In this document: piece after piece, positions 1-64,000 of the stretch | Numbering within the stretch: the stretch's first letter is position 1 | Layout: each line of letters starts with the position of its first letter | From: Thermaerobacter sp. PB12/4term | GTDB lineage: Bacteria > Bacillota > Sulfobacillia > Thermaerobacterales > Thermaerobacteraceae | Assembly (NCBI RefSeq): GCF_003403315.2 | Contig: NZ_CP048407.1 | Coordinates: 868,001-932,000 of the forward strand | Direction: 5' to 3' | Length of the DNA: 64,000 nucleotides | Position numbers and translations under genes: made by a program | Notes under the pieces: generated by a model | Told to the model about the DNA's origin: nothing | Database searches by the model: none | What the model saw: only the letters and a program-made list of their open reading frames with translations

Positions 1-2
1 AC

Positions 3-725
3 CGTTTTGCCGACGGCGTGCTGGAATTGCTTCACCGGCTTCGTGACGAGCAACTGCCCCTCATCGACCAGGCCGCGGCGATGATTGCACGGTCCATCGC
101 GTCGGGCGGAATTGTCCGCATCTTCGGCACGGGCCATTCCCATTTGATTGCCGAGGAAGTGTTCTACCGCGCCGGCGTTCTGGCCCCGGTGGACGCCATC
201 CTGGAGCCGAGCCTCACCGGCCAGGTTGACGTGACCAAGTCGGAGGTGGCGGAGCGCCTTGAGGGCTGGGGCCGGATCATCGTGGAGCACCGGCGGATGG
301 GACCCGAGGACGTCCTCCTGGTGATCAGTAATTCCGGGCGCAATGCGGCGCCCGTGGAGGTGGCCATGGAGGCCAAGGAGCGGGGCATCCCGGTCGTGGC
401 CGTCACGTCGAAGGCCTTCTCCGCCGCGGTGCCGTCCCGACACCGCTCCGGCAAGCGGCTGTTCGAGGTGGCCGACCTAGTCCTTGACAACGGCGCCCCC
501 TTTGGCGACGCCATTTTGAACGTGCCGGGGCTCCCGGTGCCGGTGGGGCCCGTGTCAGGGATCGCGGGGATGTTCATCGTTCACTGCCTACTGGTGCAGG
601 CGGTCGAGCACCCGCTGCGTCTGGGTGTCACCCCGCCCGTGTTGATGTCGGGGAACCGGGACGAGGGCCGCGACTACAACGAGGCGGTGCTGGCCCGGTA
701 CTGGGACCGCATTCGCGGGTGGTAA
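3..725 (+). CDS. SIS-domain sugar-phosphate isomerase-like protein (UPF0309 type), 5' end cut by window
   Basis: The protein has an SIS (sugar isomerase) fold, which binds phosphosugars in amino-sugar metabolism or its regulation. Visible motifs are GTGHSHLIAEE near residue 40 and the phosphosugar loop VISNSGRNAAPVEVA near residue 105. The frame is open to the left edge (reads RFADG before the first GTG at 18), and family members begin about ten residues earlier, so the true start probably lies just outside the window; GTG at 18 is the fallback. It ends 20 bases before the ceramidase-like gene, so the two are probably cotranscribed. Substrate cannot be told from sequence. The family call is firm; the start is not. 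Confidence 0.85.
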   Translation, partial: RFADGVLELLHRLRDEQLPLIDQAAAMIARSIASGGIVRIFGTGHSHLIAEEVFYRAGVLAPVDAILEPSLTGQVDVTKSEVAERLEGWGRIIVEHRRMGPEDVLLVISNSGRNAAPVEVAMEAKERGIPVVAVTSKAFSAAVPSRHRSGKRLFEVADLVLDNGAPFGDAILNVPGLPVPVGPVSGIAGMFIVHCLLVQAVEHPLRLGVTPPVLMSGNRDEGRDYNEAVLARYWDRIRGW

Positions 726-745
726 TAGGAAGGGAGGCGGCGGGG

Positions 746-2170
746 ATGTGGGCCGGCGTGGCAAGCCGGGTCATCACGCCCCACGGGTCCTGGGCCATGG
801 ACGGTTATATCCTGCGGGACGGGCCTTCCACCGGGGTCCTTGACGACCTGTGGGCGCAGGCACTCTGGCTGGACGACGGTCAGCGACAGGCGGTGCTGGT
901 CACTCTGGACCTGGTGGGGGTGGACGAGCCCTTCACCGCGCAACTGCGGGCGGCCATCGCGGGGCGGTTCGGGGTGCCGGGGCACCACGTTCTGGTGGCG
1001 GCGTCCCATACCCACTCCGGGCCGTCGGGCTTTGTCTCCCTTTGGGATCCGGAGGCGCTGCGGTCACCGCTGCGGGACCTGGTGACCGGTCAGGTGGTGG
1101 AGGCGGTGGGCGATGCCCGGCACGGCGCCAGGCCGTGCCGGTGGCAGGTATGCCACGCCACGGTGCGGGGTGTGGGCGCGGGCCGGAACGATCCGGCAGA
1201 GCCTTCAGAAGGGGACGCATCCCTTTTGCTTCTCTGGGGTCGTGACGGCACGTTACTCGCGGTGGTCGTCCATTATGCCTGCCACCCCACCGTGCTGGGA
1301 CCTGACAACCGCCTGATGGCTACGGACTTCGTGGGGCCTATGCGGCGGGCCCTGGCGGCCGCGTTGGCGGAAGCGGGGCTGGGCCGGCCTGCGGTCTTGT
1401 TCGTCAACGGGGCGGCGGCCGACGTCAGCACCCGTTTCACGCGCCGCACCCAGACACCAGCTGAGGCCCGCAGGCTGGGCACGCTTTTGGCCGCCCAGGT
1501 GCTGCCGGCGGTGCTGGCGGCGCGGTTCGAGGACGCGGAGGAGGCAGTGGCGTCCGGTGCCATCGGGGCATGGGAACTCCAGGTGGACCTCCCGGGGCCC
1601 ACGGGCGGGGATGCGGCTGCCCAGGTTCTGGGAAGAACCGGCGCGGGTGCAGGTTCGCCCGCCCGAGGTGGGGGGGCACCAGCCGGGGATGACCCGGACA
1701 TGGAACGGGAGATCGCCCGGGTGCGGGAGGAGCTCGAGGAAGCAAGCCGGTCGGGTGGGGACTCGCACCGCTTGCGACTGTTACGCGCTCGCCTGGAAGG
1801 GCTGATGGCGCGGCGTCTGTGGCTGGCGCCCGTGTCCCGGGTCCGGCTGCCCCTTCAAGTGTTGGCCGCAAGCGATCTTGCCTGGATCGCCATCCCTGCC
1901 GAGGTGGATCACCGGTTGGGGGATGCTATTCGAGCTGCAAGTCCATTCCAACATACCTTCATCGCGGGGTATGCCAACGGTTATGCCGGCTATATTCTGA
2001 ACCGCCGCCTCAGTACGGCCGGTACCTACGAGGGCCTGGTGTCCCGAATGGGACCCGGTGCCGGCGAGTTGTTGCTGGGGGCGGCGGTGGACCTCCTGTG
2101 CCGGGCCTATGCGGAGCAGCAGCGGTCCGAACCCCGGGATGGGGGTGGGGTGCTGCAGCGGGAGGCGTAG
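746..2170 (+). CDS. Neutral/alkaline ceramidase-like hydrolase
   Basis: A 474-residue protein with the N-terminal domain of neutral/alkaline non-lysosomal ceramidase (PF04734). The diagnostic metal-site string ASHTHSGP is present, followed by a conserved HYACHPT segment and NGAAADVSTR. These are zinc amidases; many bacterial members next to sugar genes act on something other than ceramide. Start ATG 746 is chosen because GGGAGGCGG lies 7 bases upstream; an earlier in-frame GTG at 719 overlaps the previous gene. No signal peptide is seen, so it is likely cytoplasmic. A charged, low-complexity insert (GTGAGAGSPARG, then a Glu/Arg-rich helix) sits near residues 290-350. Pairing with the SIS protein suggests a role on an amino-sugar or acylated sugar. 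Confidence 0.8.
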   Translation: MWAGVASRVITPHGSWAMDGYILRDGPSTGVLDDLWAQALWLDDGQRQAVLVTLDLVGVDEPFTAQLRAAIAGRFGVPGHHVLVAASHTHSGPSGFVSLWDPEALRSPLRDLVTGQVVEAVGDARHGARPCRWQVCHATVRGVGAGRNDPAEPSEGDASLLLLWGRDGTLLAVVVHYACHPTVLGPDNRLMATDFVGPMRRALAAALAEAGLGRPAVLFVNGAAADVSTRFTRRTQTPAEARRLGTLLAAQVLPAVLAARFEDAEEAVASGAIGAWELQVDLPGPTGGDAAAQVLGRTGAGAGSPARGGGAPAGDDPDMEREIARVREELEEASRSGGDSHRLRLLRARLEGLMARRLWLAPVSRVRLPLQVLAASDLAWIAIPAEVDHRLGDAIRAASPFQHTFIAGYANGYAGYILNRRLSTAGTYEGLVSRMGPGAGELLLGAAVDLLCRAYAEQQRSEPRDGGGVLQREA

Positions 2171-2216
2171 CTACCGCAGAGGTCGCATGGATTTCCGGTA
2201 GGTTCTAGACTACGTT

Positions 2217-2498
2217 GTGATGGCTCCGCTATCCCCCGGCGCGGAGGTGCTAGAAGCCCCGTTGCCCATCGAGGAGGAAACCGTCAAGGAGGCCCTGGAT
2301 CCCGGGGTCTTCGTGCGGGTCCGGCGGGTCACCGGCGGCCCGGCGCCCGAGGAGGTGCGCCGGATGCTGGCGGCCCGGGGGCAGGTGCAGGCGTCCCCCC
2401 GCGCCTGGGTGGAGGAAAGGCGGGCCGCCCTGCAGCGGGCCGAAGCGGAACTGGACCGGGCCTGCCGGGAACTGGCCGCTGACGGCGCTGGAGCCTAG
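2217..2498 (+). pseudogene. Probable 3' remnant of argininosuccinate lyase (argH)
   Basis: A 93-codon frame whose middle looks like the extreme C-terminus of argininosuccinate lyase: an acidic lead (IEEETVKEALDPG), a short strand (VFVRVRRV), the GGPAPEEVRRML signature and then an arginine/glutamate-rich helix. The catalytic core is absent and no good ribosome binding site precedes the GTG/ATG at 2217-2222. It may be a leftover of a deleted argH copy, or a reused small protein. Its stop overlaps, tail to tail, the stop of the broken PIN gene on the other strand. The argH assignment rests on pattern memory of the C-terminal motif only. Confidence 0.5.
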
Positions 2499-2575
2499 CA
2501 ACCGGCGGAACCTGTCACCTCCCGCAACGCCCGCCGGTCACCCTCCGGGGTGTTGGTATCGAGGACCACCCTCAC
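2495..2575 (-). pseudogene. Truncated PIN-domain toxin remnant
   Basis: Directly downstream of the Phd antitoxin, a GTG start overlaps the antitoxin stop (GTGA). The reading frame encodes VRVVLDTNTPEG, the first beta strand and catalytic Asp of a PIN ribonuclease, then runs only 26 residues to a TAG at 2495-2497. Intact PIN toxins have about 130 residues. The order antitoxin then PIN with a 4-base overlap is the usual layout, so this appears to be a toxin that lost most of its body. The remaining DTN motif alone cannot form an active site. Confidence 0.6.
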
Positions 2576-2862
2576 CGCGCGTCACGCCCGTCGCGCGCGG
2601 CCCGTACCGCTTCCTCGATGACGTCGGGGGACAACCGGGCGGCCGCCACCGCGTTGCCGATGGCGTCGAGAGCGCGCTCGAAGGCGAGCCGGGCATAGGC
2701 CTCTTCAATGTTCTTGAGTCGCTGGAATTCCTCGGCGGAGAGCAGGACGGCCTCGCCCGTGCCACGGCACGTGAGGAGGACGGGCTCACCTGTGCGCCGG
2801 ACCTCCTCCAGGAGACGGCCCAGCTCGCGCCGTGCCTCCTCGACCGTCATCAGCTTGAACAT
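2572..2862 (-). CDS. Phd/YefM-family antitoxin
   Basis: A 96-residue protein that opens MFKLMTVEEARRELGRLLEE and continues GEPVLLTCRGTGEAVLLSAEEFQRL, the standard N-terminal DNA-binding fold of Phd/YefM antitoxins, followed by a C-terminal helix that would bind the toxin. ATG 2862 is preceded by AGAGGTG; longer starts run through low-complexity sequence and are not credible. Its PIN partner survives only as a 26-codon stub. A palindrome, CTCAAACTTGAG, lies 28 bases upstream and may be its operator. Since no intact partner is adjacent, it may now act alone or neutralise a toxin coded elsewhere. Confidence 0.85.
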   Translation of the reverse strand: MFKLMTVEEARRELGRLLEEVRRTGEPVLLTCRGTGEAVLLSAEEFQRLKNIEEAYARLAFERALDAIGNAVAAARLSPDVIEEAVRAARDGRDAR

Positions 2863-2889
2863 CGGGTTCACCTCTAGATTGATCTCTGG

Positions 2890-2901
2890 CTCAAACTTGA
2901 G
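2890..2901. promoter_or_regulatory. Palindrome CTCAAACTTGAG, possible Phd autoregulation site
   Basis: A perfect 12-base palindrome lies 28 bases upstream of the Phd antitoxin start, in a short AT-richer stretch. Phd/YefM antitoxins repress their own promoters by binding palindromes close to the start. A weak GTGACA lies further upstream on the minus strand, without a clear -10. The site is seen directly; its use is inferred. Confidence 0.35.
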
Positions 2902-3076
2902 ATTGTCACGGGGGCGAGTCAAGGGCCTGCCCGGTGGGGCGGTGCGGGCTGGCCGCGCGCGCCGGCCAGGCAACGGGAGGTTCCCGGCCGGTTCCGTCGC
3001 ACGCCCCAGCGGTCGGGTGCGACCAGCGCCCGGCCGCGCGGGTGGCGCCGAGCGGCGCGTGAGTCCGTCGACCTGG

Positions 3077-3129
3077 TTGACTCGATTGCGTACACCATGG
3101 TTGACGCGTCGCCGTACACTCTATACGAT
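3077..3129 (+). promoter_or_regulatory. Promoter with two direct repeats before the RHH/RelE toxin-antitoxin pair
   Basis: TTGACG (3101-3106), 17 bases, then TACGAT (3124-3129) makes a good sigma-70 type promoter 40 bases upstream of the antitoxin. The first -35 box is part of a direct repeat: TTGAC at 3077 and 3101, and CGTACAC at 3089 and 3113, both offset by exactly 24 bases. Ribbon-helix-helix antitoxins usually bind repeated half-sites over their own promoter, so this is the likely operator. Confidence 0.55.
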
Positions 3130-3168
3130 AGCGTCACACACCGCACACAACTCCGGGAGGGAGCCGGC

Positions 3169-3414
3169 ATGCAGACGCTGTCCGTGCGCATCCCCGACGA
3201 GCTCAAGCGGCTCTTGGAGGCCCGGGCCAGGGGGCAGCACCGTCAGTTGTCCGACCAGGTGCGGCGGTACTTGGAGATCGCCCTGGTGGCCGAAGACAAT
3301 CCCGATCTTTCCTTTGCCATGATCGAGGCCATTCTCGAAGCCAAGGCGGAGCTGGAAGCCGGTTTGGCCGAGCCGTACGTCTTCGAGGACGACCATGAAC
3401 CCGTACGAGGTTGA
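3169..3414 (+). CDS. Ribbon-helix-helix antitoxin
   Basis: An 81-residue protein starting MQTLSVRIPDELKRLLEARA, the beta strand and first helix of a ribbon-helix-helix DNA-binding fold (CopG/Arc type), with an acidic C-terminal part (EAKAELEAGL, FEDDHEP) suited to wrap a basic toxin. ATG 3169 is preceded by GGGAGGGAG. It overlaps the toxin gene by 20 bases, which implies translational coupling. Expected job: neutralise the RelE/ParE-like toxin and repress the shared promoter. Confidence 0.85.
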   Translation: MQTLSVRIPDELKRLLEARARGQHRQLSDQVRRYLEIALVAEDNPDLSFAMIEAILEAKAELEAGLAEPYVFEDDHEPVRG

Positions 3415-3685
3415 AGCGGCGCCGCGGCTCAACCGCGACGCCAAGCGCCTTCCGCCGGCCCTCAAGCGCGCGCTGGACGCCGAGATCCGCAAGATTGCCG
3501 CCGACCCGCTCCGGGGGGATCGCAAGCGCGGTGTGTTGCGCGATGTCTATGTGGAGAAGTTCAAGGCCCAAAATGACCAGTGGCTGATTGCCTACCGCAT
3601 CGACGAGAACCGGCGCGTGATCCAGCTGCTGGCCTTCGGACAGCACGAGAACTTCTATCGCGACCTGGGTCGTTATATTCGGTAA
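3395..3685 (+). CDS. RelE/ParE-family toxin
   Basis: A 96-residue basic protein of normal length for the RelE/ParE superfamily. Typical features are the N-terminal helices (RLNRDAKRLPPALKRALDAE), the central strands GDRKRGVLRDVYVEKF and QWLIAYRIDENRRVIQLLAFGQHENFY. RelE members cut mRNA on the ribosome while ParE members poison gyrase; the sequence does not settle which this is. It starts inside the antitoxin gene and shares its promoter. Confidence 0.85.
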   Translation: MNPYEVEAAPRLNRDAKRLPPALKRALDAEIRKIAADPLRGDRKRGVLRDVYVEKFKAQNDQWLIAYRIDENRRVIQLLAFGQHENFYRDLGRYIR

Positions 3686-4043
3686 GAAGGGCGCCGGTCC
3701 CTGAAGAGACAGCCCGCGCCCCTTTCCGCTTCTTGGAGCACTTCGCGTGCTCGCTGGGGTTCCTGCTGTGACGTGATCTGTCAGGGTACGACAGGACCCG
3801 TATGGTATCATGGAAACGCCATGGGGCTTGGCTGTTCTGGCGGGATTGTTAGCTTAATTCATCCTATTCCTTCCCACCGGGTATGTGGCCCGCATGACCC
3901 GTTTCTTTGTCGACGCCGCTGGTGTCCCGCCGCGGGTAGGCTTGCGACGTGCTCACGGTGGCATACGGCGTCGTTCCGGGGGCCCGTCGGTGGCCGGCAG
4001 GGTCCGGCACCGGTGCTTCCATCGCGACGGTTCGGGGGGCGAG
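3686..4043. other. Intergenic region before the UDP-sugar dehydrogenase gene
   Basis: 358 bases without a supported gene. It holds an extended -10 element, TGG followed by TATCAT (3803-3811), without a good -35, and a short AT-rich run around 3843-3872. Open frames across it are low-complexity shadows. The promoter for the dehydrogenase and epimerase pair is probably here. Confidence 0.4.
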
Positions 4044-5663
4044 ATGTTCGTGCACATCACGGTATTGGGCTTGGGCTATGTGGGCGCGGTGGCCGCGGCG
4101 GCGCTGGCCCGGGACGGCCATCACGTGCTCGGCGTCGATGTGGACCCCGGCAAGGTGAATCGCTTTCGCCAGGGCGAGGTGCCCTTTCACGAGCCCGGCT
4201 TGGACAACCTGGTCCGGGAAGGCGTGAGCAGCGGCCGGCTGCGCTTTGCGCTGGCCTCGGAGGTGGAGTCCGGCCAGCTGGGCGACCTGGTCCTGGTGGC
4301 GGTGGGCACGCCGTCGCGCCCCACCGGCGCCGCTGATCTCTCCCAGGTGGAGGCGGCGATGGCGTGGGTGGTCGAGCGGGCCGGTTCGTCCGACGGAGGG
4401 GCGGTGGCGGGTGGGCCGGGTGCGGCGGCCGTTTCGACAAGGCCCATCGTGGTCATGAAGAGCACCGTGCCCCCGGGCACGGGGCGGCGCCTGAGCCGGC
4501 GCTTCCTGGAGCCGGCGGGCCTGGCTTACGTCTCCAACCCCGAGTTCCTGCGGGAGGGTAGCGCGGTCCACGACTGGTTCCACCCGGACCGGATCGTCAT
4601 CGGCAGCGAGTCGGCGGAGGCCGCGGCGCGGGTCCGTGCCCTGTATGAGGACTACGGGGCGCCGGTGCTGGCCACCGACATCACCACCGCCGAGATGGTC
4701 AAGTACGGGGCCAACGCCTTCCTGGCTACGAAGATTTCCTTCATCAACGAGCTGGCCAACATGTGCGACCGGGTGGGCGCCGACGTGGAGGAGGTGGCCC
4801 GGGGCATCGGGCTCGACCCGCGCATCGGGAGCCAGTTCCTCCGCGCCGGTCTCGGCTACGGTGGCTCCTGCTTCCCCAAGGACGTGGCGGCCCTGGACCA
4901 CCTGGCCCGGGTCTACGACTACCCCTTCGAGCTGTTGCGGGCGGTGATCGCGGTGAACGCGCGGCAGCGGCTGCTGCCCCTTTATGCCCTGCGGGAGGCC
5001 TTCGGGTCGCTGGCGGGCGTGAGGGTGACCGTGCTGGGCCTGGCCTTCAAGCCCAGGACCGACGACGTCCGGGAGGCCCCGGCGCTGGACCTGATCCCCT
5101 TGCTGGTGGAGGAAGGAGCGGAGGTGCGGGCGGCCGACCCCCAGGCGGTGGAACGGGCCCGGCCCCTGCTGCCGGCCGCCGTGCATCTCACCCCGTCGGC
5201 TCTGGAAGCCCTGGAGGGCGCCCAGGCCGTGGTGCTGGCCACGGAATGGGATGAGTTCGTGCGGCTGGATTGGGAAGAGGCGGCCCGGCGGATGGCGGAG
5301 CCGCGGCTGGTGTTCGACGGGCGCAACGCCCTCGACCCGGAGCGCATGGCGGCCCTGGGCTTTCGCTACCGGGGCGTGGGCCGCGGGCGGTTCACCTCGC
5401 CGTGGGCGGCTGCGGTGCCGGCCGGACAGCCTGCGGTGGATGGGTTCGGCCGGGACGGTAAAGCGGCGGCTAGGGGCGGGGTGCCGGGAGCGGCGGTGCC
5501 CGGGGCCGCGGCGGGTGGATCGGCGTCCAAGGCTGCGGCCGGCGATGTGGCGGTGCACGGCGCTGTATCAGCCGATGGGGCGGGCCCGGGCGGTGCGGCA
5601 CAGGGTGTGCTGGCGACCCCTGAGGCGGTGCCCGGTGTGGCGGCGGCCCGCGACCGGGATTGA
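4044..5663 (+). CDS. UDP-glucose/GDP-mannose dehydrogenase family protein
   Basis: A nucleotide-sugar dehydrogenase that oxidises the sugar C6 hydroxyl to a carboxylate with two NAD+, for surface polysaccharide precursors. The N-terminal Rossmann motif GLGYVGAVAA starts at residue 8; the catalytic cysteine in GGSCFPKD is about residue 276; the C-terminal UDP-binding domain (LAFKPRTDDVREAP, then DPQA, then WDEF) ends near residue 445. ATG 4044 begins at the normal family start. Two features are unusual: an Ala/Gly-rich insert near residues 113-132 that carries the dispersed 12-mer, and an extra 95-residue Ala/Gly/Val-rich tail. The next gene is a sugar epimerase 33 bases downstream, so the two probably form one pathway step pair. 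Confidence 0.88.
   Translation: MFVHITVLGLGYVGAVAAAALARDGHHVLGVDVDPGKVNRFRQGEVPFHEPGLDNLVREGVSSGRLRFALASEVESGQLGDLVLVAVGTPSRPTGAADLSQVEAAMAWVVERAGSSDGGAVAGGPGAAAVSTRPIVVMKSTVPPGTGRRLSRRFLEPAGLAYVSNPEFLREGSAVHDWFHPDRIVIGSESAEAAARVRALYEDYGAPVLATDITTAEMVKYGANAFLATKISFINELANMCDRVGADVEEVARGIGLDPRIGSQFLRAGLGYGGSCFPKDVAALDHLARVYDYPFELLRAVIAVNARQRLLPLYALREAFGSLAGVRVTVLGLAFKPRTDDVREAPALDLIPLLVEEGAEVRAADPQAVERARPLLPAAVHLTPSALEALEGAQAVVLATEWDEFVRLDWEEAARRMAEPRLVFDGRNALDPERMAALGFRYRGVGRGRFTSPWAAAVPAGQPAVDGFGRDGKAAARGGVPGAAVPGAAAGGSASKAAAGDVAVHGAVSADGAGPGGAAQGVLATPEAVPGVAAARDRD
4380..4391 (-). repeat. Dispersed 12-mer GGACGAACCGGC, copy 1
   Basis: Exact copy on the minus strand, inside the UDP-sugar dehydrogenase gene. 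On the coding strand it encodes Ala-Gly-Ser-Ser in a flexible insert that other family members lack. Confidence 0.75.
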
Positions 5664-5696
5664 GTTAGGGAACGCAGGGGGAGGGCGATCCGGCTC

Positions 5697-6902
5697 GTGC
5701 GGGTTCTGGTGACGGGTGCGGCAGGATTCATCGGCTCCCATGTGGTGCAGCAGCTGGTAACGGGGGCGGAGTGTGGGGGTGCGGCCGGGGGCGCAGCGGC
5801 CACGGGTGGGCCCGGCGCCTCAGCAGCTGGGGGTGAGGCTGGCCCGGCGGAGCCGGGGGGTGGATCTGGCCCGGTGGCCGGAGCAGCAGTTGGCGCGGCA
5901 CCGGCCGGCGGAGGAGATGAATCCCCGGGTGCCGGCGCTCCCCAGGCCGGCATGGAAGTGGCCTCCGCCGGCGAGGCGAGGGCGGCAGCGGCTGGCGGCG
6001 ATGGAGTGAGACTGGGCGGCGAAGTCGAACCCGTCGAAGTGCTGGCCGTCGACGACTTCTCCGCAGGCCGGGTCCGGCGCATTGCCGGCGTGACGGTGGA
6101 ACGGCTGGACATCACCCAGGCCGGCGAGGTGGCGGCGGTCTTTCGTGACTTCCGGCCGGAGGCGGTGATCCACCTGGCCGCCCAGGTCAGCGTCGAGCGC
6201 TCCCTGGAGCGGCCGGACCAGGACGTGGACGTCAATGTATACGGCACCCTGAACCTGGTGCGGGAGGCGGTGGCCGCTGGGACGCGCCGGGTGGTGTTCG
6301 CCTCGTCGGCGGCGGTGTACGGGGATCCGCAGCGACTGCCCGTTGACGAAGACCACCCGCTCAAGCCCCTGTCCGTCTACGGCCGCTCCAAGCTGGCGGC
6401 CGAGTGGCTGATCCAGCAGTACGCCCAGGGAACGGGGCTGGAGGCCGTGATCCTCCGCCTGGGGAATGTGTACGGGCCGGGCCAGCGGCCCGAGACGGGG
6501 CCCGTGGTGGCGAGGTTCTTCCTGGATGCCTTGAGCGGCCGGGGTCCGGTGATCCACGGCGACGGCCAGCAGACCCGGGATTTCGTGTACGTGGGCGATG
6601 TGGCCCGGGCTTTTGTCCTGGCCCTGACGGGGCCGGCCGGCGTGGTGGCGAACATCGCCGGCGGCCGGGCCACGGCCATCGGCGAGCTGGCCCAGCGCAT
6701 CGGCCGGCTGGTGGAGGGCTCGCCGGCGCCCCGCTACGGCCCGCCGCGGCCTGGGGACATTCGCCACAGCGTTTTGGCCAACCACCGGGCCCGCCGGCTC
6801 CTCGGCTGGGCGCCGCGGGTCAGTCTGGAGGAGGGTCTGGCCGCCACGTATCAGTGGTACCGGCGGCAGGTGGCCAAGGCCGTGCAGCCGGTGGCGGGGT
6901 GA
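5697..6902 (+). CDS. NAD-dependent sugar epimerase/dehydratase (GalE-like) with a large N-terminal insertion
   Basis: An extended SDR enzyme of the UDP-glucose 4-epimerase type. The NAD motif GAAGFIGSH is at residues 7-15, the Ser/Thr segment SSAAVYGD precedes it in the usual way, and the catalytic pair is Tyr228/Lys232 in VYGRSKLAAE. The fold is normal except that about 85 residues rich in Ala, Gly and Pro are inserted after the first helix (about residues 24-107), before the strand LAVDDFSAG that should follow at once. The reading frame stays open through the insert. GTG 5697 is preceded by GGGGGAGG. Substrate is likely a UDP-hexose or the uronic acid from the upstream dehydrogenase. Confidence 0.87.
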   Translation: MRVLVTGAAGFIGSHVVQQLVTGAECGGAAGGAAATGGPGASAAGGEAGPAEPGGGSGPVAGAAVGAAPAGGGDESPGAGAPQAGMEVASAGEARAAAAGGDGVRLGGEVEPVEVLAVDDFSAGRVRRIAGVTVERLDITQAGEVAAVFRDFRPEAVIHLAAQVSVERSLERPDQDVDVNVYGTLNLVREAVAAGTRRVVFASSAAVYGDPQRLPVDEDHPLKPLSVYGRSKLAAEWLIQQYAQGTGLEAVILRLGNVYGPGQRPETGPVVARFFLDALSGRGPVIHGDGQQTRDFVYVGDVARAFVLALTGPAGVVANIAGGRATAIGELAQRIGRLVEGSPAPRYGPPRPGDIRHSVLANHRARRLLGWAPRVSLEEGLAATYQWYRRQVAKAVQPVAG

Positions 6903-7195
6903 GGTGCCGTTCCGGCCTTGCGGTTCCGGTCTTCGCTGTTCACAGCGCCCCACGAACCGTTTACCGCCGCCTTCGGTGGCAATGAACGCCTGTCGCCGGC
7001 CCACTCATCGTTCTGAATTAGGCCCACTTGCACGGCTGCCTTGTACACCTGCGTTTTCCGGAACCATTCGAGCGTCTGGCCCTTGGCCCGAAGCCACCGC
7101 ATAAATTCCTCGCTCTTGTAAGGCGGCAGAAGCCACCGCTGGCGAAGCCAATCGGCGTTCTCCTGACTTGCGTCCGGGCTAAACACGCTGGTCAT
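6851..7195 (-). CDS. Hypothetical protein, 114 aa
   Basis: Not recognised. The first 75 residues look like a real protein (DWLRQRWLLPPYKSEEF, TLEWFRKTQVYKAAVQ), rich in Trp, Lys and Glu and with lower GC than its neighbours; the last 40 residues run into the 3' end of the epimerase gene on the other strand and look like read-through. ATG 7195 follows GAGGGGG closely. A 21-codon frame (7244 to 7179, beginning VTKREPPAWAKELPEG) ends just after this start and could be its upstream partner or a broken 5' part. The lower GC suggests acquired DNA. Confidence 0.42.
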   Translation of the reverse strand: MTSVFSPDASQENADWLRQRWLLPPYKSEEFMRWLRAKGQTLEWFRKTQVYKAAVQVGLIQNDEWAGDRRSLPPKAAVNGSWGAVNSEDRNRKAGTAPHPATGCTALATCRRYH

Positions 7196-7295
7196 CCCCC
7201 TCAGGAAGTTCCTTCGCCCACGCCGGCGGTTCGCGCTTGGTCACCTTGCCCTGCCGAGCGGGCTTGGCTGCCGGTCACCGGCTGGCGGCAGGCCT

Positions 7296-7490
7296 TCAAA
7301 TGCGACCGGTATACCAAGCCACGACGAAGCCGATCACGGCGAGCGCCAGGCCGAGGAACAGGATCAGGGTTTCGCGCATGAGTTGCCAGTTCTCTGGGTT
7401 GATCGCCGCCTCCCCCGGGGAATCGGGCGGCTCACCCACCAGGAAAACCTTCTTAAGGGACTCGACGATCACCCGCCAGACCTTCTTCAT
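7296..7490 (-). CDS. Small single-pass membrane protein
   Basis: A 64-residue protein: a basic amphipathic start (MKKVWRVIVESLKKVFLV), a polar middle (EPPDSPGEAAINPENW), and one strong membrane helix (LILFLGLALAVIGFVVAWY) with a short basic end. ATG 7490 has GAGGAG seven bases upstream. It sits in a lower-GC patch with toxin-antitoxin genes. No family is recognised; size and topology would suit a small membrane peptide or holin-like protein, but nothing proves either. Confidence 0.55.
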   Translation of the reverse strand: MKKVWRVIVESLKKVFLVGEPPDSPGEAAINPENWQLMRETLILFLGLALAVIGFVVAWYTGRI

Positions 7491-7752
7491 GCTCGCTCTC
7501 CTCACCATGGGGGCTCCAGGATTCGACCCGCAGCCGACCGTGTGCTGTCATCTTTTGTCGAACCCCGTCGATGGAAGACACTTCGGTGTCCCGAAGTGGA
7601 TCCCTGTAGCCACAGCGGCTACAAAAGCCCGGGCCGTTGGAAGATCCCGCAGGCGGCGTGAGGGCGGGCGATGTTGGCGTGTGGTGAGGGCAGCGGCGCG
7701 GTGGTGAGGACAGTGGCAAACCGTGGCAAGGGGGCTGGGCTCGCGGGCCCAC
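7491..7752. other. Gap between small membrane gene and HicAB operon terminator
   Basis: About 260 bases with no supported gene. Short overlapping frames on both strands have no ribosome binding site and no recognisable protein motif. Probably the intergenic space between two minus-strand units. Confidence 0.3.
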
Positions 7753-7783
7753 AAAAGGGACGGTGCCCCTTCAGGCCCGTCCC
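7753..7783 (-). terminator. Rho-independent terminator of the hicAB operon
   Basis: Read on the minus strand, GGGACGG and CCGTCCC form a 7-base-pair stem around a 13-base loop, followed at once by TTTT. The hairpin overlaps the stop codon of the last gene (7771-7773). This places the end of the three-gene minus-strand unit here. Confidence 0.6.
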
Positions 7784-8136
7784 TCGAAGCGGGTGCCGTC
7801 TGTTTCTTGCGAGGCCTGCCGGGCTCTTTCGGCGCTTTGCTGCAACCACTCGCCAATAGCCCGAGCAGGTTCTGCTGGCAGAAACACTCGTGCAACGACG
7901 GTACGCCGCAGGCGGTCGGGTTTCTTCGCTTCCTCCCTTGCCGTTCCGTCTTCGTAAATCGTCACGGTTCCCTCGGTCGGCTGGGCCCAGCTTTCAACGT
8001 AGAAATTGACCACCACTTCCCCGCGCGGTCCCACCCCACCGTAGGCGCCATGGGCGTAGATGACTGGTGCAAGGCCCTCGTTTTCCAGAACGAATCTGAG
8101 TTCGGCTACCTTTCTCTCACGAGCGGATTCGGCCAC
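7771..8136 (-). CDS. Hypothetical protein, third gene of the hicAB unit
   Basis: A 121-residue protein not assigned to a family. It reads as a compact beta-rich domain (LRFVLENEGLAPVIYAHGAY, GEVVVNFYVESW, TVTIYEDGTAREE) and ends in a charged helix (PARAIGEWLQQSAERARQ). GTG 8136 is preceded by GGAGG and overlaps the end of hicB by 20 bases, so it is translated with the HicAB pair and stops within the operon terminator. A third gene in a HicAB operon is uncommon; it could be a modulator of the pair or an unrelated passenger. Confidence 0.6.
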   Translation of the reverse strand: MAESARERKVAELRFVLENEGLAPVIYAHGAYGGVGPRGEVVVNFYVESWAQPTEGTVTIYEDGTAREEAKKPDRLRRTVVARVFLPAEPARAIGEWLQQSAERARQASQETDGTRFEGRA

Positions 8137-8605
8137 TGTATATCACGCCTCCATGTCCATAGTCCGTAATACTCTTGGTCCGAAAGTAAACAGGCCGGCT
8201 AGATGTAGTTTCTGGTGTCGATTCGAAGTGAATATACGTTCGCGGCGCAGACTCCCGACCAATGTTGTAATGGAGCGCGTTTACGATCTGAGAGTTCAGG
8301 CTGATCCGGTTTCGCTTCGCCATCAGCGCCAAGCGACGATGCAGCGTCGGCGGCATTCTTAGCAGGACTTTTCCGCTATAGTTTTCGACGGTACTCGGCT
8401 CGGGAATCTCCTGCCCACGCTGTTTGGCCGATTCGATCCAGGCGTCAATCATTTCGGCCAGCGTTTCGATCAGTTCGTCGAGTGTTTCACCGGCCGCAGC
8501 GCATCCGGGGAGGTCGGGCACCTCCGCTTCCCAATACACGCTACCGTCCTCTTCTTCCACCTGTTCCACAATGAACGGATAGCGTATACGGATTTGCTTA
8601 CTCAT
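8117..8605 (-). CDS. hicB: HicB-family antitoxin
   Basis: A 162-residue antitoxin. The N-terminal half is the partly degraded RNase H-like HicB fold (GSVYWEAEVPDLPGCAAAGE, then TLDELIETLAEMIDAWIE). The C-terminal part carries a ribbon-helix-helix DNA-binding segment (GKVLLRMPPTLHRRLALMAK, then SLNSQIVNALHY). ATG 8605 overlaps the end of hicA by 8 bases and follows GGGGAGGG. The last 30 residues extend beyond the usual end. It should bind HicA and repress the promoter through the palindrome at 8914-8929. Confidence 0.85.
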   Translation of the reverse strand: MSKQIRIRYPFIVEQVEEEDGSVYWEAEVPDLPGCAAAGETLDELIETLAEMIDAWIESAKQRGQEIPEPSTVENYSGKVLLRMPPTLHRRLALMAKRNRISLNSQIVNALHYNIGRESAPRTYIHFESTPETTSSRPVYFRTKSITDYGHGGVIYSGRIRS

Positions 8606-8888
8606 CAACCGTCCCTCCCCATTCCTCGAGCCATTCTTGTGGAATCAAATCATAGATGAGTTCGGCAAACTGTCGAACATAAACTCTCTTGATTTGCCTG
8701 GTTGTTGGAATCGTCACCTCGCCGAACCGGTTCGGACGGTAAAAAGCCATTGCATGTTTGGATAACTCACGGTACTGAACTTCGGGCGCGAAATAGTTTG
8801 CCACGGCGACAAGCTCCTCAAGGCGGGTGATGGCCTGAGGGTTCCGAAGCATCTTAAGGACCAGCTTCTTCACCCTCATGGGGGCCAT
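8598..8888 (-). CDS. hicA: HicA-like toxin (divergent)
   Basis: A 96-residue protein upstream of hicB. Its middle segment SKHAMAFYRPNRFGEVTIPT followed by RQIKRVYVRQFAELI follows the HicA double-stranded RNA-binding fold, with a histidine at the place of the catalytic His. It is longer than usual HicA (60-80 residues) and the first part is divergent. ATG 8888 is the longest start; ATG 8879 fits the predicted promoter better. Expected role: mRNA interferase held in check by HicB. Gene order, overlap and operator support the call more than raw similarity does. Confidence 0.65.
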   Translation of the reverse strand: MAPMRVKKLVLKMLRNPQAITRLEELVAVANYFAPEVQYRELSKHAMAFYRPNRFGEVTIPTTRQIKRVYVRQFAELIYDLIPQEWLEEWGGTVDE

Positions 8889-8899
8889 CCCGCAACCCT

Positions 8900-8929
8900 A
8901 GTATAGTGCGCCAGTATCATATGTGATAC
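8900..8929 (-). promoter_or_regulatory. hicAB promoter with palindromic operator
   Basis: GTATCA (8914-8919), a TATG centre, and TGATAC (8924-8929) form a clear inverted repeat just upstream of hicA. On the minus strand TATACT (8905-8900) is a good -10, and the palindrome covers the -35 zone 17 bases away. The arrangement is what is expected for repression by the DNA-binding tail of HicB. Confidence 0.6.
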
Positions 8930-9035
8930 CACGGCTGGCCTGGTTCTCCTTCCCACAGCAGCCCCGCGCGCAAGGGTTCTCGAGTCGTAACCCGCAGGCC
9001 GCGCACAATGGGTCCCCAAGGCCGCAGCCACCGCG

Positions 9036-9515
9036 TCAGAAATGCAGCCGGAAGAACAGGCCCTCGTCCCGCATTCCCACCGCACGGTAGAGCTGGTGGG
9101 CCACCTTGCGGTGGTGGCCGGATTCCAGGGTGATGCTCCAGCAGTTGCGCTCCCGGGCCAGTTCCATGCCGCGCTGGAGCAGGGCCTTGCCGATGCCCAA
9201 GCCGCGGGCCGATTCCGTGACGATCAGGTCGGGAATCCAGGCCTGGGGCCGCAGCTGATTCAGCCGGTCGCGGAACTCCAGGGACATGAAGCCGACCACG
9301 CGCCCGTCCAGTTCGGCCACCAGGGAGGCCGTGTCGGGGCGGTGCAGGTGGCGCAGGTAGACCTCCCGCGCCGCCGCCTCGGCCTCGGGGGGCACGGCGG
9401 GGCGGCCCAGTTCCTCCAGCAGGCGGGTGACGGCCTCAAAGTCACGGGGCTCGGCCGGGCGGACGGTCACCCGGGTGCCCTGCGGCGGCTTCGACGGCAT
9501 CGAATTGACGGCCAT
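9036..9515 (-). CDS. GNAT-family N-acetyltransferase
   Basis: A 159-residue acetyltransferase. The order of motifs is standard: TVRPAEPRDFEAVTRLLEEL at the N-terminus, the strand VVGFMSLEF, the acetyl-CoA pyrophosphate loop ESARGLGIGKALLQRGMELA, and the closing YRAVGMRDEGLFFRL. ATG 9515 is preceded by GGAGGGATGGCAGC. The acceptor substrate cannot be read from the sequence. The aminotransferase gene lies upstream on the same strand, separated by about 145 bases. Confidence 0.85.
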   Translation of the reverse strand: MAVNSMPSKPPQGTRVTVRPAEPRDFEAVTRLLEELGRPAVPPEAEAAAREVYLRHLHRPDTASLVAELDGRVVGFMSLEFRDRLNQLRPQAWIPDLIVTESARGLGIGKALLQRGMELARERNCWSITLESGHHRKVAHQLYRAVGMRDEGLFFRLHF

Positions 9516-9661
9516 GCTGCCATCCCTCCGTTGTTTTCTGGGCCCGGCATCGCGGGGGCGCCCCACCAGCGGGGGCGCTCCGCCGGCATGCCTGTGGCAC
9601 GCGTCCGAGCTTGCGGCGGCAGCCCGCGCCTACGGCACTCATCCGCCTTCGAACCCGCGCC

Positions 9662-10873
9662 TCAGCTGCTCTCACCGCCGCCCTCGCCGGCAAGGGCGGC
9701 CCGGTACGCTTCCACCGGGTCGCCGGGCGGGTTCCACCCAAAGTGCCGCAGGGTGGCCGTCAGGGTCCGGACGAAGCGCTCGCCCTTCTCGGGCCGGGCG
9801 TTCTCGCCCATGTGGCCGGCACGCCAGATGCGCCCGGCGGCGTCGCCCCAGCTGCCGGCCATGAGGACGCTGTGTTCTTCCCACATGAAGCGGCGGATCT
9901 CCTGTTCCCGCGGGCGCAGGGCGCCGGGGATGAGCCAGGCGGTGACGGAGCGGGCGGCGGCCTGCGGCGCGGGGTACAGCTCGAGGCCGGCCGCCTCCCC
10001 AGCGGCCCGGATGGCGCGGGCCAGCCGCTGGTGCCGGGCCAAGCGTGCCGCCTCGCCTTCTTCCAGGGCGGCGGCGACGGCCGCGTAGAGGGCGTAGACA
10101 TCGGAGGTCGAGGGGGTGTAGGGGAACTCGCCCTTGTCCAGCCAGAGGTCCTTCCACAGCCGCAGGTTCAGGTAGACGCCGCGGATGGGCGTCCGGCGGC
10201 GGGCCATGGCCTCCCAGGCGGCGGGGCTCACGCTCAGGAACGCCAGGCCGGGCGGCGCGGAGAGGGCCTTCTGCGAGCCGCCCAGGACCACGTCGGCGTG
10301 CCAGGCGTCGACCTCCAGGGGCTCGGCGGCGATGGCGGAGACGCTGTCCACCACCGTCAGGATGCCGTGCTCGTGGAGCACGGGCAGGATCCGGTCCACG
10401 GGGTTGGTGAGCCCGGTGGGCGTCTCGCAGTGGACCAGCGTGGCCACCTTGAAGGGCTTCTGGTCCCGGAGGAACCGGCGCAGGGCGTCCGGATCCAGGG
10501 GCTGGCGGTCGGGGGCCTCGAAGACGGTGACCTCGGCGCCGTAGTCCCGGGCGAAGTCGGCGAAGCCGTGACCGTAGAGGCCGTTGGCCAGGGCGAGGAC
10601 GCGGTCGCCGGGTTCGACCAGCGAGGCGATGGCGGCCTCCAGGCCCAGCAGGCCTTCGCCGGCCAGGATCAGCACGTCGCTCCGGGTGTGCAGGAGCTCC
10701 TGCAGCCCGGCGCAGGTGGCGCGGTAGAGGGCGGCGAAGTCCGGGTCGAGGTCCGAGTTGGCCACGGGCAGGGCCATGGCCTCCCGGACGCGGGGCGAGA
10801 CCTCCGTGGGGCCGGGGGTGAAGACGAGCCGCTCTTCCAGGCGGCGGGCGAAGGCGAGCAGGTTCGGGTCCAT
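9662..10873 (-). CDS. Class V aminotransferase (alanine-glyoxylate / serine-pyruvate type)
   Basis: A 403-residue PLP enzyme that moves an amino group from alanine or serine to glyoxylate or another keto acid. Family marks: FTPGPTEVSPRVREAMA near the N-terminus, the cofactor loop around LILAGEGLLGLEAA, HCETPTGLTNPVD, VVDSVSAIAAEP with the PLP Asp, and GGSQKALSAPPG with the Schiff-base lysine. ATG 10873 has AAGGAGGG before it; longer frames read only low-complexity sequence. It could also serve glycine or serine metabolism together with the glyA found elsewhere in the window. Confidence 0.88.
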   Translation of the reverse strand: MDPNLLAFARRLEERLVFTPGPTEVSPRVREAMALPVANSDLDPDFAALYRATCAGLQELLHTRSDVLILAGEGLLGLEAAIASLVEPGDRVLALANGLYGHGFADFARDYGAEVTVFEAPDRQPLDPDALRRFLRDQKPFKVATLVHCETPTGLTNPVDRILPVLHEHGILTVVDSVSAIAAEPLEVDAWHADVVLGGSQKALSAPPGLAFLSVSPAAWEAMARRRTPIRGVYLNLRLWKDLWLDKGEFPYTPSTSDVYALYAAVAAALEEGEAARLARHQRLARAIRAAGEAAGLELYPAPQAAARSVTAWLIPGALRPREQEIRRFMWEEHSVLMAGSWGDAAGRIWRAGHMGENARPEKGERFVRTLTATLRHFGWNPPGDPVEAYRAALAGEGGGESS

Positions 10874-11205
10874 GGCGAGCCCTCCTTGTCCTGGCCCCGG
10901 CGGGGCGGGAGAGGATCCGGCCCCCGGGGCCGGTCCGGTGGTCCCCATCGAACCCATGTTAGCGCAGAAGATGGGTTGCGGGGGGTATGGGCGCCAGAGC
11001 GCGGGGGACTGGCCCCGGGGGGCTTGGGGGCGGCGACTTGCCGGGCCCGTTCCAGGACGTGCCCGGTCCGATCAGGAGGTGCCGGGCCGGCTCAAGGACA
11101 TGTCCGGTCTGCTCAGGGACTTGTCCGGTCCGATCAAGGGGCCGTCTGACCTGCCCGGTCCCTGCGGCTGGCCCGGCTCGTTCGGTCGCGGGGGAGGTGA
11201 GGGGG
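10874..11205. other. Intergenic region with degenerate tandem repeats
   Basis: 332 bases without a convincing gene. The left part is the 5' side of the aminotransferase gene; the right part is the roughly 21-base tandem repeat described separately. Frames through the repeat encode only repetitive Pro/Arg/Gly peptides. Confidence 0.4.
11053..11155. repeat. Degenerate 20-21 base tandem repeat, five units
   Basis: Units begin at 11053, 11073, 11093, 11114 and 11135, each opening CAGG or CAAGG and most containing a (C/T)CCGGTC core. Spacing is 20, 20, 21 and 21 bases, about two helical turns. The array ends 50 bases upstream of a small membrane-peptide gene. Spacing near 21 could place protein-binding sites on one face of the helix, or it may be simple slippage. 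Confidence 0.5.
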
Positions 11206-11292
11206 ATGCGGCGCTGGCTGGCGTGTGAGAGCGGGTGGTACTGGCTTTACGCGGCGGCGGCTGCGGGGGTCATCCTGCTGCTGTTGTCCTAA
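11206..11292 (+). CDS. Very small membrane peptide, 28 aa
   Basis: ATG 11206 is preceded by GGGGAGGTGAGGGGG, one of the strongest ribosome binding sites in the area. The peptide begins MRRWLACESGWYWLY and ends in a hydrophobic run (AAAAAGVILLLLS), basic start then membrane helix. It is far below usual gene-calling size. No homologue is known to me. The strong translation signal and membrane-like composition are the only support. Confidence 0.4.
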   Translation: MRRWLACESGWYWLYAAAAAGVILLLLS

Positions 11293-11411
11293 CATGTGTC
11301 CTAACATGCCACGTTCCTGCACCATGGGGTGTTCCGCGCGCAAGGGGAAGGGCGCACCGGGGAGCCGGGAGATCTCGGGTCCGTGATCCAACCGGGTTCA
11401 GGGCGCCGGCG

Positions 11412-11423
11412 GCCGGTTCGTCC
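11412..11423 (-). repeat. Dispersed 12-mer GGACGAACCGGC, copy 2
   Basis: Exact copy on the minus strand in the leader about 43 bases upstream of the hydrolase start; one of two copies outside genes. Confidence 0.75.
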
Positions 11424-11465
11424 TCGATCCCGCGCCCCTGTGACGGTGAGAGGGGTGGTGCGGCG

Positions 11466-12473
11466 GTGACGACCTTCGACCGGCTGGCATCCCGGGTGTT
11501 CGATCTCTACGAGCGCCAGCAATACCGGCAGGCCCTGGATCTCCTTGACAGGGAGGGGGCCGCTCACCCGGAACAGGCCTGGCACATCGGGTATTGGCGG
11601 GTTTGTCTGCTGACGCGCCTGAGCGACGGGGAGGCCGCGTTGACCCATTTGGAGCAACTGCTCGACCAGGGCCTGTGGATTCCCGTGACATGGTTGCGCA
11701 CCGACCCCGACCTGGCCGGGCTTCAGGGCCACCCGCGCTTCGAGCGGGCGGTGGCGGTGTGCGAGCAACGTCAGATCGAAGCGCAACGAATGGTCGTGCT
11801 GCGGCGCGTCCTCCTGTGCCCCGAGGGAACCGCTCTACGTCCCGAAGATGCCGCGCTGAGCCAGGGCAGCGGGTCCGCCCCGCCGGGCAGGAGTTCCGCT
11901 CCGGTCCTCATCGCGCTGCACGGCAACGCCGAGAACGCCGCCAGGGCGGCGGGTTGCTGGCGCTTCGTGGCCTCCCGGGGATGGGCCCTTCTGGTCCCCC
12001 AGTCGACCCAGGTCATGGGTCCGGATGCCTATCACTGGGACGATCTCGACCGAGGTGCACAGGATGTCCTGTACCATTACCGGTCGATGCTCGACGATGC
12101 GGCTGCACCGGGGACTTCCCTCGATCCCGAGCGGCTGGTGCTGGCGGGGTTCTCCCGAGGTGCAGCCCTTGCCCTCCACCTCGCCCTGTCGGGGGTCCTG
12201 CCTGCCCGGGGTGTCATCGCCCTTGCGCCTCACCTGAGGGATTGGAGCTACATGGAAGGACTTCTGGAGCCAAGCCCTCGCAACCCACGCCTCCGGGCCT
12301 ACTTCTGGGCCGGGTCTCGGGACGAACGGGCCGTCCGCATGATTGAGGACGTGACCAGGTGGATGGAGGCGGCGGGCCTCACGGTACAGGTCGAGATCGT
12401 CCAGGGGGACGGGCACTTCTATCCACCCGATCTGGAGGCGCGCATCGGACCGCTGCTCGCCACATGGCGGTAA
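11466..12473 (+). CDS. Alpha/beta hydrolase with N-terminal TPR-like domain
   Basis: A 335-residue protein in two parts. Residues 1-110 are helical, in the style of TPR repeats (FDLYERQQYRQALDLLDREG, and LRTDPDLAGLQGHPRFERAV). Residues 135-335 are an alpha/beta hydrolase: oxyanion strand VLIALHGNAEN, nucleophile elbow GFSRGAALAL, an acid in AGSRDERAVRM and the histidine in GDGHFYPPD, so the Ser-Asp-His triad is complete. GTG 11466 follows GAGAGGGGTG. Similar proteins act as dienelactone-hydrolase-like esterases or acyl-peptidases; substrate unknown. Confidence 0.8.
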   Translation: MTTFDRLASRVFDLYERQQYRQALDLLDREGAAHPEQAWHIGYWRVCLLTRLSDGEAALTHLEQLLDQGLWIPVTWLRTDPDLAGLQGHPRFERAVAVCEQRQIEAQRMVVLRRVLLCPEGTALRPEDAALSQGSGSAPPGRSSAPVLIALHGNAENAARAAGCWRFVASRGWALLVPQSTQVMGPDAYHWDDLDRGAQDVLYHYRSMLDDAAAPGTSLDPERLVLAGFSRGAALALHLALSGVLPARGVIALAPHLRDWSYMEGLLEPSPRNPRLRAYFWAGSRDERAVRMIEDVTRWMEAAGLTVQVEIVQGDGHFYPPDLEARIGPLLATWR

Positions 12474-12787
12474 AAAAGACCTGGCCCTTTTCCGGCTGGC
12501 AGGGGACCTGGGAGCAGGGACCGCGACCTCAGGCCCGTGAGTCGAACACGTCAAGGAGTGCACCCGCACCCGAGCATGGACAGGAACAGCAACGGGAACC
12601 GGAACCCGAACCCGAACCCAAACCCAAACCCAAACCCAAACCCGAACCCGAACCGGAACCAGAATCCGAACCCTGGATGAACCCGGCTAGGGGGCCCGCG
12701 AAGAACCCCTGGCGCGAAGGACCCCCGGGAAGGGTGACCCGCCGTAGGCCCGGGGAAGGGGCGCCCGGTGAAGGTAACGAATCGTAA
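12464..12787 (+). CDS. Low-complexity ORF with Glu-Pro/Lys-Pro repeats
   Basis: A possible 107-residue protein whose ATG overlaps the end of the hydrolase gene. It opens MAVKKTWPFSGWQGTWEQGP, then carries alternating Glu-Pro and Lys-Pro pairs encoded by the hexamer array at 12595-12672, and ends basic. EP/KP repeats in other proteins make stiff periplasmic or wall-spanning linkers, but there is no signal peptide or partner domain here. The ribosome binding site would lie inside the upstream gene and is weak. It may be only an open frame across a microsatellite. Confidence 0.3.
   Translation: MAVKKTWPFSGWQGTWEQGPRPQARESNTSRSAPAPEHGQEQQREPEPEPEPKPKPKPKPEPEPEPESEPWMNPARGPAKNPWREGPPGRVTRRRPGEGAPGEGNES
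12595..12672. repeat. Hexanucleotide tandem repeat (AACCCG/AACCCA type)
   Basis: Thirteen contiguous 6-base units: GGAACC twice, CGAACC twice, CAAACC four times, CGAACC twice, GGAACC, AGAATC, CGAACC. Units are arranged nearly symmetrically, with G-containing types outside and CAAACC in the middle. Such arrays change length by slippage and can vary between strains. Confidence 0.8.
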
Positions 12788-12860
12788 CGGGTGCTGCAAC
12801 CTTCGACCAGTGCAGCGGGCCGCGGGGCGCTCCCCGCCGGCCCGTGAGGAGGTATTTCCC

Positions 12861-14021
<1,161 letters not shown>

Positions 14022-14109
14022 GGCTGGGCCTTCTGAGGCTGGATGGAAGTGCGAGCTGCCGGTGATGGCCCGGCAGGGCGGAGGCGCGTTGGTCAAATGC
14101 CGGCGGCGG

Positions 14110-15201
14110 TCACTCGTCCCCGATGAGGCCGAAACTGCCTTCCCAGCGCCGGATCAGGCCGATGGGGCAGCGGCGGTCGCCCTGGCCCAGGGGGTTGTCC
14201 CGCAGGATGGCCAGCAGGAGCCGCCAGGGGAAGGGGTGGGAGCTGGCCCGGATGGTGCCGCCGTTGTCATTGATGTCCACGATGTGCACCGGCGCGCCCA
14301 GGGCTGCGGCCAGCTCGCGGGCAATGGCCAGGGCCTCGGCCCGGCGCAGGGGGGGCAGCACGTAGCCCTCGTACGGGCTTCCCGCCCGCATGCCGTCCAA
14401 GGATCGGGCCCCGGGGCCCGCCACGTGGTAGAACACGCCCCGGATGCCCAGGGGGCGGGTGAGGGCCGCCGCCGCGGCCGCCGCCAGGATGCGGAGCCGG
14501 CCCGTCTCCTCGATGGCCACCTGCATCTTGTGGGGGATGGAGAGGCCCTGGCCCCACCCGGTGGGGCGGACGTAGCGGGCCAGCAGGGTGGCCATCCGGC
14601 CGGGCTGGACCTGGTGGGCCGGGACCATCCGGCCGCGCACGGCGATGACGGCGGTCTCGCTGATGATGGCGTGGTCGCCCGGCCGCAGGTGCGGTGCCAG
14701 GTAGCGGCGCAGGGTGGCGGCCAGGTCTTCCCCGCGCTCGAACCAGTGGGTCCGGATCACCACCCGCTCAAAGGCGTGGGGACCGACCCGCACCCGGGTG
14801 ATGAACACTTCGCCCGGGGCGGCGGCCAGCGGCCCGGTCTCCGCGGGGCCGGTTCCGGTGTGCCCCGCGGGCGCAGGTTCCTCCCGGGCACCGGCAGGGC
14901 CGCCGGTACCGGCGGTTTCGGGCTCGCGGCCAGGATCCCGCACGGGCTGGGCCGGCGTTTCCGGCTCCGGGCGCGGGTACACCGCCGGTTCGACCACTTC
15001 GGTGGGTGCCACGATGGTGTCGGGCTCCTCCCGCGGCCAGCGGTCGGGTTCCACGTCGGGCCGCGGCAGGGTGGCGGGCTCGTGCCCCGGGAAGGTGAAG
15101 GGTTCACCGGGGAGGCGGCTCTGGGGGACGGTCGCGGTGCCCCTGGCCGCGATGGGGGCGCCGGGACCGCCGGCAGCCGGACGCCTGCCGGGTTCATCCA
15201 T
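14110..15201 (-). CDS. F420-0:gamma-glutamyl ligase-family protein with Pro/Glu-rich N-terminus
   Basis: A 363-residue protein whose C-terminal 230 residues belong to the F420-0:gamma-glutamyl ligase family (CofE-like), which adds glutamate to coenzyme F420 or related acceptors. Matching segments are VVIRTHWFERGEDLAATLRR, PGDHAIISETAVIAVRGR, GLSIPHKMQVAIEETG and VHIVDINDNGGTIRA. Residues 1-130 are a disordered Pro/Glu/Ala-rich extension. ATG 15201 lacks a clear ribosome binding site, so the start may be elsewhere in the extension. No other F420 genes are in view; Firmicutes often carry this gene alone, so its substrate is uncertain. Confidence 0.75.
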   Translation of the reverse strand: MDEPGRRPAAGGPGAPIAARGTATVPQSRLPGEPFTFPGHEPATLPRPDVEPDRWPREEPDTIVAPTEVVEPAVYPRPEPETPAQPVRDPGREPETAGTGGPAGAREEPAPAGHTGTGPAETGPLAAAPGEVFITRVRVGPHAFERVVIRTHWFERGEDLAATLRRYLAPHLRPGDHAIISETAVIAVRGRMVPAHQVQPGRMATLLARYVRPTGWGQGLSIPHKMQVAIEETGRLRILAAAAAAALTRPLGIRGVFYHVAGPGARSLDGMRAGSPYEGYVLPPLRRAEALAIARELAAALGAPVHIVDINDNGGTIRASSHPFPWRLLLAILRDNPLGQGDRRCPIGLIRRWEGSFGLIGDE

Positions 15202-15638
15202 TGTACGGGCCGTGCTACCCGTGGGTTCGCTGCGCAAGCTCGTTGACCTCCCCCGCCGGTGGCGAAGACCTCCTGCCGGGGGCGCGAGGGGGTGCCCGTC
15301 GCGCCCTCCCGGGACCCCGTGGCGCTCTTCATACCCGTGGCGCCCGTCGCGCCCTTTGGGCGCTCCGTTTCCCGGTCGTTGGCCTGGGCCGTGTTTTCCT
15401 GGCAGTAGTCTGGGCAGCGTTGCCGGTGGGCATTCGGCCGCCGGCCGGGGCCGGGTGGGGCGCGGCGGGCTTGGGGGACCGGAGGCGGGAGCCCGAGGAT
15501 GCCGGGAGGCACGAGCCGTGCAGGGTGAGGCACAAGTCCCGCAGGGCACAGGGAGGGCACAGGGCACAAGGGGCGCAGGGTGGAGGGCCCGAGCTGCAGG
15601 CCGGAAGGGTGGGGGCCCTCCCGTACGGAGGCATGGGC
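15202..15638. other. GC-rich intergenic region with short repeats
   Basis: About 440 bases between divergent genes. It contains repeated CCCGTGGCGC and CGTCGCGCCC blocks (about 15297-15365) and repeated GGGCACAGG blocks (about 15538-15570). No credible gene on either strand. The promoters of the F420-ligase-family gene and the HAD gene should both lie here. Confidence 0.4.
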
Positions 15639-15692
15639 TATACTGCCAGGAAGAGGTTTTCGTTCCGAACCGGACCTTGGAACGAAAGGAGG
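15639..15692 (+). promoter_or_regulatory. -10 element and 5' leader hairpin before the HAD gene
   Basis: TATACT (15639-15644) is a good -10, giving a transcript that starts near 15651. Almost at once follows a perfect 9-base inverted repeat, TTTCGTTCC (15658-15666) and GGAACGAAA (15679-15687), with a 12-base loop. Its 3' arm runs into the ribosome binding site AAAGGAGG (15685-15692). The hairpin could cap the mRNA against decay, hide the ribosome site, or be a DNA operator. Confidence 0.55.
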
Positions 15693-15700
15693 ACAGGCTC

Positions 15701-16768
15701 TTGGCCGACGTCGACCCCGTGGTGCAGCCGGCAGGGCCGGTCCGGGCCCGGGCGGACGCCGCCCGGGCGGCGTCCGCGCCCCTGACCCCGGCGGACCCGG
15801 CCCCGGATCCGGAGGATCCGGCCCGGCGGGAGGCGGGCAGGCCCCGGCCCGCGGCGGGTGCGGTCCTGACCCCGGGGGAGGCTCCGCCGGTGGCGGGCAC
15901 GGCCCGGGATTCCGCGGGCGCGGCCCCGGAGGGTGCTCCGGCCGCTCAGGTCCTCGAGGGCCCGGGCGGCCCCATCGAGGCGGTGCTGTTCGACCTGGAC
16001 GGCACGCTCCTGGAACTGGACATGGACCGCTTCCTCCCGGTCTACCTGCAGCGGCTGGCGGCCTGGGTGGCGGATCTGTTCGACCCGGAAGACTTCCTGC
16101 GCCAGCTGGTGCGCGCCACCACCGCGGTGATGCAGAACCGGGACCGCTCGCAGCGCAATCAGGACCTGCTCTGGGAGGTGCTGTGGGCCGGGCTCGACCC
16201 GGCGCGCCATCCGGGGGCGCGGCCGGAACGGCGGGACGAGGCCCTGGCGCGTTTCGAGCAGTTCTACCGGGAGCAGTTTCCCCAGCTGCAGTTCATGGCG
16301 CGGAGGCGGCCCGAGGCGGCCGCGGTGGTCGAAGCGGCCCGCGCCCGCGGGTGGAAGGTGGTCCTGGCCACCAGCCCCATCTTCCCCATGGTGGCCATCG
16401 CCGAGCGCCTGCGCTGGGCGGGGCTCAGCGCGGACCGGTTCGACCTGGTGACGGTGCTGGAGAACATGCACAGCTGCAAGCCCCAGCCGGACTACTATCT
16501 GGAGGTGGCACGGCGCATCGGGGTCGAACCCGGCCGCTGCCTGATGGTGGGCAACGACCTGCGCGACGACATCGCGCCCGCGCGGGTGGCGGGCATGGCC
16601 GTGTACGTGGTGGAAGGGCTCGTCCTTCACGAGGGCGAGCCGGGGGCCGCGGGCGCGCCCCGGGGCACCCTGGCCCAGCTGCTGCAACTGTTTGTCAAAA
16701 ACGGAGCAAACGGTAACATTTTTGCAAAGCCCGAGACCTTGCACGGCAACAACGCCGCACTAGAGTAG
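15701..16768 (+). CDS. HAD-family hydrolase with disordered N-terminal extension
   Basis: A 355-residue HAD phosphatase-like enzyme. All four HAD motifs are visible: FDLDGTLL, the Ser/Thr in VVLATSPIFP, the lysine in SCKPQPDYY, and GNDLRDDIAPARVAGM. A helical cap (LPVYLQRLAAWVADLF and following) lies between motifs 1 and 2. The first 85 residues are Pro/Ala-rich and not part of the fold. TTG 15701 sits 8 bases after AAAGGAGG, the only good ribosome site. Substrate unknown; likely a small phosphorylated metabolite. Confidence 0.85.
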   Translation: MADVDPVVQPAGPVRARADAARAASAPLTPADPAPDPEDPARREAGRPRPAAGAVLTPGEAPPVAGTARDSAGAAPEGAPAAQVLEGPGGPIEAVLFDLDGTLLELDMDRFLPVYLQRLAAWVADLFDPEDFLRQLVRATTAVMQNRDRSQRNQDLLWEVLWAGLDPARHPGARPERRDEALARFEQFYREQFPQLQFMARRRPEAAAVVEAARARGWKVVLATSPIFPMVAIAERLRWAGLSADRFDLVTVLENMHSCKPQPDYYLEVARRIGVEPGRCLMVGNDLRDDIAPARVAGMAVYVVEGLVLHEGEPGAAGAPRGTLAQLLQLFVKNGANGNIFAKPETLHGNNAALE

Positions 16769-17326
16769 GAATTGGCCGGACCGGCCGGGTGGCAATGGCC
16801 TCATCGCCCTGGTTGTTCGTCATGATCCACCCGTTGCACCCGGCCTCGATCCTGACCAGGTGAACGCCACGGTGCGGCGGTCGGAACCCCCGCCGCGCGG
16901 CGCGCGGGCCGGACATGAGCGGAACTGCCCATCCGCTGCCCTCCCCGGGAACCCACCCGGCCCGCCGCACACCCGCCCTCCCCGGAACCCACCGGTGTGC
17001 GGCGCCGCGAGTGACCGTCGGCACCTGGTACGAAAGCCCCGCGGGATCCCGCGGGGCTTTTCTCTTCTCGTGTCGTTTTTCCCGCCCGGGGAGAATCCTA
17101 GGACCAGCACCGGATCGCGGCACCGGACACCGGCTCCGGCGGGCCGGCGCCCACCCGGGTTGTTCCGGGCGCACGGCCGGGCCCCCCTCCCTGCCCCCTG
17201 GCTCGCCACCCGATGGCGGGGACGGGGCTCCCTGGATACGGTGGAGGAGAGGGCCCGAACTCCGGCGGGCCCGGTCCGGGAGGCCCGGGAACATGCCGTG
17301 ACCCGGGATCGAAAGGGGGCCGGACG
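16769..17326. other. Intergenic region between HAD gene and cydA
   Basis: 558 bases. Apart from the strong palindromic terminator at 17033-17060 I see no gene. A 15-base string GGAACCCACCGGTGT (16984-16998) recurs at 28367-28381 in another intergenic region. The cydA promoter must lie downstream of the terminator, but no clear -35/-10 pair stands out. Confidence 0.4.
17033..17064. terminator. Strong symmetric terminator upstream of cydA
   Basis: AAAGCCCCGCGGGA followed by TCCCGCGGGGCTTTT is an almost perfect palindrome with a T run on the plus strand and an A run at the other end, so it can stop transcription from both sides. It insulates cydA from the HAD gene about 260 bases upstream. Confidence 0.8.
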
Positions 17327-18832
17327 GTGGATTCCCTGCTGGCTGCCCGGCTGCAGATGGCCATCTCCCTGGGATTCCACATGATCTTCGCGTCCCTGGC
17401 CCTGGGCATGCCGGTGCTCATGCTCATGGCCGAGGGGTTGTACCTGCGGCGGGGCGACCCGCGCTACCTGGAGCTGGCGCGCACCTGGGCCAAGGTGACG
17501 GCCATCACCTTTGCCATCGGGGCAGTGAGCGGCACCGCCCTGTCCTTCGAGCTGGGCCTGCTCTGGCCGCGCTTCATGGAACTGGCCGGACCGGCCACGG
17601 GCCCGGCCTTCACCCTGGAAGGCTTCGCCTTCTTCACCGAGGCGATCTTCCTGGGCCTGTACCTCTACGGGTGGAACCGGCTCTCGCCCCGGGCCCACTG
17701 GCTGGCGGGCATCCCCGTGGCGCTGAGCAGCGCCGCCTCCAGCGTGATGGTGGTGGCGTCCAACGCCTGGATGCAGAACCCGGTGGGTGTCCAAACCCTG
17801 CTTGAAGAACCCCACCGCTTCGATCCGGTGGCGGCCCTCTTCGGCAACCCCGCCTGGCCGGTGATGGCGCTGCATTCCACCCTGGCCTGCTATGCGGCGA
17901 CGGCCTTCATGGTGGCCGCCGTGTATGCCTGGGCGGCCCTGAAAGGCTACCGGGACCCCATGCGGCGCAGCGCCCTGCGCATGGCCATGGCCATGGGCAC
18001 CGTGGCCGCGCTGTTGATGCCCGTCACCGGCGACGTCAGCGCCAAGTTCGTCGCCCAGAACCAGCCCGTCAAGCTGGCGGCCATGGAGGCCCAGTTCGAG
18101 ACGGAGGCCGGGGCGCCTCTGCGCATCGGCGGCCTGCCCGATCCGGAGACGGGCCGGGTGGCGTATGCCCTGGAGATTCCCGGCATGCTCAGCTGGCTGG
18201 CCTACGGGGACACGGGGGCCGTGGTGGAGGGGCTCGACCGGGTGCCCCGCGACCGCTGGCCCAACGTGCCCCTGACCCACATCGCCTTTCAGGTCATGGT
18301 GGTGGCGGGGATCCTGATGGTGCTGGTTTCGGCCTGGTACTGGTGGGCCGTCTGGCGCCACGAACGCGGGGCCCGGGCCGGGACCGCCGTCCGGGCCGGC
18401 GCAGCCCACGGCGACGCGACGGCAACCGGCTCCGGAGGAGCGGCGGGGGTGCTGGCCGACCGGCGCCTCATGCGAGGCCTGGTGGCGGCCGGGCCCCTGG
18501 GCATCGTGGCCCTGGAGGCCGGGTGGATCGTTACCGAGGTGGGCCGGCAGCCCTGGATCATCCGGGACGTGATGCTCACGGCGGACGCGGTGACGCCGGC
18601 CCCCGGGGTGGTGACCACCCTGGTGGCCTTCACGCTGCTCTATGTGCTGTTGAGCGTTACCCTGGTCTGGCTGCTGCGCCGGATCGGCCACAAGGACGTC
18701 CCCGGGGAGACGGCCGGGATCCACCCGGCCGGCGCCGGCGATCCGGCCCATCCCGCCGGCCCGGGCGGTCCGGGCGGCCGCCGGCCGGCCACTGCGGAGG
18801 CAGGTGGTGCGGGTGCCGGCGGCGGCAGGTGA
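17327..18832 (+). CDS. cydA: Cytochrome bd oxidase subunit I
   Basis: The quinol-oxidising subunit of cytochrome bd (501 residues, within the normal range), an integral membrane enzyme that reduces oxygen to water with high affinity. His18 in SLGFHMIFASLALGMP corresponds to the high-spin haem ligand; GRQPWIIRDVM is the conserved GRQPW motif; about nine membrane helices are visible. The loop after the haem b558 region is short, as in Firmicutes. GTG 17327 follows AAAGGGGG. The hydrophilic C-terminus is Pro/Gly-rich. cydB follows with a 4-base gap, so the two make one transcript. Confidence 0.92.
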   Translation: MDSLLAARLQMAISLGFHMIFASLALGMPVLMLMAEGLYLRRGDPRYLELARTWAKVTAITFAIGAVSGTALSFELGLLWPRFMELAGPATGPAFTLEGFAFFTEAIFLGLYLYGWNRLSPRAHWLAGIPVALSSAASSVMVVASNAWMQNPVGVQTLLEEPHRFDPVAALFGNPAWPVMALHSTLACYAATAFMVAAVYAWAALKGYRDPMRRSALRMAMAMGTVAALLMPVTGDVSAKFVAQNQPVKLAAMEAQFETEAGAPLRIGGLPDPETGRVAYALEIPGMLSWLAYGDTGAVVEGLDRVPRDRWPNVPLTHIAFQVMVVAGILMVLVSAWYWWAVWRHERGARAGTAVRAGAAHGDATATGSGGAAGVLADRRLMRGLVAAGPLGIVALEAGWIVTEVGRQPWIIRDVMLTADAVTPAPGVVTTLVAFTLLYVLLSVTLVWLLRRIGHKDVPGETAGIHPAGAGDPAHPAGPGGPGGRRPATAEAGGAGAGGGR

Positions 18833-18836
18833 TCCC

Positions 18837-20045
18837 TTGCCCGAAACGGTGGTGGCGGTGGTCCTGATGCTGGCGCTGACGGCCTACGCGGTCCTGGGCG
18901 GGGCCGACTTCGGCGGCGGCGTCTGGGACCTTTTGGCCCGGGGGCCGCGGGCGGAGGCCCAGCGCCAGGCCATCGCCCGGGCCATGGGGCCGGTGTGGGA
19001 AGCGAACCACGTGTGGCTGATTTTTGCCCTGGTGCTGCTGTTCACCGCCTTCCCCCGGGCGTACAGCAGCCTGGGGGTGGCTCTCTTCGTCCCCTTTCAC
19101 CTGGTGCTGGCGGGCATCGTGCTGCGGGGCGCCGCCTTCGTCTTCCGGGCGCCCGCGGCCACGGCGGCCGGTCCCCAGCGGGCCTGGGCCAGCGTCTTCG
19201 GTGCGGCCAGCACCATCACGCCCTTTCTCCTGGGCGCCACCCTGGCGGCCGTCTCCTCGGGCGGCATTCGGGTGGCGCCCGACGGCAGCGTGTCGACCAA
19301 TGCCCTCCACGCCTGGTTCAGCCCTTTCTCCCTGCTGGTGGGGGCGCTGGCGGTGGCCCTGTTCGCCTATCTGGCCGCGGTCTACCTGGCGGTGGAGACC
19401 CGGGGTGCGCTCCAGGAAGATTTCCGCCGGCGCGCCCTCGGGGCCGGCATCGCCGTGGCCGTCCTGGCCGGCGCCCTGCTGCCCCTGGCGCCCCGGACGG
19501 CCCCCCACCTCTGGGAGCTGGTCTCCGAGCGGGGCCGGGTGCTGGTGGCGACGGGTGCGGCCCTGGCGTTGCTCTCGGGCTGGCTCGTGTGGCGGCGCTA
19601 CTTCCTGCTGGCGCGGGTGACCGCGGTGGCGGAGGTGGTGGTGCTGCTCTGGGGCTGGGCCCTGGGCCAGTGGCCGTATCTGATCTATCCCGATGTGACG
19701 GTGTTCAACGCGGCGGCGCCCGACCCCATCCTGCGCTTCGCCCTGTGGGCCACGCCCGCCGGCCTCCTCATCCTGATCCCGTCCCTGTGGCTGCTGTTTG
19801 CCGTCTTCAAGGGGGAGAACCCGCAGGCGGGCGAGCCGCCGGGGGCCTTGGACCCGCGGACGAACCCCGCCCGGCCTGGGGCAGGAATCGCGGCGGGGAG
19901 CCCCGCGGCCGGCGCGGCCACGGCCGGGCAGCCTACCGCCGGCCCCGTCCGGGGGGATGGCGGCGGCAGGGGCCGTCCGGCGGGCCCGGCTGGCCCCAGA
20001 CCCCTCGGGCAGGACGGGGGGCCTGACGGCGCGCGGGGAACCTGA
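18837..20045 (+). CDS. cydB: Cytochrome bd oxidase subunit II
   Basis: The second membrane subunit of cytochrome bd. LTAYAVLGGADFGGGVWDLL near the N-terminus and ARAMGPVWEANHVWLIFALV are family hallmarks, and eight hydrophobic helices follow. TTG 18837 (AGGTGA upstream, right after the cydA stop) is preferred; a GTG inside cydA at 18804 is possible. After the last helix (LLFAVFKGEN) an extra 65-residue Ala/Pro/Gly-rich tail is present, on the cytoplasmic side by standard topology. No cydCD assembly genes are in the window. Confidence 0.9.
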   Translation: MPETVVAVVLMLALTAYAVLGGADFGGGVWDLLARGPRAEAQRQAIARAMGPVWEANHVWLIFALVLLFTAFPRAYSSLGVALFVPFHLVLAGIVLRGAAFVFRAPAATAAGPQRAWASVFGAASTITPFLLGATLAAVSSGGIRVAPDGSVSTNALHAWFSPFSLLVGALAVALFAYLAAVYLAVETRGALQEDFRRRALGAGIAVAVLAGALLPLAPRTAPHLWELVSERGRVLVATGAALALLSGWLVWRRYFLLARVTAVAEVVVLLWGWALGQWPYLIYPDVTVFNAAAPDPILRFALWATPAGLLILIPSLWLLFAVFKGENPQAGEPPGALDPRTNPARPGAGIAAGSPAAGAATAGQPTAGPVRGDGGGRGRPAGPAGPRPLGQDGGPDGARGT

Positions 20046-20558
20046 GCGCAGGGGGCGGGACGCGCGGTGGCCGGCGGGCTGCCGGGCAGCACGCCGAGTG
20101 GGGGCCGCGGCCCTTGCGGCGGGCGCTGGGGCCGCAGGTCGCGTGGGGGCCGCGGCCTGCGCGGCCGGGCGGCGGGGTAGCATATCGAGTGGGGCCGCGG
20201 CCCGCGCGGCGGGGCAGCGGGGCAGCAGGTCGAGTGCGGGCAGCGGCCCGCGCGGCGGGGCAGCCTGGGCGGCCAGGTGGAGGCGCCCTTGGTGGCGGGG
20301 GCGTGGCGGCGGCGCACCAGCCAGTACGGCGGGGTCGCGGCGCGCGCGGCGGGACAGCCCGAGGGGCCGGGCGCCCCAGGATGCGGGGCGGCACCGGCGC
20401 GGGGCTGGCCGCTCAAATCCAATCAAAGGGCGCTACTGCTCAGGAAGCCCTGCTGCTTAGGGCCCCGCTGCTTGCCGGTGGAACGGCGCCTGGCCGTTGG
20501 CCCCGTACGATGCGGGCGGTCCTGGGGCCGGCCCTCCGCGGCGTCCTGGGATCGGCGG
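20046..20558. other. Very GC-rich intergenic region between cydB and the LCP gene
   Basis: 513 bases between convergent genes. About 20086-20271 is a minisatellite (separate entry). The rest is GC-rich with long spurious open frames on both strands and no ribosome binding sites. No gene is supported. Confidence 0.5.
20086..20271. repeat. Minisatellite, four units of about 46 bases
   Basis: Imperfect units begin at 20086, 20134, 20180 and 20225 (48, 46 and 45 base steps). Each starts GCA(G/T)(G/A/C).CG.GTG, then reads GGGGCCGCGGCC and a GCGCGGCGGGG block. The array is almost pure G+C and should form stable structure in either strand. It lies between the 3' ends of cydB and the LCP gene, where copy changes would be harmless. 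Confidence 0.65.
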
Positions 20559-21620
20559 CTACGGCCCGGCCGGAGAGCCGGGGGCGGCGCCGGCGGCGTC
20601 CCGGGCTTCGTGGGACGAGCTCGGGCCCGGGGCCGGGGCCGGGTTCGTCCCGCCGGGCAGGGAGCCTGGGGCGGTGGCCCGGGCCGTGGTCTCCGCGGGC
20701 TCTTTGATGCCCAGCTCGTACAGGACCTGGTTCGTGGCGGGCCAGTCCACCTCGTAGTAATAGATCCCCTTCAGCATGATGCCGTGCCCTTTGACCATCC
20801 CCCGGCGGATGCCGTCCAGGTCGGTGTTCCAGGCCAGCCGTGCCAGGGCGACGGCGTCGCGCAGGCCCATGTCCGTCTCCACGTACCGGTTGATGATGGC
20901 CAGGGTCCGGGGCACGTCCAGCAGGGTCATGCGCGCCTTCAGCTGCCTGGCCACGTCGATCAGGAACTGCTGCTGGCGGTCGGCCCGGCCGAAGTCCCCG
21001 TCGGGGTCGTTGTACCGTTCCCGCAGGTAGGCCAGGGCCAGCCGGCTGTCCATGGTGTGGCGCCCCTTCTCGAGGAACGTCCCGTCTTGCAGGCGGAGAT
21101 CGTAAGGGACGTCGACCTCCACGGGGCCCAGCACGTCGATGAGCTGCAGGAAGCCCGGCATGTCGATCCGCGCCCAGTGATGGACGGGGATGCCGAAGTT
21201 CTCCGCCACGGTGCGGGTGGCCAGCTCCACCCCGCCGAAGGCATGGGCGTGGGTGATCTTGTCCAGGCCCCGGCCCGGGATTTCCACCCGGCTGTCGCGG
21301 GGGATGGAGAGCATGGCCACCTCCCGGGTGTCCGGGTCGATGGAGACCAGGATCATCGTGTCGGAGCGGGTCTGGGCGCCCTGTTCGCGGGCGTCAATGC
21401 CCAGGAGCAGGATGTTGATCCGCTCCGAACGGGCCGGCCGGCTCGGGGCCGGCTCGCCGGTCGGCGAGGCCGGTGCCGGAGCCGCCGGTTCGGCGGGAGC
21501 GGTCAATTCGTAGCCAGCCAGGTAAGCGGCGGCCAGGGCGACGGCCAGCAAGCCGGCGCCGGCCACCCAGGCCAGCCAGCGCCATCCCCGGCGCCGCCGG
21601 GTGCTTCCAGGACGAACCAT
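20559..21620 (-). CDS. LCP (LytR-CpsA-Psr) family cell-wall ligase
   Basis: A 353-residue membrane-anchored enzyme of the LCP family, which transfers teichoic acids or capsular polymers from lipid carriers to peptidoglycan. A basic start (RPGSTRRRRGWRW) and one membrane helix (residues 17-38) precede the extracellular domain: INILLLGIDAREQGAQTRSD, then ISIPRDSRV-like MLSIPRDSRVEIPG with the lipid-phosphate arginines, then RYNDPDGDFGRADRQQQFL. ATG 21620 is chosen over 21626 for ribosome spacing. The C-terminal 45 residues are low-complexity. It fits with the cell-surface sugar genes elsewhere in the window. Confidence 0.9.
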   Translation of the reverse strand: MVRPGSTRRRRGWRWLAWVAGAGLLAVALAAAYLAGYELTAPAEPAAPAPASPTGEPAPSRPARSERINILLLGIDAREQGAQTRSDTMILVSIDPDTREVAMLSIPRDSRVEIPGRGLDKITHAHAFGGVELATRTVAENFGIPVHHWARIDMPGFLQLIDVLGPVEVDVPYDLRLQDGTFLEKGRHTMDSRLALAYLRERYNDPDGDFGRADRQQQFLIDVARQLKARMTLLDVPRTLAIINRYVETDMGLRDAVALARLAWNTDLDGIRRGMVKGHGIMLKGIYYYEVDWPATNQVLYELGIKEPAETTARATAPGSLPGGTNPAPAPGPSSSHEARDAAGAAPGSPAGP

Positions 21621-22100
21621 AACCATCCCTCGCTGCCGGCCCTGCAGGAAGCCGGAACCGGCGTCACGAATCTATTCCGGACACTTTTCCCGTCGCAGGC
21701 GTTGCAGACGTCCATGGACTTTGTCATTCCTGTGCCTTCCAAACGCCCGGTGGGCATCACAACGGGCTCCGCTGCCTGTCCCGTTGCGCTACGTTTTCGA
21801 TTGTAACCCATCCAGGCCGCAGTGCGGGTTTGTGCCGGCGGAAGGACGCGCCGGGTGAGCACGTCCAGCGGTTGAGAAGGCGGACCGGAGGCAGCCGGAG
21901 GTGCCGGCGGCCGGCGGGTGGGGGGCCTGCCGCCGCGGCGGTTCCGGCAGGGCGGGGCCCGCCTGCGGGCGGGTGGGGAAGCCGCACGGCAAGTGTTGCG
22001 CGGGATTCTGGATGTCGGGGGAGTCGCTGCAAGGGGTGGGGTGGCCGGTCAGGGGTCGGACCGGCCGCGCCACCCGACGGCCGGTGGGGAGTTGGGGGGC
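21621..22100. other. Divergent promoter region between LCP and diguanylate cyclase genes
   Basis: 480 bases. The stretch 21660-21810 is AT-richer than its surroundings. TACAAT on the minus strand (21805-21800) could be the -10 for the LCP gene, giving a leader of about 170 bases; no clear -35. A minus-strand frame there reads MTKSMDVCNACDGKSV, but has no ribosome site and is not called. Confidence 0.35.
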
Positions 22101-23840
22101 ATGAGGCTGCAAGGCGGGGGGATGGGACCGCGGGGGGATGGTCCCGTCGTCACCCCGGCGGGTGACCGGCAGCGGCCCTGGCAGGGGCCGGTCTGGCCGG
22201 CGTTGATTCTCGTTTGGCTGGCTGCGGTGCTGGCGGTGTATGCCGCGGCCGGATGGGTGGAGGTGTGGGTTCTAGCGCCCGTGGCCGGTGTGGCGGCGGC
22301 GCGCCGCTGGGGGATCAGGCGGGGAGGTGCGGTGGCGGCGGCGGGCCTTTTGCTGATGGCGGTGGCGCTGCTGGCCCGGCCCGCGGGAGCCACCGGCTGG
22401 CGCCTGCTGGCAGCCGAGGCGGCGGCCCTGGCCGGTGCCTGCCTGGTGGCGGCCCGTGGCCGGCCTGCGCCGGCGGCGGCGGCGGTGTCCTGCGGAAGGC
22501 CGGCGGCCTGGAGGGAGGCGGCGGCCGCGGAGGCGCTCCTGGGGAAAGCGGTCCCAGGTGACCGGGCGGACCCGGCGGCGCCCGCTCCCGGCGCCGCCGC
22601 GGCGGAGTCCGCCCTGACCGAATCCGAGCTGCAGGCGCTGTACGCCTGCACCCATACCCTGAACAAGGTCACCAGCTTGGACGATCTCATCCGGGAGTTC
22701 AACAGCCTGCTCTCGGCCCGCCTGGGCTATCCGTACCTAGCCCTGTTGCTGGTGCAGCCCGACGGGTCTTTGCAGCTGGCCTCGGCGCCCCTGTATCCGC
22801 CCGAGGTGCAGGGGGTGGTTCTGCCGGCGGGCAAGGGCATTTGCAGCGCCGTCGTGGAGACGGGGGAACCGGTGATCGTCGACGACGTGACCCGGGACCC
22901 GCGCTATTACCCCGGCCTCAACGAGGCGCGGTCGCAGATCGCCGTGCCCGTCCTGCACGGGGACCGGGTGGTGGGTGTCCTCAGCGTGGAATCGCCCCTG
23001 CCGGCCGCCTTTACGCGCCGGGACCTGCGCCTTCTTCAGGCCATCGCCGACGAGGTGGCCGTCGCCCTGGAGCGGGCCTGGCTGATGGAGCGGGTGGAGC
23101 AGCAGGCCATCACCGATCCCCTCACCGGCCTCTACAACAGAAGCTACCTGGTCCAGCGCCTGAGGGAGGAGGGCGAGCGGGCCGCGCGTTACGGTCGTCC
23201 GCTGTCCCTGCTCTTCATCGACCTGGACGATCTCAAGCTGGTCAACGACCGGTTCGGCCACGAAGCGGGGGATCAGGTGCTGGTGTGGGTGGCCCGGGTG
23301 CTCAAGGAGGCCTGCCGGAGCGTCGACTACGTGGTCCGCTACGGGGGCGACGAGTTCGTGGTGGTCCTGCCGGAAACGGGACCGGAGGGGGCCCGGGCCG
23401 TGGCCGCCCGGATCCAGCAGCGCCTGCTGGAAGAACCCAGCCCGGCCGGCTGGGCCTGGGGCAGGCTGGGGGTAGGGGCGAGCATCGGCATTGCCGCGTA
23501 TCCTGCCCATGCCCGGGACTGGACCGACCTGCTGCGCCTGGCCGACCAGGCGATGTACGGCGCCAAGCGCCGGGCCAAGGCCCGAAGAGGCACGGCCGGT
23601 GACGCGCCCGGCCGCGACCGGGGGGGCGGGGACCCGGCGGGTCAGAAGGGCGGTGCGGAGCCGGCGGGAGACGCCGCATCCCACGGGGCCGGGGACGCCG
23701 GGACAGTCCGGCCGGGGCAGGGGCTCCGGCCGGACTCCGAGGCGGAGCGGTACCGGGGCATCGAAACGGCCATCGAAACGGCCGAGGAGGGCGATCCGGG
23801 GGATCCCCCGGCCGGCGATGAGGAGGAGGTGGGCCCATGA
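22101..23840 (+). CDS. Membrane-linked GAF-GGDEF diguanylate cyclase
   Basis: A 579-residue signalling enzyme that makes cyclic di-GMP. Residues 25-115 contain two or three membrane helices; residues 190-330 are a GAF sensor domain (AVVETGEPVIVDDVTRDPRY, then VPVLHGDRVVGVLSVESPL); residues 345-500 are the GGDEF domain, with an intact GGDEF active site at 415-419 and an RxxD product-inhibition site (RSVD, 406-409) five residues before it. Both are needed for an active, feedback-controlled cyclase. ATG 22101 follows GGGGAG. The last 70 residues are low-complexity. The ytxJ-like gene overlaps its stop by 4 bases, linking c-di-GMP and thiol redox in one transcript. Confidence 0.88.
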   Translation: MRLQGGGMGPRGDGPVVTPAGDRQRPWQGPVWPALILVWLAAVLAVYAAAGWVEVWVLAPVAGVAAARRWGIRRGGAVAAAGLLLMAVALLARPAGATGWRLLAAEAAALAGACLVAARGRPAPAAAAVSCGRPAAWREAAAAEALLGKAVPGDRADPAAPAPGAAAAESALTESELQALYACTHTLNKVTSLDDLIREFNSLLSARLGYPYLALLLVQPDGSLQLASAPLYPPEVQGVVLPAGKGICSAVVETGEPVIVDDVTRDPRYYPGLNEARSQIAVPVLHGDRVVGVLSVESPLPAAFTRRDLRLLQAIADEVAVALERAWLMERVEQQAITDPLTGLYNRSYLVQRLREEGERAARYGRPLSLLFIDLDDLKLVNDRFGHEAGDQVLVWVARVLKEACRSVDYVVRYGGDEFVVVLPETGPEGARAVAARIQQRLLEEPSPAGWAWGRLGVGASIGIAAYPAHARDWTDLLRLADQAMYGAKRRAKARRGTAGDAPGRDRGGGDPAGQKGGAEPAGDAASHGAGDAGTVRPGQGLRPDSEAERYRGIETAIETAEEGDPGDPPAGDEEEVGP

Positions 23841-24400
23841 TCGTGGCCCTGCAGTCGATGGCGGAGCTCGAACAGGCGCTACGCGGTCCCGCGCCCGTGC
23901 TGATCTTCAAGCACAGCACCGCCTGTCCCATCAGCGCCGCTGCCTACCAGGCCTTTCAGCGGTTCGTGGCCGCGCACCCTGCCGGAGCCCGCTACTACCT
24001 GGTGAAGGTGATCGAGCAGCGGGCCCTTTCAGGCGAGATCGCCCGGCGGCTGGGGGTGCCTCACGCCTCCCCCCAGGCGCTGCTCTGGCACCGGGGCGGA
24101 GTGCGGTGGCATGCCTCCCACTGGGCCATCACGGAACAGTCGCTGGCTGCAGCCCTGGCGGGATTGCGGGTGGGAGGCCGGGCGCCTGCCGCGGCGCCGG
24201 GGGCCCGGGCGGCGGGAACCCCAACGGCCGGGGCCACTTCCCCGGCGAGGCCTGCCACGCGATGGGGCGGCCGCCCGGCCGCCCATCAGGAGGCCCTCGC
24301 TGGCGGCCGCGCGCCCGCGGACGCCACCGGCCGCCCGGAGGCGGGCCGCGGTGCCCCGGGTGGCCCGGGGAACTGGGGCGCTTCCGGGGCGGGGGGTTGA
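23837..24400 (+). CDS. YtxJ-family monothiol bacilliredoxin with long tail
   Basis: A thioredoxin-fold protein of the YtxJ family, linked to bacillithiol chemistry. The active site is a single cysteine, Cys30, in FKHSTACPISAAAYQAFQRF, followed by YYLVKVIEQRALSGEIARR and the cis-Pro region VPHASPQALLWHRG. The fold ends by residue 112; another 75 residues rich in Ala, Gly and Pro follow and are not conserved. ATG 23837 overlaps the cyclase stop (ATGA). Presence implies the cell makes bacillithiol or a similar low-molecular thiol; no synthesis gene is in the window. Confidence 0.85.
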   Translation: MIVALQSMAELEQALRGPAPVLIFKHSTACPISAAAYQAFQRFVAAHPAGARYYLVKVIEQRALSGEIARRLGVPHASPQALLWHRGGVRWHASHWAITEQSLAAALAGLRVGGRAPAAAPGARAAGTPTAGATSPARPATRWGGRPAAHQEALAGGRAPADATGRPEAGRGAPGGPGNWGASGAGG

Positions 24401-24743
24401 CAAGCCACGCCCGAGGGCTCCGGCGGTGCCGGCGCCTGACCTCCCCAGGCACCGGGGCCCTCACCGGGGCCTTGAAAGGATATAAGCCCGCTCAGGGCGA
24501 AGGCGGGCTTATATCGGAACCATACGGTGGTGGCCAGCGGCCGGTGCAGAGCACCTTGAGGGGCGTGGCCGCCTTTGCACCGCCCGCATGGTGGGGCAGT
24601 TATTGAAAGCAATTAGACGGGCGGGGACCAATCCCTGCCGTCCGGCGGAAATTCTCTCAAAATTCCAGTCGACCCCGGGCGGGTCCTGCGGCGATGCAGG
24701 CCGGCCCGGGGTCGGCCGGAAGCCTGGCGCGGGGGTGGGGCCT
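24401..24743. other. Intergenic region with a large inverted repeat
   Basis: 343 bases between the ytxJ-like gene and the SDR gene. Besides the hairpin at 24479-24515, the segment 24590-24680 is AT-richer (for example TTATTGAAAGCAATTAGACG) and may carry the SDR promoter. No gene is supported. Confidence 0.4.
24479..24515. repeat. Perfect 13-base inverted repeat, hairpin without a T run
   Basis: GATATAAGCCCGC (24479-24491) and GCGGGCTTATATC (24503-24515) pair perfectly around an 11-base loop. As RNA it would be a stable hairpin; no U-tract follows in either direction, so it is not a textbook terminator. It lies 79 bases after the ytxJ-like stop. Confidence 0.6.
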
Positions 24744-25541
24744 TTGGAGCTGGGCTTGCAGGGCAAGGTGGCGCTGGTGACGGCGGCCAGCCAGGGGCTG
24801 GGCCGGGCCATCGCCGGGCGGCTGGCCGAAGAGGGGATGCACGTGGCCCTCTGCAGCCGCTCGGCGGAGCGGGTCCGGGAGGCCGCCGAGGAGGTGGCCC
24901 GCCGCGGCGCCGGCCGCGATGTGCGGGTGGAGGCCTGGGAGGCCGACGTGGCCGTACCCGAGCAGGTGGTGACCCTGTCCCGGCGGGTGGAACAGGCCTT
25001 CGGCCGTCTGGACGTGCTGGTGTGCAACGCCGGCGGCCCGCCGCCGGGCGATTTCTTCGACGTGGAGGAAGCGGACTGGGAGAAGGCTTTCCAGCAGAAC
25101 CTGATGTCCGTGGTCCGGCTGGTGCGCACCTGCGTGCCGCTGATGGAGCGGTCGGGCGGCGGCACCATCGTGACCATCACCTCGACCTCCATCAAGGTAC
25201 CGCTGCCGCGGCTGATCCTCTCCAACGTCATGCGGGCGGGCGTCTACGCCCTGGTGAAGAGCCTGGTCCCCGAGCTGGCGGCCCGCAACATCCGGATCCA
25301 CACGGTGGCACCGGGGCGCATCGACACCGGCCGGGTACGCAGCCTGGACCAGGACCTGGCCCGGCACACGGGGCGCAGCGTGGAGGAGGTCCGGGAGAGC
25401 TTTTACCGCCAGATCCCCCTGGGCCGGTACGGCGACCCGGAGGAGTTCGCGCAGGTGGTGGCCTTCCTGGTGTCCGATGCCGCCCGCTACCTGACCGGCC
25501 AGGCGGTGTTCGTCGACGGCGGGATGATGCGGGCCCTGTGA
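24744..25541 (+). CDS. SDR-family oxidoreductase lacking the usual YxxxK
   Basis: A 265-residue short-chain dehydrogenase, closest to 3-oxoacyl-ACP reductase-like proteins. The NAD(P) motif TAASQGLGRAIA and the NAGGPPPGDFF segment are normal, as is the end YLTGQAVFVDGGMMRAL. At the active site, where YSASK is expected, it reads SNVMRAGVYALVKSL, so the catalytic Tyr and Lys are replaced. A known SDR subgroup shares this SN..R pattern; its activity is unclear. TTG 24744 gives the family start (ELGLQGKVALVT); GTG 24735 is possible. No partner gene is adjacent. Confidence 0.82.
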   Translation: MELGLQGKVALVTAASQGLGRAIAGRLAEEGMHVALCSRSAERVREAAEEVARRGAGRDVRVEAWEADVAVPEQVVTLSRRVEQAFGRLDVLVCNAGGPPPGDFFDVEEADWEKAFQQNLMSVVRLVRTCVPLMERSGGGTIVTITSTSIKVPLPRLILSNVMRAGVYALVKSLVPELAARNIRIHTVAPGRIDTGRVRSLDQDLARHTGRSVEEVRESFYRQIPLGRYGDPEEFAQVVAFLVSDAARYLTGQAVFVDGGMMRAL

Positions 25542-25581
25542 GGTCCCGGGCGGGCAGGCCATCCTGATAAGGGGGCCTGGA

Positions 25582-25606
25582 CCCGCTGCCGCCCGGCGGC
25601 AGCGGG
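25582..25606. terminator. GC-rich hairpin after the SDR gene (no T run)
   Basis: CCCGCTGCCGCC and GGCGGCAGCGGG are perfect inverted copies with one base between, so the RNA would form about ten pairs and a small loop. It lies 40 bases after the SDR stop. No U-tract follows, so termination is uncertain. Confidence 0.4.
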
Positions 25607-25630
25607 CGGCCCTCCGGCGGGTGCCGGGTC

Positions 25631-26473
25631 TTGGCGGGTGCCGGGTGGGATGGCGACTTGACCTGGCCGGGCTGGGCCGAAGCGGCCCTCTGGGCGCTGG
25701 TGGCATCCAGCAGCGGGCTGTGCGGTTGCCTGGGTGGCCTGTTCGTCCCCCTGGGGCGCAGGGTGCTGGCGGCGGTGATGGCCTTTGGTGCCGGCGCTCT
25801 GCTGGGAGCCGTGGCCTTTGACGTGCTGCCGGCCGCCCGGGACCGGGGCGGGCCGGGGCCGGCGGTGGCGGGCTTTCTGGCCGGAGCCCTGATCTTCACC
25901 ATCATCGACTTTCTCCTGGACCGGCGCGGTGCCGTGGGGCGCAAGCACAGCGGTGACCCGGACGAACCGGCGGGCCGCGGGCCGGTGCCGGGAGCCGGTA
26001 CGGCGGCGCCCCGGGGCACGGCTTCCCGCGGTCCTCGGCCGGGGGCGGCCTGGGCGATCCTGGCGGGAGCCGTCCTGGACGGCGTGCCCGAAGCCTTCGC
26101 GCTGGGGGTCGACCTTTTTGCCGGCCACGGGCTGAGCTGGGCGCTGGTGGCCGGGATCTTCCTCAGCACCCTGCCGGAAGGCCTTTCTGGTTCCGTGGGC
26201 CTGAAGCGGGCCGGGTATCGCCGCGCCTTCATCGTGCTGCTGTGGGCCGCGGTGGCTGGGGTGGCCGCACCGGCGGCGGCGGCCGGGTTCCTCCTGGCGG
26301 AACGGTTGGCCGGCGTGACCGAGGCGGTCATCCTGGCTCTGGCCGGCGGGGCCGTGGTGGCCATGGCGGCCGACACCCTGACCCCCGAGGCGTACCGGGA
26401 AGGCGGCAATCTGGTCGGCCTGATCACGGCCCTGGGGATGATCCTGACTTTTATCCTGGCGGTCGAGGTCTGA
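25631..26473 (+). CDS. ZIP-family metal transporter
   Basis: A 280-residue membrane protein of the ZIP family, which imports divalent metals (zinc, iron, manganese). About eight helices are visible: FGAGALLGAVAFDVLP, LDGVPEAFALGVDLFAGHG with the metal-site acids, LSTLPEGLSGSVGLKRAGY with the second metal site, and AMAADTLTPEAYREGG. The cytoplasmic loop between helices 3 and 4 is His-poor and low-complexity, and contains a copy of the 12-mer. TTG 25631 is the longest start; TTG 25658 is possible. It stands alone between hairpin structures. Confidence 0.82.
   Translation: MAGAGWDGDLTWPGWAEAALWALVASSSGLCGCLGGLFVPLGRRVLAAVMAFGAGALLGAVAFDVLPAARDRGGPGPAVAGFLAGALIFTIIDFLLDRRGAVGRKHSGDPDEPAGRGPVPGAGTAAPRGTASRGPRPGAAWAILAGAVLDGVPEAFALGVDLFAGHGLSWALVAGIFLSTLPEGLSGSVGLKRAGYRRAFIVLLWAAVAGVAAPAAAAGFLLAERLAGVTEAVILALAGGAVVAMAADTLTPEAYREGGNLVGLITALGMILTFILAVEV
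25960..25971 (+). repeat. Dispersed 12-mer GGACGAACCGGC, copy 3
   Basis: Exact plus-strand copy in the variable cytoplasmic loop of the ZIP transporter; read as Asp-Glu-Pro-Ala. Confidence 0.75.
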
Positions 26474-26869
26474 GTCCCGCAGCGGCGGTGGAAGGGCCTG
26501 CTGGCGAGCCTGGCCCGGCCCCTGGATTCGGCAGGCAATCGCCCCCATGAAATGCAGCCCAAGGAAAACTTCTGAACTCGCAACGAAAAGGAGCAGGAAT
26601 TGCGAGTCCTTTGAAAGAAAACAACCAGCACAACGGGATTCCTTCTGCTAAGGCCTGTCCCTGGCCCGCCGCCTTGCGTGTCTCGGTGGAGTTCGAGCGT
26701 CGCACGCCCGTTCCCGGCCCCGAACCTGCCGGGAGTCCAGCTCCAGTTTCGTGTGTGCGGGCCGCCTTCTGGCACCGCTGACCGGGAGCGCCGGCCGGTC
26801 GGGGGCTGCCTTGCCCCCGGCCCAGGGGCCCGCGCGCCAGACCCGGCTTCCCTTGGGGAGGGATGGTGA
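26474..26869. other. Intergenic region upstream of the alanine symporter
   Basis: 396 bases. The segment 26545-26650 is clearly AT-richer and holds an inverted repeat (separate entry) and TTGAAA (26611-26616) that could be a -35. I looked for a glycine riboswitch, common before such symporters, and did not find its conserved core. The right half is GC-rich and featureless. Confidence 0.4.
26576..26607. promoter_or_regulatory. Inverted repeat ACTCGCAA-N16-TTGCGAGT
   Basis: Two perfect 8-base half sites (26576-26583, 26600-26607), centres 24 bases apart, in the AT-rich part of the symporter leader. The loop AAAAGGAGC resembles a ribosome site but no gene follows. It may be an operator or a leader hairpin. 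Confidence 0.4.
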
Positions 26870-28285
26870 TTGCAGGGTTTTCTTGACGGCCTGGCGGCCC
26901 TGCTCGGTACCGCCAGCGACATCGTCTGGGGGCCTCCCATGCTGGTCCTCATCGTGGGCACCGGCCTGTTCCTCACTATCCGGCTGCGGGGGCTCCAGTT
27001 CCGCGAGCTGGGATATGCCCTGCGCCTGGCCTTCAGCCGGCGGCAGGATCAGACTTCCGAAGGCGACGTCAACCACTTCCAGGCCCTCATGACGGCCCTG
27101 GCGGCAACCGTCGGCACGGGCAACATCGCCGGCGTGGCGGCGGCCGTGACCCTGGGCGGACCCGGTGCGGTTTTCTGGATGTGGGTGACGGCGCTGTTCG
27201 GGATGGCCACCAAGTACGCGGAAGCCATCCTGGCGGTGACCTACCGGGTGCGCAACGCCCGGGGCGAGATGGCCGGCGGCCCGATGTACGTGCTGGAACG
27301 GGGGCTCGGCCAGAAGTGGCTGGCCGTTCTGTTCGCCGTTTTCGGCGCCGTGGCCGGTTTTGGCATCGGCAACACCGTCCAGGCGTACGAGGTCTCCAAC
27401 AACATCCAGCAGTACTGGGGCGTGCCCAGCTGGATCGTGGGTCTGGTCCTGGCCGTCTTGACGGGCCTGGTGATCCTGGGGGGCATCAAGTCCATCGGGC
27501 GGGTGACCGCCTTCCTGGTACCGTTCATGGCCTTGTTCTACGTGATCGGGGGGCTTGTCATCCTGGGCCGGCACATCGAGGCGGTGCCGGGCGCCATCGC
27601 CCTTATCCTGAACCACGCCCTGACCGGCGAAGCCCTGGGCGGTGGGGTCGCCGGCGCGGGCGTGCGGGAGGCCATTCGCTGGGGCGTGGCGCGGGGGGTC
27701 TTCTCCAACGAGGCCGGCCTGGGTAGCGCGCCCATTGCCGCCGCGGCAGCCCGGACGGACCTCCCAGCGCGGCAGGCCCTGGTCTCCATGACCGGTACCT
27801 TCATCGACACCATCGTGGTGTGCTCCATCACGGGGCTGGTGATCGTGGCCACAGGGATGTGGCAGCAGGCGGATCCCGAGACCCTGACAGGGGCGCAGCT
27901 GACGACCCGGGCCTTCGAAGCGGGGCTCCCCGGGCCGGGCGGCATGATCGTGGTGATCGGCCTGATTCTCTTCGCCTACTCGACCATCCTGGGCTGGGCG
28001 TATTACGGCGAGAAGTGTTTCGAGTACCTCTTCGGTACCCGGGCCGTCACACTGTACCGGGCTTTGTGGACCGTGGCCGTCTTTGCCGGGTCGGTGGCCA
28101 CCTTCGGAATCGTCTGGGACTTTGCCGACGTGATGAACGGTCTGATGGCGGTACCCAACCTCATCAGCCTGCTGGCCCTCAGTGGCGTGGTGGTGCGGGA
28201 GACCCGGCGCTTCTTCGCCGTGGGGCGCCAGCTCCAGCCGCCCGCGGCGCGGCGGGCTGCGGCCGGCAGCGCCCCGGCCGGCTGA
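26870..28285 (+). CDS. Sodium:alanine/glycine symporter (AGCS family)
   Basis: A 471-residue membrane transporter of the AGCS family that imports alanine or glycine with sodium. Landmarks: [20 protein letters not shown] near the N-terminus, [20 protein letters not shown] (the substrate and Na+ signature), [35 protein letters not shown], and [20 protein letters not shown]. About ten helices. TTG 26870 follows GGGGAGGG. Length and motifs are complete. It is a single-gene unit followed by hairpin-forming sequence. Confidence 0.92.
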
Positions 28286-28953
28286 GCCGGCCCGTCGCGG
28301 CCTCCGGGCCGGGACGGCGCCCGTCCGGGAGGGTGCTCCTGAAGGGAATCCGGCGGTGTACCGCAGGGAACCCACCGGTGTACCTTGGCAACCGAGCGGC
28401 CCCGCCTTTCGGGCCCCGGCCGCGGGTGATCGCCCGCTTCCGGCGGGCAACTTTCCCCGCCGGCGGCGTATCGATGGAATGAGGCCGGGGCGGCCTTGGG
28501 GAGCCAGGCCGCCCCGGCCGGTCCGGGCACGGCCGCACGCCTACGGTGGTTGGAGGGGGTGGCCCGGATGGCGGCGGCAACGGCCACGGAGCCGTCAAGT
28601 ACGGGGTTCGCCGGCACCTGGGCCCCTGACCAGCGCGGGAAGGGGCCGGTCAGGGGGGCGAGACTGCTTCCCACGCCGCCGGCCGCGCCGGTGGCCGCGC
28701 CGGGCAGCCTTCCGTCCCGCCGGCCGGCCAGGAAGGGGGTGGAGGGTTCTTCGGCCGGTGACCGGCCGGTGGGGGCGCCGGGAGCCGGCGGCACGTTCCG
28801 GTCCCGGCTGCGCAAGCTGTCCAGTCCCGGCCGTCCAGAATCATCCTGCCCCGTCCCGGCGTCTCCGGACGGGGTTTGTCGTTTCTGGGGCGGGGTGGCC
28901 ATCGCCCAAGGCGGCGGCTGCCGGACCAACGCGCACCTGAGGGGTGACCTGCG
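28286..28953. other. Long intergenic region with hairpins
   Basis: 668 bases without a convincing gene. It holds GCGGT/ACCGC and GCGGCC/GGCCGC stem pairs near 28352-28430, the second copy of GGAACCCACCGGTGT (28367-28381), and a terminator-like hairpin at 28849-28877. The frame 28496-28957 is low-complexity Pro/Ala/Gly and is not called. Confidence 0.4.
28849..28877 (+). terminator. Terminator-like hairpin CCCCGTCC...GGACGGGG-TTT
   Basis: Eight perfect base pairs (28849-28856 with 28867-28874), a 10-base loop, then TTTGTCGTTT. It lies 77 bases upstream of the AtuA gene and would separate that operon from upstream transcription. Confidence 0.6.
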
Positions 28954-30522
28954 ATGACGACCGGCACCGGTGTGCGCCGGAGAGAGGGGCGGCTGCGGGA
29001 AGAGGTGCGGCTGCTGGCGCCCACCGGGCACCTGGGGTTTACGCCCCTGGAGAAGGAGAGCTTCCTGGCGGGGCTCGAGCGGGACCCGGACTTCGTGGTG
29101 GCCGATTCCGGGAGCTGCGACATCGGCCCTTACCCGCTGGGCGCCGACGAGTCGGCCAGCCCGCCGGCCTGGCAGTACCACGACCTGGAGATCCTGCTGG
29201 TGGAAACCCGCCGGCGAGGGATCCCGCTGATTATCGGCTCGGCGTCGGATACGGGCACCCGGCGCGGGGTCGACCAGTTCGCCGGGATGATGGAAGACAT
29301 CGCAGCCCGGCATGGCCTGCCGCCCTTCCGGCTGGCGCGGATCTATTCGGACGTTCCCCTGGAACGGTTGCGCCGTCTCCTGGAACAGGGCGTTGCCATC
29401 CGCGGGCTGGACGGCCGGCCCGATCTGACCCTGGCCGATCTGGACCGGACCTCCCGGGCGGTCGCGGTCATGGGGGCGGAGCCCATCGTCGCGGCCTTGG
29501 ACGCGGGGGCCGACGTGGTGATCTGCGGCCGGTCCAGCGATGCGGCCATCTTCGCGGCGGCCGCCCTCTGGTGCGGCATGCCCCCGGCCACCGCCTACTA
29601 CGCCGGCAAGGTGCTGGAATGCGCCTCCTTCTGTGCCGAGCCCTTCATGGCCAAGGAGTCGGTGCTGGGCACCCTGCGCCCCGGCGAGGTGGTGGTGGAG
29701 CCCATGCACCCGGACCAGCGGTGCACGCCGGCCTCGCTGGCCGGGCATGCCCTGTACGAGCGGGCTACGCCCTTCTTCGAGCACGTGCCCGCAGGCGTCC
29801 TGGACATGCGCGGGTGCGTCTACCAGGCGCTGGACGACCGCCGCACCCGGGTCACCGGCTTCCAGTTCCGGGCCGCCGGCACCTACGCCGTGAAGATCGA
29901 GGGGGCGGGCCCGGCCGGCGCCCGCTTCCTCGCCCTGGCCGGCTTGCGCGATCCCGAGCTGGTGGCCCGGGTGGACGAGGCCATCGCCTGGGCGCGGCGG
30001 AAGGTGGCGGAGCGTTACGGGACCACCGGTTACGAACTGTTCTACCACGTGTACGGCCGCAACGGCGTCATGGGGGAGCTGGAGCCCCATTCCCGCCCCG
30101 GGCACGAGCTGGGGCTGGTGGTCGAGGTGGTCTGTCCCGACCGGCACCGGGGCCGCGAGATCTGCACCATGGCGGCCCGCCAGCTCTTCTACGCCCGCAT
30201 CGGGGGCCGGACCGGGACCGCCGGCCGGGCCGCCCTGATGACCGACGAGGTCCTGGAGGCCCGGCCCGCCTACCGCTGGACGCTGAACCACGTGGTGCCC
30301 GTGGACGATCCCCTGAGCTGGTTCCCCACGGTGCTGGAGCAGGTGGGGTTCAGCAGCCCTGACCCCCACCCTGCCCCTGATCCGCTGGCGGCTCCCGCCG
30401 GTGGGCGGGAACCCGTGGGGGCGGGAGCGGCAAGCCGCCCGGCCGCGGCCGGGCGCCCGGGAGCCCGCCCGGGGCACCGGCCGGCGGGCCGGGGGGAGGG
30501 ATCCCGTCATGCGCCTGCGTGA
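28954..30522 (+). CDS. AtuA-like acyclic terpene utilisation family protein (DUF1446)
   Basis: A 522-residue protein of the AtuA/DUF1446 family. Conserved segments are LGFTPLEKESFLAGLERDPD, VADSGSCDIGPYPLG, LIIGSASDTGTRRGVDQF, VVICGRSSDAAIFAAAALW and the closing ATLNH-like TLNHVVPVDDPLSWFPT. The biochemical role is unsettled; AtuA takes part in citronellol/geraniol breakdown in Pseudomonas. ATG 28954 follows AGGGGTGAC. The last 55 residues are low-complexity. The DUF4387 gene overlaps it by 14 bases, a pairing often seen, and ABC transport genes follow, so the substrate is probably imported. Confidence 0.83.
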   Translation: MTTGTGVRRREGRLREEVRLLAPTGHLGFTPLEKESFLAGLERDPDFVVADSGSCDIGPYPLGADESASPPAWQYHDLEILLVETRRRGIPLIIGSASDTGTRRGVDQFAGMMEDIAARHGLPPFRLARIYSDVPLERLRRLLEQGVAIRGLDGRPDLTLADLDRTSRAVAVMGAEPIVAALDAGADVVICGRSSDAAIFAAAALWCGMPPATAYYAGKVLECASFCAEPFMAKESVLGTLRPGEVVVEPMHPDQRCTPASLAGHALYERATPFFEHVPAGVLDMRGCVYQALDDRRTRVTGFQFRAAGTYAVKIEGAGPAGARFLALAGLRDPELVARVDEAIAWARRKVAERYGTTGYELFYHVYGRNGVMGELEPHSRPGHELGLVVEVVCPDRHRGREICTMAARQLFYARIGGRTGTAGRAALMTDEVLEARPAYRWTLNHVVPVDDPLSWFPTVLEQVGFSSPDPHPAPDPLAAPAGGREPVGAGAASRPAAAGRPGARPGHRPAGRGEGSRHAPA

Positions 30523-30964
30523 GCTGGCCAGCACCATCCGGAGCAAGAATGCCGGCGTCGACCTGATCACCTTCGACATCCTCTTCCCGTCGGAGGAGGC
30601 GTACCGGCGGGCCTGCCGGAGCCCCGTGCTGACCCCGGAGGCCCTCTGCCGGTTGCTGGGCATCGGCCCCGACAGCCTGTACTGTTTCGTCCATTTTGAC
30701 CCCGCCCGGGCCATCAAGTTCACGGTCCGGCGGCGCCGCCCGGCGGGAAGCCCGGGAGAGACCGATGTCTTCGGCACCCAGCAGTACGGGCCTCTGCTGG
30801 ATCTGGAGGTCGAACCGGCCGGGGCACCGCCCGCGGCAATGTCGGAGGTAGCGCCCCCGGCTCCGGCGGCGGCAGCTCCGGCTGCGGTGCGGCCGCTGGG
30901 CTGCGGGGCCCGGGCCGGCCGCGGCGGGAGTTCACATGGTGACGGCCACTCCGGTTTGGAGTGA
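30509..30964 (+). CDS. DUF4387-domain protein
   Basis: A 151-residue protein. Residues 1-100 match DUF4387, the usual neighbour or fusion partner of AtuA: MRLRELASTIRSKNAGVDLI, TFDILFPSEEAYRRAC, YCFVHFDPARAIKFTVRR, and FGTQQYGPLLDLEV. The remaining 50 residues are Ala/Pro-rich and not conserved. ATG 30509 follows GGGGGGAGGG and lies inside the end of the AtuA gene, so the two are translationally coupled. The function is unknown; it may be a small subunit of an AtuA enzyme. Confidence 0.82.
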   Translation: MRLRELASTIRSKNAGVDLITFDILFPSEEAYRRACRSPVLTPEALCRLLGIGPDSLYCFVHFDPARAIKFTVRRRRPAGSPGETDVFGTQQYGPLLDLEVEPAGAPPAAMSEVAPPAPAAAAPAAVRPLGCGARAGRGGSSHGDGHSGLE

Positions 30965-31097
30965 CGGTGGGAAAGGCAAACCGGTCCGGGGGCGGGCGCC
31001 GCCCGCCCCCGGGGAAAGGGGGAGGCGTATGGACGGCGGGTGCAGGCCGGCGGGCCGGCGGGGCCGGCGGCCGGAGACCCTGGTGCAGGGAGGCGGG

Positions 31098-32720
31098 ATG
31101 CGGGGGGTGCACCGCCAAGGGCGAAGGTTGCGGGCGGCTCCCAACCGCCTGGGCCGGCTCGTCCCGCTGGCGGTGGCCCTGGTCCTGGCCCTGGCCGCCG
31201 CCGGTTGCACCGGCGGCGGCCGGGAGCAGGCGGGCGGCGAGGCCGGTTCGTCCCAGGGGCAGGTGCTGAGCATCACCCTGGACGGGGCGAAGAACCGGGA
31301 GGCGGAGCTGCAGGTCATCGCCCAGTACCTCAAGCAGGTGGGCATCGACGCCCAGGTGCGGGTGTGGGAGTACCAGACCCTGGTGGCGGAGGCCCAGAAG
31401 GGCACCCGCCAGGCCTACGCCACCGACTGGGGGAGCGCCACCTTCACCCCGGTGGACCTGGCGGTGCCCAAGCTGGAGACGGGCGGGCGCGGCAACTACT
31501 CCTTCTATTCCAACCCGGACCTGGACGCCCTCTTCAAGGAGGCGGCGGCCGCTACCGACGAGGCGAAGGCGCTGGAGGCCTACAAGAAGGCGCAGGCCAT
31601 CCTTTTCGAAGACGCCCCCTGGATCTTCGGTTACTACCTGGATGCCATCGAGGCGGCCTCGACCCGGGTGAAGAACTGGCAGCCCTCCATGGACAGCCGG
31701 ATCAACCTGCACGACGTGGAGCTGGAGGGCGGCGACACCCTGGTGGTGGGGTTGCGGGCCGACCGGATCCTGTCCCTGGACCCGGCCGCCTACCGCGACC
31801 GCGACACCGAGACGGTGATCCGCAACATCTATGACGGCCTGGTCACCCGGACGCCCGACGGCAAGGTGGTGCCCGAGATCGCCGAGTCGTGGGAGCAGCC
31901 CGACCCGACCACCTACGTCTTCAAGCTGCGCCGCGGCATCAAGTTCCACAACGGCGAGGACCTGACGGCCGACGACGTGGTCTTCACCTTCGAGCGGATC
32001 CTGGCCGAAGACGGCCTGGACGGCCAGCCGTCGCCGCGCAAGGGGCTGTTGGAGCCGCTCGAGTCCATCGAGAAGGTCGACGATTACACGGTGCGGATGA
32101 AGCTGGCCAACCCGTCGGCGGCGTTCCTCCAGCTGCTGGTGCACACGCAGATCGTGCCCAAGGACTATGTTGAGGAAGTGGGCAGTGCCGGCCTGTCGGC
32201 CAAGCCCGTCGGGGCGGGGCCCTTCCGCTTCGTCGAGGGCAGCCTGGACGGGCAGGTCGTCCTGGAGCGGTTCGACGACTACTACGGCGGTTCGCCGGAC
32301 CTGCCGCCCGTGGGGCCGGCCAAGCTCCAGCGGGTGGTCTTCCGCATGATGCCCGAGCCGGCCACCCGCATCGCCGCCCTGCAGAACGGCGAGGTCCACA
32401 TCATCCAGGAGGTGCCGCCGGACCTGGTGGCCCAGCTGGAGAAGGACCCCAACGTGCAGGTCAAGGTGACCCAGGGCACGCGGCTTTACATGATCGAGCT
32501 GAACAACAAGCTGTTCACCGATCCCCGGGTGCGGCAGGCGCTGAACTACGCCATCGACTGGGATGCGATCCTCAAGGAGCTCTACAAGGACCACGCCCAC
32601 CGGGTGGCCACGGCCATGCTGCCCAGCGGCTTCGGCTACGACGAGACCCTCAAGCCCTACCCCTACGATCCCGAGAAGGCGAAGCAGCTGCTGCGGGAGG
32701 CGGGGTACAGGGTCGACTGA
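31098..32720 (+). CDS. ABC transporter solute-binding lipoprotein, SBP_bac_5 family, apparently circularly permuted
   Basis: A 540-residue lipoprotein that should capture a peptide-like solute for the two permeases downstream. Signal peptide with lipobox LAAAGC (Cys37). The domain order is unusual. Residues 53-212 resemble the normal C-terminal part of the family (QYLKQVGIDAQVRVWEYQTL, GRGNYSFYSNPDLDALFKEA, EDAPWIFGYYL, INLHDVEL). A short EGG linker follows. Residues 213-540 resemble the normal N-terminal part (DTLVVGLRADRILSLDPA, FKLRRGIKFHNGEDLTADDV, PVGAGPFRFVEG, VRQALNYAIDWDAI) and stop at EKAKQLLREAGYRVD, where ordinary members continue. All pieces are present once, in swapped order. ATG 31098 follows AGGGAGGCGGG; ATG 31029 is an alternative. 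Confidence 0.88.
   Translation: MRGVHRQGRRLRAAPNRLGRLVPLAVALVLALAAAGCTGGGREQAGGEAGSSQGQVLSITLDGAKNREAELQVIAQYLKQVGIDAQVRVWEYQTLVAEAQKGTRQAYATDWGSATFTPVDLAVPKLETGGRGNYSFYSNPDLDALFKEAAAATDEAKALEAYKKAQAILFEDAPWIFGYYLDAIEAASTRVKNWQPSMDSRINLHDVELEGGDTLVVGLRADRILSLDPAAYRDRDTETVIRNIYDGLVTRTPDGKVVPEIAESWEQPDPTTYVFKLRRGIKFHNGEDLTADDVVFTFERILAEDGLDGQPSPRKGLLEPLESIEKVDDYTVRMKLANPSAAFLQLLVHTQIVPKDYVEEVGSAGLSAKPVGAGPFRFVEGSLDGQVVLERFDDYYGGSPDLPPVGPAKLQRVVFRMMPEPATRIAALQNGEVHIIQEVPPDLVAQLEKDPNVQVKVTQGTRLYMIELNNKLFTDPRVRQALNYAIDWDAILKELYKDHAHRVATAMLPSGFGYDETLKPYPYDPEKAKQLLREAGYRVD
31242..31253 (-). repeat. Dispersed 12-mer GGACGAACCGGC, copy 4
   Basis: Exact minus-strand copy in the linker just after the lipobox of the binding protein; the gene reads Ala-Gly-Ser-Ser here. 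Confidence 0.75.
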
Positions 32721-32833
32721 CGGGCGGGGGCGGCAATCGCCGGGCCGTGGCCTGACCCACGGCGCGTGCGCGGACAAACCGGCGAGCGGGCGGTGCAGGA
32801 GGGGCATGGGAAGGACCCCGGGGAGGTGACCGG

Positions 32834-33853
32834 ATGCGCGGCGGGTGGGTGTTGCGCAGGGTGCTGATGGCCCTGCCCCTGGCGGTGGGGATCGTGCTGG
32901 TGAGCTTCATCCTCCTGCGGGTGATGCCGGGCGATCCCGTGGACATCATGCTGCGGGGCGGGGGCACCTCCAGCGAGGCGGAGGCCCGGGCCCTGGCCCG
33001 CCAGCTGGGCCTGGACCAGCCCCTGCCCGTCCAGCTGGCCCGGTTCGTAGGGGATCTGGCCCGGGGCGACCTGGGCGAGTCCATCCGCAGCCGGCAGCCC
33101 GTGGGCCAGGTGCTGCTGGCCACCCTGCCGGCCACGGTGGAGCTGGCCCTGGCTGCGCTGGGCTTCGCCGTGGCAACGGGGGTGGCGCTGGGGGTGCTGG
33201 CCGCCACCCGCCGCGGCTCCTGGCTCGACCGGGCGGTCATGGTCAGCGCCTCCCTGGGGATCTCCATGCCGGCCTTCTGGCTCGGCATCGTGCTGATCCT
33301 GCTGCTGGCGGTGGGGACGGGATGGCTGCCCACCTCGGGCCGCATCGCCTCCCAGTACGCCGGCACGGTCCCCTGGCACACCGGCTTCCTGCTCGTCGAC
33401 ACCCTGCTGGCCGGCAACCTGGCGGCCTTCCGCTCGGCGCTGGCCCACCTGGTGCTGCCGGCGGTCACCCTGGGGGCCGAGCTGGCGGCGGTGGTGGCGC
33501 GGGTCACCCGCTCCAGCATGCTGGAGGTGATGGGGGCCGAGTTCGTCCGCACGGCGCGGGCCAAGGGCCTCCCCGAAGGGCGGGTGGTCCTGCGCCATGC
33601 CCTGCGCAACGCCCTGATTCCCACCGCCAGCGTGGTCGGCCTGCAGGCCGGCGTGCTGCTGGGCGGCAACATGATCGTGGAGACGGTGTTCAGCTGGCCG
33701 GGTTTGGGCCGGCTGGTGGTCGAGGCGATCTTCGCCCGGGACTACCCGGTGGTCCAGGGGGCGGTGATGGTCTACGCCCTGACCTTCCTGGTGATGAACC
33801 TCCTGGTCGACCTGGCCTACACCTGGCTGGATCCGCGGATCCGGGAGGCCTAG
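32834..33853 (+). CDS. ABC transporter permease, DppB/OppB type
   Basis: A 339-residue inner-membrane permease of the peptide/nickel class. The start LRRVLMALPLAVGIVLVSFI and VMPGDPVDIMLRGG are typical of DppB; the coupling loop that touches the ATPase is VRTARAKGLPEGRVVLRHAL, followed by LLGGNMIVETVFSWPGLGRL. Six helices. ATG 32834 follows GGGAGGTGAC. It lies 113 bases after the binding protein and 46 bases before the second permease. No ATPase genes (DppD/DppF) are in this operon, so the complex must borrow ATPases coded elsewhere. Confidence 0.9.
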   Translation: MRGGWVLRRVLMALPLAVGIVLVSFILLRVMPGDPVDIMLRGGGTSSEAEARALARQLGLDQPLPVQLARFVGDLARGDLGESIRSRQPVGQVLLATLPATVELALAALGFAVATGVALGVLAATRRGSWLDRAVMVSASLGISMPAFWLGIVLILLLAVGTGWLPTSGRIASQYAGTVPWHTGFLLVDTLLAGNLAAFRSALAHLVLPAVTLGAELAAVVARVTRSSMLEVMGAEFVRTARAKGLPEGRVVLRHALRNALIPTASVVGLQAGVLLGGNMIVETVFSWPGLGRLVVEAIFARDYPVVQGAVMVYALTFLVMNLLVDLAYTWLDPRIREA

Positions 33854-33899
33854 GCGGCCCGGGCGGGGCCGGCGGCCTGCGTGCAAAGGAGGGGAGCGG

Positions 33900-34967
33900 A
33901 TGCACGGTCCGTGGGAAAGGCGGCCCGCGCTACAGTGGGACGAACCGGCGGCGGCCCGGGAGCCGGAGGGCGTTCCCGGCCGCGCTGCGCCCGGGTCGCC
34001 CGCCCGGCCGGGCCCCGGGCCCGGGCTCGATCCCGGGGCCGGCCTGGGGAGGGGGCGAGGGGCGGGGGATGGAGCGCCGGGCACCGAGCCTGCTGCCGTG
34101 GCCGCTCCCCTGCCTGGCACCCGGGACACCTGGCGGCGGGCATTGCGCCACCCGCAGGTGGCCGTGGGCCTAGCGGTGGTGGCCCTGTTCGTCCTCGTAG
34201 CGGTGGCCGCCCCGTGGCTGGCGCCCTACGACCCCGAGGACTTCACCTTGAGCGCCCGCCTGGCCCCGCCGGCCTTCCTGCCGGGAGGCCACCCCGAGCA
34301 CCTCCTGGGCACCGACCGGGTGGGGCGCGACCTTCTGACCCGGCTGCTCTACGGTGCCCGGGTGTCGTTGCTGGTCGGTGCCACGGCGGTCACCGTGGCG
34401 GGGGTGGTGGGGTCGGTACTGGGGGCCGTGGCGGGCTACGCGGGAGGCCTGGTGGACCAGGTGCTCTCCCGGGCGGCCGACCTCTTGATGGCCTTCCCGT
34501 ACCTGCTCTTCACCATCCTGATGATGGGCATCCTGGGACCGGGCATCGGCAACCTGATCCTGGCCCTGACCTTCAAAGCCTGGGTGGAGTTCTACCGGGT
34601 GGCCCGGGGCCAGGTCCTGGCGGAAAAGGCGAAACCCTACGTGGAAGCGGCCCGGGCCATCGGCCGCAGCCACGCCGGCATCCTGGCGCGGGAGATCCTG
34701 CCCAACATCCTGCACGCCCTGCTGGTGGTGGCGACCCTGCGGGCCGGTCACATGATCCTGATGGAGGCGTCCCTGAGCTTTCTGGGCATCGGGGTGCCGC
34801 CCGACGTGCCGGCCTGGGGGTCCATGGTGGCCGAGGGCCGGGACTACCTGAGCACCGCCTGGTGGGTGTCGACCCTGCCGGGGCTGGCGGTGCTGGTGCT
34901 GGTGCTGGCGATCAACACCCTGGGCGACGGGCTCAGGGAACTCTTGGACCCGCGGCTGCGGGTGTGA
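33900..34967 (+). CDS. ABC transporter permease, DppC/OppC type
   Basis: A 355-residue permease that pairs with the DppB-type subunit. After a 75-residue Pro/Gly/Ala-rich extension the normal DppC sequence begins: WRRALRHPQVAVGLAVVALF, HLLGTDRVGRDLLTRLLYGA, the coupling loop YVEAARAIGRSHAGILAREI, LMEASLSFLGIGVPPDVPAW and a closing LGDGLRELLDPRLRV. ATG 33900 has AAAGGAGGGG before it, which supports the extension as real. The extension would face the cytoplasm and contains a copy of the 12-mer. Confidence 0.88.
   Translation: MHGPWERRPALQWDEPAAAREPEGVPGRAAPGSPARPGPGPGLDPGAGLGRGRGAGDGAPGTEPAAVAAPLPGTRDTWRRALRHPQVAVGLAVVALFVLVAVAAPWLAPYDPEDFTLSARLAPPAFLPGGHPEHLLGTDRVGRDLLTRLLYGARVSLLVGATAVTVAGVVGSVLGAVAGYAGGLVDQVLSRAADLLMAFPYLLFTILMMGILGPGIGNLILALTFKAWVEFYRVARGQVLAEKAKPYVEAARAIGRSHAGILAREILPNILHALLVVATLRAGHMILMEASLSFLGIGVPPDVPAWGSMVAEGRDYLSTAWWVSTLPGLAVLVLVLAINTLGDGLRELLDPRLRV
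33938..33949 (+). repeat. Dispersed 12-mer GGACGAACCGGC, copy 5
   Basis: Exact plus-strand copy in the disordered N-terminal extension of the second permease; read as Asp-Glu-Pro-Ala. Confidence 0.75.
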
Positions 34968-35026
34968 GGCCGGGCGGCCCATCCGTGGGGTGGCGACGGC
35001 CGGCCATCCTGGGAGATGATGCAGCC

Positions 35027-35998
35027 ATGACGAGGCCCGTCATCGGCATCGCGGCCTCGGTGGACTTCATGGCCCCCGCCCGTTCCGGCGGGGGCATCCT
35101 GCCTTCGGGACCTGGCGCAGGGGGGCACGGGCCCTGCGGGACCGGGGACCAGCCCCCGCGGCTGGTGGCCGTTCTGCCCATGACGTACGTGGAGGCCGTG
35201 GCCGCCGCGGGCGGCCTCCCGGTGATCCTGCCGGTGGCGCGGCCGGGCGAGGCCGTGGACCCCTGGCTGGAGCACATCGACGCCCTGGTGGTACCCGGGA
35301 ATTATCCGTACCTTCCTGCCGGACTGCGGGCGCTGCCGGGGCTGCGCGAGCAGGCCCCCTACCGCTATGATTCCGATGTGGTCTGGCTCCGGGGCGCCCT
35401 GGGGCGGGGCATGCCCGTGCTGGCCATCTGCCGCGGCATGCAGACGCTGAACGAGCTCCTGGGCGGGACCCTGACGCGCCGGGTCCACCCGCCGGGGTCC
35501 CACCTGCAGGTGGAACCGGGCGCCGGGCGGGGCCACGGCCTTTGGGTCGAACCCGGCTCCCGGCTGGCCGCCTGCCTGGGGGGCCGCACCCGGGTGCACG
35601 TCAACAGCTTCCACGTGGCGGCGGTGCGCCAGCCCGGCCGGGGGCTGCGGGTCAGCGGCCGGGCCCAGGACGGGGTGGTGGAGGCCGTGGAGGGCGAAGG
35701 GGAGGCCTTCATCCTGGGTGTCCAGTTCCACCCCGAGCTGCTGTGGCGGGACGAACCGGCCCTGGCGGGGATCTTCACCGGGCTCGTCGAGGCGGCCTGG
35801 GTCTACCGGCAAGGCCGCGCCGGCCGGACGGTCACCCCGGCGGCCGTCACCGCAGCAGCGGCGGGCGAGGGGGCCGGTGCGGGCGCGGATGCGGGCGCGG
35901 GCGGTTCCGCGCCGCCCAGGGCGGCCCCGGCTGGGGCCGCGGTGAAGGTCGAGCCGGGGCCTGCGGCCGTCCATTGCTGTGATCCTTTGATGTTGTGA
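35027..35998 (+). CDS. Peptidase C26 gamma-glutamyl hydrolase (PuuD-like)
   Basis: A 323-residue class I glutamine-amidotransferase-fold hydrolase, expected to remove gamma-linked glutamate from small molecules. The nucleophile lies in VLAICRGMQTLNELLGGTL and the catalytic histidine in FILGVQFHPELLW; VNSFHVAAV is also typical. Residues 15-35 hold a Gly/Pro-rich insert and the last 65 residues an Ala/Gly-rich tail. ATG 35027 has a moderate site (GGGAGA). Its place at the end of the transport operon suggests that it cleaves the imported compound. Confidence 0.85.
   Translation: MTRPVIGIAASVDFMAPARSGGGILPSGPGAGGHGPCGTGDQPPRLVAVLPMTYVEAVAAAGGLPVILPVARPGEAVDPWLEHIDALVVPGNYPYLPAGLRALPGLREQAPYRYDSDVVWLRGALGRGMPVLAICRGMQTLNELLGGTLTRRVHPPGSHLQVEPGAGRGHGLWVEPGSRLAACLGGRTRVHVNSFHVAAVRQPGRGLRVSGRAQDGVVEAVEGEGEAFILGVQFHPELLWRDEPALAGIFTGLVEAAWVYRQGRAGRTVTPAAVTAAAAGEGAGAGADAGAGGSAPPRAAPAGAAVKVEPGPAAVHCCDPLML
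35749..35760 (+). repeat. Dispersed 12-mer GGACGAACCGGC, copy 6
   Basis: Exact plus-strand copy near the C-terminal end of the C26 hydrolase fold, eight codons after the catalytic FHPE motif; read as Asp-Glu-Pro-Ala. Confidence 0.75.
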
Positions 35999-36019
35999 CC
36001 AAGGAAAGGGAGCGGATTC

Positions 36020-36913
36020 GTGACCACTGCAACGCCCGTCATCACGCTGAACAACGGCGTCACCATGCCGCTGCTGGGGCTCGGCGTCTACCTCGCGCCA
36101 CCTGACCAGGCGGCTGCCGCGGTCGCAGCGGCCGTCGCCTGCGGCTACCGGCTGATCGACACCGCGGCCGCGTACAACAACGAGCGGCAGGTCGGCGAGG
36201 GGATCCGTCGCAGCGGAATCGACCGGTCCGCCATCTTCCTCACCACGAAGCTGTGGATCGCCGACTACGGCTACGACTCGGCCCTGCGGGCCTTTGAAGC
36301 CAGCCTGCGCAGGCTGGGAGTGGACTACGTCGACCTGTACCTCTTGCACTGGCCGGTGCCCATGCGGTTCGATGACACGGTCGCCGCTTACCGCGCGGCC
36401 ATCCGCCTGCTGGAGGAGGGGCGGGTGCGGGCCATCGGGGTGAGCAACTTCGGCCCCCGGCACCTGGAGGAGCTGATCGCCCGCACCGGCGTGGTCCCGG
36501 CGGTGAACCAGGTGGAGCTGCATCCCTTCTTCACCCAGGTGGAACTGCGCCGGTTTCACGACCGGCTGGGCATCGTCACCCAGGCGTGGTCGCCCATCGG
36601 CGGCGTCCTGCGGCGAAGGGGTGAGGGCAGCGGGGGCGACGTGCTGGATCATCCCGTGGTCGCCGGCCTGGCCCGCAAGTACGGCAAGACGCCGGCCCAG
36701 GTGGTGCTGCGCTGGCACCTGGAACACGGCATTGCGGCGATCCCGAAGTCGGTGCGGCCGGAGCGCATCCGGGAGAACATCGACATCTTCGACTTCCGGC
36801 TGGCGCCGGAAGAGGTGGCGGCCATCGACGCCCTGGACCGGGGCGTCCGGGCGGGGCGCGACCCGGAGACGGCGGACGCGGCCGACTTCAGCATCCGGGT
36901 CGAGGGCGACTGA
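36020..36913 (+). CDS. Aldo/keto reductase
   Basis: A 297-residue NADPH-dependent reductase of carbonyl compounds. The family tetrad is intact: Asp and Tyr in GYRLIDTAAAYNNE, Lys in IFLTTKLWIAD, His in LYLLHWPVPM. NADPH-binding segments are IGVSNFGPRHL, VNQVELHPFF and IPKSVRPERIRENIDIF. GTG 36020 follows AAGGAAAGGGAG and lies 21 bases after the C26 gene, so it belongs to the same transcript and may reduce a product of the imported substrate. Confidence 0.9.
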   Translation: MTTATPVITLNNGVTMPLLGLGVYLAPPDQAAAAVAAAVACGYRLIDTAAAYNNERQVGEGIRRSGIDRSAIFLTTKLWIADYGYDSALRAFEASLRRLGVDYVDLYLLHWPVPMRFDDTVAAYRAAIRLLEEGRVRAIGVSNFGPRHLEELIARTGVVPAVNQVELHPFFTQVELRRFHDRLGIVTQAWSPIGGVLRRRGEGSGGDVLDHPVVAGLARKYGKTPAQVVLRWHLEHGIAAIPKSVRPERIRENIDIFDFRLAPEEVAAIDALDRGVRAGRDPETADAADFSIRVEGD

Positions 36914-37101
36914 AAGGACGGAAACAGGACGGAAGGACCGCCGGCGGGGCCGGACCGTCCCGCGCCGGGACGCCCCGCGCTGGCCCAAGGTCATGGTGGG
37001 ACTCGATGGATCTGCTCACCAGCGGAGCAGCTGGCGGTTCACGGGCCGGGGGGCGGTGCACGGGCCGGGGGCGAGTGCTCAGGAGCCGGGCGGCGGGCCG
37101 C

Positions 37102-38979
37102 TCACGAAGCGGCCGGCGGGCCGCCCCCTCTGCGCCGGCGGGACAGGCCCGCCAGCACTGCCGGGGCGGCGGTGCCGGCCATCACGGCCGCCAGCGCCGC
37201 GGGCCAGGTCAGGCCGGCCCGGGCCAGCAGGTCGCCCGCCCAGGCGGGAGGACCAGGCACGCCAGCCGCACCGCCGGCGGGACCTGCGCTCCCGGGCGCG
37301 TTGCCGCTATTGGCTTCACCGCTGGTCCTCCCGTATCCGGAAGGGAGCCGGCTGGGGGCGGAGGGTGCAGTCTGAAGCCACCAGGCACCCGGCCAGTGGC
37401 CCGGGAAGCTGGCGCCGGGCGGCAGCCCGGCCTCCTGGGGCGGGCTGCCTGCCGCCCCGCCCGGCGCGGAGGGGAGCCGGCCGGGATCCGGAGCGGCCGG
37501 GGCTTCCGCGGCCGGCCGGCTTCCAGGAAGCCATGTGCCTGCGGCGTAGCCCGTGGTGGCAAGCCACAGACTGCCCAGGCCGAACTCCAGCAGGAAGGCG
37601 ATTACGCCGGCGGCCAGGGTGGTGCGGGCGCCGGCTGCCAGGATCGCCGCCCAGCCCAGCTTGTCGACCAGCGCGCCCGTCAGGGCAAGGCCGGCGCCGG
37701 CGGCCAGCCACAGGCCCAGTTCGGGGACGCTCAGCCTGCCCAGGGGGCCGCCTGCCACACCGGCGCCACCCCAGAGGACGGCGGCCGCAGCGGCCGCCCG
37801 GGCGAGGGCGCGGCCGAAGGCCGGGACCGGCACAGGGGCGGGCCGGGGTGTGACCTTACCTTCCACCGGCCGGCGGCCGGCCAGCAGCAGGGGCACGGCC
37901 CGCCAGGCCACCGCCGCCATGACCAGAAGCCCCAGATACCCCACCAGCGGGTAGACCCGCGTCACCAGGTTGGCGAACCCCACGAAGCTGGCGGCAAAGG
38001 CCACGGCCCCCAGCACGACCACCACCGTGCCGTAGCCGGCTTTTTGGGGGGAGCGCAGCCGGGCCGCCACCCCGTAGAGGGAGGTCACGGCGGTGGTGTA
38101 CACCTCCAGCCACAGGATCGCCGCGTAGATCATCCCCAGCAGGGGACCGAAGCCGCGGGCCAGCACCAGCATGGGCACCTCGAACCGGGCGGTGGCGGGC
38201 AAGCCGGCCCATACGGCCAGGTGCAGGGCCAGGGCGGCCAGCCCCAGGCCGGCGCCACCCAAAAGCCCGCCGGCGTTCAGGGTGGCGGGCCGCCGCACTT
38301 CCGCGCCCAGGGGTGCCAGCACCGGCAGGGCCAGCACCAGGTTGAAGCTGGTATAGAGCAGCGCGGCCAGGGGCCAGAAGGGCGCCGCGCCAGCTACGCC
38401 GGTGCCGCCCGGCGGGGTGGCGGGCCAGCCTTCCCGCCAGAGCACGCCGGCGCTGACGCCCAGGGCACCTGCCACCAGGACCGGCGCCACCAGGGAGGTG
38501 ACGGCCGTCACCCCCCGCAGCCGGAAGAGCACGGTCACCGTGGCGGCGGCGGCCATGACCAGCCCGCCCAGCCAGCCCGGCAAGCCCAGCTGCTCCCGGA
38601 AGATGGCGCTAGAGCCGGCGATCATCACGGCCGTACCTGCGAACAGGAATCCCGTGATCACCCAGTCGGCCAGGGTGCCGAGCCACCGCCCGCCCACGGC
38701 CCGGACCAGCTCCCGGTGGGATTCGGCGCCCGTCGCCGCCCCCAGCCGCATCACGGCCGCGCCGAAGGCCGCCAGGAGGGCCGTCACGCCCAGCAGGCCC
38801 AGGGTGCCCCAGCCGTCGTATGCGGTGAAGAAACGCAGGATCTCCTGGCCCGAGGCAAACCCGGCGCCCACCACGGTGCCGATGTAGGTAGCCGCCACCC
38901 GCCAGGGGCCCAGGGCCAGAGCCGGCCGCGTTCGTCCGGACGAACCGGCTTCGCGCCGCTGCTGGACCTTCCCCACCAT
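37102..38979 (-). CDS. YkvI-like multi-pass membrane transporter with C-terminal extension
   Basis: A 625-residue membrane protein. The first 390 residues resemble the YkvI family (APC superfamily, function unproven): VAATYIGTVVGAGFASGQEI, RFFTAYDGWGTLGLLGV, LLYTSFNLVLALPVLAPLG, IYAAILWLEVYTTAVTSLYG, and SFVGFANLVTRVYPLVGYLG. About ten helices there. A further 230 residues add three or four helices and a long Pro/Gly-rich loop not found in ordinary members. ATG 38979 has GGGGGGCGGG before it. The substrate is unknown; it stands alone, convergent with the aldo/keto reductase. Confidence 0.8.
   Translation of the reverse strand: MVGKVQQRREAGSSGRTRPALALGPWRVAATYIGTVVGAGFASGQEILRFFTAYDGWGTLGLLGVTALLAAFGAAVMRLGAATGAESHRELVRAVGGRWLGTLADWVITGFLFAGTAVMIAGSSAIFREQLGLPGWLGGLVMAAAATVTVLFRLRGVTAVTSLVAPVLVAGALGVSAGVLWREGWPATPPGGTGVAGAAPFWPLAALLYTSFNLVLALPVLAPLGAEVRRPATLNAGGLLGGAGLGLAALALHLAVWAGLPATARFEVPMLVLARGFGPLLGMIYAAILWLEVYTTAVTSLYGVAARLRSPQKAGYGTVVVVLGAVAFAASFVGFANLVTRVYPLVGYLGLLVMAAVAWRAVPLLLAGRRPVEGKVTPRPAPVPVPAFGRALARAAAAAAVLWGGAGVAGGPLGRLSVPELGLWLAAGAGLALTGALVDKLGWAAILAAGARTTLAAGVIAFLLEFGLGSLWLATTGYAAGTWLPGSRPAAEAPAAPDPGRLPSAPGGAAGSPPQEAGLPPGASFPGHWPGAWWLQTAPSAPSRLPSGYGRTSGEANSGNAPGSAGPAGGAAGVPGPPAWAGDLLARAGLTWPAALAAVMAGTAAPAVLAGLSRRRRGGGPPAAS
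38938..38949 (+). repeat. Dispersed 12-mer GGACGAACCGGC, copy 7
   Basis: Exact plus-strand copy near the N-terminus of the YkvI-like gene (minus strand), which reads Ala-Gly-Ser-Ser. Its left end overlaps the palindrome TTCGTCCGGACGAA. Confidence 0.75.
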
Positions 38980-39381
38980 GGACCCGCCCCCCAACCTGCA
39001 CTGCTCCACCAGGATGACCGCTCGCCGGCGGTGAAATGAGACCTCCGAGACCGCGATGGCACGGGCCGGGGGCCGCACGGGGCACCGCACGGGAAGGGTG
39101 CCCGTCCGGGCCCGGTAGCACACGGGCCAAGCACTTCACGGGCCCGGCACTGCAACACGAGCCGGCCCATACGGGCGCCGCCACGGCGCCCGTCAGGTCG
39201 CCGGGCGGACCGGGGCCAGCCGTTCAGGGGATTGAGAGTGCGGCCTGCCACGGCCGCCGGCGCCATGCCGTGGGCCGTGCCGCCATGCCGTGGGCCGCGC
39301 CGTGGCCCGTGCCGGCACGCCTCACCGGCGGGGCGCGGCCCCACAGGCCGTGCCGCTCGCCCCGTCCAAGGAGGGAGTACC
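38980..39381. other. Divergent intergenic region with a 17-base direct repeat
   Basis: 402 bases between the YkvI-like and M20 genes. CGCCATGCCGTGGGCCG occurs at 39261-39277 and 39281-39297, offset 20 bases, about two helical turns, 85 bases upstream of the M20 gene. It may be a regulator site or slippage. No gene seen. Confidence 0.45.
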
Positions 39382-40599
39382 GTGGCGGAGTTGCCCGCCC
39401 CCTGGGGCCCGCGCCTTAAGGCCCTGTTCGGCACTATGGTGGCCTGGCGGCGCCATCTCCATCAGCATCCCGAACTGTCCTTCCAGGAGGTGGAGACGCC
39501 GCGCTTTATCGCCGAGCGGCTGCGGGAGGCGGGCATCCCCGCCCGCACCGGCGTCGGCGGGCGGGGGGTGGTGGGGGTGATTGAGGGCGCCCGGCCGGGC
39601 CCGACGGTGGCCCTGCGGGCCGACTTCGACGCCCTGCCCATCCAGGACGAGAAGGACGTGCCCTATCGCTCCCAGGTGCCTGGGGTCATGCATGCCTGCG
39701 GCCACGACGCCCATACGGCGACCCTGCTGGCGGTGGCGCGGGTCCTGGCGGATGAACGCCACCGCCTCCGGGGCCGCGTCGTGCTGATCCACCAGTTCGC
39801 CGAGGAGGTGGCGCCGGGCGGCGCCAAGCCCATGATCGAGGACGGGTGCCTGGACGGGGTCGACGTGATCTTCGGCACCCACCTCTGGACCCCGCTGCCC
39901 GTGGGGCGGGTCGGCTACTGCCCGGGTTACGCCATGGCCGCCGCCGACCGGTTCGAGATCGAGATCGTGGGCCAGGGCTGCCACGCGGCCGCCCCCCACC
40001 AGGGGGTCGACCCCATCCTGGTGGCGGCCCAGGTGGTCACCCAGCTGCAGCACGTGGTGGGGCGGATGGTCGACCCGCTGGAGCCGGCGGTGGTGTCGGT
40101 GGGGACCCTGCACGCCGGTACGGCCTTCAACGTGATCCCCGAGACGGCCACCCTGACCGGCACCGTTCGGACCCTGAGCCCGGTGGTGCGGGACCGGATG
40201 GAGGTCCTCCTGGAGCGTCTGGTGCGGGGGACCTGCGAGGCCCACGGGGCCGGTTACCGGTTCCGCTACGAGCGGGGCTACCCGGCCCTGTTCAACCACG
40301 AGGACATGACGGCCTTCGCCGCCGAGGCCATCGCGCGCTACGCCGGCGCGGAGGCGGTCGAGCGGGTGGCGCCGGTGATGGGCGGCGAGGACTTCGCCTA
40401 CTACCTGCAGAAGGTGCCGGGCTGTTTCTTCTTCACCGGGGCGGGCAACCCGGAAGTGGGCGCGTCGTATCCCCACCATCACCCGCGCTTCGACATCGAC
40501 GAGCGGGCCATGCTGGTGGCCGGCCGGGCGCTCTTGGCGGTGACGCTGCGGTATCTGCTGGGCGATGAGGAGCTGGAGCGGGAGATGGCCACCGCCTAG
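39382..40599 (+). CDS. M20-family amidohydrolase
   Basis: A 405-residue zinc amidohydrolase of the hippurate hydrolase/N-acyl-amino-acid type, releasing amino acids from N-acyl forms. Metal ligands are visible in VMHACGHDAHTATLLAVARV, HQFAEEVAPGGAKPM and FGTHLW, with the late histidine in ASYPHHHPRFDIDE; the dimer domain is FEIEIVGQGCHAAAPHQGVD. GTG 39382 follows AAGGAGGG. Length and motifs are normal. It is transcribed alone, away from the YkvI-like transporter, which might supply its substrate. Confidence 0.9.
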   Translation: MAELPAPWGPRLKALFGTMVAWRRHLHQHPELSFQEVETPRFIAERLREAGIPARTGVGGRGVVGVIEGARPGPTVALRADFDALPIQDEKDVPYRSQVPGVMHACGHDAHTATLLAVARVLADERHRLRGRVVLIHQFAEEVAPGGAKPMIEDGCLDGVDVIFGTHLWTPLPVGRVGYCPGYAMAAADRFEIEIVGQGCHAAAPHQGVDPILVAAQVVTQLQHVVGRMVDPLEPAVVSVGTLHAGTAFNVIPETATLTGTVRTLSPVVRDRMEVLLERLVRGTCEAHGAGYRFRYERGYPALFNHEDMTAFAAEAIARYAGAEAVERVAPVMGGEDFAYYLQKVPGCFFFTGAGNPEVGASYPHHHPRFDIDERAMLVAGRALLAVTLRYLLGDEELEREMATA

Positions 40600-40657
40600 C
40601 CCTGCGGAGCCTTGGAGTGCCGCCGACCCGCACCGGCTAGGAAACCTCGGTATGCGC

Positions 40658-41119
40658 TCAGGAGGGTCCCGGCGTGAGGAACAGGGCGTGGGGGCAGAGG
40701 CTCGCCTCCATCACGGCCGCCGGGGCCGGTTCCACCCGCTCGAAGGTGCAGGCGCCCTGGCGGTTGTAGTGGCAGGCCCGGGCGATGCAGAGGGGCTTGC
40801 GAGTCCCCGTTCGGGCCTGGCGGCTGCGGACGAACGCGGCCACGTAGCGCTGCCAGGGCAGCCACAGGCCGGGCAGCGGCGCGGGCGCCGGCTCGAGGCG
40901 CAGGGCGGCTTCCATGCCCTCCGGCGTGTCGCCCTCCGGGGTGCCGGCCCGCCGGGAAGGCGGCGCGATAACCGGGTCATGGCCCGGGGCGGCGGAGTCG
41001 AGGCGCCGGGCGACCTCCCACTCCAGCCCCGGGGCGGCGGCCGGGTTGGGACGCGAGATAGGCGGCGGGCCCGCGAGCGGGACCGGACCGGGTGCCCCCG
41101 CGTCCGCCTCAGGCCTCAT
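40658..41119 (-). CDS. DUF1540-like small Cys protein downstream of nuoB
   Basis: A 153-residue frame overlapping the end of nuoB by 11 bases on the same strand. The C-terminal 60 residues contain [20 protein letters not shown] and, further on, ASLCPHALF. This C-x4-C-x-YN-x-x-x-C pattern resembles DUF1540, a small probable metal-binding domain common in Clostridia and Bacilli. The first 90 residues are Pro/Ala-rich. The cysteines could hold zinc or an iron-sulfur cluster; the link to nuoB suggests a redox setting. Start ATG 41119 has GGGGTGGCCC before it. Confidence 0.55.
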
Positions 41120-41972
41120 GGGCCACCCCGATGCGGCGGACCTTGTCCTGAAGTTTCAAGATGGCGTGGACCAGTGCCTCCGGCCGCGGCGGGCAGCCGG
41201 CCACGTAGACGTCCACCGGAATGATCTTGTCCACGCCGTCCACCACGTTGTAACCCTGGTAGTACGGCCCCCCGTTAGTGGCGCAGGCGCCCATGGAGAT
41301 GACGAACTTCGGCTCGGCCATCTGGTCGTAGAGGGTCTTGACCACCGGCGCCATCTTCTCCGTCACGGTGCCGGAGACGATCATCAGGTCCGCCTGGCGG
41401 GGCGAGGCACGGAAGACCGACCCGATCCGGTCCAGGTCGGTGCGGGTGCCGCCGGCGGCCATCATCTCGATGGCGCAGCAGGCCAGGCCGAAGAGCAGGT
41501 ACCACATGGAGTTGGCCCGGCCCCAGTTGACCAGCTCCTGCAGGCGGGTGGTCAGGATGCCCGGCAGCCACTGCCACACGCCGGGGATGCGCATGGAGGG
41601 GTGGGCGTCGAGCCGGCGGACGATGTCGGGTTCCAGCTCGTCGAGCTGGGAGAAGCGGGGCCCCTCGCCGGCCGGGGCGCCGGTGATCTCCGGCTCGGGG
41701 CTCTGGGCCGTGATGGCCCGCGCCCGGGCCTGGCGCTCGCGGGTTTCCGCCGAGGCAGCCGGGTTGGCTCCCTGCCCGCTGACGGGCGTCGGGTAGGGCC
41801 GGGATTCGGCCCGGCGCACCGCAGCCCGCAGCGCGCCCGGCTCGGTAGGGGTTGGGCCGGCCTGGTTGGGCGGATTTTCTGCCCCGGCCGGCGGGGAAGC
41901 GGCGCTTGCGGGCGCGGAAGGGCGGCCCGCCTCGCCATCGAGCGCCGGTTGATCCTTTCGCTCATCCTGCAT
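41109..41972 (-). CDS. nuoB: NADH-quinone oxidoreductase subunit B, stand-alone, with long N-terminal extension
   Basis: The subunit of complex I that carries the last iron-sulfur cluster (N2) next to the quinone site. The four cluster cysteines are present: the tandem pair in [15 protein letters not shown], one in [15 protein letters not shown], and one in [11 protein letters not shown]. The family core begins only near residue 125; before it lies a disordered Pro/Ala/Glu-rich stretch. Typical NuoB has 150-220 residues; this has 287. No other nuo gene is in the window, so it is either a second copy or part of a different complex. ATG 41972 follows GGCGGTGATCC. Confidence 0.88.
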
Positions 41973-42137
41973 CGGATCACCGCCTACGGGACCGGTCCGC
42001 CCGGCACGGGCGCTGACCCGGTTTTGTCCTGAGTAGTATGACCCAGGTCCGGCGCCGGTGAACCGGCGGGGGTCCAGGCGATCGATCTTCTAGCCGGCCG
42101 TTTTTCTTGGTTTCCCGGGACGGATGAGGATGGGGGG

Positions 42138-42746
42138 ATGGGCGTGATCGAGGACCGGGAGTACTTCTACACCTGGCGTACGCGCCAGGAAACGGATCCC
42201 CTGTGGAACTGGATCCTGAAAGAGGGGATCCTCCTGGCCACCCACTTCGAAGCTCACTTTCCAGATGACCCCGATCTGGGCCAGGGGAGAGAGGCGTTCT
42301 CCCGCCTGCCCGGGGTCACGGAGGAACCGTGGGAGGGCATGGAGGGCGCCATCAAGATCCGGGGGGAGATGAGCCCGGACGCGCGCTCGCTGTTCCTGGC
42401 CATCGCGGGCGGCGGGGACGTGCGGCTGTGGGACTTCATCCTGTTTGAGGGCGAAAGAAAGCTGCTGGCCGTTGACGATTTCAGCGACCGCTTCGTGACC
42501 GGCTATTTTGCCCGCAAGTTCATGAAGAAGCTGTTCGATCACTGGTTCGAACCCATCCCAGAGGGTCCGGCCGAGGGAGATCTCCAGGTCGAGGCGATGA
42601 GCCATGATGAAGCGCGCGACGTGTTGAACGCCGTCCGTGACGTGGTGCAAACGGCATTGCGGGATCTCGAACGGGATCGGGAGCCCGCCTGGCCCGAGCA
42701 CCGGGCGGACGTGGAAGGGGATCGCATCAATGGTCAACGGCATTGA
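42138..42746 (+). CDS. Hypothetical protein, 202 aa
   Basis: Not recognised. A soluble acidic protein with aromatic-rich segments (EDREYFYTWRTRQETDPLWN, WILKEGILLATHFEAHFPDD, GDVRLWDFILFEGERKLLAV, VTGYFARKFMKKLFDHWFEP), likely mixed alpha/beta, with a charged helical end (DVVQTALRDLERDRE). No membrane segment or signal peptide. ATG 42138 follows GGATGGGGGG. It is flanked by the nuoB unit (divergent) and the luciferase-like gene (convergent), which gives no hint of function. Codon use and composition look like a genuine gene. Confidence 0.65.
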   Translation: MGVIEDREYFYTWRTRQETDPLWNWILKEGILLATHFEAHFPDDPDLGQGREAFSRLPGVTEEPWEGMEGAIKIRGEMSPDARSLFLAIAGGGDVRLWDFILFEGERKLLAVDDFSDRFVTGYFARKFMKKLFDHWFEPIPEGPAEGDLQVEAMSHDEARDVLNAVRDVVQTALRDLERDREPAWPEHRADVEGDRINGQRH

Positions 42747-42801
42747 CCCGCCTGCCCCGGCAGGGGAGAGGGGCGCCCGTCGAGCATCCCATCATGAGTC
42801 C

Positions 42802-43959
42802 CTAGGTCCGCGGCCCTTCTCCTCCTACGCCGGCCCCGGCACCGCGGGGGACGGGAGTCCCTTCGCCGGCCTCCGCGCGGCCGTCGCGGCCCGGGCCGGT
42901 CCCGGCGTCAACCTCACCTTCGCCGTCGTCGCTCTTCCGCAGCGCCTTCCGCACCGCCGGCGCCACTTTGGTGCCCAACAGCTCGATGGCCCGCAGGACC
43001 TTCTTGTGGGGCAGCGTGCCCACCGTGAGCTGCAGCAGGAAGCGGTCGTGGTGGAACAGCTCGTGCTGGTAGAGGATCTTCTCGATGACCTCCTCCGGGT
43101 TGCCGACGAAGTCGGCGCCGTGCAGCGATCGCGACCACTCGAACTGCTCCCGGGTCAGCGGTCCCCAGCCCCGCTCGCGGCCCAGCCGGTCCATGACCTC
43201 CTTGAAGGCGGGGAAGGCGGTGTCCGCCGCCTCCTTGGAGGTGTCGGCGATGAACCCGTGGGAGTTGATGCTCAGCCGCGGCACCGGATGCCCCGCCTCC
43301 CGCGCCGCCTGCCGGAAGATCTCCACCAGCGGCCGGAAGCGCGCGGGGATGCCGCCGATGATCCCCAGCGCCATGGGCAGGCCGAGGCGCCCCGCCCGCA
43401 CCGCCGACTCCGGCGTACCGCCCACGGCGATCCACACCGGGATCGGGTTCTGGATCGGGCGCGGGTACACGCCCCGGTCGCGGATGGGTGGCCGGAACTT
43501 CCCCGACCAGGTCACCCGCTCCGCCTCCCGCAGCTTGAGCAGGAGGTCGAGCTTTTCCTCGAACAGGGCGTCGTAGTCCCGCAGGTCGTAACCGAAGAGG
43601 GGGAAGGACTCGATGAAGGAGCCGCGCCCCACCATGATCTCGGCCCGGCCGCCGGAGATCAGGTCCAGGGTGGCGAACTGCTGGAACACCCGCACGGGGT
43701 CGTCGGAGCTGAGCACGTTGACGGCGCTGGTCAGGCGGATCTGGCGGGTGCGGGCCGCCGCCGCGGCCAGCACCACGGCGGGTGCCGAGACCACGTAGTC
43801 CGGGCGGTGGTGCTCGCCGACGCCGAAGACGTCGAGCCCCACCTGATCGGCCAGCTCGATCTCCTCCAGGAGGCGCCGGATGCGCTCGGCGGGGCTGATC
43901 AAGTGCCCGGTCTCGGGGTCGGTGTTGCGGTCGCCGAAGCTGTAGATGCCGATCTCCAA
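42802..43959 (-). CDS. Luciferase-like (LLM) flavin-dependent oxidoreductase
   Basis: A 385-residue TIM-barrel flavoprotein of the bacterial luciferase-like monooxygenase class. Motifs: [16 protein letters not shown] at the start, [60 protein letters not shown] and [19 protein letters not shown]. Such enzymes use FMNH2 (sometimes F420) to oxidise varied substrates. TTG 43959 follows GGGAGGGCC and gives the normal family start. The last 40 residues are a low-complexity tail. Substrate unknown. Confidence 0.88.
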
Positions 43960-44410
43960 GGATGGCCCTCCCTTGCTGGCGGCGCGTCCGGGCCCGCCGA
44001 GCGGGGGCGTCTCGGTGCCGGACGAACCGGCCGGGTCGCCGAGATCGTTGCCCGTGGCCGTTGCGGACCCTGCGCGAACGGGGCCCTGCCCGATGGCGGT
44101 ACCCGCCGGGGGGCTGTGGCGCCGCCTGCCCCGGGGGTGCGCGGTGCGGTTCCAGTCTGCCCCGGGGGCTGGGTCTTCCGAATATCAAGTTACTTTAAAA
44201 AAGTTAGGTTAGGCAAGGCCGATTTGGCCCGCCTGGCGGGGGCCTGCCGGGGCGCGGGGTGCGGCACCTGGGCACCGGCGCGCCGCTCCCAGGTGTCTTG
44301 CCCTGCAGGTGATCGAGGGCCGCATGCGAACACTTGCAACAACGGCTTGGAACCACGGCAAGCACCCACCGGCACGAACGCCACCGGCCGGCCGAGAGGA
44401 GGAGAGCAGG
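43960..44410. other. Divergent intergenic region between LLM gene and glyA
   Basis: 451 bases. A short strongly AT-rich island (44180-44215, for example TTACTTTAAAAAAGTTAG) lies near the middle and probably marks the promoters, but no clean -35/-10 pair can be named. A copy of the 12-mer is at 44020-44031. No gene and no known riboswitch core seen. Confidence 0.4.
44020..44031 (+). repeat. Dispersed 12-mer GGACGAACCGGC, copy 8
   Basis: Exact plus-strand copy in the intergenic region 60 bases upstream of the LLM gene; one of two non-coding copies. Confidence 0.75.
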
Positions 44411-45688
<1,278 letters not shown>

Positions 45689-45911
45689 GCGCGGGCCGGA
45701 TGGCCCCCGGGTGCTCCGCCTGCTCCGCCCGGCGTTCCGCAGGTACGCCGGAGCGCGGAAGGCGGGTGCGCCCGTTCGAGCCGGGGATGGGCGCGGGGTG
45801 CCCCGCATAACCGGGAAGGATGCGGGCGGCGGGCGACCGGGAAGGCAACGGGGTTCCTGAAAAGATGCGCTCATCGATGCGCGCACCGGTGGCGGATGCA
45901 GGAGGGACACG

Positions 45912-46688
45912 GTGACCGCGGGAGCACGCGTAGACGTCCACAGCCACCTGCTGCCGGGCCTCGACGACGGCGCTGCGGACTGGGACGAGTCCCTGGCCCT
46001 GGCTCGCGCTGCCGTGGCCGACGGCACGGCGGAGCTGATCCTGACGCCTCACATCGACCCCGAGGTCTACGACAACCGCCCCGAGACCATCCGCGCCCTG
46101 ACGGCGGAGTTCCAGCGCCGCCTCGACGCGGCCGGCGTTCCGCTCAAGGTGCGGCCGGGCAGCGAGATCTTCCTCATGCCCCAGACGGCCATGCAGTGGC
46201 GGCGGGGCGAGGTGGTGCCCCTGGGCGGGGAGGGACCGTACGTCCTGGTGGAGTGGAACATGATCGCCCTGCCGCCCTACGTCGAAGGGGTGCTCTTCGA
46301 TCTGCAGGCGGCGGGGGCGGTCCCGGTCATCGCCCACCCTGAGCGCTACCTGCCCGTGCAGCGGCGCCCGCAGTGGCTGGTGCCGCTGGTGGAGCGGGGG
46401 GTGTGGCTGCAGATCACGGCGTCCAGCCTGCTGCGGCCGCGCAAGGATCCGGCGCGGCGGGTGGTCGAGTGGCTGGTGCGGCGGGGCATGGTGCACCTGG
46501 TCGGCTCGGACGCCCACAACGCCCAGCGCCCGCCGCGACTGGCGGAGGCGTACCGGGTGCTGGAGCGCCTGCCCGGCGGCGCCCAGACTCTGGTCACGGT
46601 TGAACGGGCCACGGCCGCCGTGCTGGCGGGGGAGCGCATCCATCTGCCGCGGCCGGCGGCGCCGCGGCGGCGACGGTTCTGGTTGTGA
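45912..46688 (+). CDS. CpsB/YwqE-type tyrosine-protein phosphatase (PHP fold)
   Basis: A 258-residue metal-dependent phosphatase of the PHP fold, which in Gram-positives removes phosphate from the tyrosine kinase that controls capsule or exopolysaccharide synthesis. Metal-binding segments: VDVHSHLLPGLDDGAADWDE at the N-terminus, ELILTPHIDPEVYDNRP, VRPGSEIFLM, VPVIAHPERYLPV, and HLVGSDAHNAQRPPRL. GTG 45912 follows GGAGGGACACG. No kinase is adjacent, but the window has other surface-polymer genes (UDP-sugar enzymes, LCP ligase). Confidence 0.88.
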   Translation: MTAGARVDVHSHLLPGLDDGAADWDESLALARAAVADGTAELILTPHIDPEVYDNRPETIRALTAEFQRRLDAAGVPLKVRPGSEIFLMPQTAMQWRRGEVVPLGGEGPYVLVEWNMIALPPYVEGVLFDLQAAGAVPVIAHPERYLPVQRRPQWLVPLVERGVWLQITASSLLRPRKDPARRVVEWLVRRGMVHLVGSDAHNAQRPPRLAEAYRVLERLPGGAQTLVTVERATAAVLAGERIHLPRPAAPRRRRFWL

Positions 46689-46690
46689 GG

Positions 46691-47065
46691 TCACAGCACG
46701 GCGGGCTGCTCCCGTACCTCCAGGATGCGGTTGCCCTCGCCCAGGATCACGACGCGGCCCCGGAAGCCGGGGATCTCGTCGGGCGCGAGCTGCGCGTAGG
46801 CGATCACGATCACCTGGTCCCCCGGATGAACCAGCCGGGCAGCGCCGCCGTTGGCACTCAGCACGCCGGAGCCCGCCGGACCGGGGATCACGTAGGTCTC
46901 GAAACGGGCGCCGGTCGTGACGTTGATGACCTGGACCAGCTCGCCGGGCAGGATGTCCGCCGCGGCCAGGAGGTCCCGGTCCACCGTCAGACTGCCCACA
47001 TAGTGCAGGTTCGCCTCGGTGATGGTGCCGCGGTGCAGTTTGGCGCGCATGAAGGTGCGGAGCAC
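46691..47065 (-). CDS. panD: Aspartate 1-decarboxylase
   Basis: A 124-residue pyruvoyl enzyme that makes beta-alanine from aspartate for pantothenate and CoA. The proenzyme cleaves itself at Gly-Ser in NLHYVGSLTVDRDLLAAADI, where the new Ser becomes the pyruvoyl group; INVTTGARFETYVIPG and RLVHPGDQVIVIAYAQL complete the fold. GTG 47065, with AAGGGGGCAAGG upstream, gives the usual start MLRTFMRAKLHRGTIT. Length is normal. No panB or panC is nearby. Confidence 0.93.
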   Translation of the reverse strand: MLRTFMRAKLHRGTITEANLHYVGSLTVDRDLLAAADILPGELVQVINVTTGARFETYVIPGPAGSGVLSANGGAARLVHPGDQVIVIAYAQLAPDEIPGFRGRVVILGEGNRILEVREQPAVL

Positions 47066-47229
47066 GGCCTTGCCCCCTTGGCCACACGGTCCTGGACAGA
47101 TTGCCGGAGGTTGCCCGGTCACCGTGTTACCAAGGCAACACTGTAGCAGAAGAGCGCGGCGACGGCACGGCACCTGCGGGGACCAGGGCGAGCGCCGGCA
47201 CGAAGGACTCGGCTGGAGGAAAGGAGTCG

Positions 47230-47655
47230 ATGGCCGCAGTGGCCTACTGGCTTGTCAAGACCGAACCGTCGGTGTACAGCTACGCCGACCTTGAGCGCGA
47301 GGGGACCGATTACTGGGACGGCGTCCGCAACAACCTGGCGCAGAAGCACATGAAGGCGATGCAGCCCGGGGATCTGGTGCTGGTGTACCACACGGGCAGC
47401 GAGAAGCAGGCGGTGGGGGTGGCCGAGGTTGTGCGCGGGGCCTACCCGGACCCCACCGACCCGACCGGGCGCTGGGTGGCCGTGGACCTCAAGGCGCGCC
47501 TGCGCCTGCCGCGGCCGGTGGCCCTGGTGCAGATCAAGGCGGACCCGGCCTTCAAGGACTGGGAGCTGGTACGCAACTCGCGCCTGTCGGTCATGCCGGT
47601 GCCGGAGCCGCTGTGGGAGCGCATCATGCGCATGGCGGGGCTGGGGTCGGTGTAG
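47230..47655 (+). CDS. EVE-domain protein
   Basis: A 141-residue single EVE domain, a PUA-like fold that recognises modified bases in DNA or RNA. It begins AYWLVKTEPSVYSYADLERE and continues WDGVRNNLAQKHMKAMQPGD, YHTGSEKQAVGVAEVVRGAY, and LVQIKADPAFKDWELVRNSR, all typical. ATG 47230 follows AAGGAGTCG. Its partner is unknown; in bacteria EVE proteins sometimes sit with restriction or translation genes, neither of which is here. Confidence 0.88.
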   Translation: MAAVAYWLVKTEPSVYSYADLEREGTDYWDGVRNNLAQKHMKAMQPGDLVLVYHTGSEKQAVGVAEVVRGAYPDPTDPTGRWVAVDLKARLRLPRPVALVQIKADPAFKDWELVRNSRLSVMPVPEPLWERIMRMAGLGSV

Positions 47656-47799
47656 GGCACGGCAGCAGGCCGGCTCCCAGGCGCCCGCCCTTCTTCATCC
47701 CGGCAGCCCACCCCTGCGCCGGCAGCCCACCGCCTGCCCAACCGGTCGGGGGCAGGAGCGGGTTCCACCGGTGAGGCGGGTTGCACAGGCGGGTGCCAA

Positions 47800-48771
47800 T
47801 CAGCCAGCGTGTTCGGGCACCACGGGCTCCGGCGCCTCCACTTGCGGCGCCGTGCCGGCGGCCCGAGCCCGATCGCCCGCCCCGGCCGGTTCGTCCGGCT
47901 CGTAGGCTTCCAGCCACTCGATCACCTTGCGGGTGATCTGGCTCGGCGTCGATGAACCGGCGGTGACGCCGACCCGCCGCGCGCCCCTGAGCCAGGCGGG
48001 GTCGATCTGCTCCACGCTGTCGACCAGGTATGCCGGCCGGCGGGCGATCTCCCGTACCACCTGCACCAGCCGGTTGGAGTTGTTGCTCCGCCGGTCGCCC
48101 ACCACGATGACCACGTCGGCTTCCCGCGCCTGGCGCACCGCCGCTTCCTGCCGCAGCTGGGTGGCCAGGCAGATCTCGTTGTGCACCTCGGCGTGGGGGT
48201 AGCGCTTCAGCACTTCGCGGATCAGGGCCTCGGTGTCCCACTTGCTCAGGGTGGTCTGGGTCACCACGGCCACCTTGGGCGTGCTGGCGGGGTCCAGGGG
48301 CAGGGTGTCCAGGTCGTCGGCCGTTTCGATCAGGTGGACGTGGCCCGGTGCCTCGCCTATGGCGCCCTCGGGCTCGGGGTGGCCCTTCTTGCCGATGTAG
48401 ATGATCTCGAACCCCTTGGCCACGCGGTCCTTGATCAGCTCGTGGGTCCGGGTCACATCCGGGCAGGTGGCGTCGATCCAGGTCAGCCCCTTTTCGATGG
48501 CCCGGCGGCGCACCTGGGGGGAGATGCCGTGGGCGGTGAAGATCACCGTGCCGCCTTCGACCTTCTCCAGCAGGGAGAGCCGGTCCTCGCCGTCCAGGGT
48601 GTGAATGCCTTCCCGCGCCAGTTCTTCGACCACGTGATGGTTGTGGACGATCATGCCGAGGATGTAGATCGGCCGGGGGAGAGTGGGGTCGGCCGCTGCC
48701 CGGCGGGCCAGGGCGATGGCGTCCACCACGCCGTAGCAGTAGCCGCGGGGCGAGATCTTGATGACTTCCAC
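47800..48771 (-). CDS. ispH: 4-hydroxy-3-methylbut-2-enyl diphosphate reductase
   Basis: The last enzyme of the MEP isoprenoid pathway, an iron-sulfur protein giving IPP and DMAPP. The three cluster cysteines are in [30 protein letters not shown] and [29 protein letters not shown] and the substrate loop [18 protein letters not shown] are also present. GTG 48771 with AGGAGG upstream gives the family start ([10 protein letters not shown]); the frame continues upstream but only as AT-rich non-coding sequence. 323 residues, with a low-complexity tail carrying the 12-mer. Confidence 0.93.
47885..47896 (-). repeat. Dispersed 12-mer GGACGAACCGGC, copy 10
   Basis: Exact minus-strand copy in the C-terminal tail of ispH, read in that gene as Asp-Glu-Pro-Ala. 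Confidence 0.75.
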
Positions 48772-49027
48772 GGTGCTGGCCTCCTCTGGAGCCGGCCGGC
48801 GCCCGGCGCCCTGGCGGGACAGGGTGCCGCCGGCCTTTTGACACCCATCCCTCACCGGGGATCGGCGGGCCCGCCCGGCATCCGCTTCCGCCCCCAGTAT
48901 AGAGGAACGAACCGGCAGCCGATAGGCGATCCGGAGCGAATGGTCGATCCAGACTGGAAAGCACGCCGCGTGGGGCTCATTAGGGACGCTGGATTGACAT
49001 AATATGGGGCGCAAAAACCTCTTTACC

Positions 49028-49056
49028 TTGAATTGAACGAAAAATTGTGATATCAA
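49028..49056 (+). promoter_or_regulatory. Promoter of the osmoprotectant ABC operon
   Basis: TTGAAT (49028-49033), exactly 17 bases, then TATCAA (49051-49056), in an AT-rich island. Transcription would begin near 49063, about 145 bases before the ATPase gene and 40 bases before the leader terminator. Confidence 0.5.
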
Positions 49057-49103
49057 CAAGAAGGATGCAGTTCCCAAATTAACGGCTGCTGGCTGACAAC
49101 CGG

Positions 49104-49131
49104 ACCGGCTTCCGCGACAGGCCGGTTTTTT
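49104..49131 (+). terminator. Leader terminator upstream of the osmoprotectant ABC operon
   Basis: ACCGGC (49104-49109) and GCCGGT (49121-49126) form a 6- to 8-pair stem (extended by TG and TA pairs) followed by TTTTTT. It lies between the predicted promoter and the first gene, so transcription of the operon must read through it. This is the layout of an attenuator. Confidence 0.65.
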
Positions 49132-49207
49132 GTTTCCCTCGCGCAGCCCGCATCGGGTCCCCGCTTGACGGGAAGCTGTTTAGCGTGAAAGGGAGGTGAG
49201 GACGCGC

Positions 49208-50560
49208 GTGGCTCGTCTCGTCGTCGACGACGTTTACAAGATTTTTGGCCCGCGGCCCCGGGAGGCGCTGGAGCTGGCCCGCGCCGGCCGATCCAAGGAC
49301 GAGATCCTGAAGCGCTCCGGCCACACCCTGGCCGTGGCCGGCGCCAGCCTGACGGTCGATGCCGGTGAGATATTCGTCATCATGGGCCTCTCGGGCAGCG
49401 GCAAGTCCACCCTGCTGCGGTGTCTCAACCGCTTGGTGGAACCCACCGCCGGCCGGATCCTTCTGGACGGCCAGGACATCACCGCCCTGGGCCCGCGGGA
49501 ACTTCTGCAGGTGCGCCGGCAGCGCTTCGCCATGGTCTTTCAGCACTTCGCCCTGCTGCCCCACCGCACGGTGCTGGGCAATGTGGAGTACGGGCTGGAG
49601 ATCCGTGGGGTCGAACCGGCCCAGCGCCGCCGGCGCGCCCTGGAGGCTCTCGAAACGGTGGGCCTTGCCCAGTGGGCGTCCAGCTACCCCGGGGAGCTTT
49701 CAGGTGGCATGCAGCAGCGCGTGGGCCTGGCCCGCGCCCTGGCCACCGACGCCGACATCCTCTTGATGGATGAGGCCTTCAGCGCCCTGGACCCCCTGAT
49801 CCGGCGGGAGATGCAGGATGAGCTGCTGCAGCTGCAGGCCGAGCTTCACCGCACCATCATCTTCATCACCCATGACCTGAGCGAGGCGCTGAAGCTGGGC
49901 GACCGCATCGCCATCATGCGCGACGGCCGCATCGTCCAGGTGGACACGCCGGAGGGCATTCTGGCCCGGCCGGCCGACGACTACGTGGCGTCCTTCACCG
50001 AGGACGTGGACCGCAGCAAGGTCTTCACCGCGCGGAACGTCATGCGGCGCCCGGAGACGGTGCGGGAAACCGACGGCCCCCGGGTGGCCCTGCGCAAGAT
50101 GGAGGAGCTGCAGCTTTCCTCGGTGTTCGTGGTCGACCGCGAGCGCCGGTTGCGGGGCCTGGTGACCGCCGACGACGCCCTGGCGGCGGCGCGGCGGGGC
50201 GACCGGACCCTGGCGGGGGTGGTCCGCCCGGAGGTGCCCACCTGCCAGCCCGACACCACCCTGCACGAGCTGATCCCCACCATTGCCCGGAGCCCCTGGC
50301 CCGTGGCCGTGACGGACGATCGTGGCCGCCTGGTGGGGCTGGTGGCCCGGGTCCAGGTCCTGGCCGGGATGGCCGGCCACGTGCGGGTGGAGGACCGCGG
50401 GACCGGTGACGGGGCCGCGCCCGGCGGCGCTCCCGAGGATCCGGGCCGCCCGGTCCCGGCCCCCGGCCCCGCGGCTGCGGCCGGTCAGAACCGGACCGGC
50501 CCGCCGGATGCGGAAGCGGCGGTGGAAGGAGGTGAGCTGTCCGTTGCCGGGGATGGTTGA
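49208..50560 (+). CDS. Glycine betaine/proline-type ABC transporter ATPase with CBS domains
   Basis: The 450-residue ATPase of an OpuA/ProV-like importer of compatible solutes. Walker [18 protein letters not shown] is near residue 60, signature [20 protein letters not shown], Walker [21 protein letters not shown]. Residues 270-390 form a pair of CBS domains ([40 protein letters not shown]), which in OpuA sense ionic strength or c-di-AMP. GTG 49208 is used; the GTG at 49196 lies inside the ribosome site GGAGGTG. The permease start overlaps its stop. Confidence 0.9.
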
Positions 50561-51434
50561 GATCGACATTCCCCTGGGAGAAGGGGCCGAAGCGCTGATC
50601 TACTGGTTGCTCCGGGCCTTCGACCCCCTCTGGGACGGCCTGGCGGCCGGCGTGTCTGCTCTCGTCGAGGCCGTTACCTCGCTGTTGCTGGCGGGCCCGG
50701 CGCTGGCCGTGATGGCCGTCCTGGCGGCGCTGGCCTGGTGGTTGCGGGGCCGGGGGTTCGGGCTGTTCGCGGCGGCCGCGTTCGTCCTGGTCTGGGCCAT
50801 GGGCGAGTGGGAACCGGCCATGCAGACCCTGGCCCTGGTGCTGGCGGCGACGGTGATCGCGGTGGGCGTCGGCATCCCCCTGGGGATCGCCGCCAGCCGG
50901 TCGGCCATGCTGCGGGCCGTGCTGCGGCCGGTGCTGGACCTGATGCAGACCCTGCCGGCCTTCGTCCACCTGCTGCCGGCGGTGCTGTTCTTCGGCGCGG
51001 GGGTGGTGCCCGGGCTGCTGGCCACGGTGGTCTTCGCGGTGCCGCCGGCCATCCGGCTGACCGACCTGGGCATCCGCCAGGTACCCGCCGATGTGGTCGA
51101 AGCCGGCCGCGCCTTCGGTTCGACCCCCAACCAGATCCTGCGCAAGATCCAGCTGCCGCTGGCCCTGCCCACCATCATGGCGGGCGTCAACCAGGTGATC
51201 ATGCTGGCGCTGTCCATGGTGGTCATCGCCGGCATGGCCGGCGCGCCCGGCCTGGGCGCGGAGGTGGTCCGCGGCCTGACGGCCCTGGACATCCCGCTGG
51301 GGGTTGAGTCGGGCCTCGCGGTGGTGTTGCTGGCGGTGTACCTGGACCGGGTGACCGAGGGCCTGGCCGGCCGGGTCTCCCGGCGTCGCCCCCGGTCCCG
51401 GGAAGGGGCGGGCGGCGCGGCCCAGGCGGCGTGA
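50544..51434 (+). CDS. Glycine betaine/proline-type ABC transporter permease
   Basis: A 296-residue permease of the ProW/OpuAB family. Six to seven helices; family marks are [60 protein letters not shown], the coupling loop [20 protein letters not shown] and [23 protein letters not shown] 50544, inside the ATPase gene and 10 bases after AGGAGGTGAG, is preferred over ATG 50553. It forms the channel with the ATPase upstream and the binding lipoprotein downstream. Confidence 0.9.
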
Positions 51435-51597
51435 CGGCCCAGGCGGGGTGATGGGTCTGGCCTGGTGGAACCCGCCAGGGAAGGGCGCGGCCAGGTCGCC
51501 GCAGGACGGATACGGGACCTGGGCCGGTGGCCGCCGGCCCGCAGCGGAAGTGAACCGGAAATGAAGCGAACCAGGAATCTCATGCGGAGGTGAAGGC

Positions 51598-52518
51598 ATG
51601 GGCAAGGGAGCGGCCCGCGGGCGAGGACTGCACAAGGTGGTGGCGGTGCTCGCCACCCTGTCGGCGCTGGTGCTGGCGGCATGCGGCGGCGCCGGAGGGA
51701 CGGGCGCAGGGAACGGCAACAGCAGTGGGGACAAGGGGTCCATCGAGATCGGCTACATCCCCTGGGACGAGGACATCGCCGTCTCCTACCTGTGGAAGCA
51801 GCTGCTGGAGGAAGAGGGTTACCGGGTGACCCTGACGCAGGTGGAGGTGGCGCCGCTCTTCGCGGCGGTGGCCAACGGCAGCATCGACCTGTTCATGGAC
51901 GTGTGGATGCCGTCGACCCACGGCCAGTACATGGACCGGTTCGAGGACCAGGTGGAGGTCCTGGGCACCTGGTACGACCAGGCGGACCTGGGGCTGGCCG
52001 TGCCGGACTACGTGGAGGCGCGGAGCATCGAAGACCTGAAGCAGTATGCCGACCGCTTCGGCAAGCGCATCGTCGGCATCGAGGCGGGCGCCGGCCTGAT
52101 GCGGGTGACCCGGGAGAGCGCCATCCCGGGTTACGGGTTCGACGACTGGGAGCTGGTGCAGAGCAGCACGCCGACCATGCTGGCCGAGCTGGACCGGGCG
52201 ATCCAGAACCGGGAGTGGATCGTCGTCACCCTGTGGCGGCCCCACTGGGCCTTCGCGAAGTACGACATCCGCTACCTGGAGGACCCCAAGGGGCTGATGA
52301 ACCCCACGGGGGCCGAGGAGATCCAGATGATCGCACGCCAGGGGTTCAGTGAGGACTTTGCCGAAGTGGCGGAGTGGCTTGGCCGCTTCAAGCTGACCGG
52401 GGAGCAGCTGGCGGAGCTTGAGGCCGCCATCCAGGACCACGGCGCGGACCAGCCGGAAAAGGGCGTGCAGGCCTGGCTGGAGGAAAACCGCGACGTCGTG
52501 GAGGCGTGGCTCCGGTAA
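51598..52518 (+). CDS. Glycine betaine/proline-type ABC transporter substrate-binding lipoprotein
   Basis: A 306-residue OpuAC-like lipoprotein. Lipobox LAACGG follows a 27-residue signal. The ligand-binding module shows IGYIPWDEDIAVSYLWKQLL, DLFMDVWMPSTHGQYMDRFE, and WIVVTLWRPHWAFAKYDIRY, where the Trp residues would form the aromatic cage around a quaternary ammonium group. ATG 51598 has GGAGGTGAAGGC before it. It closes the three-gene osmoprotectant operon, and a large hairpin follows 35 bases after the stop. Confidence 0.9.
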   Translation: MGKGAARGRGLHKVVAVLATLSALVLAACGGAGGTGAGNGNSSGDKGSIEIGYIPWDEDIAVSYLWKQLLEEEGYRVTLTQVEVAPLFAAVANGSIDLFMDVWMPSTHGQYMDRFEDQVEVLGTWYDQADLGLAVPDYVEARSIEDLKQYADRFGKRIVGIEAGAGLMRVTRESAIPGYGFDDWELVQSSTPTMLAELDRAIQNREWIVVTLWRPHWAFAKYDIRYLEDPKGLMNPTGAEEIQMIARQGFSEDFAEVAEWLGRFKLTGEQLAELEAAIQDHGADQPEKGVQAWLEENRDVVEAWLR

Positions 52519-52959
52519 GGCTGGGTCGCCGGGCCCGGCGGTGTTCTGGCGGCCCAGGATGGGGCCGGCCGGCGGCAGGCCGGCCCCATCCTGGGTCCGG
52601 CGGGCGCAGCCTCCGGGTTGGGTCTCTGGCGCGCTGGCGGCCGGGCGATGGAGCCGGGTGGGGCCGGACGGCAGCCCAGGGGTGGTGCCGGGATCTTCAG
52701 CGCGGTGCCGGGATCTTCCCGGCGCCGCTCCCTGTTTTTTATGGGCCCGCCCCATCTGGTGGCTCTTTTGGGCTTTTTGCCTGAGGCCGTTCGGCCGGAG
52801 GGCGGGCTTCCGCCCGAGACCGTTCGGTGGGGGGCGGCGCCACGGCCGCGTCCGGGGTGCCCAGGCGCTGTTCTGGTTACGGACCCGCCGTCCCGGTTGC
52901 GGACCCAAGGCAAGAGACCTGCTGGTTATGCTAACGTGGCCTGGGAGGCGGGAACAGCC
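52519..52959. other. Intergenic region between osmoprotectant operon and ferrochelatase gene
   Basis: 441 bases. It contains the 18-pair hairpin at 52553-52595, the 15-base direct repeat GGTGCCGGGATCTTC at 52684-52698 and 52704-52718 (offset 20), a T run at 52735-52740 and two GAG(G/A)CCGTTCGG copies near 52785 and 52818. No gene is supported. The haem-gene promoter should lie here. Confidence 0.45.
52553..52595. terminator. Perfect 18-base-pair hairpin after the osmoprotectant operon
   Basis: CCCAGGATGGGGCCGGCC (52553-52570) is followed by a 7-base loop and its exact reverse complement (52578-52595). It is the longest perfect stem in the window. No T run follows, so it may block RNA decay or signal termination in another way. 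Confidence 0.6.
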
Positions 52960-54012
52960 ATGGATCAAAACCTGCGCCAGAAGCCGGGCCATTCCGATCC
53001 GGGGCAGGGCGCGCCGGCGGCCGGCCCTGGACGGAAGGACCTGGTGGCCCTGCTGGTCATGGCCTACGGCACACCCCAGAGCCTGGACCAGGTCGAACCG
53101 TACTACACCCACATCCGGCACGGGCGGCCGCCTACGCCCGAGCTCTTGCAAGAGCTGATCGACCGCTACAAGGCCATCGGCGGGAAATCGCCCCTGCATG
53201 AGATCACGGAAGAACAGGCTCGCCAGGTAGCGGCGGTGGTGGCCGAGCGGCTGGGGCGCCCGGTGGAGGCCTTTGTCGGCTACCTGCACATCGCGCCCTT
53301 CATCGCCGAGGCCGTGGAACGTCTGGTGGCGGCCCGGCCCCAGGAGGCTGTGGGGCTGGTACTGGCGCCCCAGTATTCCGCGGCCAGCGTGGCTCTGTAC
53401 CACCGGGCCGCCCAGGAGGCCCTGGCCCGGCATCCCGGGGCGCCGGCGGTCCATTTCATCGACCACTTCCACAACCATCCGGGGTTCATCGCCGCCCTGG
53501 CCCGCCGGGTCGAGCGGGCCCTGGCGGAGCTGCCTGCGGCCTTGCGGGAGGATGCCGTGGTCATCTTCACCGCCCACAGCATCCCCCAGCCGGTGGTGGA
53601 CCGCGGCGACCCGTACCCGCGCCACGTGGAAGAGACGGCGGCCAAGGTGGCGGCGGCGGCGGGCCTGTCCCGCTGGCGCGTGGCGTATCAGAGCGCGGGC
53701 CGCACGGCCGATCCCTGGCTGGGACCGGATGTGACCGAGGTGATCCGTCAGCTGCCCGGTGAGGGGGCGCGGGCGGTGGTGGTCTGCCCTGCGGGCTTTG
53801 TGGCCGACCACCTGGAGGTCCTGTACGACCTGGACATCGAGGCGCGCCAGGTGGCCGAGGAAGTGGGGCTGGTCTTTGCCCGCACGCCTTCCCTCAATGC
53901 CGACGCTGACTTCATCGAGGTCCTGGCAGACCTGGTGCTCGACCGCCTCGGGGCGACCCGGCATGAGGCGGCCGCCTCAGGCGCCCGGCCCGAGGGCCCC
54001 CAGGTGGGGTGA
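52960..54012 (+). CDS. hemH: Ferrochelatase (coproporphyrin type)
   Basis: A 350-residue enzyme that inserts iron into a porphyrin; in Gram-positives the substrate is coproporphyrin III. Motifs: ALLVMAYGTPQSLDQVEPYY, GKSPLHEITEEQARQVAAVV, FVGYLHIAPFIAEAV, VIFTAHSIPQPVVDRGDPY with the catalytic histidine, WRVAYQSAGRTADPWLGPD, and VVVCPAGFVADHLEVLYDLD. ATG 52960 follows GGGAGGCGGG. No C-terminal iron-sulfur extension. It is joined to the hemY gene, whose start follows 5 bases after its stop. Confidence 0.92.
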   Translation: MDQNLRQKPGHSDPGQGAPAAGPGRKDLVALLVMAYGTPQSLDQVEPYYTHIRHGRPPTPELLQELIDRYKAIGGKSPLHEITEEQARQVAAVVAERLGRPVEAFVGYLHIAPFIAEAVERLVAARPQEAVGLVLAPQYSAASVALYHRAAQEALARHPGAPAVHFIDHFHNHPGFIAALARRVERALAELPAALREDAVVIFTAHSIPQPVVDRGDPYPRHVEETAAKVAAAAGLSRWRVAYQSAGRTADPWLGPDVTEVIRQLPGEGARAVVVCPAGFVADHLEVLYDLDIEARQVAEEVGLVFARTPSLNADADFIEVLADLVLDRLGATRHEAAASGARPEGPQVG

Positions 54013-54017
54013 GTTCC

Positions 54018-55718
54018 ATGGCGCTTGCGGTTCCTTCGGGTTTCGCCGCGCCGCGGGTGGCGGTGGTAGGGGGCGGCATCGCCGGTCTGGCGGCCGCCCT
54101 TCGCCTTCTGGAGCTGGCCCGCGGGCACGGTGTGGCCCTGGAGGTCGTGCTGATCGAAGCGGGGGACCGCCTGGGGGGCAAGGTGCAAACGGAGCGAGCG
54201 GGTTCCTTTGTGATCGAGCAGGGACCCGATTCCCTGGTGGCCTCCAAGCCCCACGGCATTCAGCTGGCCCGGCGCCTGGGCCTCGGAGGAGAGCTGGTGG
54301 GCCCCGGCCCGGCGGCGGGGCGGACCTTTGTCGTCTGGGAGGGGCGGCTGCAGCCCATGCCGGAGGGCTTTTCCCTGGGCGTGCCCGTCCGGGCCCGGGC
54401 CTTGTGGGCCTCGCCGCTGTTCAGCTTTTCGGGCAAGTTGCGCGCCAGCCTGGAACCGCTCATTCCGCCGCGGCGCGACGGAGCCGACGAATCGGTGGCG
54501 GCGTTCCTCCGGCGGCGGCTGGGCCGCCAGGTGACGGACCGCCTGGCGGCCCCGCTTCTGGCGGGGATCGCCAGCGGTGATCCCGAGCGGCTCAGCATTC
54601 GGGCTACCTTCCCCCAGCTGGTGCAGCTTGAACGGGAGTTCGGCAGCCTGGTGCGCGGCATGGCGCGCCAGCGCCGGGCGCGGGTGGCGGCCGCGGCACG
54701 ACCCGCGGCTGCGGAGTCCGGTTCAGCCACCGGGACGGCCGGGGCGGCCGCGGCGGCGGGGGCGCCGGCGCGCCCGGCCGGGGGCGGGCCGGGCGCGCCG
54801 GGAGCCCAGGCCGAAGCCCGGGGAGGCGCGCCTCATTCGGCGCCTGCGACCGCGCCGGGACCCGGGGGACGGTCCCCCTTTGTCACCCTGCGGGGCGGGC
54901 TTGGCCGCCTGCCCCGGGTGGCTGCCCGGCGCATTGAGGAGCTGGGCGGCCGCATCGTTACCGGTTCTCCCGTCGTCGCCCTCGAACCGGTGTTCACCCA
55001 CCTGAGCCTGGGGGCCGTCTCCGGGACGTCCGGGCCAGGTGGGGCGAAGGAGGGCGCCCGGGGGGCCCGGGGACCGGCCTACCGCCTCACGGTGAAGGAC
55101 GGCGGCACCGAAACGGTGGACGCGGTGGTGCTGGCGGTGCCTGCCTGGCGGGCAGCACCGCTGCTGGAGCCCTTTCTGGCGGGCGTCGCCGAGCATCTGG
55201 CGGCCATTCCCTACAAGCCGACGGCGGTGGTGGCTCTGGCCTATCCGGAAGAGCGGGCCGGCCGGCTGGAGGGCAGCGGTTTCATCGTGCCCCCGCAAGA
55301 ACGACGGTTCATCACCGCCTGCACCTGGGTTTCCAGCAAGTGGCCCGGTACGGCACCGCCGGGCATGGCCTTGCTGCGCGCCTTTGCCGGGCGGCCGGGC
55401 GAGGATCCGCTGGTTCTTCCCGACGACGAGCTGGTGACCCGGGTCCGGGCGGACCTGGCGGAACTGGCGGGGGTGGAAGGGGAGCCGGAGCTGGTGAGGG
55501 TGTACCGCTGGCCCCGGGCCATGCCCCAGTACGAGGTGGGCCACCTGGACCGGATGGCGGCGGTCCGGGCCGGACTGCAGGAACACCCGCGGCTGGCCCT
55601 GGCGGGGGCAGGCTACTTCGGCGTCGGGGTGCCCGATTGCATCCGCCAGGGCGAGGCCGCCGCGGAAGCCGTCTGGGCCGCCCTGGGCGGTGCGGCGGGC
55701 GCATCGCCGGCGGTGTAG
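54018..55718 (+). CDS. hemY: Protoporphyrinogen/coproporphyrinogen III oxidase, HemY type
   Basis: A 566-residue FAD enzyme that aromatises the porphyrinogen ring before iron insertion. The FAD motif VAVVGGGIAGLAAALRLLEL is at the N-terminus; EAGDRLGGKVQTER, VIEQGPDSLVASKP and the C-terminal LALAGAGYFGVGVPDCIRQG complete the family set. An insert of about 70 Ala/Gly/Pro residues lies near residues 215-290, with a shorter one near 335. ATG 54018 is preferred; a GTG at 54009 overlaps the hemH stop. Beside a Gram-positive ferrochelatase this suggests the coproporphyrin-dependent haem route. Confidence 0.9.
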   Translation: MALAVPSGFAAPRVAVVGGGIAGLAAALRLLELARGHGVALEVVLIEAGDRLGGKVQTERAGSFVIEQGPDSLVASKPHGIQLARRLGLGGELVGPGPAAGRTFVVWEGRLQPMPEGFSLGVPVRARALWASPLFSFSGKLRASLEPLIPPRRDGADESVAAFLRRRLGRQVTDRLAAPLLAGIASGDPERLSIRATFPQLVQLEREFGSLVRGMARQRRARVAAAARPAAAESGSATGTAGAAAAAGAPARPAGGGPGAPGAQAEARGGAPHSAPATAPGPGGRSPFVTLRGGLGRLPRVAARRIEELGGRIVTGSPVVALEPVFTHLSLGAVSGTSGPGGAKEGARGARGPAYRLTVKDGGTETVDAVVLAVPAWRAAPLLEPFLAGVAEHLAAIPYKPTAVVALAYPEERAGRLEGSGFIVPPQERRFITACTWVSSKWPGTAPPGMALLRAFAGRPGEDPLVLPDDELVTRVRADLAELAGVEGEPELVRVYRWPRAMPQYEVGHLDRMAAVRAGLQEHPRLALAGAGYFGVGVPDCIRQGEAAAEAVWAALGGAAGASPAV

Positions 55719-55791
55719 GCTCGGTAGCCCGGATCGGCCCGGACGGGACGGTCTACCACGTCCCCGAAGAAGAAGGTTACGGTTATTTCGT

Positions 55792-55803
55792 TTATGGCCA
55801 TAA
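55792..55803. promoter_or_regulatory. Palindrome TTATGGCCATAA over a CATAAT -10, toxin-antitoxin operator
   Basis: A perfect 12-base palindrome 24 bases upstream of the HTH antitoxin; its right arm is part of CATAAT (55799-55804), a plausible -10. The stretch is AT-richer than its flanks. Autoregulation by the antitoxin is the likely use. Confidence 0.45.
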
Positions 55804-55826
55804 TAATGGTGAAGGGGGGTGGTGTG

Positions 55827-56303
55827 ATGGCAGCGGCGGATACGATTCGAGGACCGGTTTCGGCGCGGCCGGAGGAGGCGCAAGACATTGCGAACCTGCG
55901 AACGGCGCTGGAGGCGGCGGACAACGGGGGCACCCTGCGGTATTTCCTCGCCGACTCCGCCGGCCGCAGGCTGGAGCTCCCCGCATCCGTCTTCCGCGTC
56001 CTGGTCGACGTGGTGCGAGCCATGGCGCGCGGTCAGTCCGTGGCCGTGCTGCACTATGACGAGGAGCTCACCACTCAGCAGGCCGCCGACCTGCTTCAGG
56101 TCTCGCGTCCGTACCTGGTCCGCCTGCTGGAGGAGGGGAAGATCCCCTACCACATGGTGGGTACGCACCGTCGCATCTATCTGCGGGACGTGCTGGCCTA
56201 CAAGGAGCTGCGCGACCGTCGCCGGAGGGAGGCGCTTCGGGAACTGCGCCGCGCTTCGGAGGCGCTGGGGCTATACGACGAACCGGATGTTGGGGGCGGC
56301 TGA
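55827..56303 (+). CDS. Helix-turn-helix antitoxin (excisionase-type DNA-binding domain)
   Basis: A 158-residue protein whose C-terminal half is an excisionase/MerR-like DNA-binding domain: LTTQQAADLLQVSRPYLVRL followed by LEEGKIPYHMVGTHRRIYLR, a pattern typical of antitoxins paired with PIN toxins. The N-terminal half (PEEAQDIANLRTALEAADNG, ELPASVFRVLVDVVRAMARG) would form helices. ATG 55827 follows GGGGGG at suitable distance. The toxin gene starts 3 bases after its stop. Confidence 0.83.
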   Translation: MAAADTIRGPVSARPEEAQDIANLRTALEAADNGGTLRYFLADSAGRRLELPASVFRVLVDVVRAMARGQSVAVLHYDEELTTQQAADLLQVSRPYLVRLLEEGKIPYHMVGTHRRIYLRDVLAYKELRDRRRREALRELRRASEALGLYDEPDVGGG

Positions 56304-56306
56304 GCT

Positions 56307-57188
56307 GTGCCGTTCGTTGCTTTCCTCGACGCCAATGTGCTCTACGCCGCGGCGTTACGTGACGTACTGCTCAGCCTGGCGGAGGCCGGCATCTGCCAGA
56401 TCCGCTGGAGTCCCGACGTCCTGGACGAGATGGAGCGTAACCTTGCTGCCCGAGCCCGTGCGCCCGAGCCCTCGGTTGCCGCGGCGGGTGCCCGCTACGT
56501 GCGCAGCGTCATGGAGGACGCATTCCCGGACGCGATGGTACCGCGCGAGGCCTACGATCACCTCATTCTCGCCATGACCAACGACCCGAAGGACCGCCAC
56601 GTGCTTGCGGCGGCGGTGGCAGCCAGGGCGGACGTCATCGTGACCTTCAACGTCACCGACTTCCCCGCTGCGGCCTGCCGGCCTTACGGGATCGATGTCC
56701 AGCACCCTGACACGTTCCTGGTGCACCAGTTCGGGTTGATGCCCGAACGGATCGCTCAGGCTCTTACGGAGCTCGCTTCCGAGCGGAGGCCGCTCATGGA
56801 CACACCGCAGGCATCCTCCGCACCCTCGAACGGATGGTGCCACGGTTCTGTGCGATGGCGCGGGGACAGCTGGGAGGTGGGCAGCCCGGAGCCGGAGGAG
56901 CGGGGTAGCCGGGTCGTGTCGTCGCCTTCTGCTGGCAGCGCTGGTCACAGGCTCTCTTCCCGGTACCCCGATCTCTATACAGCCGCACGCGCGTGCCCGC
57001 AGGATGTCAAGTGGTACCGTGATGTTCCGGGCCCCTTCCTCACTCCGAGCCGGCCTGCGGGCACAGGCGCAGGATGCGGTCGTCCAGCGGGCCCGGCTCG
57101 CCCCGCCCGTCCCGGTTGCTGGTGCCAAAATAGAGGCAGCCGCCGGGCCCCGTCTGGACGGCCCGGATCCGGCCGAACTCGCCCTTGA
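56307..57188 (+). CDS. PIN-domain toxin, frameshifted near its C-terminus
   Basis: A PIN-fold ribonuclease toxin. The N-terminal VAFLDANVLYAAALRDVLLS carries the first catalytic Asp; Glu is in DVLDEMERNL, and Asp residues in NDPKDRHVLAAAVAARADVI and VTFNVTDFP complete the site. From about residue 170 (after MDTPQA) the frame becomes composition-biased nonsense and runs on to 57188, overlapping the dehydrogenase gene. Shifting by one base at about 56800-56815 restores LRTLERMVPRFCAMARGQL, a believable PIN ending that would stop at 56908. A one-base deletion (or sequencing error) is therefore likely. The catalytic domain itself is intact. Confidence 0.75.
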   Translation: MPFVAFLDANVLYAAALRDVLLSLAEAGICQIRWSPDVLDEMERNLAARARAPEPSVAAAGARYVRSVMEDAFPDAMVPREAYDHLILAMTNDPKDRHVLAAAVAARADVIVTFNVTDFPAAACRPYGIDVQHPDTFLVHQFGLMPERIAQALTELASERRPLMDTPQASSAPSNGWCHGSVRWRGDSWEVGSPEPEERGSRVVSSPSAGSAGHRLSSRYPDLYTAARACPQDVKWYRDVPGPFLTPSRPAGTGAGCGRPAGPARPARPGCWCQNRGSRRAPSGRPGSGRTRP

Positions 57189-58428
57189 AGAGGATTTCTT
57201 CTTCCACCACCCGGGTGCCCGAGGCGTCCAGGCGAAGGCGGTGCAGGTGCCGGCCCGGGCTGTCGGGCTGAAAGCCCAGGGTCCCGAAGAACAGGCTCCC
57301 GTCCCAGGCGCGGATGGGGCCGCGGTAAAAGGCCGCTCCGGCCGGCGCGATGATGGGGTCGTAGCTGCGCAGGGCAGGGGTGAAGCGGCCCCGGTGCGCG
57401 CTGGGCGCCACCGCCACCGGCCAGCCGTAGTTGGCTCCCGCCTCGATGCGGTTGACTTCATCCCAGGCGTCGGGGCCGTGTTCCACCGCATAAAGGCGCC
57501 CCGAGGAGGGGTGGAAGGCCAGGCCCTCGGGATTGCGGTGTCCGTAGGAGAAGACGGGGTTACCGGGGCCGAAGGGGTTGTCCGGGGGAACCGACCCGTC
57601 GGGGTTGAGGCGGAGGATCTTCCCGTGCAGGCTCTCCCGGTCCTGGGCGCGCTCGGGCTGGCGGGCGTCGCCCGTGGTGGCGTACAGCTTGCCGTCGGGG
57701 CCGAACTCCAGCTGGCCGCCGTCGTGAATGGCCGCAGCGGGAATCCCATCAAAAATCACCTGCCGGTCCGTCAGGCGGGGCGTCGCACCCGCCGCCCTTG
57801 AACGGGCGCCGTCCTCCACGCTGAACCGCAGGATGCGGTTGCGCAGGGCGCCGTCCCGGGCGCGGTACGTCTGGTAAACGTAGAGGTACGGCGGGTCAGG
57901 GAAGCCGGGATGCAGGGCGATGCCCAGCAGCCCGCTCTCGCCGGTGGCCACGGTGTCCGGCAGGGTGGCCAGGGTGACCACCCGGCCGCCGTCCAGCAGG
58001 TTGATCCGGCCGGGCCGCTCGGTGAAGAAGAGCCGTCCCCGCCGGTCGAAGGCCATATCCCACGGAACCTCAAGGCCGGTGGCCACCGTCTCCAGGCGCC
58101 AGGTCGCCCCGGCCCCGGACGAACCGGCGTTCCGGCCCGGGGCGCCGCCGTTCTGCCCGCCGGCGCTGCCCGGGGCGGGCGACCGCGGGCTCTCCGGACC
58201 GGGGGCCGGTTCATCCTCGCCGGGGCGCTCCGCGTCCCCGGGGTCCCCTAGAGCGGGCTGGGGTGGGGCCGGGTCCGGGGCCTCGCCGGGGAAAGGGGCC
58301 GGCCCGAGGGCGCGCCAGGCCATCAGCCCGGCCACCAGCAGCAAGACCAGGGCAACGGCCACCAGGCCCCCCGGCGCAGGCCGGTAAAAGCCGCCACCGG
58401 AGCCGGCTTGTGAGCGGCGCCGTGGCAT
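57040..58428 (-). CDS. PQQ-dependent sugar dehydrogenase family protein (soluble aldose type)
   Basis: A 462-residue beta-propeller of the GdhB/Yli family, which oxidises aldose sugars with PQQ outside the cytoplasm. An N-terminal membrane anchor (LVAVALVLLLVAGLMAWRAL) precedes a Pro/Gly-rich spacer to residue 110, then the propeller: ATGLEVPWDMAFDRRGRLFF, TERPGRINLL, GESGLLGIALHPGFPD, GGQLEFGPDGKLYATTGDAR, FSYGHRNPEGLAFHPSSGRL, and EHGPDAWDEVNRIEAGANYG. ATG 58428 follows GGAGGGGTGTCC. Whether it uses PQQ in this organism is unknown, as no pqq genes are in view. Confidence 0.88.
   Translation of the reverse strand: MPRRRSQAGSGGGFYRPAPGGLVAVALVLLLVAGLMAWRALGPAPFPGEAPDPAPPQPALGDPGDAERPGEDEPAPGPESPRSPAPGSAGGQNGGAPGRNAGSSGAGATWRLETVATGLEVPWDMAFDRRGRLFFTERPGRINLLDGGRVVTLATLPDTVATGESGLLGIALHPGFPDPPYLYVYQTYRARDGALRNRILRFSVEDGARSRAAGATPRLTDRQVIFDGIPAAAIHDGGQLEFGPDGKLYATTGDARQPERAQDRESLHGKILRLNPDGSVPPDNPFGPGNPVFSYGHRNPEGLAFHPSSGRLYAVEHGPDAWDEVNRIEAGANYGWPVAVAPSAHRGRFTPALRSYDPIIAPAGAAFYRGPIRAWDGSLFFGTLGFQPDSPGRHLHRLRLDASGTRVVEEEILFKGEFGRIRAVQTGPGGCLYFGTSNRDGRGEPGPLDDRILRLCPQAGSE
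58127..58138 (+). repeat. Dispersed 12-mer GGACGAACCGGC, copy 11
   Basis: Exact plus-strand copy in the spacer between membrane anchor and propeller of the sugar dehydrogenase (minus-strand gene), which reads Ala-Gly-Ser-Ser. Confidence 0.75.
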
Positions 58429-58746
58429 GGACACCCCTCCACCGGCTAGTTCGTTGCCCGGTGCCGGGTTCCTGGCAACGATGTGGCCTTTAGGAGGGTC
58501 CGCCATGGTGCCGCGCGGTGCGGGCGGGCGACGGCGGGCCGGCTGGGGCTGCGCCGGGGAACGGCGGCCGGGCCGGAGGGCGGCGGACCAGGCAGGGAAA
58601 GGTCATGCAGGAAGCGCTGACGAGGGCCCGGCCGCCTGGGGCGGCACGGCCGGGCTGCGCGTGGCCTCAAGCGGTCGCGGCCGGGGTTCAGCGGGTTCAA
58701 GCGGCTTCCGGCGGCTTCACGTGGCCGCTGGCAGTTTCGGCCGGTT
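58429..58746. other. Intergenic region with short degenerate repeats
   Basis: 318 bases upstream of the sugar dehydrogenase and downstream of the Fur-family gene. The segment 58690-58780 repeats GGCGG(T/C)TTC-like blocks about every 9-12 bases (for example GCGGCTTCCGGCGGCTTC). They continue into the 3' end of the Fur-family gene. No gene seen. Confidence 0.4.
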
Positions 58747-59328
58747 TCAGGCGGTTTCGGGCGGCTTCCGACGGGCGGGCCCGCCAGGCCGGGCGAGGTG
58801 GCCCGCGATGCGGGCCAGGTCACCTGTCGCCCGCTGGCAGTCCGGGCAGAGGCCCGTAAAGACCAGGGACTGTCCCGTCACGACGAAGCCCGTCCGGGAG
58901 ACGACCTCCTCTTCCATCCGCTCCAGCTGGGGGAAGGGGAGGTCTTCCACCCGCCCGCACTGGCGGCAGTGGACGTGCACGTGCAGGTGGGGGTCGCCGT
59001 CGAAATGCTCCGCCTCGCCGGGCAAAGTGACCCGGCGCGCCAGGCCGAGTTCCACCAGCAGGTCCAGGGTGCGCCGGACCGTGGCGGCGCTGGCCAGGGG
59101 CAGGACGCCGGCCAGGGCCTGGTGGACCTCTTCCACCGTGGGGTGGTGGTGCCGGGCGGCGAACTCCTGCAGGCAGCGGTAGACCGCCAGGCGCTGGGGC
59201 GTCAGGCGCAGGCCCTCGTCCCGCAGGCGCCGGGCCAGCCTCGGAGCGGGGTCGGCCAGGCTCTGCTCCGGGGTGGGGCCGCTCACCGAGCCGGGCCGGT
59301 CCTGGCTGGTCCCCGACGTACCCTTCAT
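58747..59328 (-). CDS. Fur-family metal/peroxide regulator
   Basis: A 193-residue Fur-family repressor. Winged helix: RRLRDEGLRLTPQRLAVYRC, EFAARHHHPTVEEVHQALAG, SAATVRRTLDLLVELGLARR. Dimer and metal domain: HFDGDPHLHVHVHCRQCGRV, and a second cysteine pair in FTGLCPDCQRATGDLA, so the structural Zn(Cys)4 site is present. Whether it senses iron, zinc or peroxide is not decided by sequence. ATG 59328 has GGGAGG seven bases upstream. The extra N- and C-terminal 20 residues are low-complexity. Confidence 0.9.
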   Translation of the reverse strand: MKGTSGTSQDRPGSVSGPTPEQSLADPAPRLARRLRDEGLRLTPQRLAVYRCLQEFAARHHHPTVEEVHQALAGVLPLASAATVRRTLDLLVELGLARRVTLPGEAEHFDGDPHLHVHVHCRQCGRVEDLPFPQLERMEEEVVSRTGFVVTGQSLVFTGLCPDCQRATGDLARIAGHLARPGGPARRKPPETA

Positions 59329-59867
59329 GGCCATGCCTCCCTTCGTCCCGACCGGGTTGGGGGCGAACCGGCCGGCCGGCCATGAGGCCCGTCCGGCACG
59401 GGTCTTCTCCTGCATCATGCACCTGCCGGCTGATCGAACCCTGAAGAGCAGCTGAGTGCTACCTTAAGGCCCACCAGGGGGGCGCACGGCCTGCCACCGG
59501 CCGCCCGGCGCCCGGGGCGGCCAGGACCGCGCCTGCCGGCAGCCTGCCGCGGTGCCCGCAGGCTGGCGTGGCCAGCCTCCCGGTCGGGGCGTCTGCAGGG
59601 ATCGTGCCCCATTCGCTCCCGCAGGCCGGGGGTGGGGGCGCCCCCAACCTTCCCTGCCGCCTGCCGGCGCCTCCAAGCGTCTGGAACCCGGCTTCCCCCC
59701 GCCACGACCAGCGGAAGTATAACGCCGGCCAGGCACGGCGCCAGGCGCGGCGCCACGCACGGCGCGTCGCGACCCGCTCCGGCCCGTTTCTCAGCCCGCC
59801 TTCAGATCCCTTTTATTTGGCTTTCAGCCTCGCCCTGCATGCTGGAGCCAGAAGGAGGCGATGGGCC
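59329..59867. other. Divergent intergenic region between the Fur-family gene and doxX
   Basis: 539 bases. The right end holds the three TCAG boxes at 59791-59827. TATAAC at 59717-59722 resembles a -10 on the plus strand. The remainder is GC-rich without a supported gene. Confidence 0.45.
59791..59827 (+). promoter_or_regulatory. TCAG boxes with 11/22-base spacing upstream of doxX
   Basis: TCAG begins at 59791, 59802 and 59824, that is at steps of 11 and 22 bases, so all three face the same side of the helix. OmpR/PhoB-type regulators bind direct repeats with 11-base period. The same pattern lies before the ferredoxin-NADP reductase gene, on the far side of the response-regulator gene. Confidence 0.5.
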
Positions 59868-60479
59868 ATGGCGACGACGGGAGGCGCGAGCGCCATGACG
59901 CAGGCCCGGCCCGTAGAGGGCATCAAACAGCGGCACGGCATCTTCACCGAGCCGCCCTTCGCGCGGTGGCTGTTCAGCGATACCCGCTCGGCCTGGATCT
60001 GGCTGGTGTTGCGGGTGTGGCTGGGGTGGCAGTGGCTGGAGGCCGGGTTGCACAAGATCGGCAACCCCGCGTGGACCGGCGACAAGGCCGGTGCGGCGGT
60101 GACAGGGTTCCTCAAGGGGGCGCTGGCCAAGACGACCGGCGAGCACCCGGACGTGCCGGGCTGGTACGCCTGGTTCATCGACCGCGTTGCGCTGCCCAAT
60201 GCTCCGCTCTTTGGCCACCTGGTGGCGTACGGCGAGGTGTTGATCGGCACCGCGCTCATCCTGGGGCTCTTCACCGGCATCGCGGCCTTCGCCGGCAGCT
60301 TCATGAACGCCAACTTCCTCTTCGCCGGTACGGTGAGCAGCAACCCGGTGATGTTCATCGTGGCCACCTGGATCGTGCTGGCCTGGCGGGTGGCGGGCTG
60401 GTACGGCCTGGACCGCTGGGCGCTGCCCGCCCTGGGCACGCCGTGGCAGCCGGGAGCCGTCTTCGAGCGCAAGCACTGA
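59868..60479 (+). CDS. DoxX-family membrane protein
   Basis: A 203-residue membrane protein of the DoxX/DoxD-like family with four helices. Visible segments are [20 protein letters not shown] with the conserved WxEAGx[42 protein letters not shown] and [20 protein letters not shown]. Relatives take part in thiosulfate:quinone oxidoreduction or oxidative-stress defence. ATG 59868 follows AAGGAGG. It lies downstream of the TCAG boxes and just before the two-component genes. Confidence 0.88.
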
Positions 60480-60877
60480 CCGGGACGGCAGACCGGCCCC
60501 TGGCGATGCCGACTCGCCGGCTGCCCGGTTCGGGGTTCACGAGCGGTTCCGGGTTCACGGAAGGCGACCCGAGCGACATCCAGACCTGGGGAGGGCACGC
60601 GACGGAGGGCACGCGACGGCGCCGGCGGCAGCCGGCGCCGTCGCGCCCGGTCGAGGAGGCGATGGCCATGGCGGTATCCTCATCCCCGGATGGCCCCGTA
60701 CCCCCGGCGGGCGCCCAGCGCGCGGAAGCCCCCGCGCCCGCCGCTGCCGGCGCCGCCGGGCGCAGGGGCGCGGGGGTGCCGGTTCTTCCCGCATTGACCG
60801 GGATCCGCCCGCCCGGCGACAATGGGAGGCGGAACCGGCCGCGGCGCCAGCGCGGCCTGCGCCCGGGGGGAGACCGC
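60480..60877. other. Region between doxX and the response regulator, with direct repeats
   Basis: 398 bases. CGGTTCGGGGTTCACG (60526-60541) recurs with one change at 60544-60559 (offset 18); GAGGGCACGCGACG occurs at 60591-60604 and 60605-60618 in tandem. An in-frame ATG at 60662 with GAGGAGGCG would give the response regulator a 72-residue Pro/Ala-rich N-terminal extension, which cannot be excluded in this genome. Confidence 0.45.
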
Positions 60878-61552
60878 GTGGAGCGAATCCTGGTGGTTGA
60901 CGATGATCCCGCCGTCACCAGCCTGCTCAAGCGGGGTCTATCCTACGAAGGTTTTGCCGTCGATACCGCCTCGTCGGGGGAAGAGGCGCTGAGGATCGCC
61001 CGGGAGCAGCCGCCTGACCTGGTCATCCTGGACATCATGATGCCGGGCATGGATGGGCTGGAGGTCCTTCAGCGCCTGCGGGCGGCGGACCCCGAACTGC
61101 CCGTCCTCTTCCTGACGGCGCGGGATGCGCCCGCCGATCAGGTGCGGGGACTGGAGGCCGGCGCCGACGACTATGTGGTCAAGCCTTTCACCTTCGAGGT
61201 GCTGGTGGCCCGGGTGCGGGTCCTCTTGCGCCGTCATCAGGTCGAGCGGCCCCAGGTGCTGCGCTTCTCCGACCTGGTGCTGGACACCGGTACCTACACG
61301 GCCCGGCGCGGCCAGCGGGAGATCCACCTGACGGCGCTGGAGTTCAAGCTTCTGCATGAGTTCATGCTCCATCCCCGGCAGGTCCTGAACAAGGACCAGC
61401 TGCTGGAGCGGGTTTGGGGCTACGACTTCGGCGGTAATGCCAACGTCCTCGAGGTGTACGTCAAGCAGCTCCGCCAGAAGCTGGAGGCGGAGGGCGAGCC
61501 GCGGCTGATCCACACCGTGCGGGGCGTCGGCTACGTCCTGCGGGAGGGATGA
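60878..61552 (+). CDS. OmpR/PhoB-family response regulator
   Basis: A 224-residue transcription factor. Receiver domain: [20 protein letters not shown] with the acidic pocket, phosphoacceptor Asp52 in [20 protein letters not shown], Thr in [20 protein letters not shown] and Lys in [15 protein letters not shown]. The C-terminal winged helix ([54 protein letters not shown]) binds tandem DNA repeats. GTG 60878 follows GGGGGGAG; ATG 60662 would add an extension. The kinase gene follows at once, so the pair is one unit. Confidence 0.92.
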
Positions 61553-61576
61553 GCGCTGCCCCTGCGCTGGCGCCTG

Positions 61577-62977
61577 GTGGTGTGGTTCGGTGCGGTGATG
61601 GCCGTGGTGGTGCTGGTGGGCTCCATGGCCAGCTACGCCTTTCACGCCCGCGCCCATTACGAGGCCATCGACCGCGCGCTGATCACCGCCGCCGCGGCCA
61701 CGGCGGCCGACCCGGCCGCCTCGGCCCACCTGGGGCACCTGGCCGGCCAGCAGGGGGTGGCCCTGGCCGTGCGGCTCTACGCCCGTGACGGCCAGCTGCT
61801 GCAGCGCTCGCCCGACGACGTGGCACCCCCGGTGAACCCGCAGGCCGTCCTGGACCGGCCCGAGGGACCGGCCTACGGCTTCGTCCCGGCCCTGGCGCCG
61901 TCCATCGTGGAGGTTCCCCGGAGCACGGCAGGTGCCTTTGCCACCATCCACGACGGCCGCCAGCGCTGGCGGGTCTTCGTTCACCCGGTGGAGCGGGGGG
62001 GCGACCCCACCGGGGCCGGGCCGGGGTTCGTGGTCACCCTCTCTCCCCTGGGGGGCCTGGATGCGTCCATGGCCGATTTCCGCGTCCTGCTGACCGGCCT
62101 GGGCGCCCTGGGCCTGGTGGTGGCGGGGGCGGGCAGCTGGGCGGTGGCCGGCAGCGCCCTTCGCCCGGTGGCCCGGCTGACGGAGACCGCCCGTGCCATC
62201 GCCAGCTCCCGGGACCTGTCCCGGCGGGTCCAGGCCACGGGGCGGGACGAGCTGGCCATGCTGGCCGCCACCTTCAACCAGATGCTGGACAGCATCGAAA
62301 CCGCCTACCGGCTGCAGCAGCGGTTCGTGGCGGACGCTTCCCACGAGCTGCGCGCGCCCCTGACGGCCATCCTGGGCAACCTGGACCTTTTGCGGCGCCG
62401 TCCCGACCTGCCGCCGGAAGAACAGGCCCAGGCCCTGGAGGAAGCGCGTAACGAGGCCGAGCGCTTGAGCCGGCTGGTGGCCGACCTGCTCTCCCTGGCC
62501 CGGGCCGACGCGGGGGTCCCCCTGGTGATCAAACCCGTGGACGTGGACGCCGTGGTCCTGGAAGCCTTTCAGGAGGCTCGGCGGCTGGTGCGCGGGCAGG
62601 AGCTGGTGCTGGATCCTCTGGAGCCCGTGCGCGTCCCCGGCGACCGGGACCGGATCAAGCAGCTCTTGCTGATCCTGCTGGACAACGCCATCAAGTACAC
62701 CCCCGCCGGCGGCCGGATCACCCTGGGCCTCCAGGCCGCCGGGGACGGCGGTGCGGTCCTGACGGTAGCCGACACCGGCGTCGGCATCCCTCCGGCCGAC
62801 CTGCCCCATGTCTTTGAGCGGTTCTACCGGGCCGACCCCGCCCGCAGCCGCGACCCCGGCGGAACGGGCCTCGGCCTGCCCATCGCCCGCTGGATCGTGG
62901 AACAGCACCAGGGCCAAATCACCATCGACAGCGCCCCCGGCCGCGGCACCACGGTGACCGTGCGCCTGCCCGCCTGA
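61577..62977 (+). CDS. Sensor histidine kinase
   Basis: The cognate membrane kinase (466 residues). Helix 1 near residues 5-22 and helix 2 near 165-190 flank a 140-residue external sensor. A HAMP linker (ALRPVARLTETARAIASSRD) leads to the dimer domain with phosphoacceptor His256 in SHELRAPLTAILGNLDLLRR, then N box LILLDNAIKYTPAGG, G1 DTGVGIPPADL, F box VFERFYRADPARS and G2 GTGLGLPIARWIVEQ. All are intact. GTG 61577 is the first standard start; an in-frame CTG at 61556 after GGAGGG may be the real one. The signal is unknown. Confidence 0.9.
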   Translation: MVWFGAVMAVVVLVGSMASYAFHARAHYEAIDRALITAAAATAADPAASAHLGHLAGQQGVALAVRLYARDGQLLQRSPDDVAPPVNPQAVLDRPEGPAYGFVPALAPSIVEVPRSTAGAFATIHDGRQRWRVFVHPVERGGDPTGAGPGFVVTLSPLGGLDASMADFRVLLTGLGALGLVVAGAGSWAVAGSALRPVARLTETARAIASSRDLSRRVQATGRDELAMLAATFNQMLDSIETAYRLQQRFVADASHELRAPLTAILGNLDLLRRRPDLPPEEQAQALEEARNEAERLSRLVADLLSLARADAGVPLVIKPVDVDAVVLEAFQEARRLVRGQELVLDPLEPVRVPGDRDRIKQLLLILLDNAIKYTPAGGRITLGLQAAGDGGAVLTVADTGVGIPPADLPHVFERFYRADPARSRDPGGTGLGLPIARWIVEQHQGQITIDSAPGRGTTVTVRLPA

Positions 62978-63466
62978 GGGGCTGGCTGGCGCAGCCGTCG
63001 GGCGCGGCCGTCCGGGTGGGCGGCCGGTGGGGGGGCGGGCGCCGGCCTGCCCGCGATGCTGCGCCGGGTAGGTGGGCCCCGGGCCGTCCCCCGGCGGTTG
63101 GATTGGGGGTTCCGGCTGCGGGCCGTTCAAGGTATCGGGCCCGGGCGGCTCCGGAACCGGGGAGACCCTCGGAAAATCGCGCCGGAAGGCGCCGGCAGCG
63201 CGGGAAGGCGCCGGCAGGCGGGGGAGGGGCGGGGACCGGGCCCGGACGGGGCCGCTGGCGCCGCTCTTCAGCCCATTCTCAGGTTGCCCTCAGGTTCCTC
63301 CGCTACACTGGTTCCTCTGGAAGAACCGGCATGCCGTGCTGCTCCGGAGGGCCGGCGGGGGCAGCCGCCGTCACAGCGGGAGGCGTCCCGCCCACAGGGG
63401 CGGTGTCGCCGGCCTTGCGGCCGGCCGGGGACGGGCGGCAAGCCGGGGACGGGAGGCGGAGGAACC
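62978..63466. other. Intergenic region upstream of the ferredoxin-NADP reductase gene
   Basis: 489 GC-rich bases, no gene. The TCAG-box promoter at 63268-63309 is the only clear signal, giving a leader of about 150 bases before the reductase start. Confidence 0.45.
63268..63309 (+). promoter_or_regulatory. Three TCAG boxes at 11-base spacing plus -10 (TACACT)
   Basis: TCAG begins at 63268, 63279 and 63290, exactly 11 bases apart, the last two as TCAGGTT. A -10-like TACACT follows at 63304-63309, 14 bases after the start of the last box, with no good -35. This is the layout of promoters activated by OmpR/PhoB-type regulators, and such a regulator is coded 1.7 kb upstream. Confidence 0.6.
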
Positions 63467-64000
63467 GTGGGACCGGAGAGCCGGAACGGGACCGGGGCAC
63501 AGGACAAGGCGGGGTGGAACGGGGTGGGGGAAGCGGCCGGGACGCCCGAGCCGCTCGAGACGTCCGAGACACCTGAGCCGCCCCTCTACGACGTGGCCAT
63601 CATCGGCGGCGGGCCGGCGGGCCTGTTTGCTGCCTTTTATGCGGGCCTGCGCAGCATGCGGGCGGTGATCCTCGAGGCGGCGGGTCAGCTGGGCGGCCAG
63701 CCGGCCCTGGTTTATCCCGAGAAGTGGATCTACGACGTGGCGGGTTTCCCGCGGGTGCGGGCCCGGGAGCTGGCCGAGCGGCTGATCGAGCAGGGCCTGC
63801 GCTTTGGGGCCGATGTACGGCTCAACACCCGGGCGGAGACCCTCACCCCCGAGATAGCCGGGAGCGGAGCGGAGGAACCGGTCTGGCCGGAGCGGGGCAC
63901 CGGCGCGGCCGGTCCGGAGGACCTGGTGGCCTACCGCATTGGCCTCTCGGGAGGCGGGTTCGTCCGGGCCCGGGGTGTGGTGGTGGCGGCGGGGCTGGGC
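63467..64000 (+). CDS. Ferredoxin--NADP reductase, thioredoxin-reductase-like type (3' end cut by window)
   Basis: The first 178 codons of a flavoprotein disulfide-reductase-like enzyme. FAD motif [20 protein letters not shown] starts near residue 41, followed by [20 protein letters not shown] and [20 protein letters not shown]. These residues, and the lack of a CxxC so far, fit the type 2 ferredoxin/flavodoxin-NADP reductase (YumC-like) rather than thioredoxin reductase. GTG 63467 follows GGGAGGCGGAGG. The N-terminal 38 residues are low-complexity, and an insert appears near residue 132. The frame is open at the right edge. Confidence 0.85.

Follow-up and report, generated by a model that had tools for sequence, protein, structure and literature searches.

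The window analysed here is a 64,000-nucleotide stretch of the genome of Thermaerobacter sp. PB12/4term. On its forward strand lies a gene for a 540-residue solute-binding protein (SBP) of family 5, preceded by genes for AtuA-family and DUF4387 proteins and followed by genes for two permeases and a C26 peptidase (Table 1). As the first-pass annotation of this sequence had it, the protein starts with a normal lipoprotein signal: inspected by eye, its translation opens with a signal peptide followed by LAAAGC, which we take to be a lipobox that makes Cys37 the likely site of lipidation. Both the secretion/lipoprotein signal (by eye) and an adjoining DppB/DppC pair (by Pfam) are present at the locus.

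Table 1. Features of the SBP locus, in window coordinates
Feature	Position	Strand	Basis
AtuA-family protein, upstream of SBP	28954..30522	+	PF07287
DUF4387 protein, upstream of SBP; start approximate	30509..30964	+	PF14330
Circularly permuted family-5 solute-binding lipoprotein, order C-N1-N2	31098..32720	+	ORF, translation, Pfam order
Signal peptide and lipobox LAAAGC, Cys37 likely lipidated	31098..31208	+	By eye from translation
C module (last part in normal members)	31260..31724	+	PF00496 293-360, alignment, part model
E-G-G join of native C and N termini	31725..31733	+	Alignment with normal and permuted relatives
N modules (N1+N2; first part in normal members), ending just past helix EKAKQLLREAGY	31734..32717	+	PF00496 1-278, model match
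DppB-type permease	32834..33853	+	PF00528, PF19300
DppC-type permease	33900..34967	+	PF00528, PF12911
Peptidase C26 (gamma-glutamyl hydrolase family), likely same operon	35027..35998	+	PF07722

The first-pass annotation had described the protein as an SBP_bac_5 fold with swapped halves, naturally circularly permuted, and had proposed that the two parts be searched separately against Pfam. Its description is borne out. The entire protein matches PF00496 with 304 bits, above the curated cut-off of 32.4. Searched on their own, residues 53 to 212 match the C-terminal region of the model (positions 293 to 360) with 27.5 bits and E 2.2e-6, short of the curated cut-off, and residues 213 to 540 match its N-terminal region (positions 1 to 278; E 3.6e-82). 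Thus, the model positions do not rise along the protein, and we file it as a permuted variant rather than as an ordinary SBP_bac_5 member. A Pfam search of the entire genome (one contig, 2.82 Mb) likewise places positions 275 to 359 at 899227 to 899469 and positions 1 to 279 at 899863 to 900711. This genome holds ten SBP_bac_5 genes, nine of them normal with a single rising stretch and one swapped. An HMM built from 54 normal-order relatives also finds its positions 360 to 520 first in the window protein and 37 to 364 second. Each module gives one match, none missing and none doubled, in agreement with the earlier remark that every part occurs once and that the length is normal. PF00496 is the only Pfam family matched at E 0.001, with no match to a cluster B sugar-binding family. 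The NCBIfam equivalogs score the window protein at 194 bits against a cut-off of 650 (Opp4A), 179 against 594 (GsiB), 166 against 600 (Opp5A_nikA), 160 against 1005 (DppA) and 123 against 947 (OppA); none of five permuted proteins (the window protein, L227, L179, L020 and L183) reaches the cut-off of any NCBIfam equivalog.

The EGG linker noticed between the halves is also seen when the protein is aligned with its relatives. The C-terminal ends of normal relatives resemble INLHDVGLKD and their mature starts resemble EEGKTLVVGL; the junction in the window protein reads '...INLHDVELEGGDTLVVGL'. Compared with these ends and starts, the E-G-G join thus adds almost nothing. At its other end, the protein begins where normal members go on after '...EAGY', and it stops at '...EKAKQLLREAGYRVD'.

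A template-free AlphaFold2 run, with 12 permuted sequences as its alignment, gave a full-length model with a pLDDT of 83.7 and a pTM of 0.78. Residues 211 to 540 of this model align to residues 3 to 324 of 1uqw (Z 27.9, rmsd 2.0, 315 residues), and residues 213 to 540 align to residues 1 to 344 of 1dpp; sequential aligners match one side only of the full model. The C part modelled alone (pLDDT 81.8, pTM 0.62) matches 5u4o 356-521 (Z 11.6, rmsd 4.2), 1dpp 337-507 (Z 11.3, rmsd 4.6) and 1uqw 317-489 (Z 10.7, rmsd 4.4). In these predictions the N-part and C-part matches are complementary, the normal fold being fitted part by part, each separately. Of the superposition on solved members that had been suggested, the match of each part to 1uqw and 1dpp stands, whereas the full-chain alignment covers the N side only.

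Genes of both orders occupy the same genomic setting. DppB and then DppC lie downstream of the SBP in 34 of the 35 stretches examined, which include both orders (the 35th, L200, stops at a contig edge), and this common SBP-DppB-DppC setting places both orders in one kind of importer. C26 or AtuA/DUF4387 genes are found near some permuted genes (the window gene, L040, L042 and L046) and near some normal-order genes (L051, L053, L054, L055 and L199), with the AtuA and DUF4387 genes occurring as a pair near permuted L040 and L042 and normal L053 and L054. The AtuA/DUF4387 neighbours may point to the substrate pathway of the SBP, and the C26 neighbour hints, though only hints, at a gamma-glutamyl or peptide-like ligand. 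The nearest normal-order genes are L049 and L051-L055, whose products share 55-61% identity with the window protein in the N part, and L143-L145, for which the figure in the same part is 60-61%. These normal sister genes, which come from Bacillota and one Desulfovibrio MAG, share SBP-DppB-DppC and in some cases C26 or AtuA/DUF4387 with the window locus but differ from it in order. Over the N part, the closest relative of some permuted genes is a normal-order one: L146 for L018 (70% identical), L155 for L019 (69%) and L156 for L020 (69%).

While the first-pass annotation was correct about the circular permutation, its scope proved wider: the same cut recurs in other groups, and a second cut lies elsewhere in the fold. 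The window-type order C-N1-N2 is found in a second group of genes (group 2: L019, L020, L027 and L152-L154), the first three of which are 30-34% identical to the window protein, and in a separate case, L148 (from G397). A match spans the window-type junction in 24 of 398 genomes of the phylum, and G397 has a more distant one. A third group was first found on plasmids, where 36 of the 50 matches listed run as one collinear piece. All 12 one-piece loci fetched for group 3 are permuted (five from Alphaproteobacteria and seven from haloarchaea), and all three two-piece loci fetched have the normal order. In group 3 the same loop is opened some residues further on, at '...GYTLENGRLYYPE', which fits a separate event. 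Across the same 398 genomes, the group-3 profile spans the C-to-N1 junction in at least 45, a figure that includes window-type genes from the 24 genomes above and a truncated gene in G242, this junction being common to both permuted orders. An M28-family peptidase gene, mostly on the opposite strand, lies near the SBP at five of the 11 annotated group-3 loci fetched (L178, L179, L180, L182 and L189; the twelfth, L181, lacks annotation), and the same five SBP genes sit in runs of the form SBP-permease-permease-ATPase-ATPase.

Some of these group-3 profile matches have a second permuted order, N2-C-N1, in which the chain is opened after '...KNPNYW', as compared with after '...EAGY' in the window type. 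Successive segments of L231 match PF00496 positions 145-286, 289-364 and 4-145, and those of L227 match positions 136-286, 290-363 and 4-146. The members are L225-L227, L229, L231, L232, L235-L239 and L243-L262, and tandem pairs of such genes are present on three contigs (L237, L238 and L239). When plasmids were searched for the second order, the 15 matches listed (of 2143 records) were all two-piece, as expected of normal order. When three module HMMs were run over the fetched loci, 136 ORFs read N1-N2-C, 91 read C-N1-N2, 34 read N2-C-N1 and nine held two modules; made non-redundant and with short-module ORFs dropped, the set comprises 118 normal, 60 window-type and 30 second-type ORFs, counts that describe loci fetched largely with permuted queries and not frequencies in nature. 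The module HMMs, and independently Pfam for the second order, thus show that all three cyclic orders of the modules exist.

We counted changes of order on IQ-TREE phylogenies of the re-ordered modules, with near-duplicates removed before rows were selected (two long branches, L002 and the wrong ORF L072, were left out of tree B). Sets of 40 and 38 rows each gave four changes, all forced by well-supported branches; a set of 29 rows gave five, three of them forced; and a set of 38 rows that included group 3 gave seven, six of them forced. The broadest tree, with 43 rows and three states, also gave seven changes: six window-type ones, all six forced, and one for the second order, whose seven rows form one clade with a support of 100/100. 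These trees count changes without direction, and some changes may be reversions. It could therefore be argued that one or a few ancient permutations account for the permuted genes, that the normal-order relatives are reversions or the trees are misled by exchange of halves, and that the order has changed only rarely. We consider this unlikely. A reversion is itself a circular permutation, and in AU tests a tree with all 15 window-type rows as one clade has a lnL that is 723 lower (p about 7e-35), which rejects a single origin of the window-type order. Likewise, p is 2.6e-7 for group 2 with L148 and 0.00067 for L019 with L020. Other tests are more favorable to few changes: p is 0.037 for the window clade with L018 and 0.034 for group 2 alone, and normal L155, L156 and L030 within group 2 could form one clade, which is not rejected (p 0.079). 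The groups were picked after a first FastTree, and thus the marginal p values deserve little weight.

FastTrees built separately from the N part and the C part agree in making normal L143-L145 and L049 the neighbours of a 31-member window clade, and in nesting normal L156 and L030 among the permuted genes of group 2, both of which argue against a rarely changed order. They disagree on L020, which falls with four other permuted genes in the N-part tree and with L156 and L030 in the C-part tree, and also on L018 and L148, as would be expected if the trees were misled; exchange of halves or weak signal may explain these three conflicts. Taking the evidence together, we think it probable that family-5 SBPs have been permuted repeatedly in nature, by six window-type changes in the broadest tree and by a separate permutation in a second loop. 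Bacteria thus use each of the three cyclic orders, and archaea use the window-type order as well. On this reading the cut loops would be permissive, and the recurrence would reflect either selection on the exit of the anchor or a rate of in-frame duplication and trimming in these genes that is high but has gone unrecognised.

With regard to the window gene itself, we put the probability at roughly nine in ten that it encodes a working SBP lipoprotein of a Dpp/Opp-type ABC importer, with a presumed function in transport, and that its chain is a naturally circularly permuted form of the family-5 fold. E-G-G would link the native N and C termini, and the new ends would lie in the loop that follows helix EKAKQLLREAGY. 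The folded chain would form the usual two-lobed trap and would presumably hand its ligand to the adjoining DppB-DppC permease. The protein most likely adopts the fold of DppA and its relatives and works as they do, and the order itself may be neutral: it would be tolerated because the native termini are close together, as the short join suggests, and because the opened loops are exposed. Going by the domain boundaries of DppA, the second lobe would carry the cut and the first lobe the joined native termini, and the lipid anchor should therefore leave from the lobe that holds the cut and not from the one that holds the native termini. The moved anchor is the obvious possible benefit of the new order. 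A selective advantage of this kind is doubtful, since a crude motif scan finds no lipobox-like motif in 26 of the 60 window-type and in all 30 of the second-type proteins. Four window-type proteins (L043, L044, L045 and L050) have, by eye, a signal-like start with no obvious lipobox, suggesting that perhaps not all window-type orthologs are lipoproteins.

At the DNA level, the order would have arisen by duplication of the gene followed by trimming of the copy, in keeping with the route that the first-pass annotation inferred, a tandem duplication with later loss of the outer parts. No N-C-N or C-N-C duplication intermediate was found among the fetched ORFs, the single flag, L215, being a split N1 match. 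Several candidates for split genes as intermediates were rejected as well: L048, L142 and L083 are half ORFs situated at the ends of contigs, L016/L130 carries a TAG codon, the reading frames of L167 and L177 seem to be broken, and L007 has the normal order, its C module being matched weakly. A different possibility is that cleavage of the precursor at E-G-G yields two separate chains that then associate, in which case the order would be neutral. The join does sit between two compact parts, but it is short and nearly constant in length across the window-type orthologs, and we regard two chains as very improbable.

The permuted order of the window gene is conserved. Full-length collinear matches turn up, among the 41 genomes searched, in that of the window itself, in each of the four other genus and family members covered, and in six of the remaining 36 (G028, G016, G032, G011, G024 and G025), with a more distant collinear match in three more of the 36 (G031, G009 and G029). 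Eleven of 80 loci are window-type (L038-L047 and L050), and another, L048, is cut by a contig end. Window-type orthologs are found in other Bacillota, including Moorella mulderi. Comparison of the window gene with those of three congeners (G001-G003) gives dN/dS values of about 0.17, 0.18 and 0.15, which together with the conserved order indicate that the gene has been kept by purifying selection. The ortholog in G011 (L016/L130) has an in-frame TAG inside its C module, which may reflect a pseudogene, a sequencing error or something else. This one ortholog aside, mis-assembly, frameshift or decay to a pseudogene, whether through collapse of tandem normal genes or as a decaying pair of fragments, is scarcely conceivable for the window gene and is refuted by the independent genomes and by a dN/dS below 0.2: the related-genome check that had been proposed reveals the same order across many independent assemblies, including those of single-contig G002, G028, G224 and G400 and that of an isolate, Moorella mulderi, and the modules of the window gene are complete and single-copy, with a signal peptide.

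The usual view is that circular permutation is rare and ancient. Consistent with the earlier statement that no natural case has been described in this family, neither the openly available papers listed nor the PDB matches listed contained a permuted binding protein of family 5 or of the Dpp/Opp type. In profile searches of the PDB, each of the best 60 chains (of 110 with A1 and of 104 with A6) has its best stretch to one side of the junction, to within a few positions; in phmmer searches with the window protein and L179, the best stretches are N-part matches in the best 60 of 105 and 101 chains. As far as literature searches show, the recurrence of permutation and the coexistence of three orders in family-5 SBPs are new. 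Pairs that are 69-70% identical over the N part and yet differ in order (L020/L156, L019/L155 and L018/L146) open the permutation process to study, including its route, its rate, folding, and the effect of moved termini on a Venus-flytrap protein and its docking. Domain models with a single order mis-describe a set of ABC importers, and the permuted SBPs offer natural templates for permuted biosensors built on the family-5 fold.

The window protein has much in common with the family-5 SBPs DppA, OppA, GsiB and NikA (SBP_bac_5, PF00496), which also go by the name 'cluster C': both parts match, the gene neighbours are shared, the length is similar and the models match part by part. It differs from them in having the order C-N1-N2 in place of N1-N2-C, with the native termini joined and new termini in another loop. 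A circularly permuted SBP as such is already known from another cluster: Tp0684 (MglB-2) of Treponema pallidum is described as a naturally circularly permuted, lipidated ABC substrate-binding protein of 'Type Ic / Cluster Bc', and its authors raise tethering as a possible reason for the permutation (PMC4990184). Tp0684 belongs to the sugar-binding cluster B and has re-ordered strands in its N-lobe (PMC4990184), whereas the window protein belongs to family 5. In addition, the permuted part of Tp0684 is so diverged that its authors allow an origin from another gene (PMC4990184), whereas here the closest normal and permuted proteins are still 69-70% identical over the N part.
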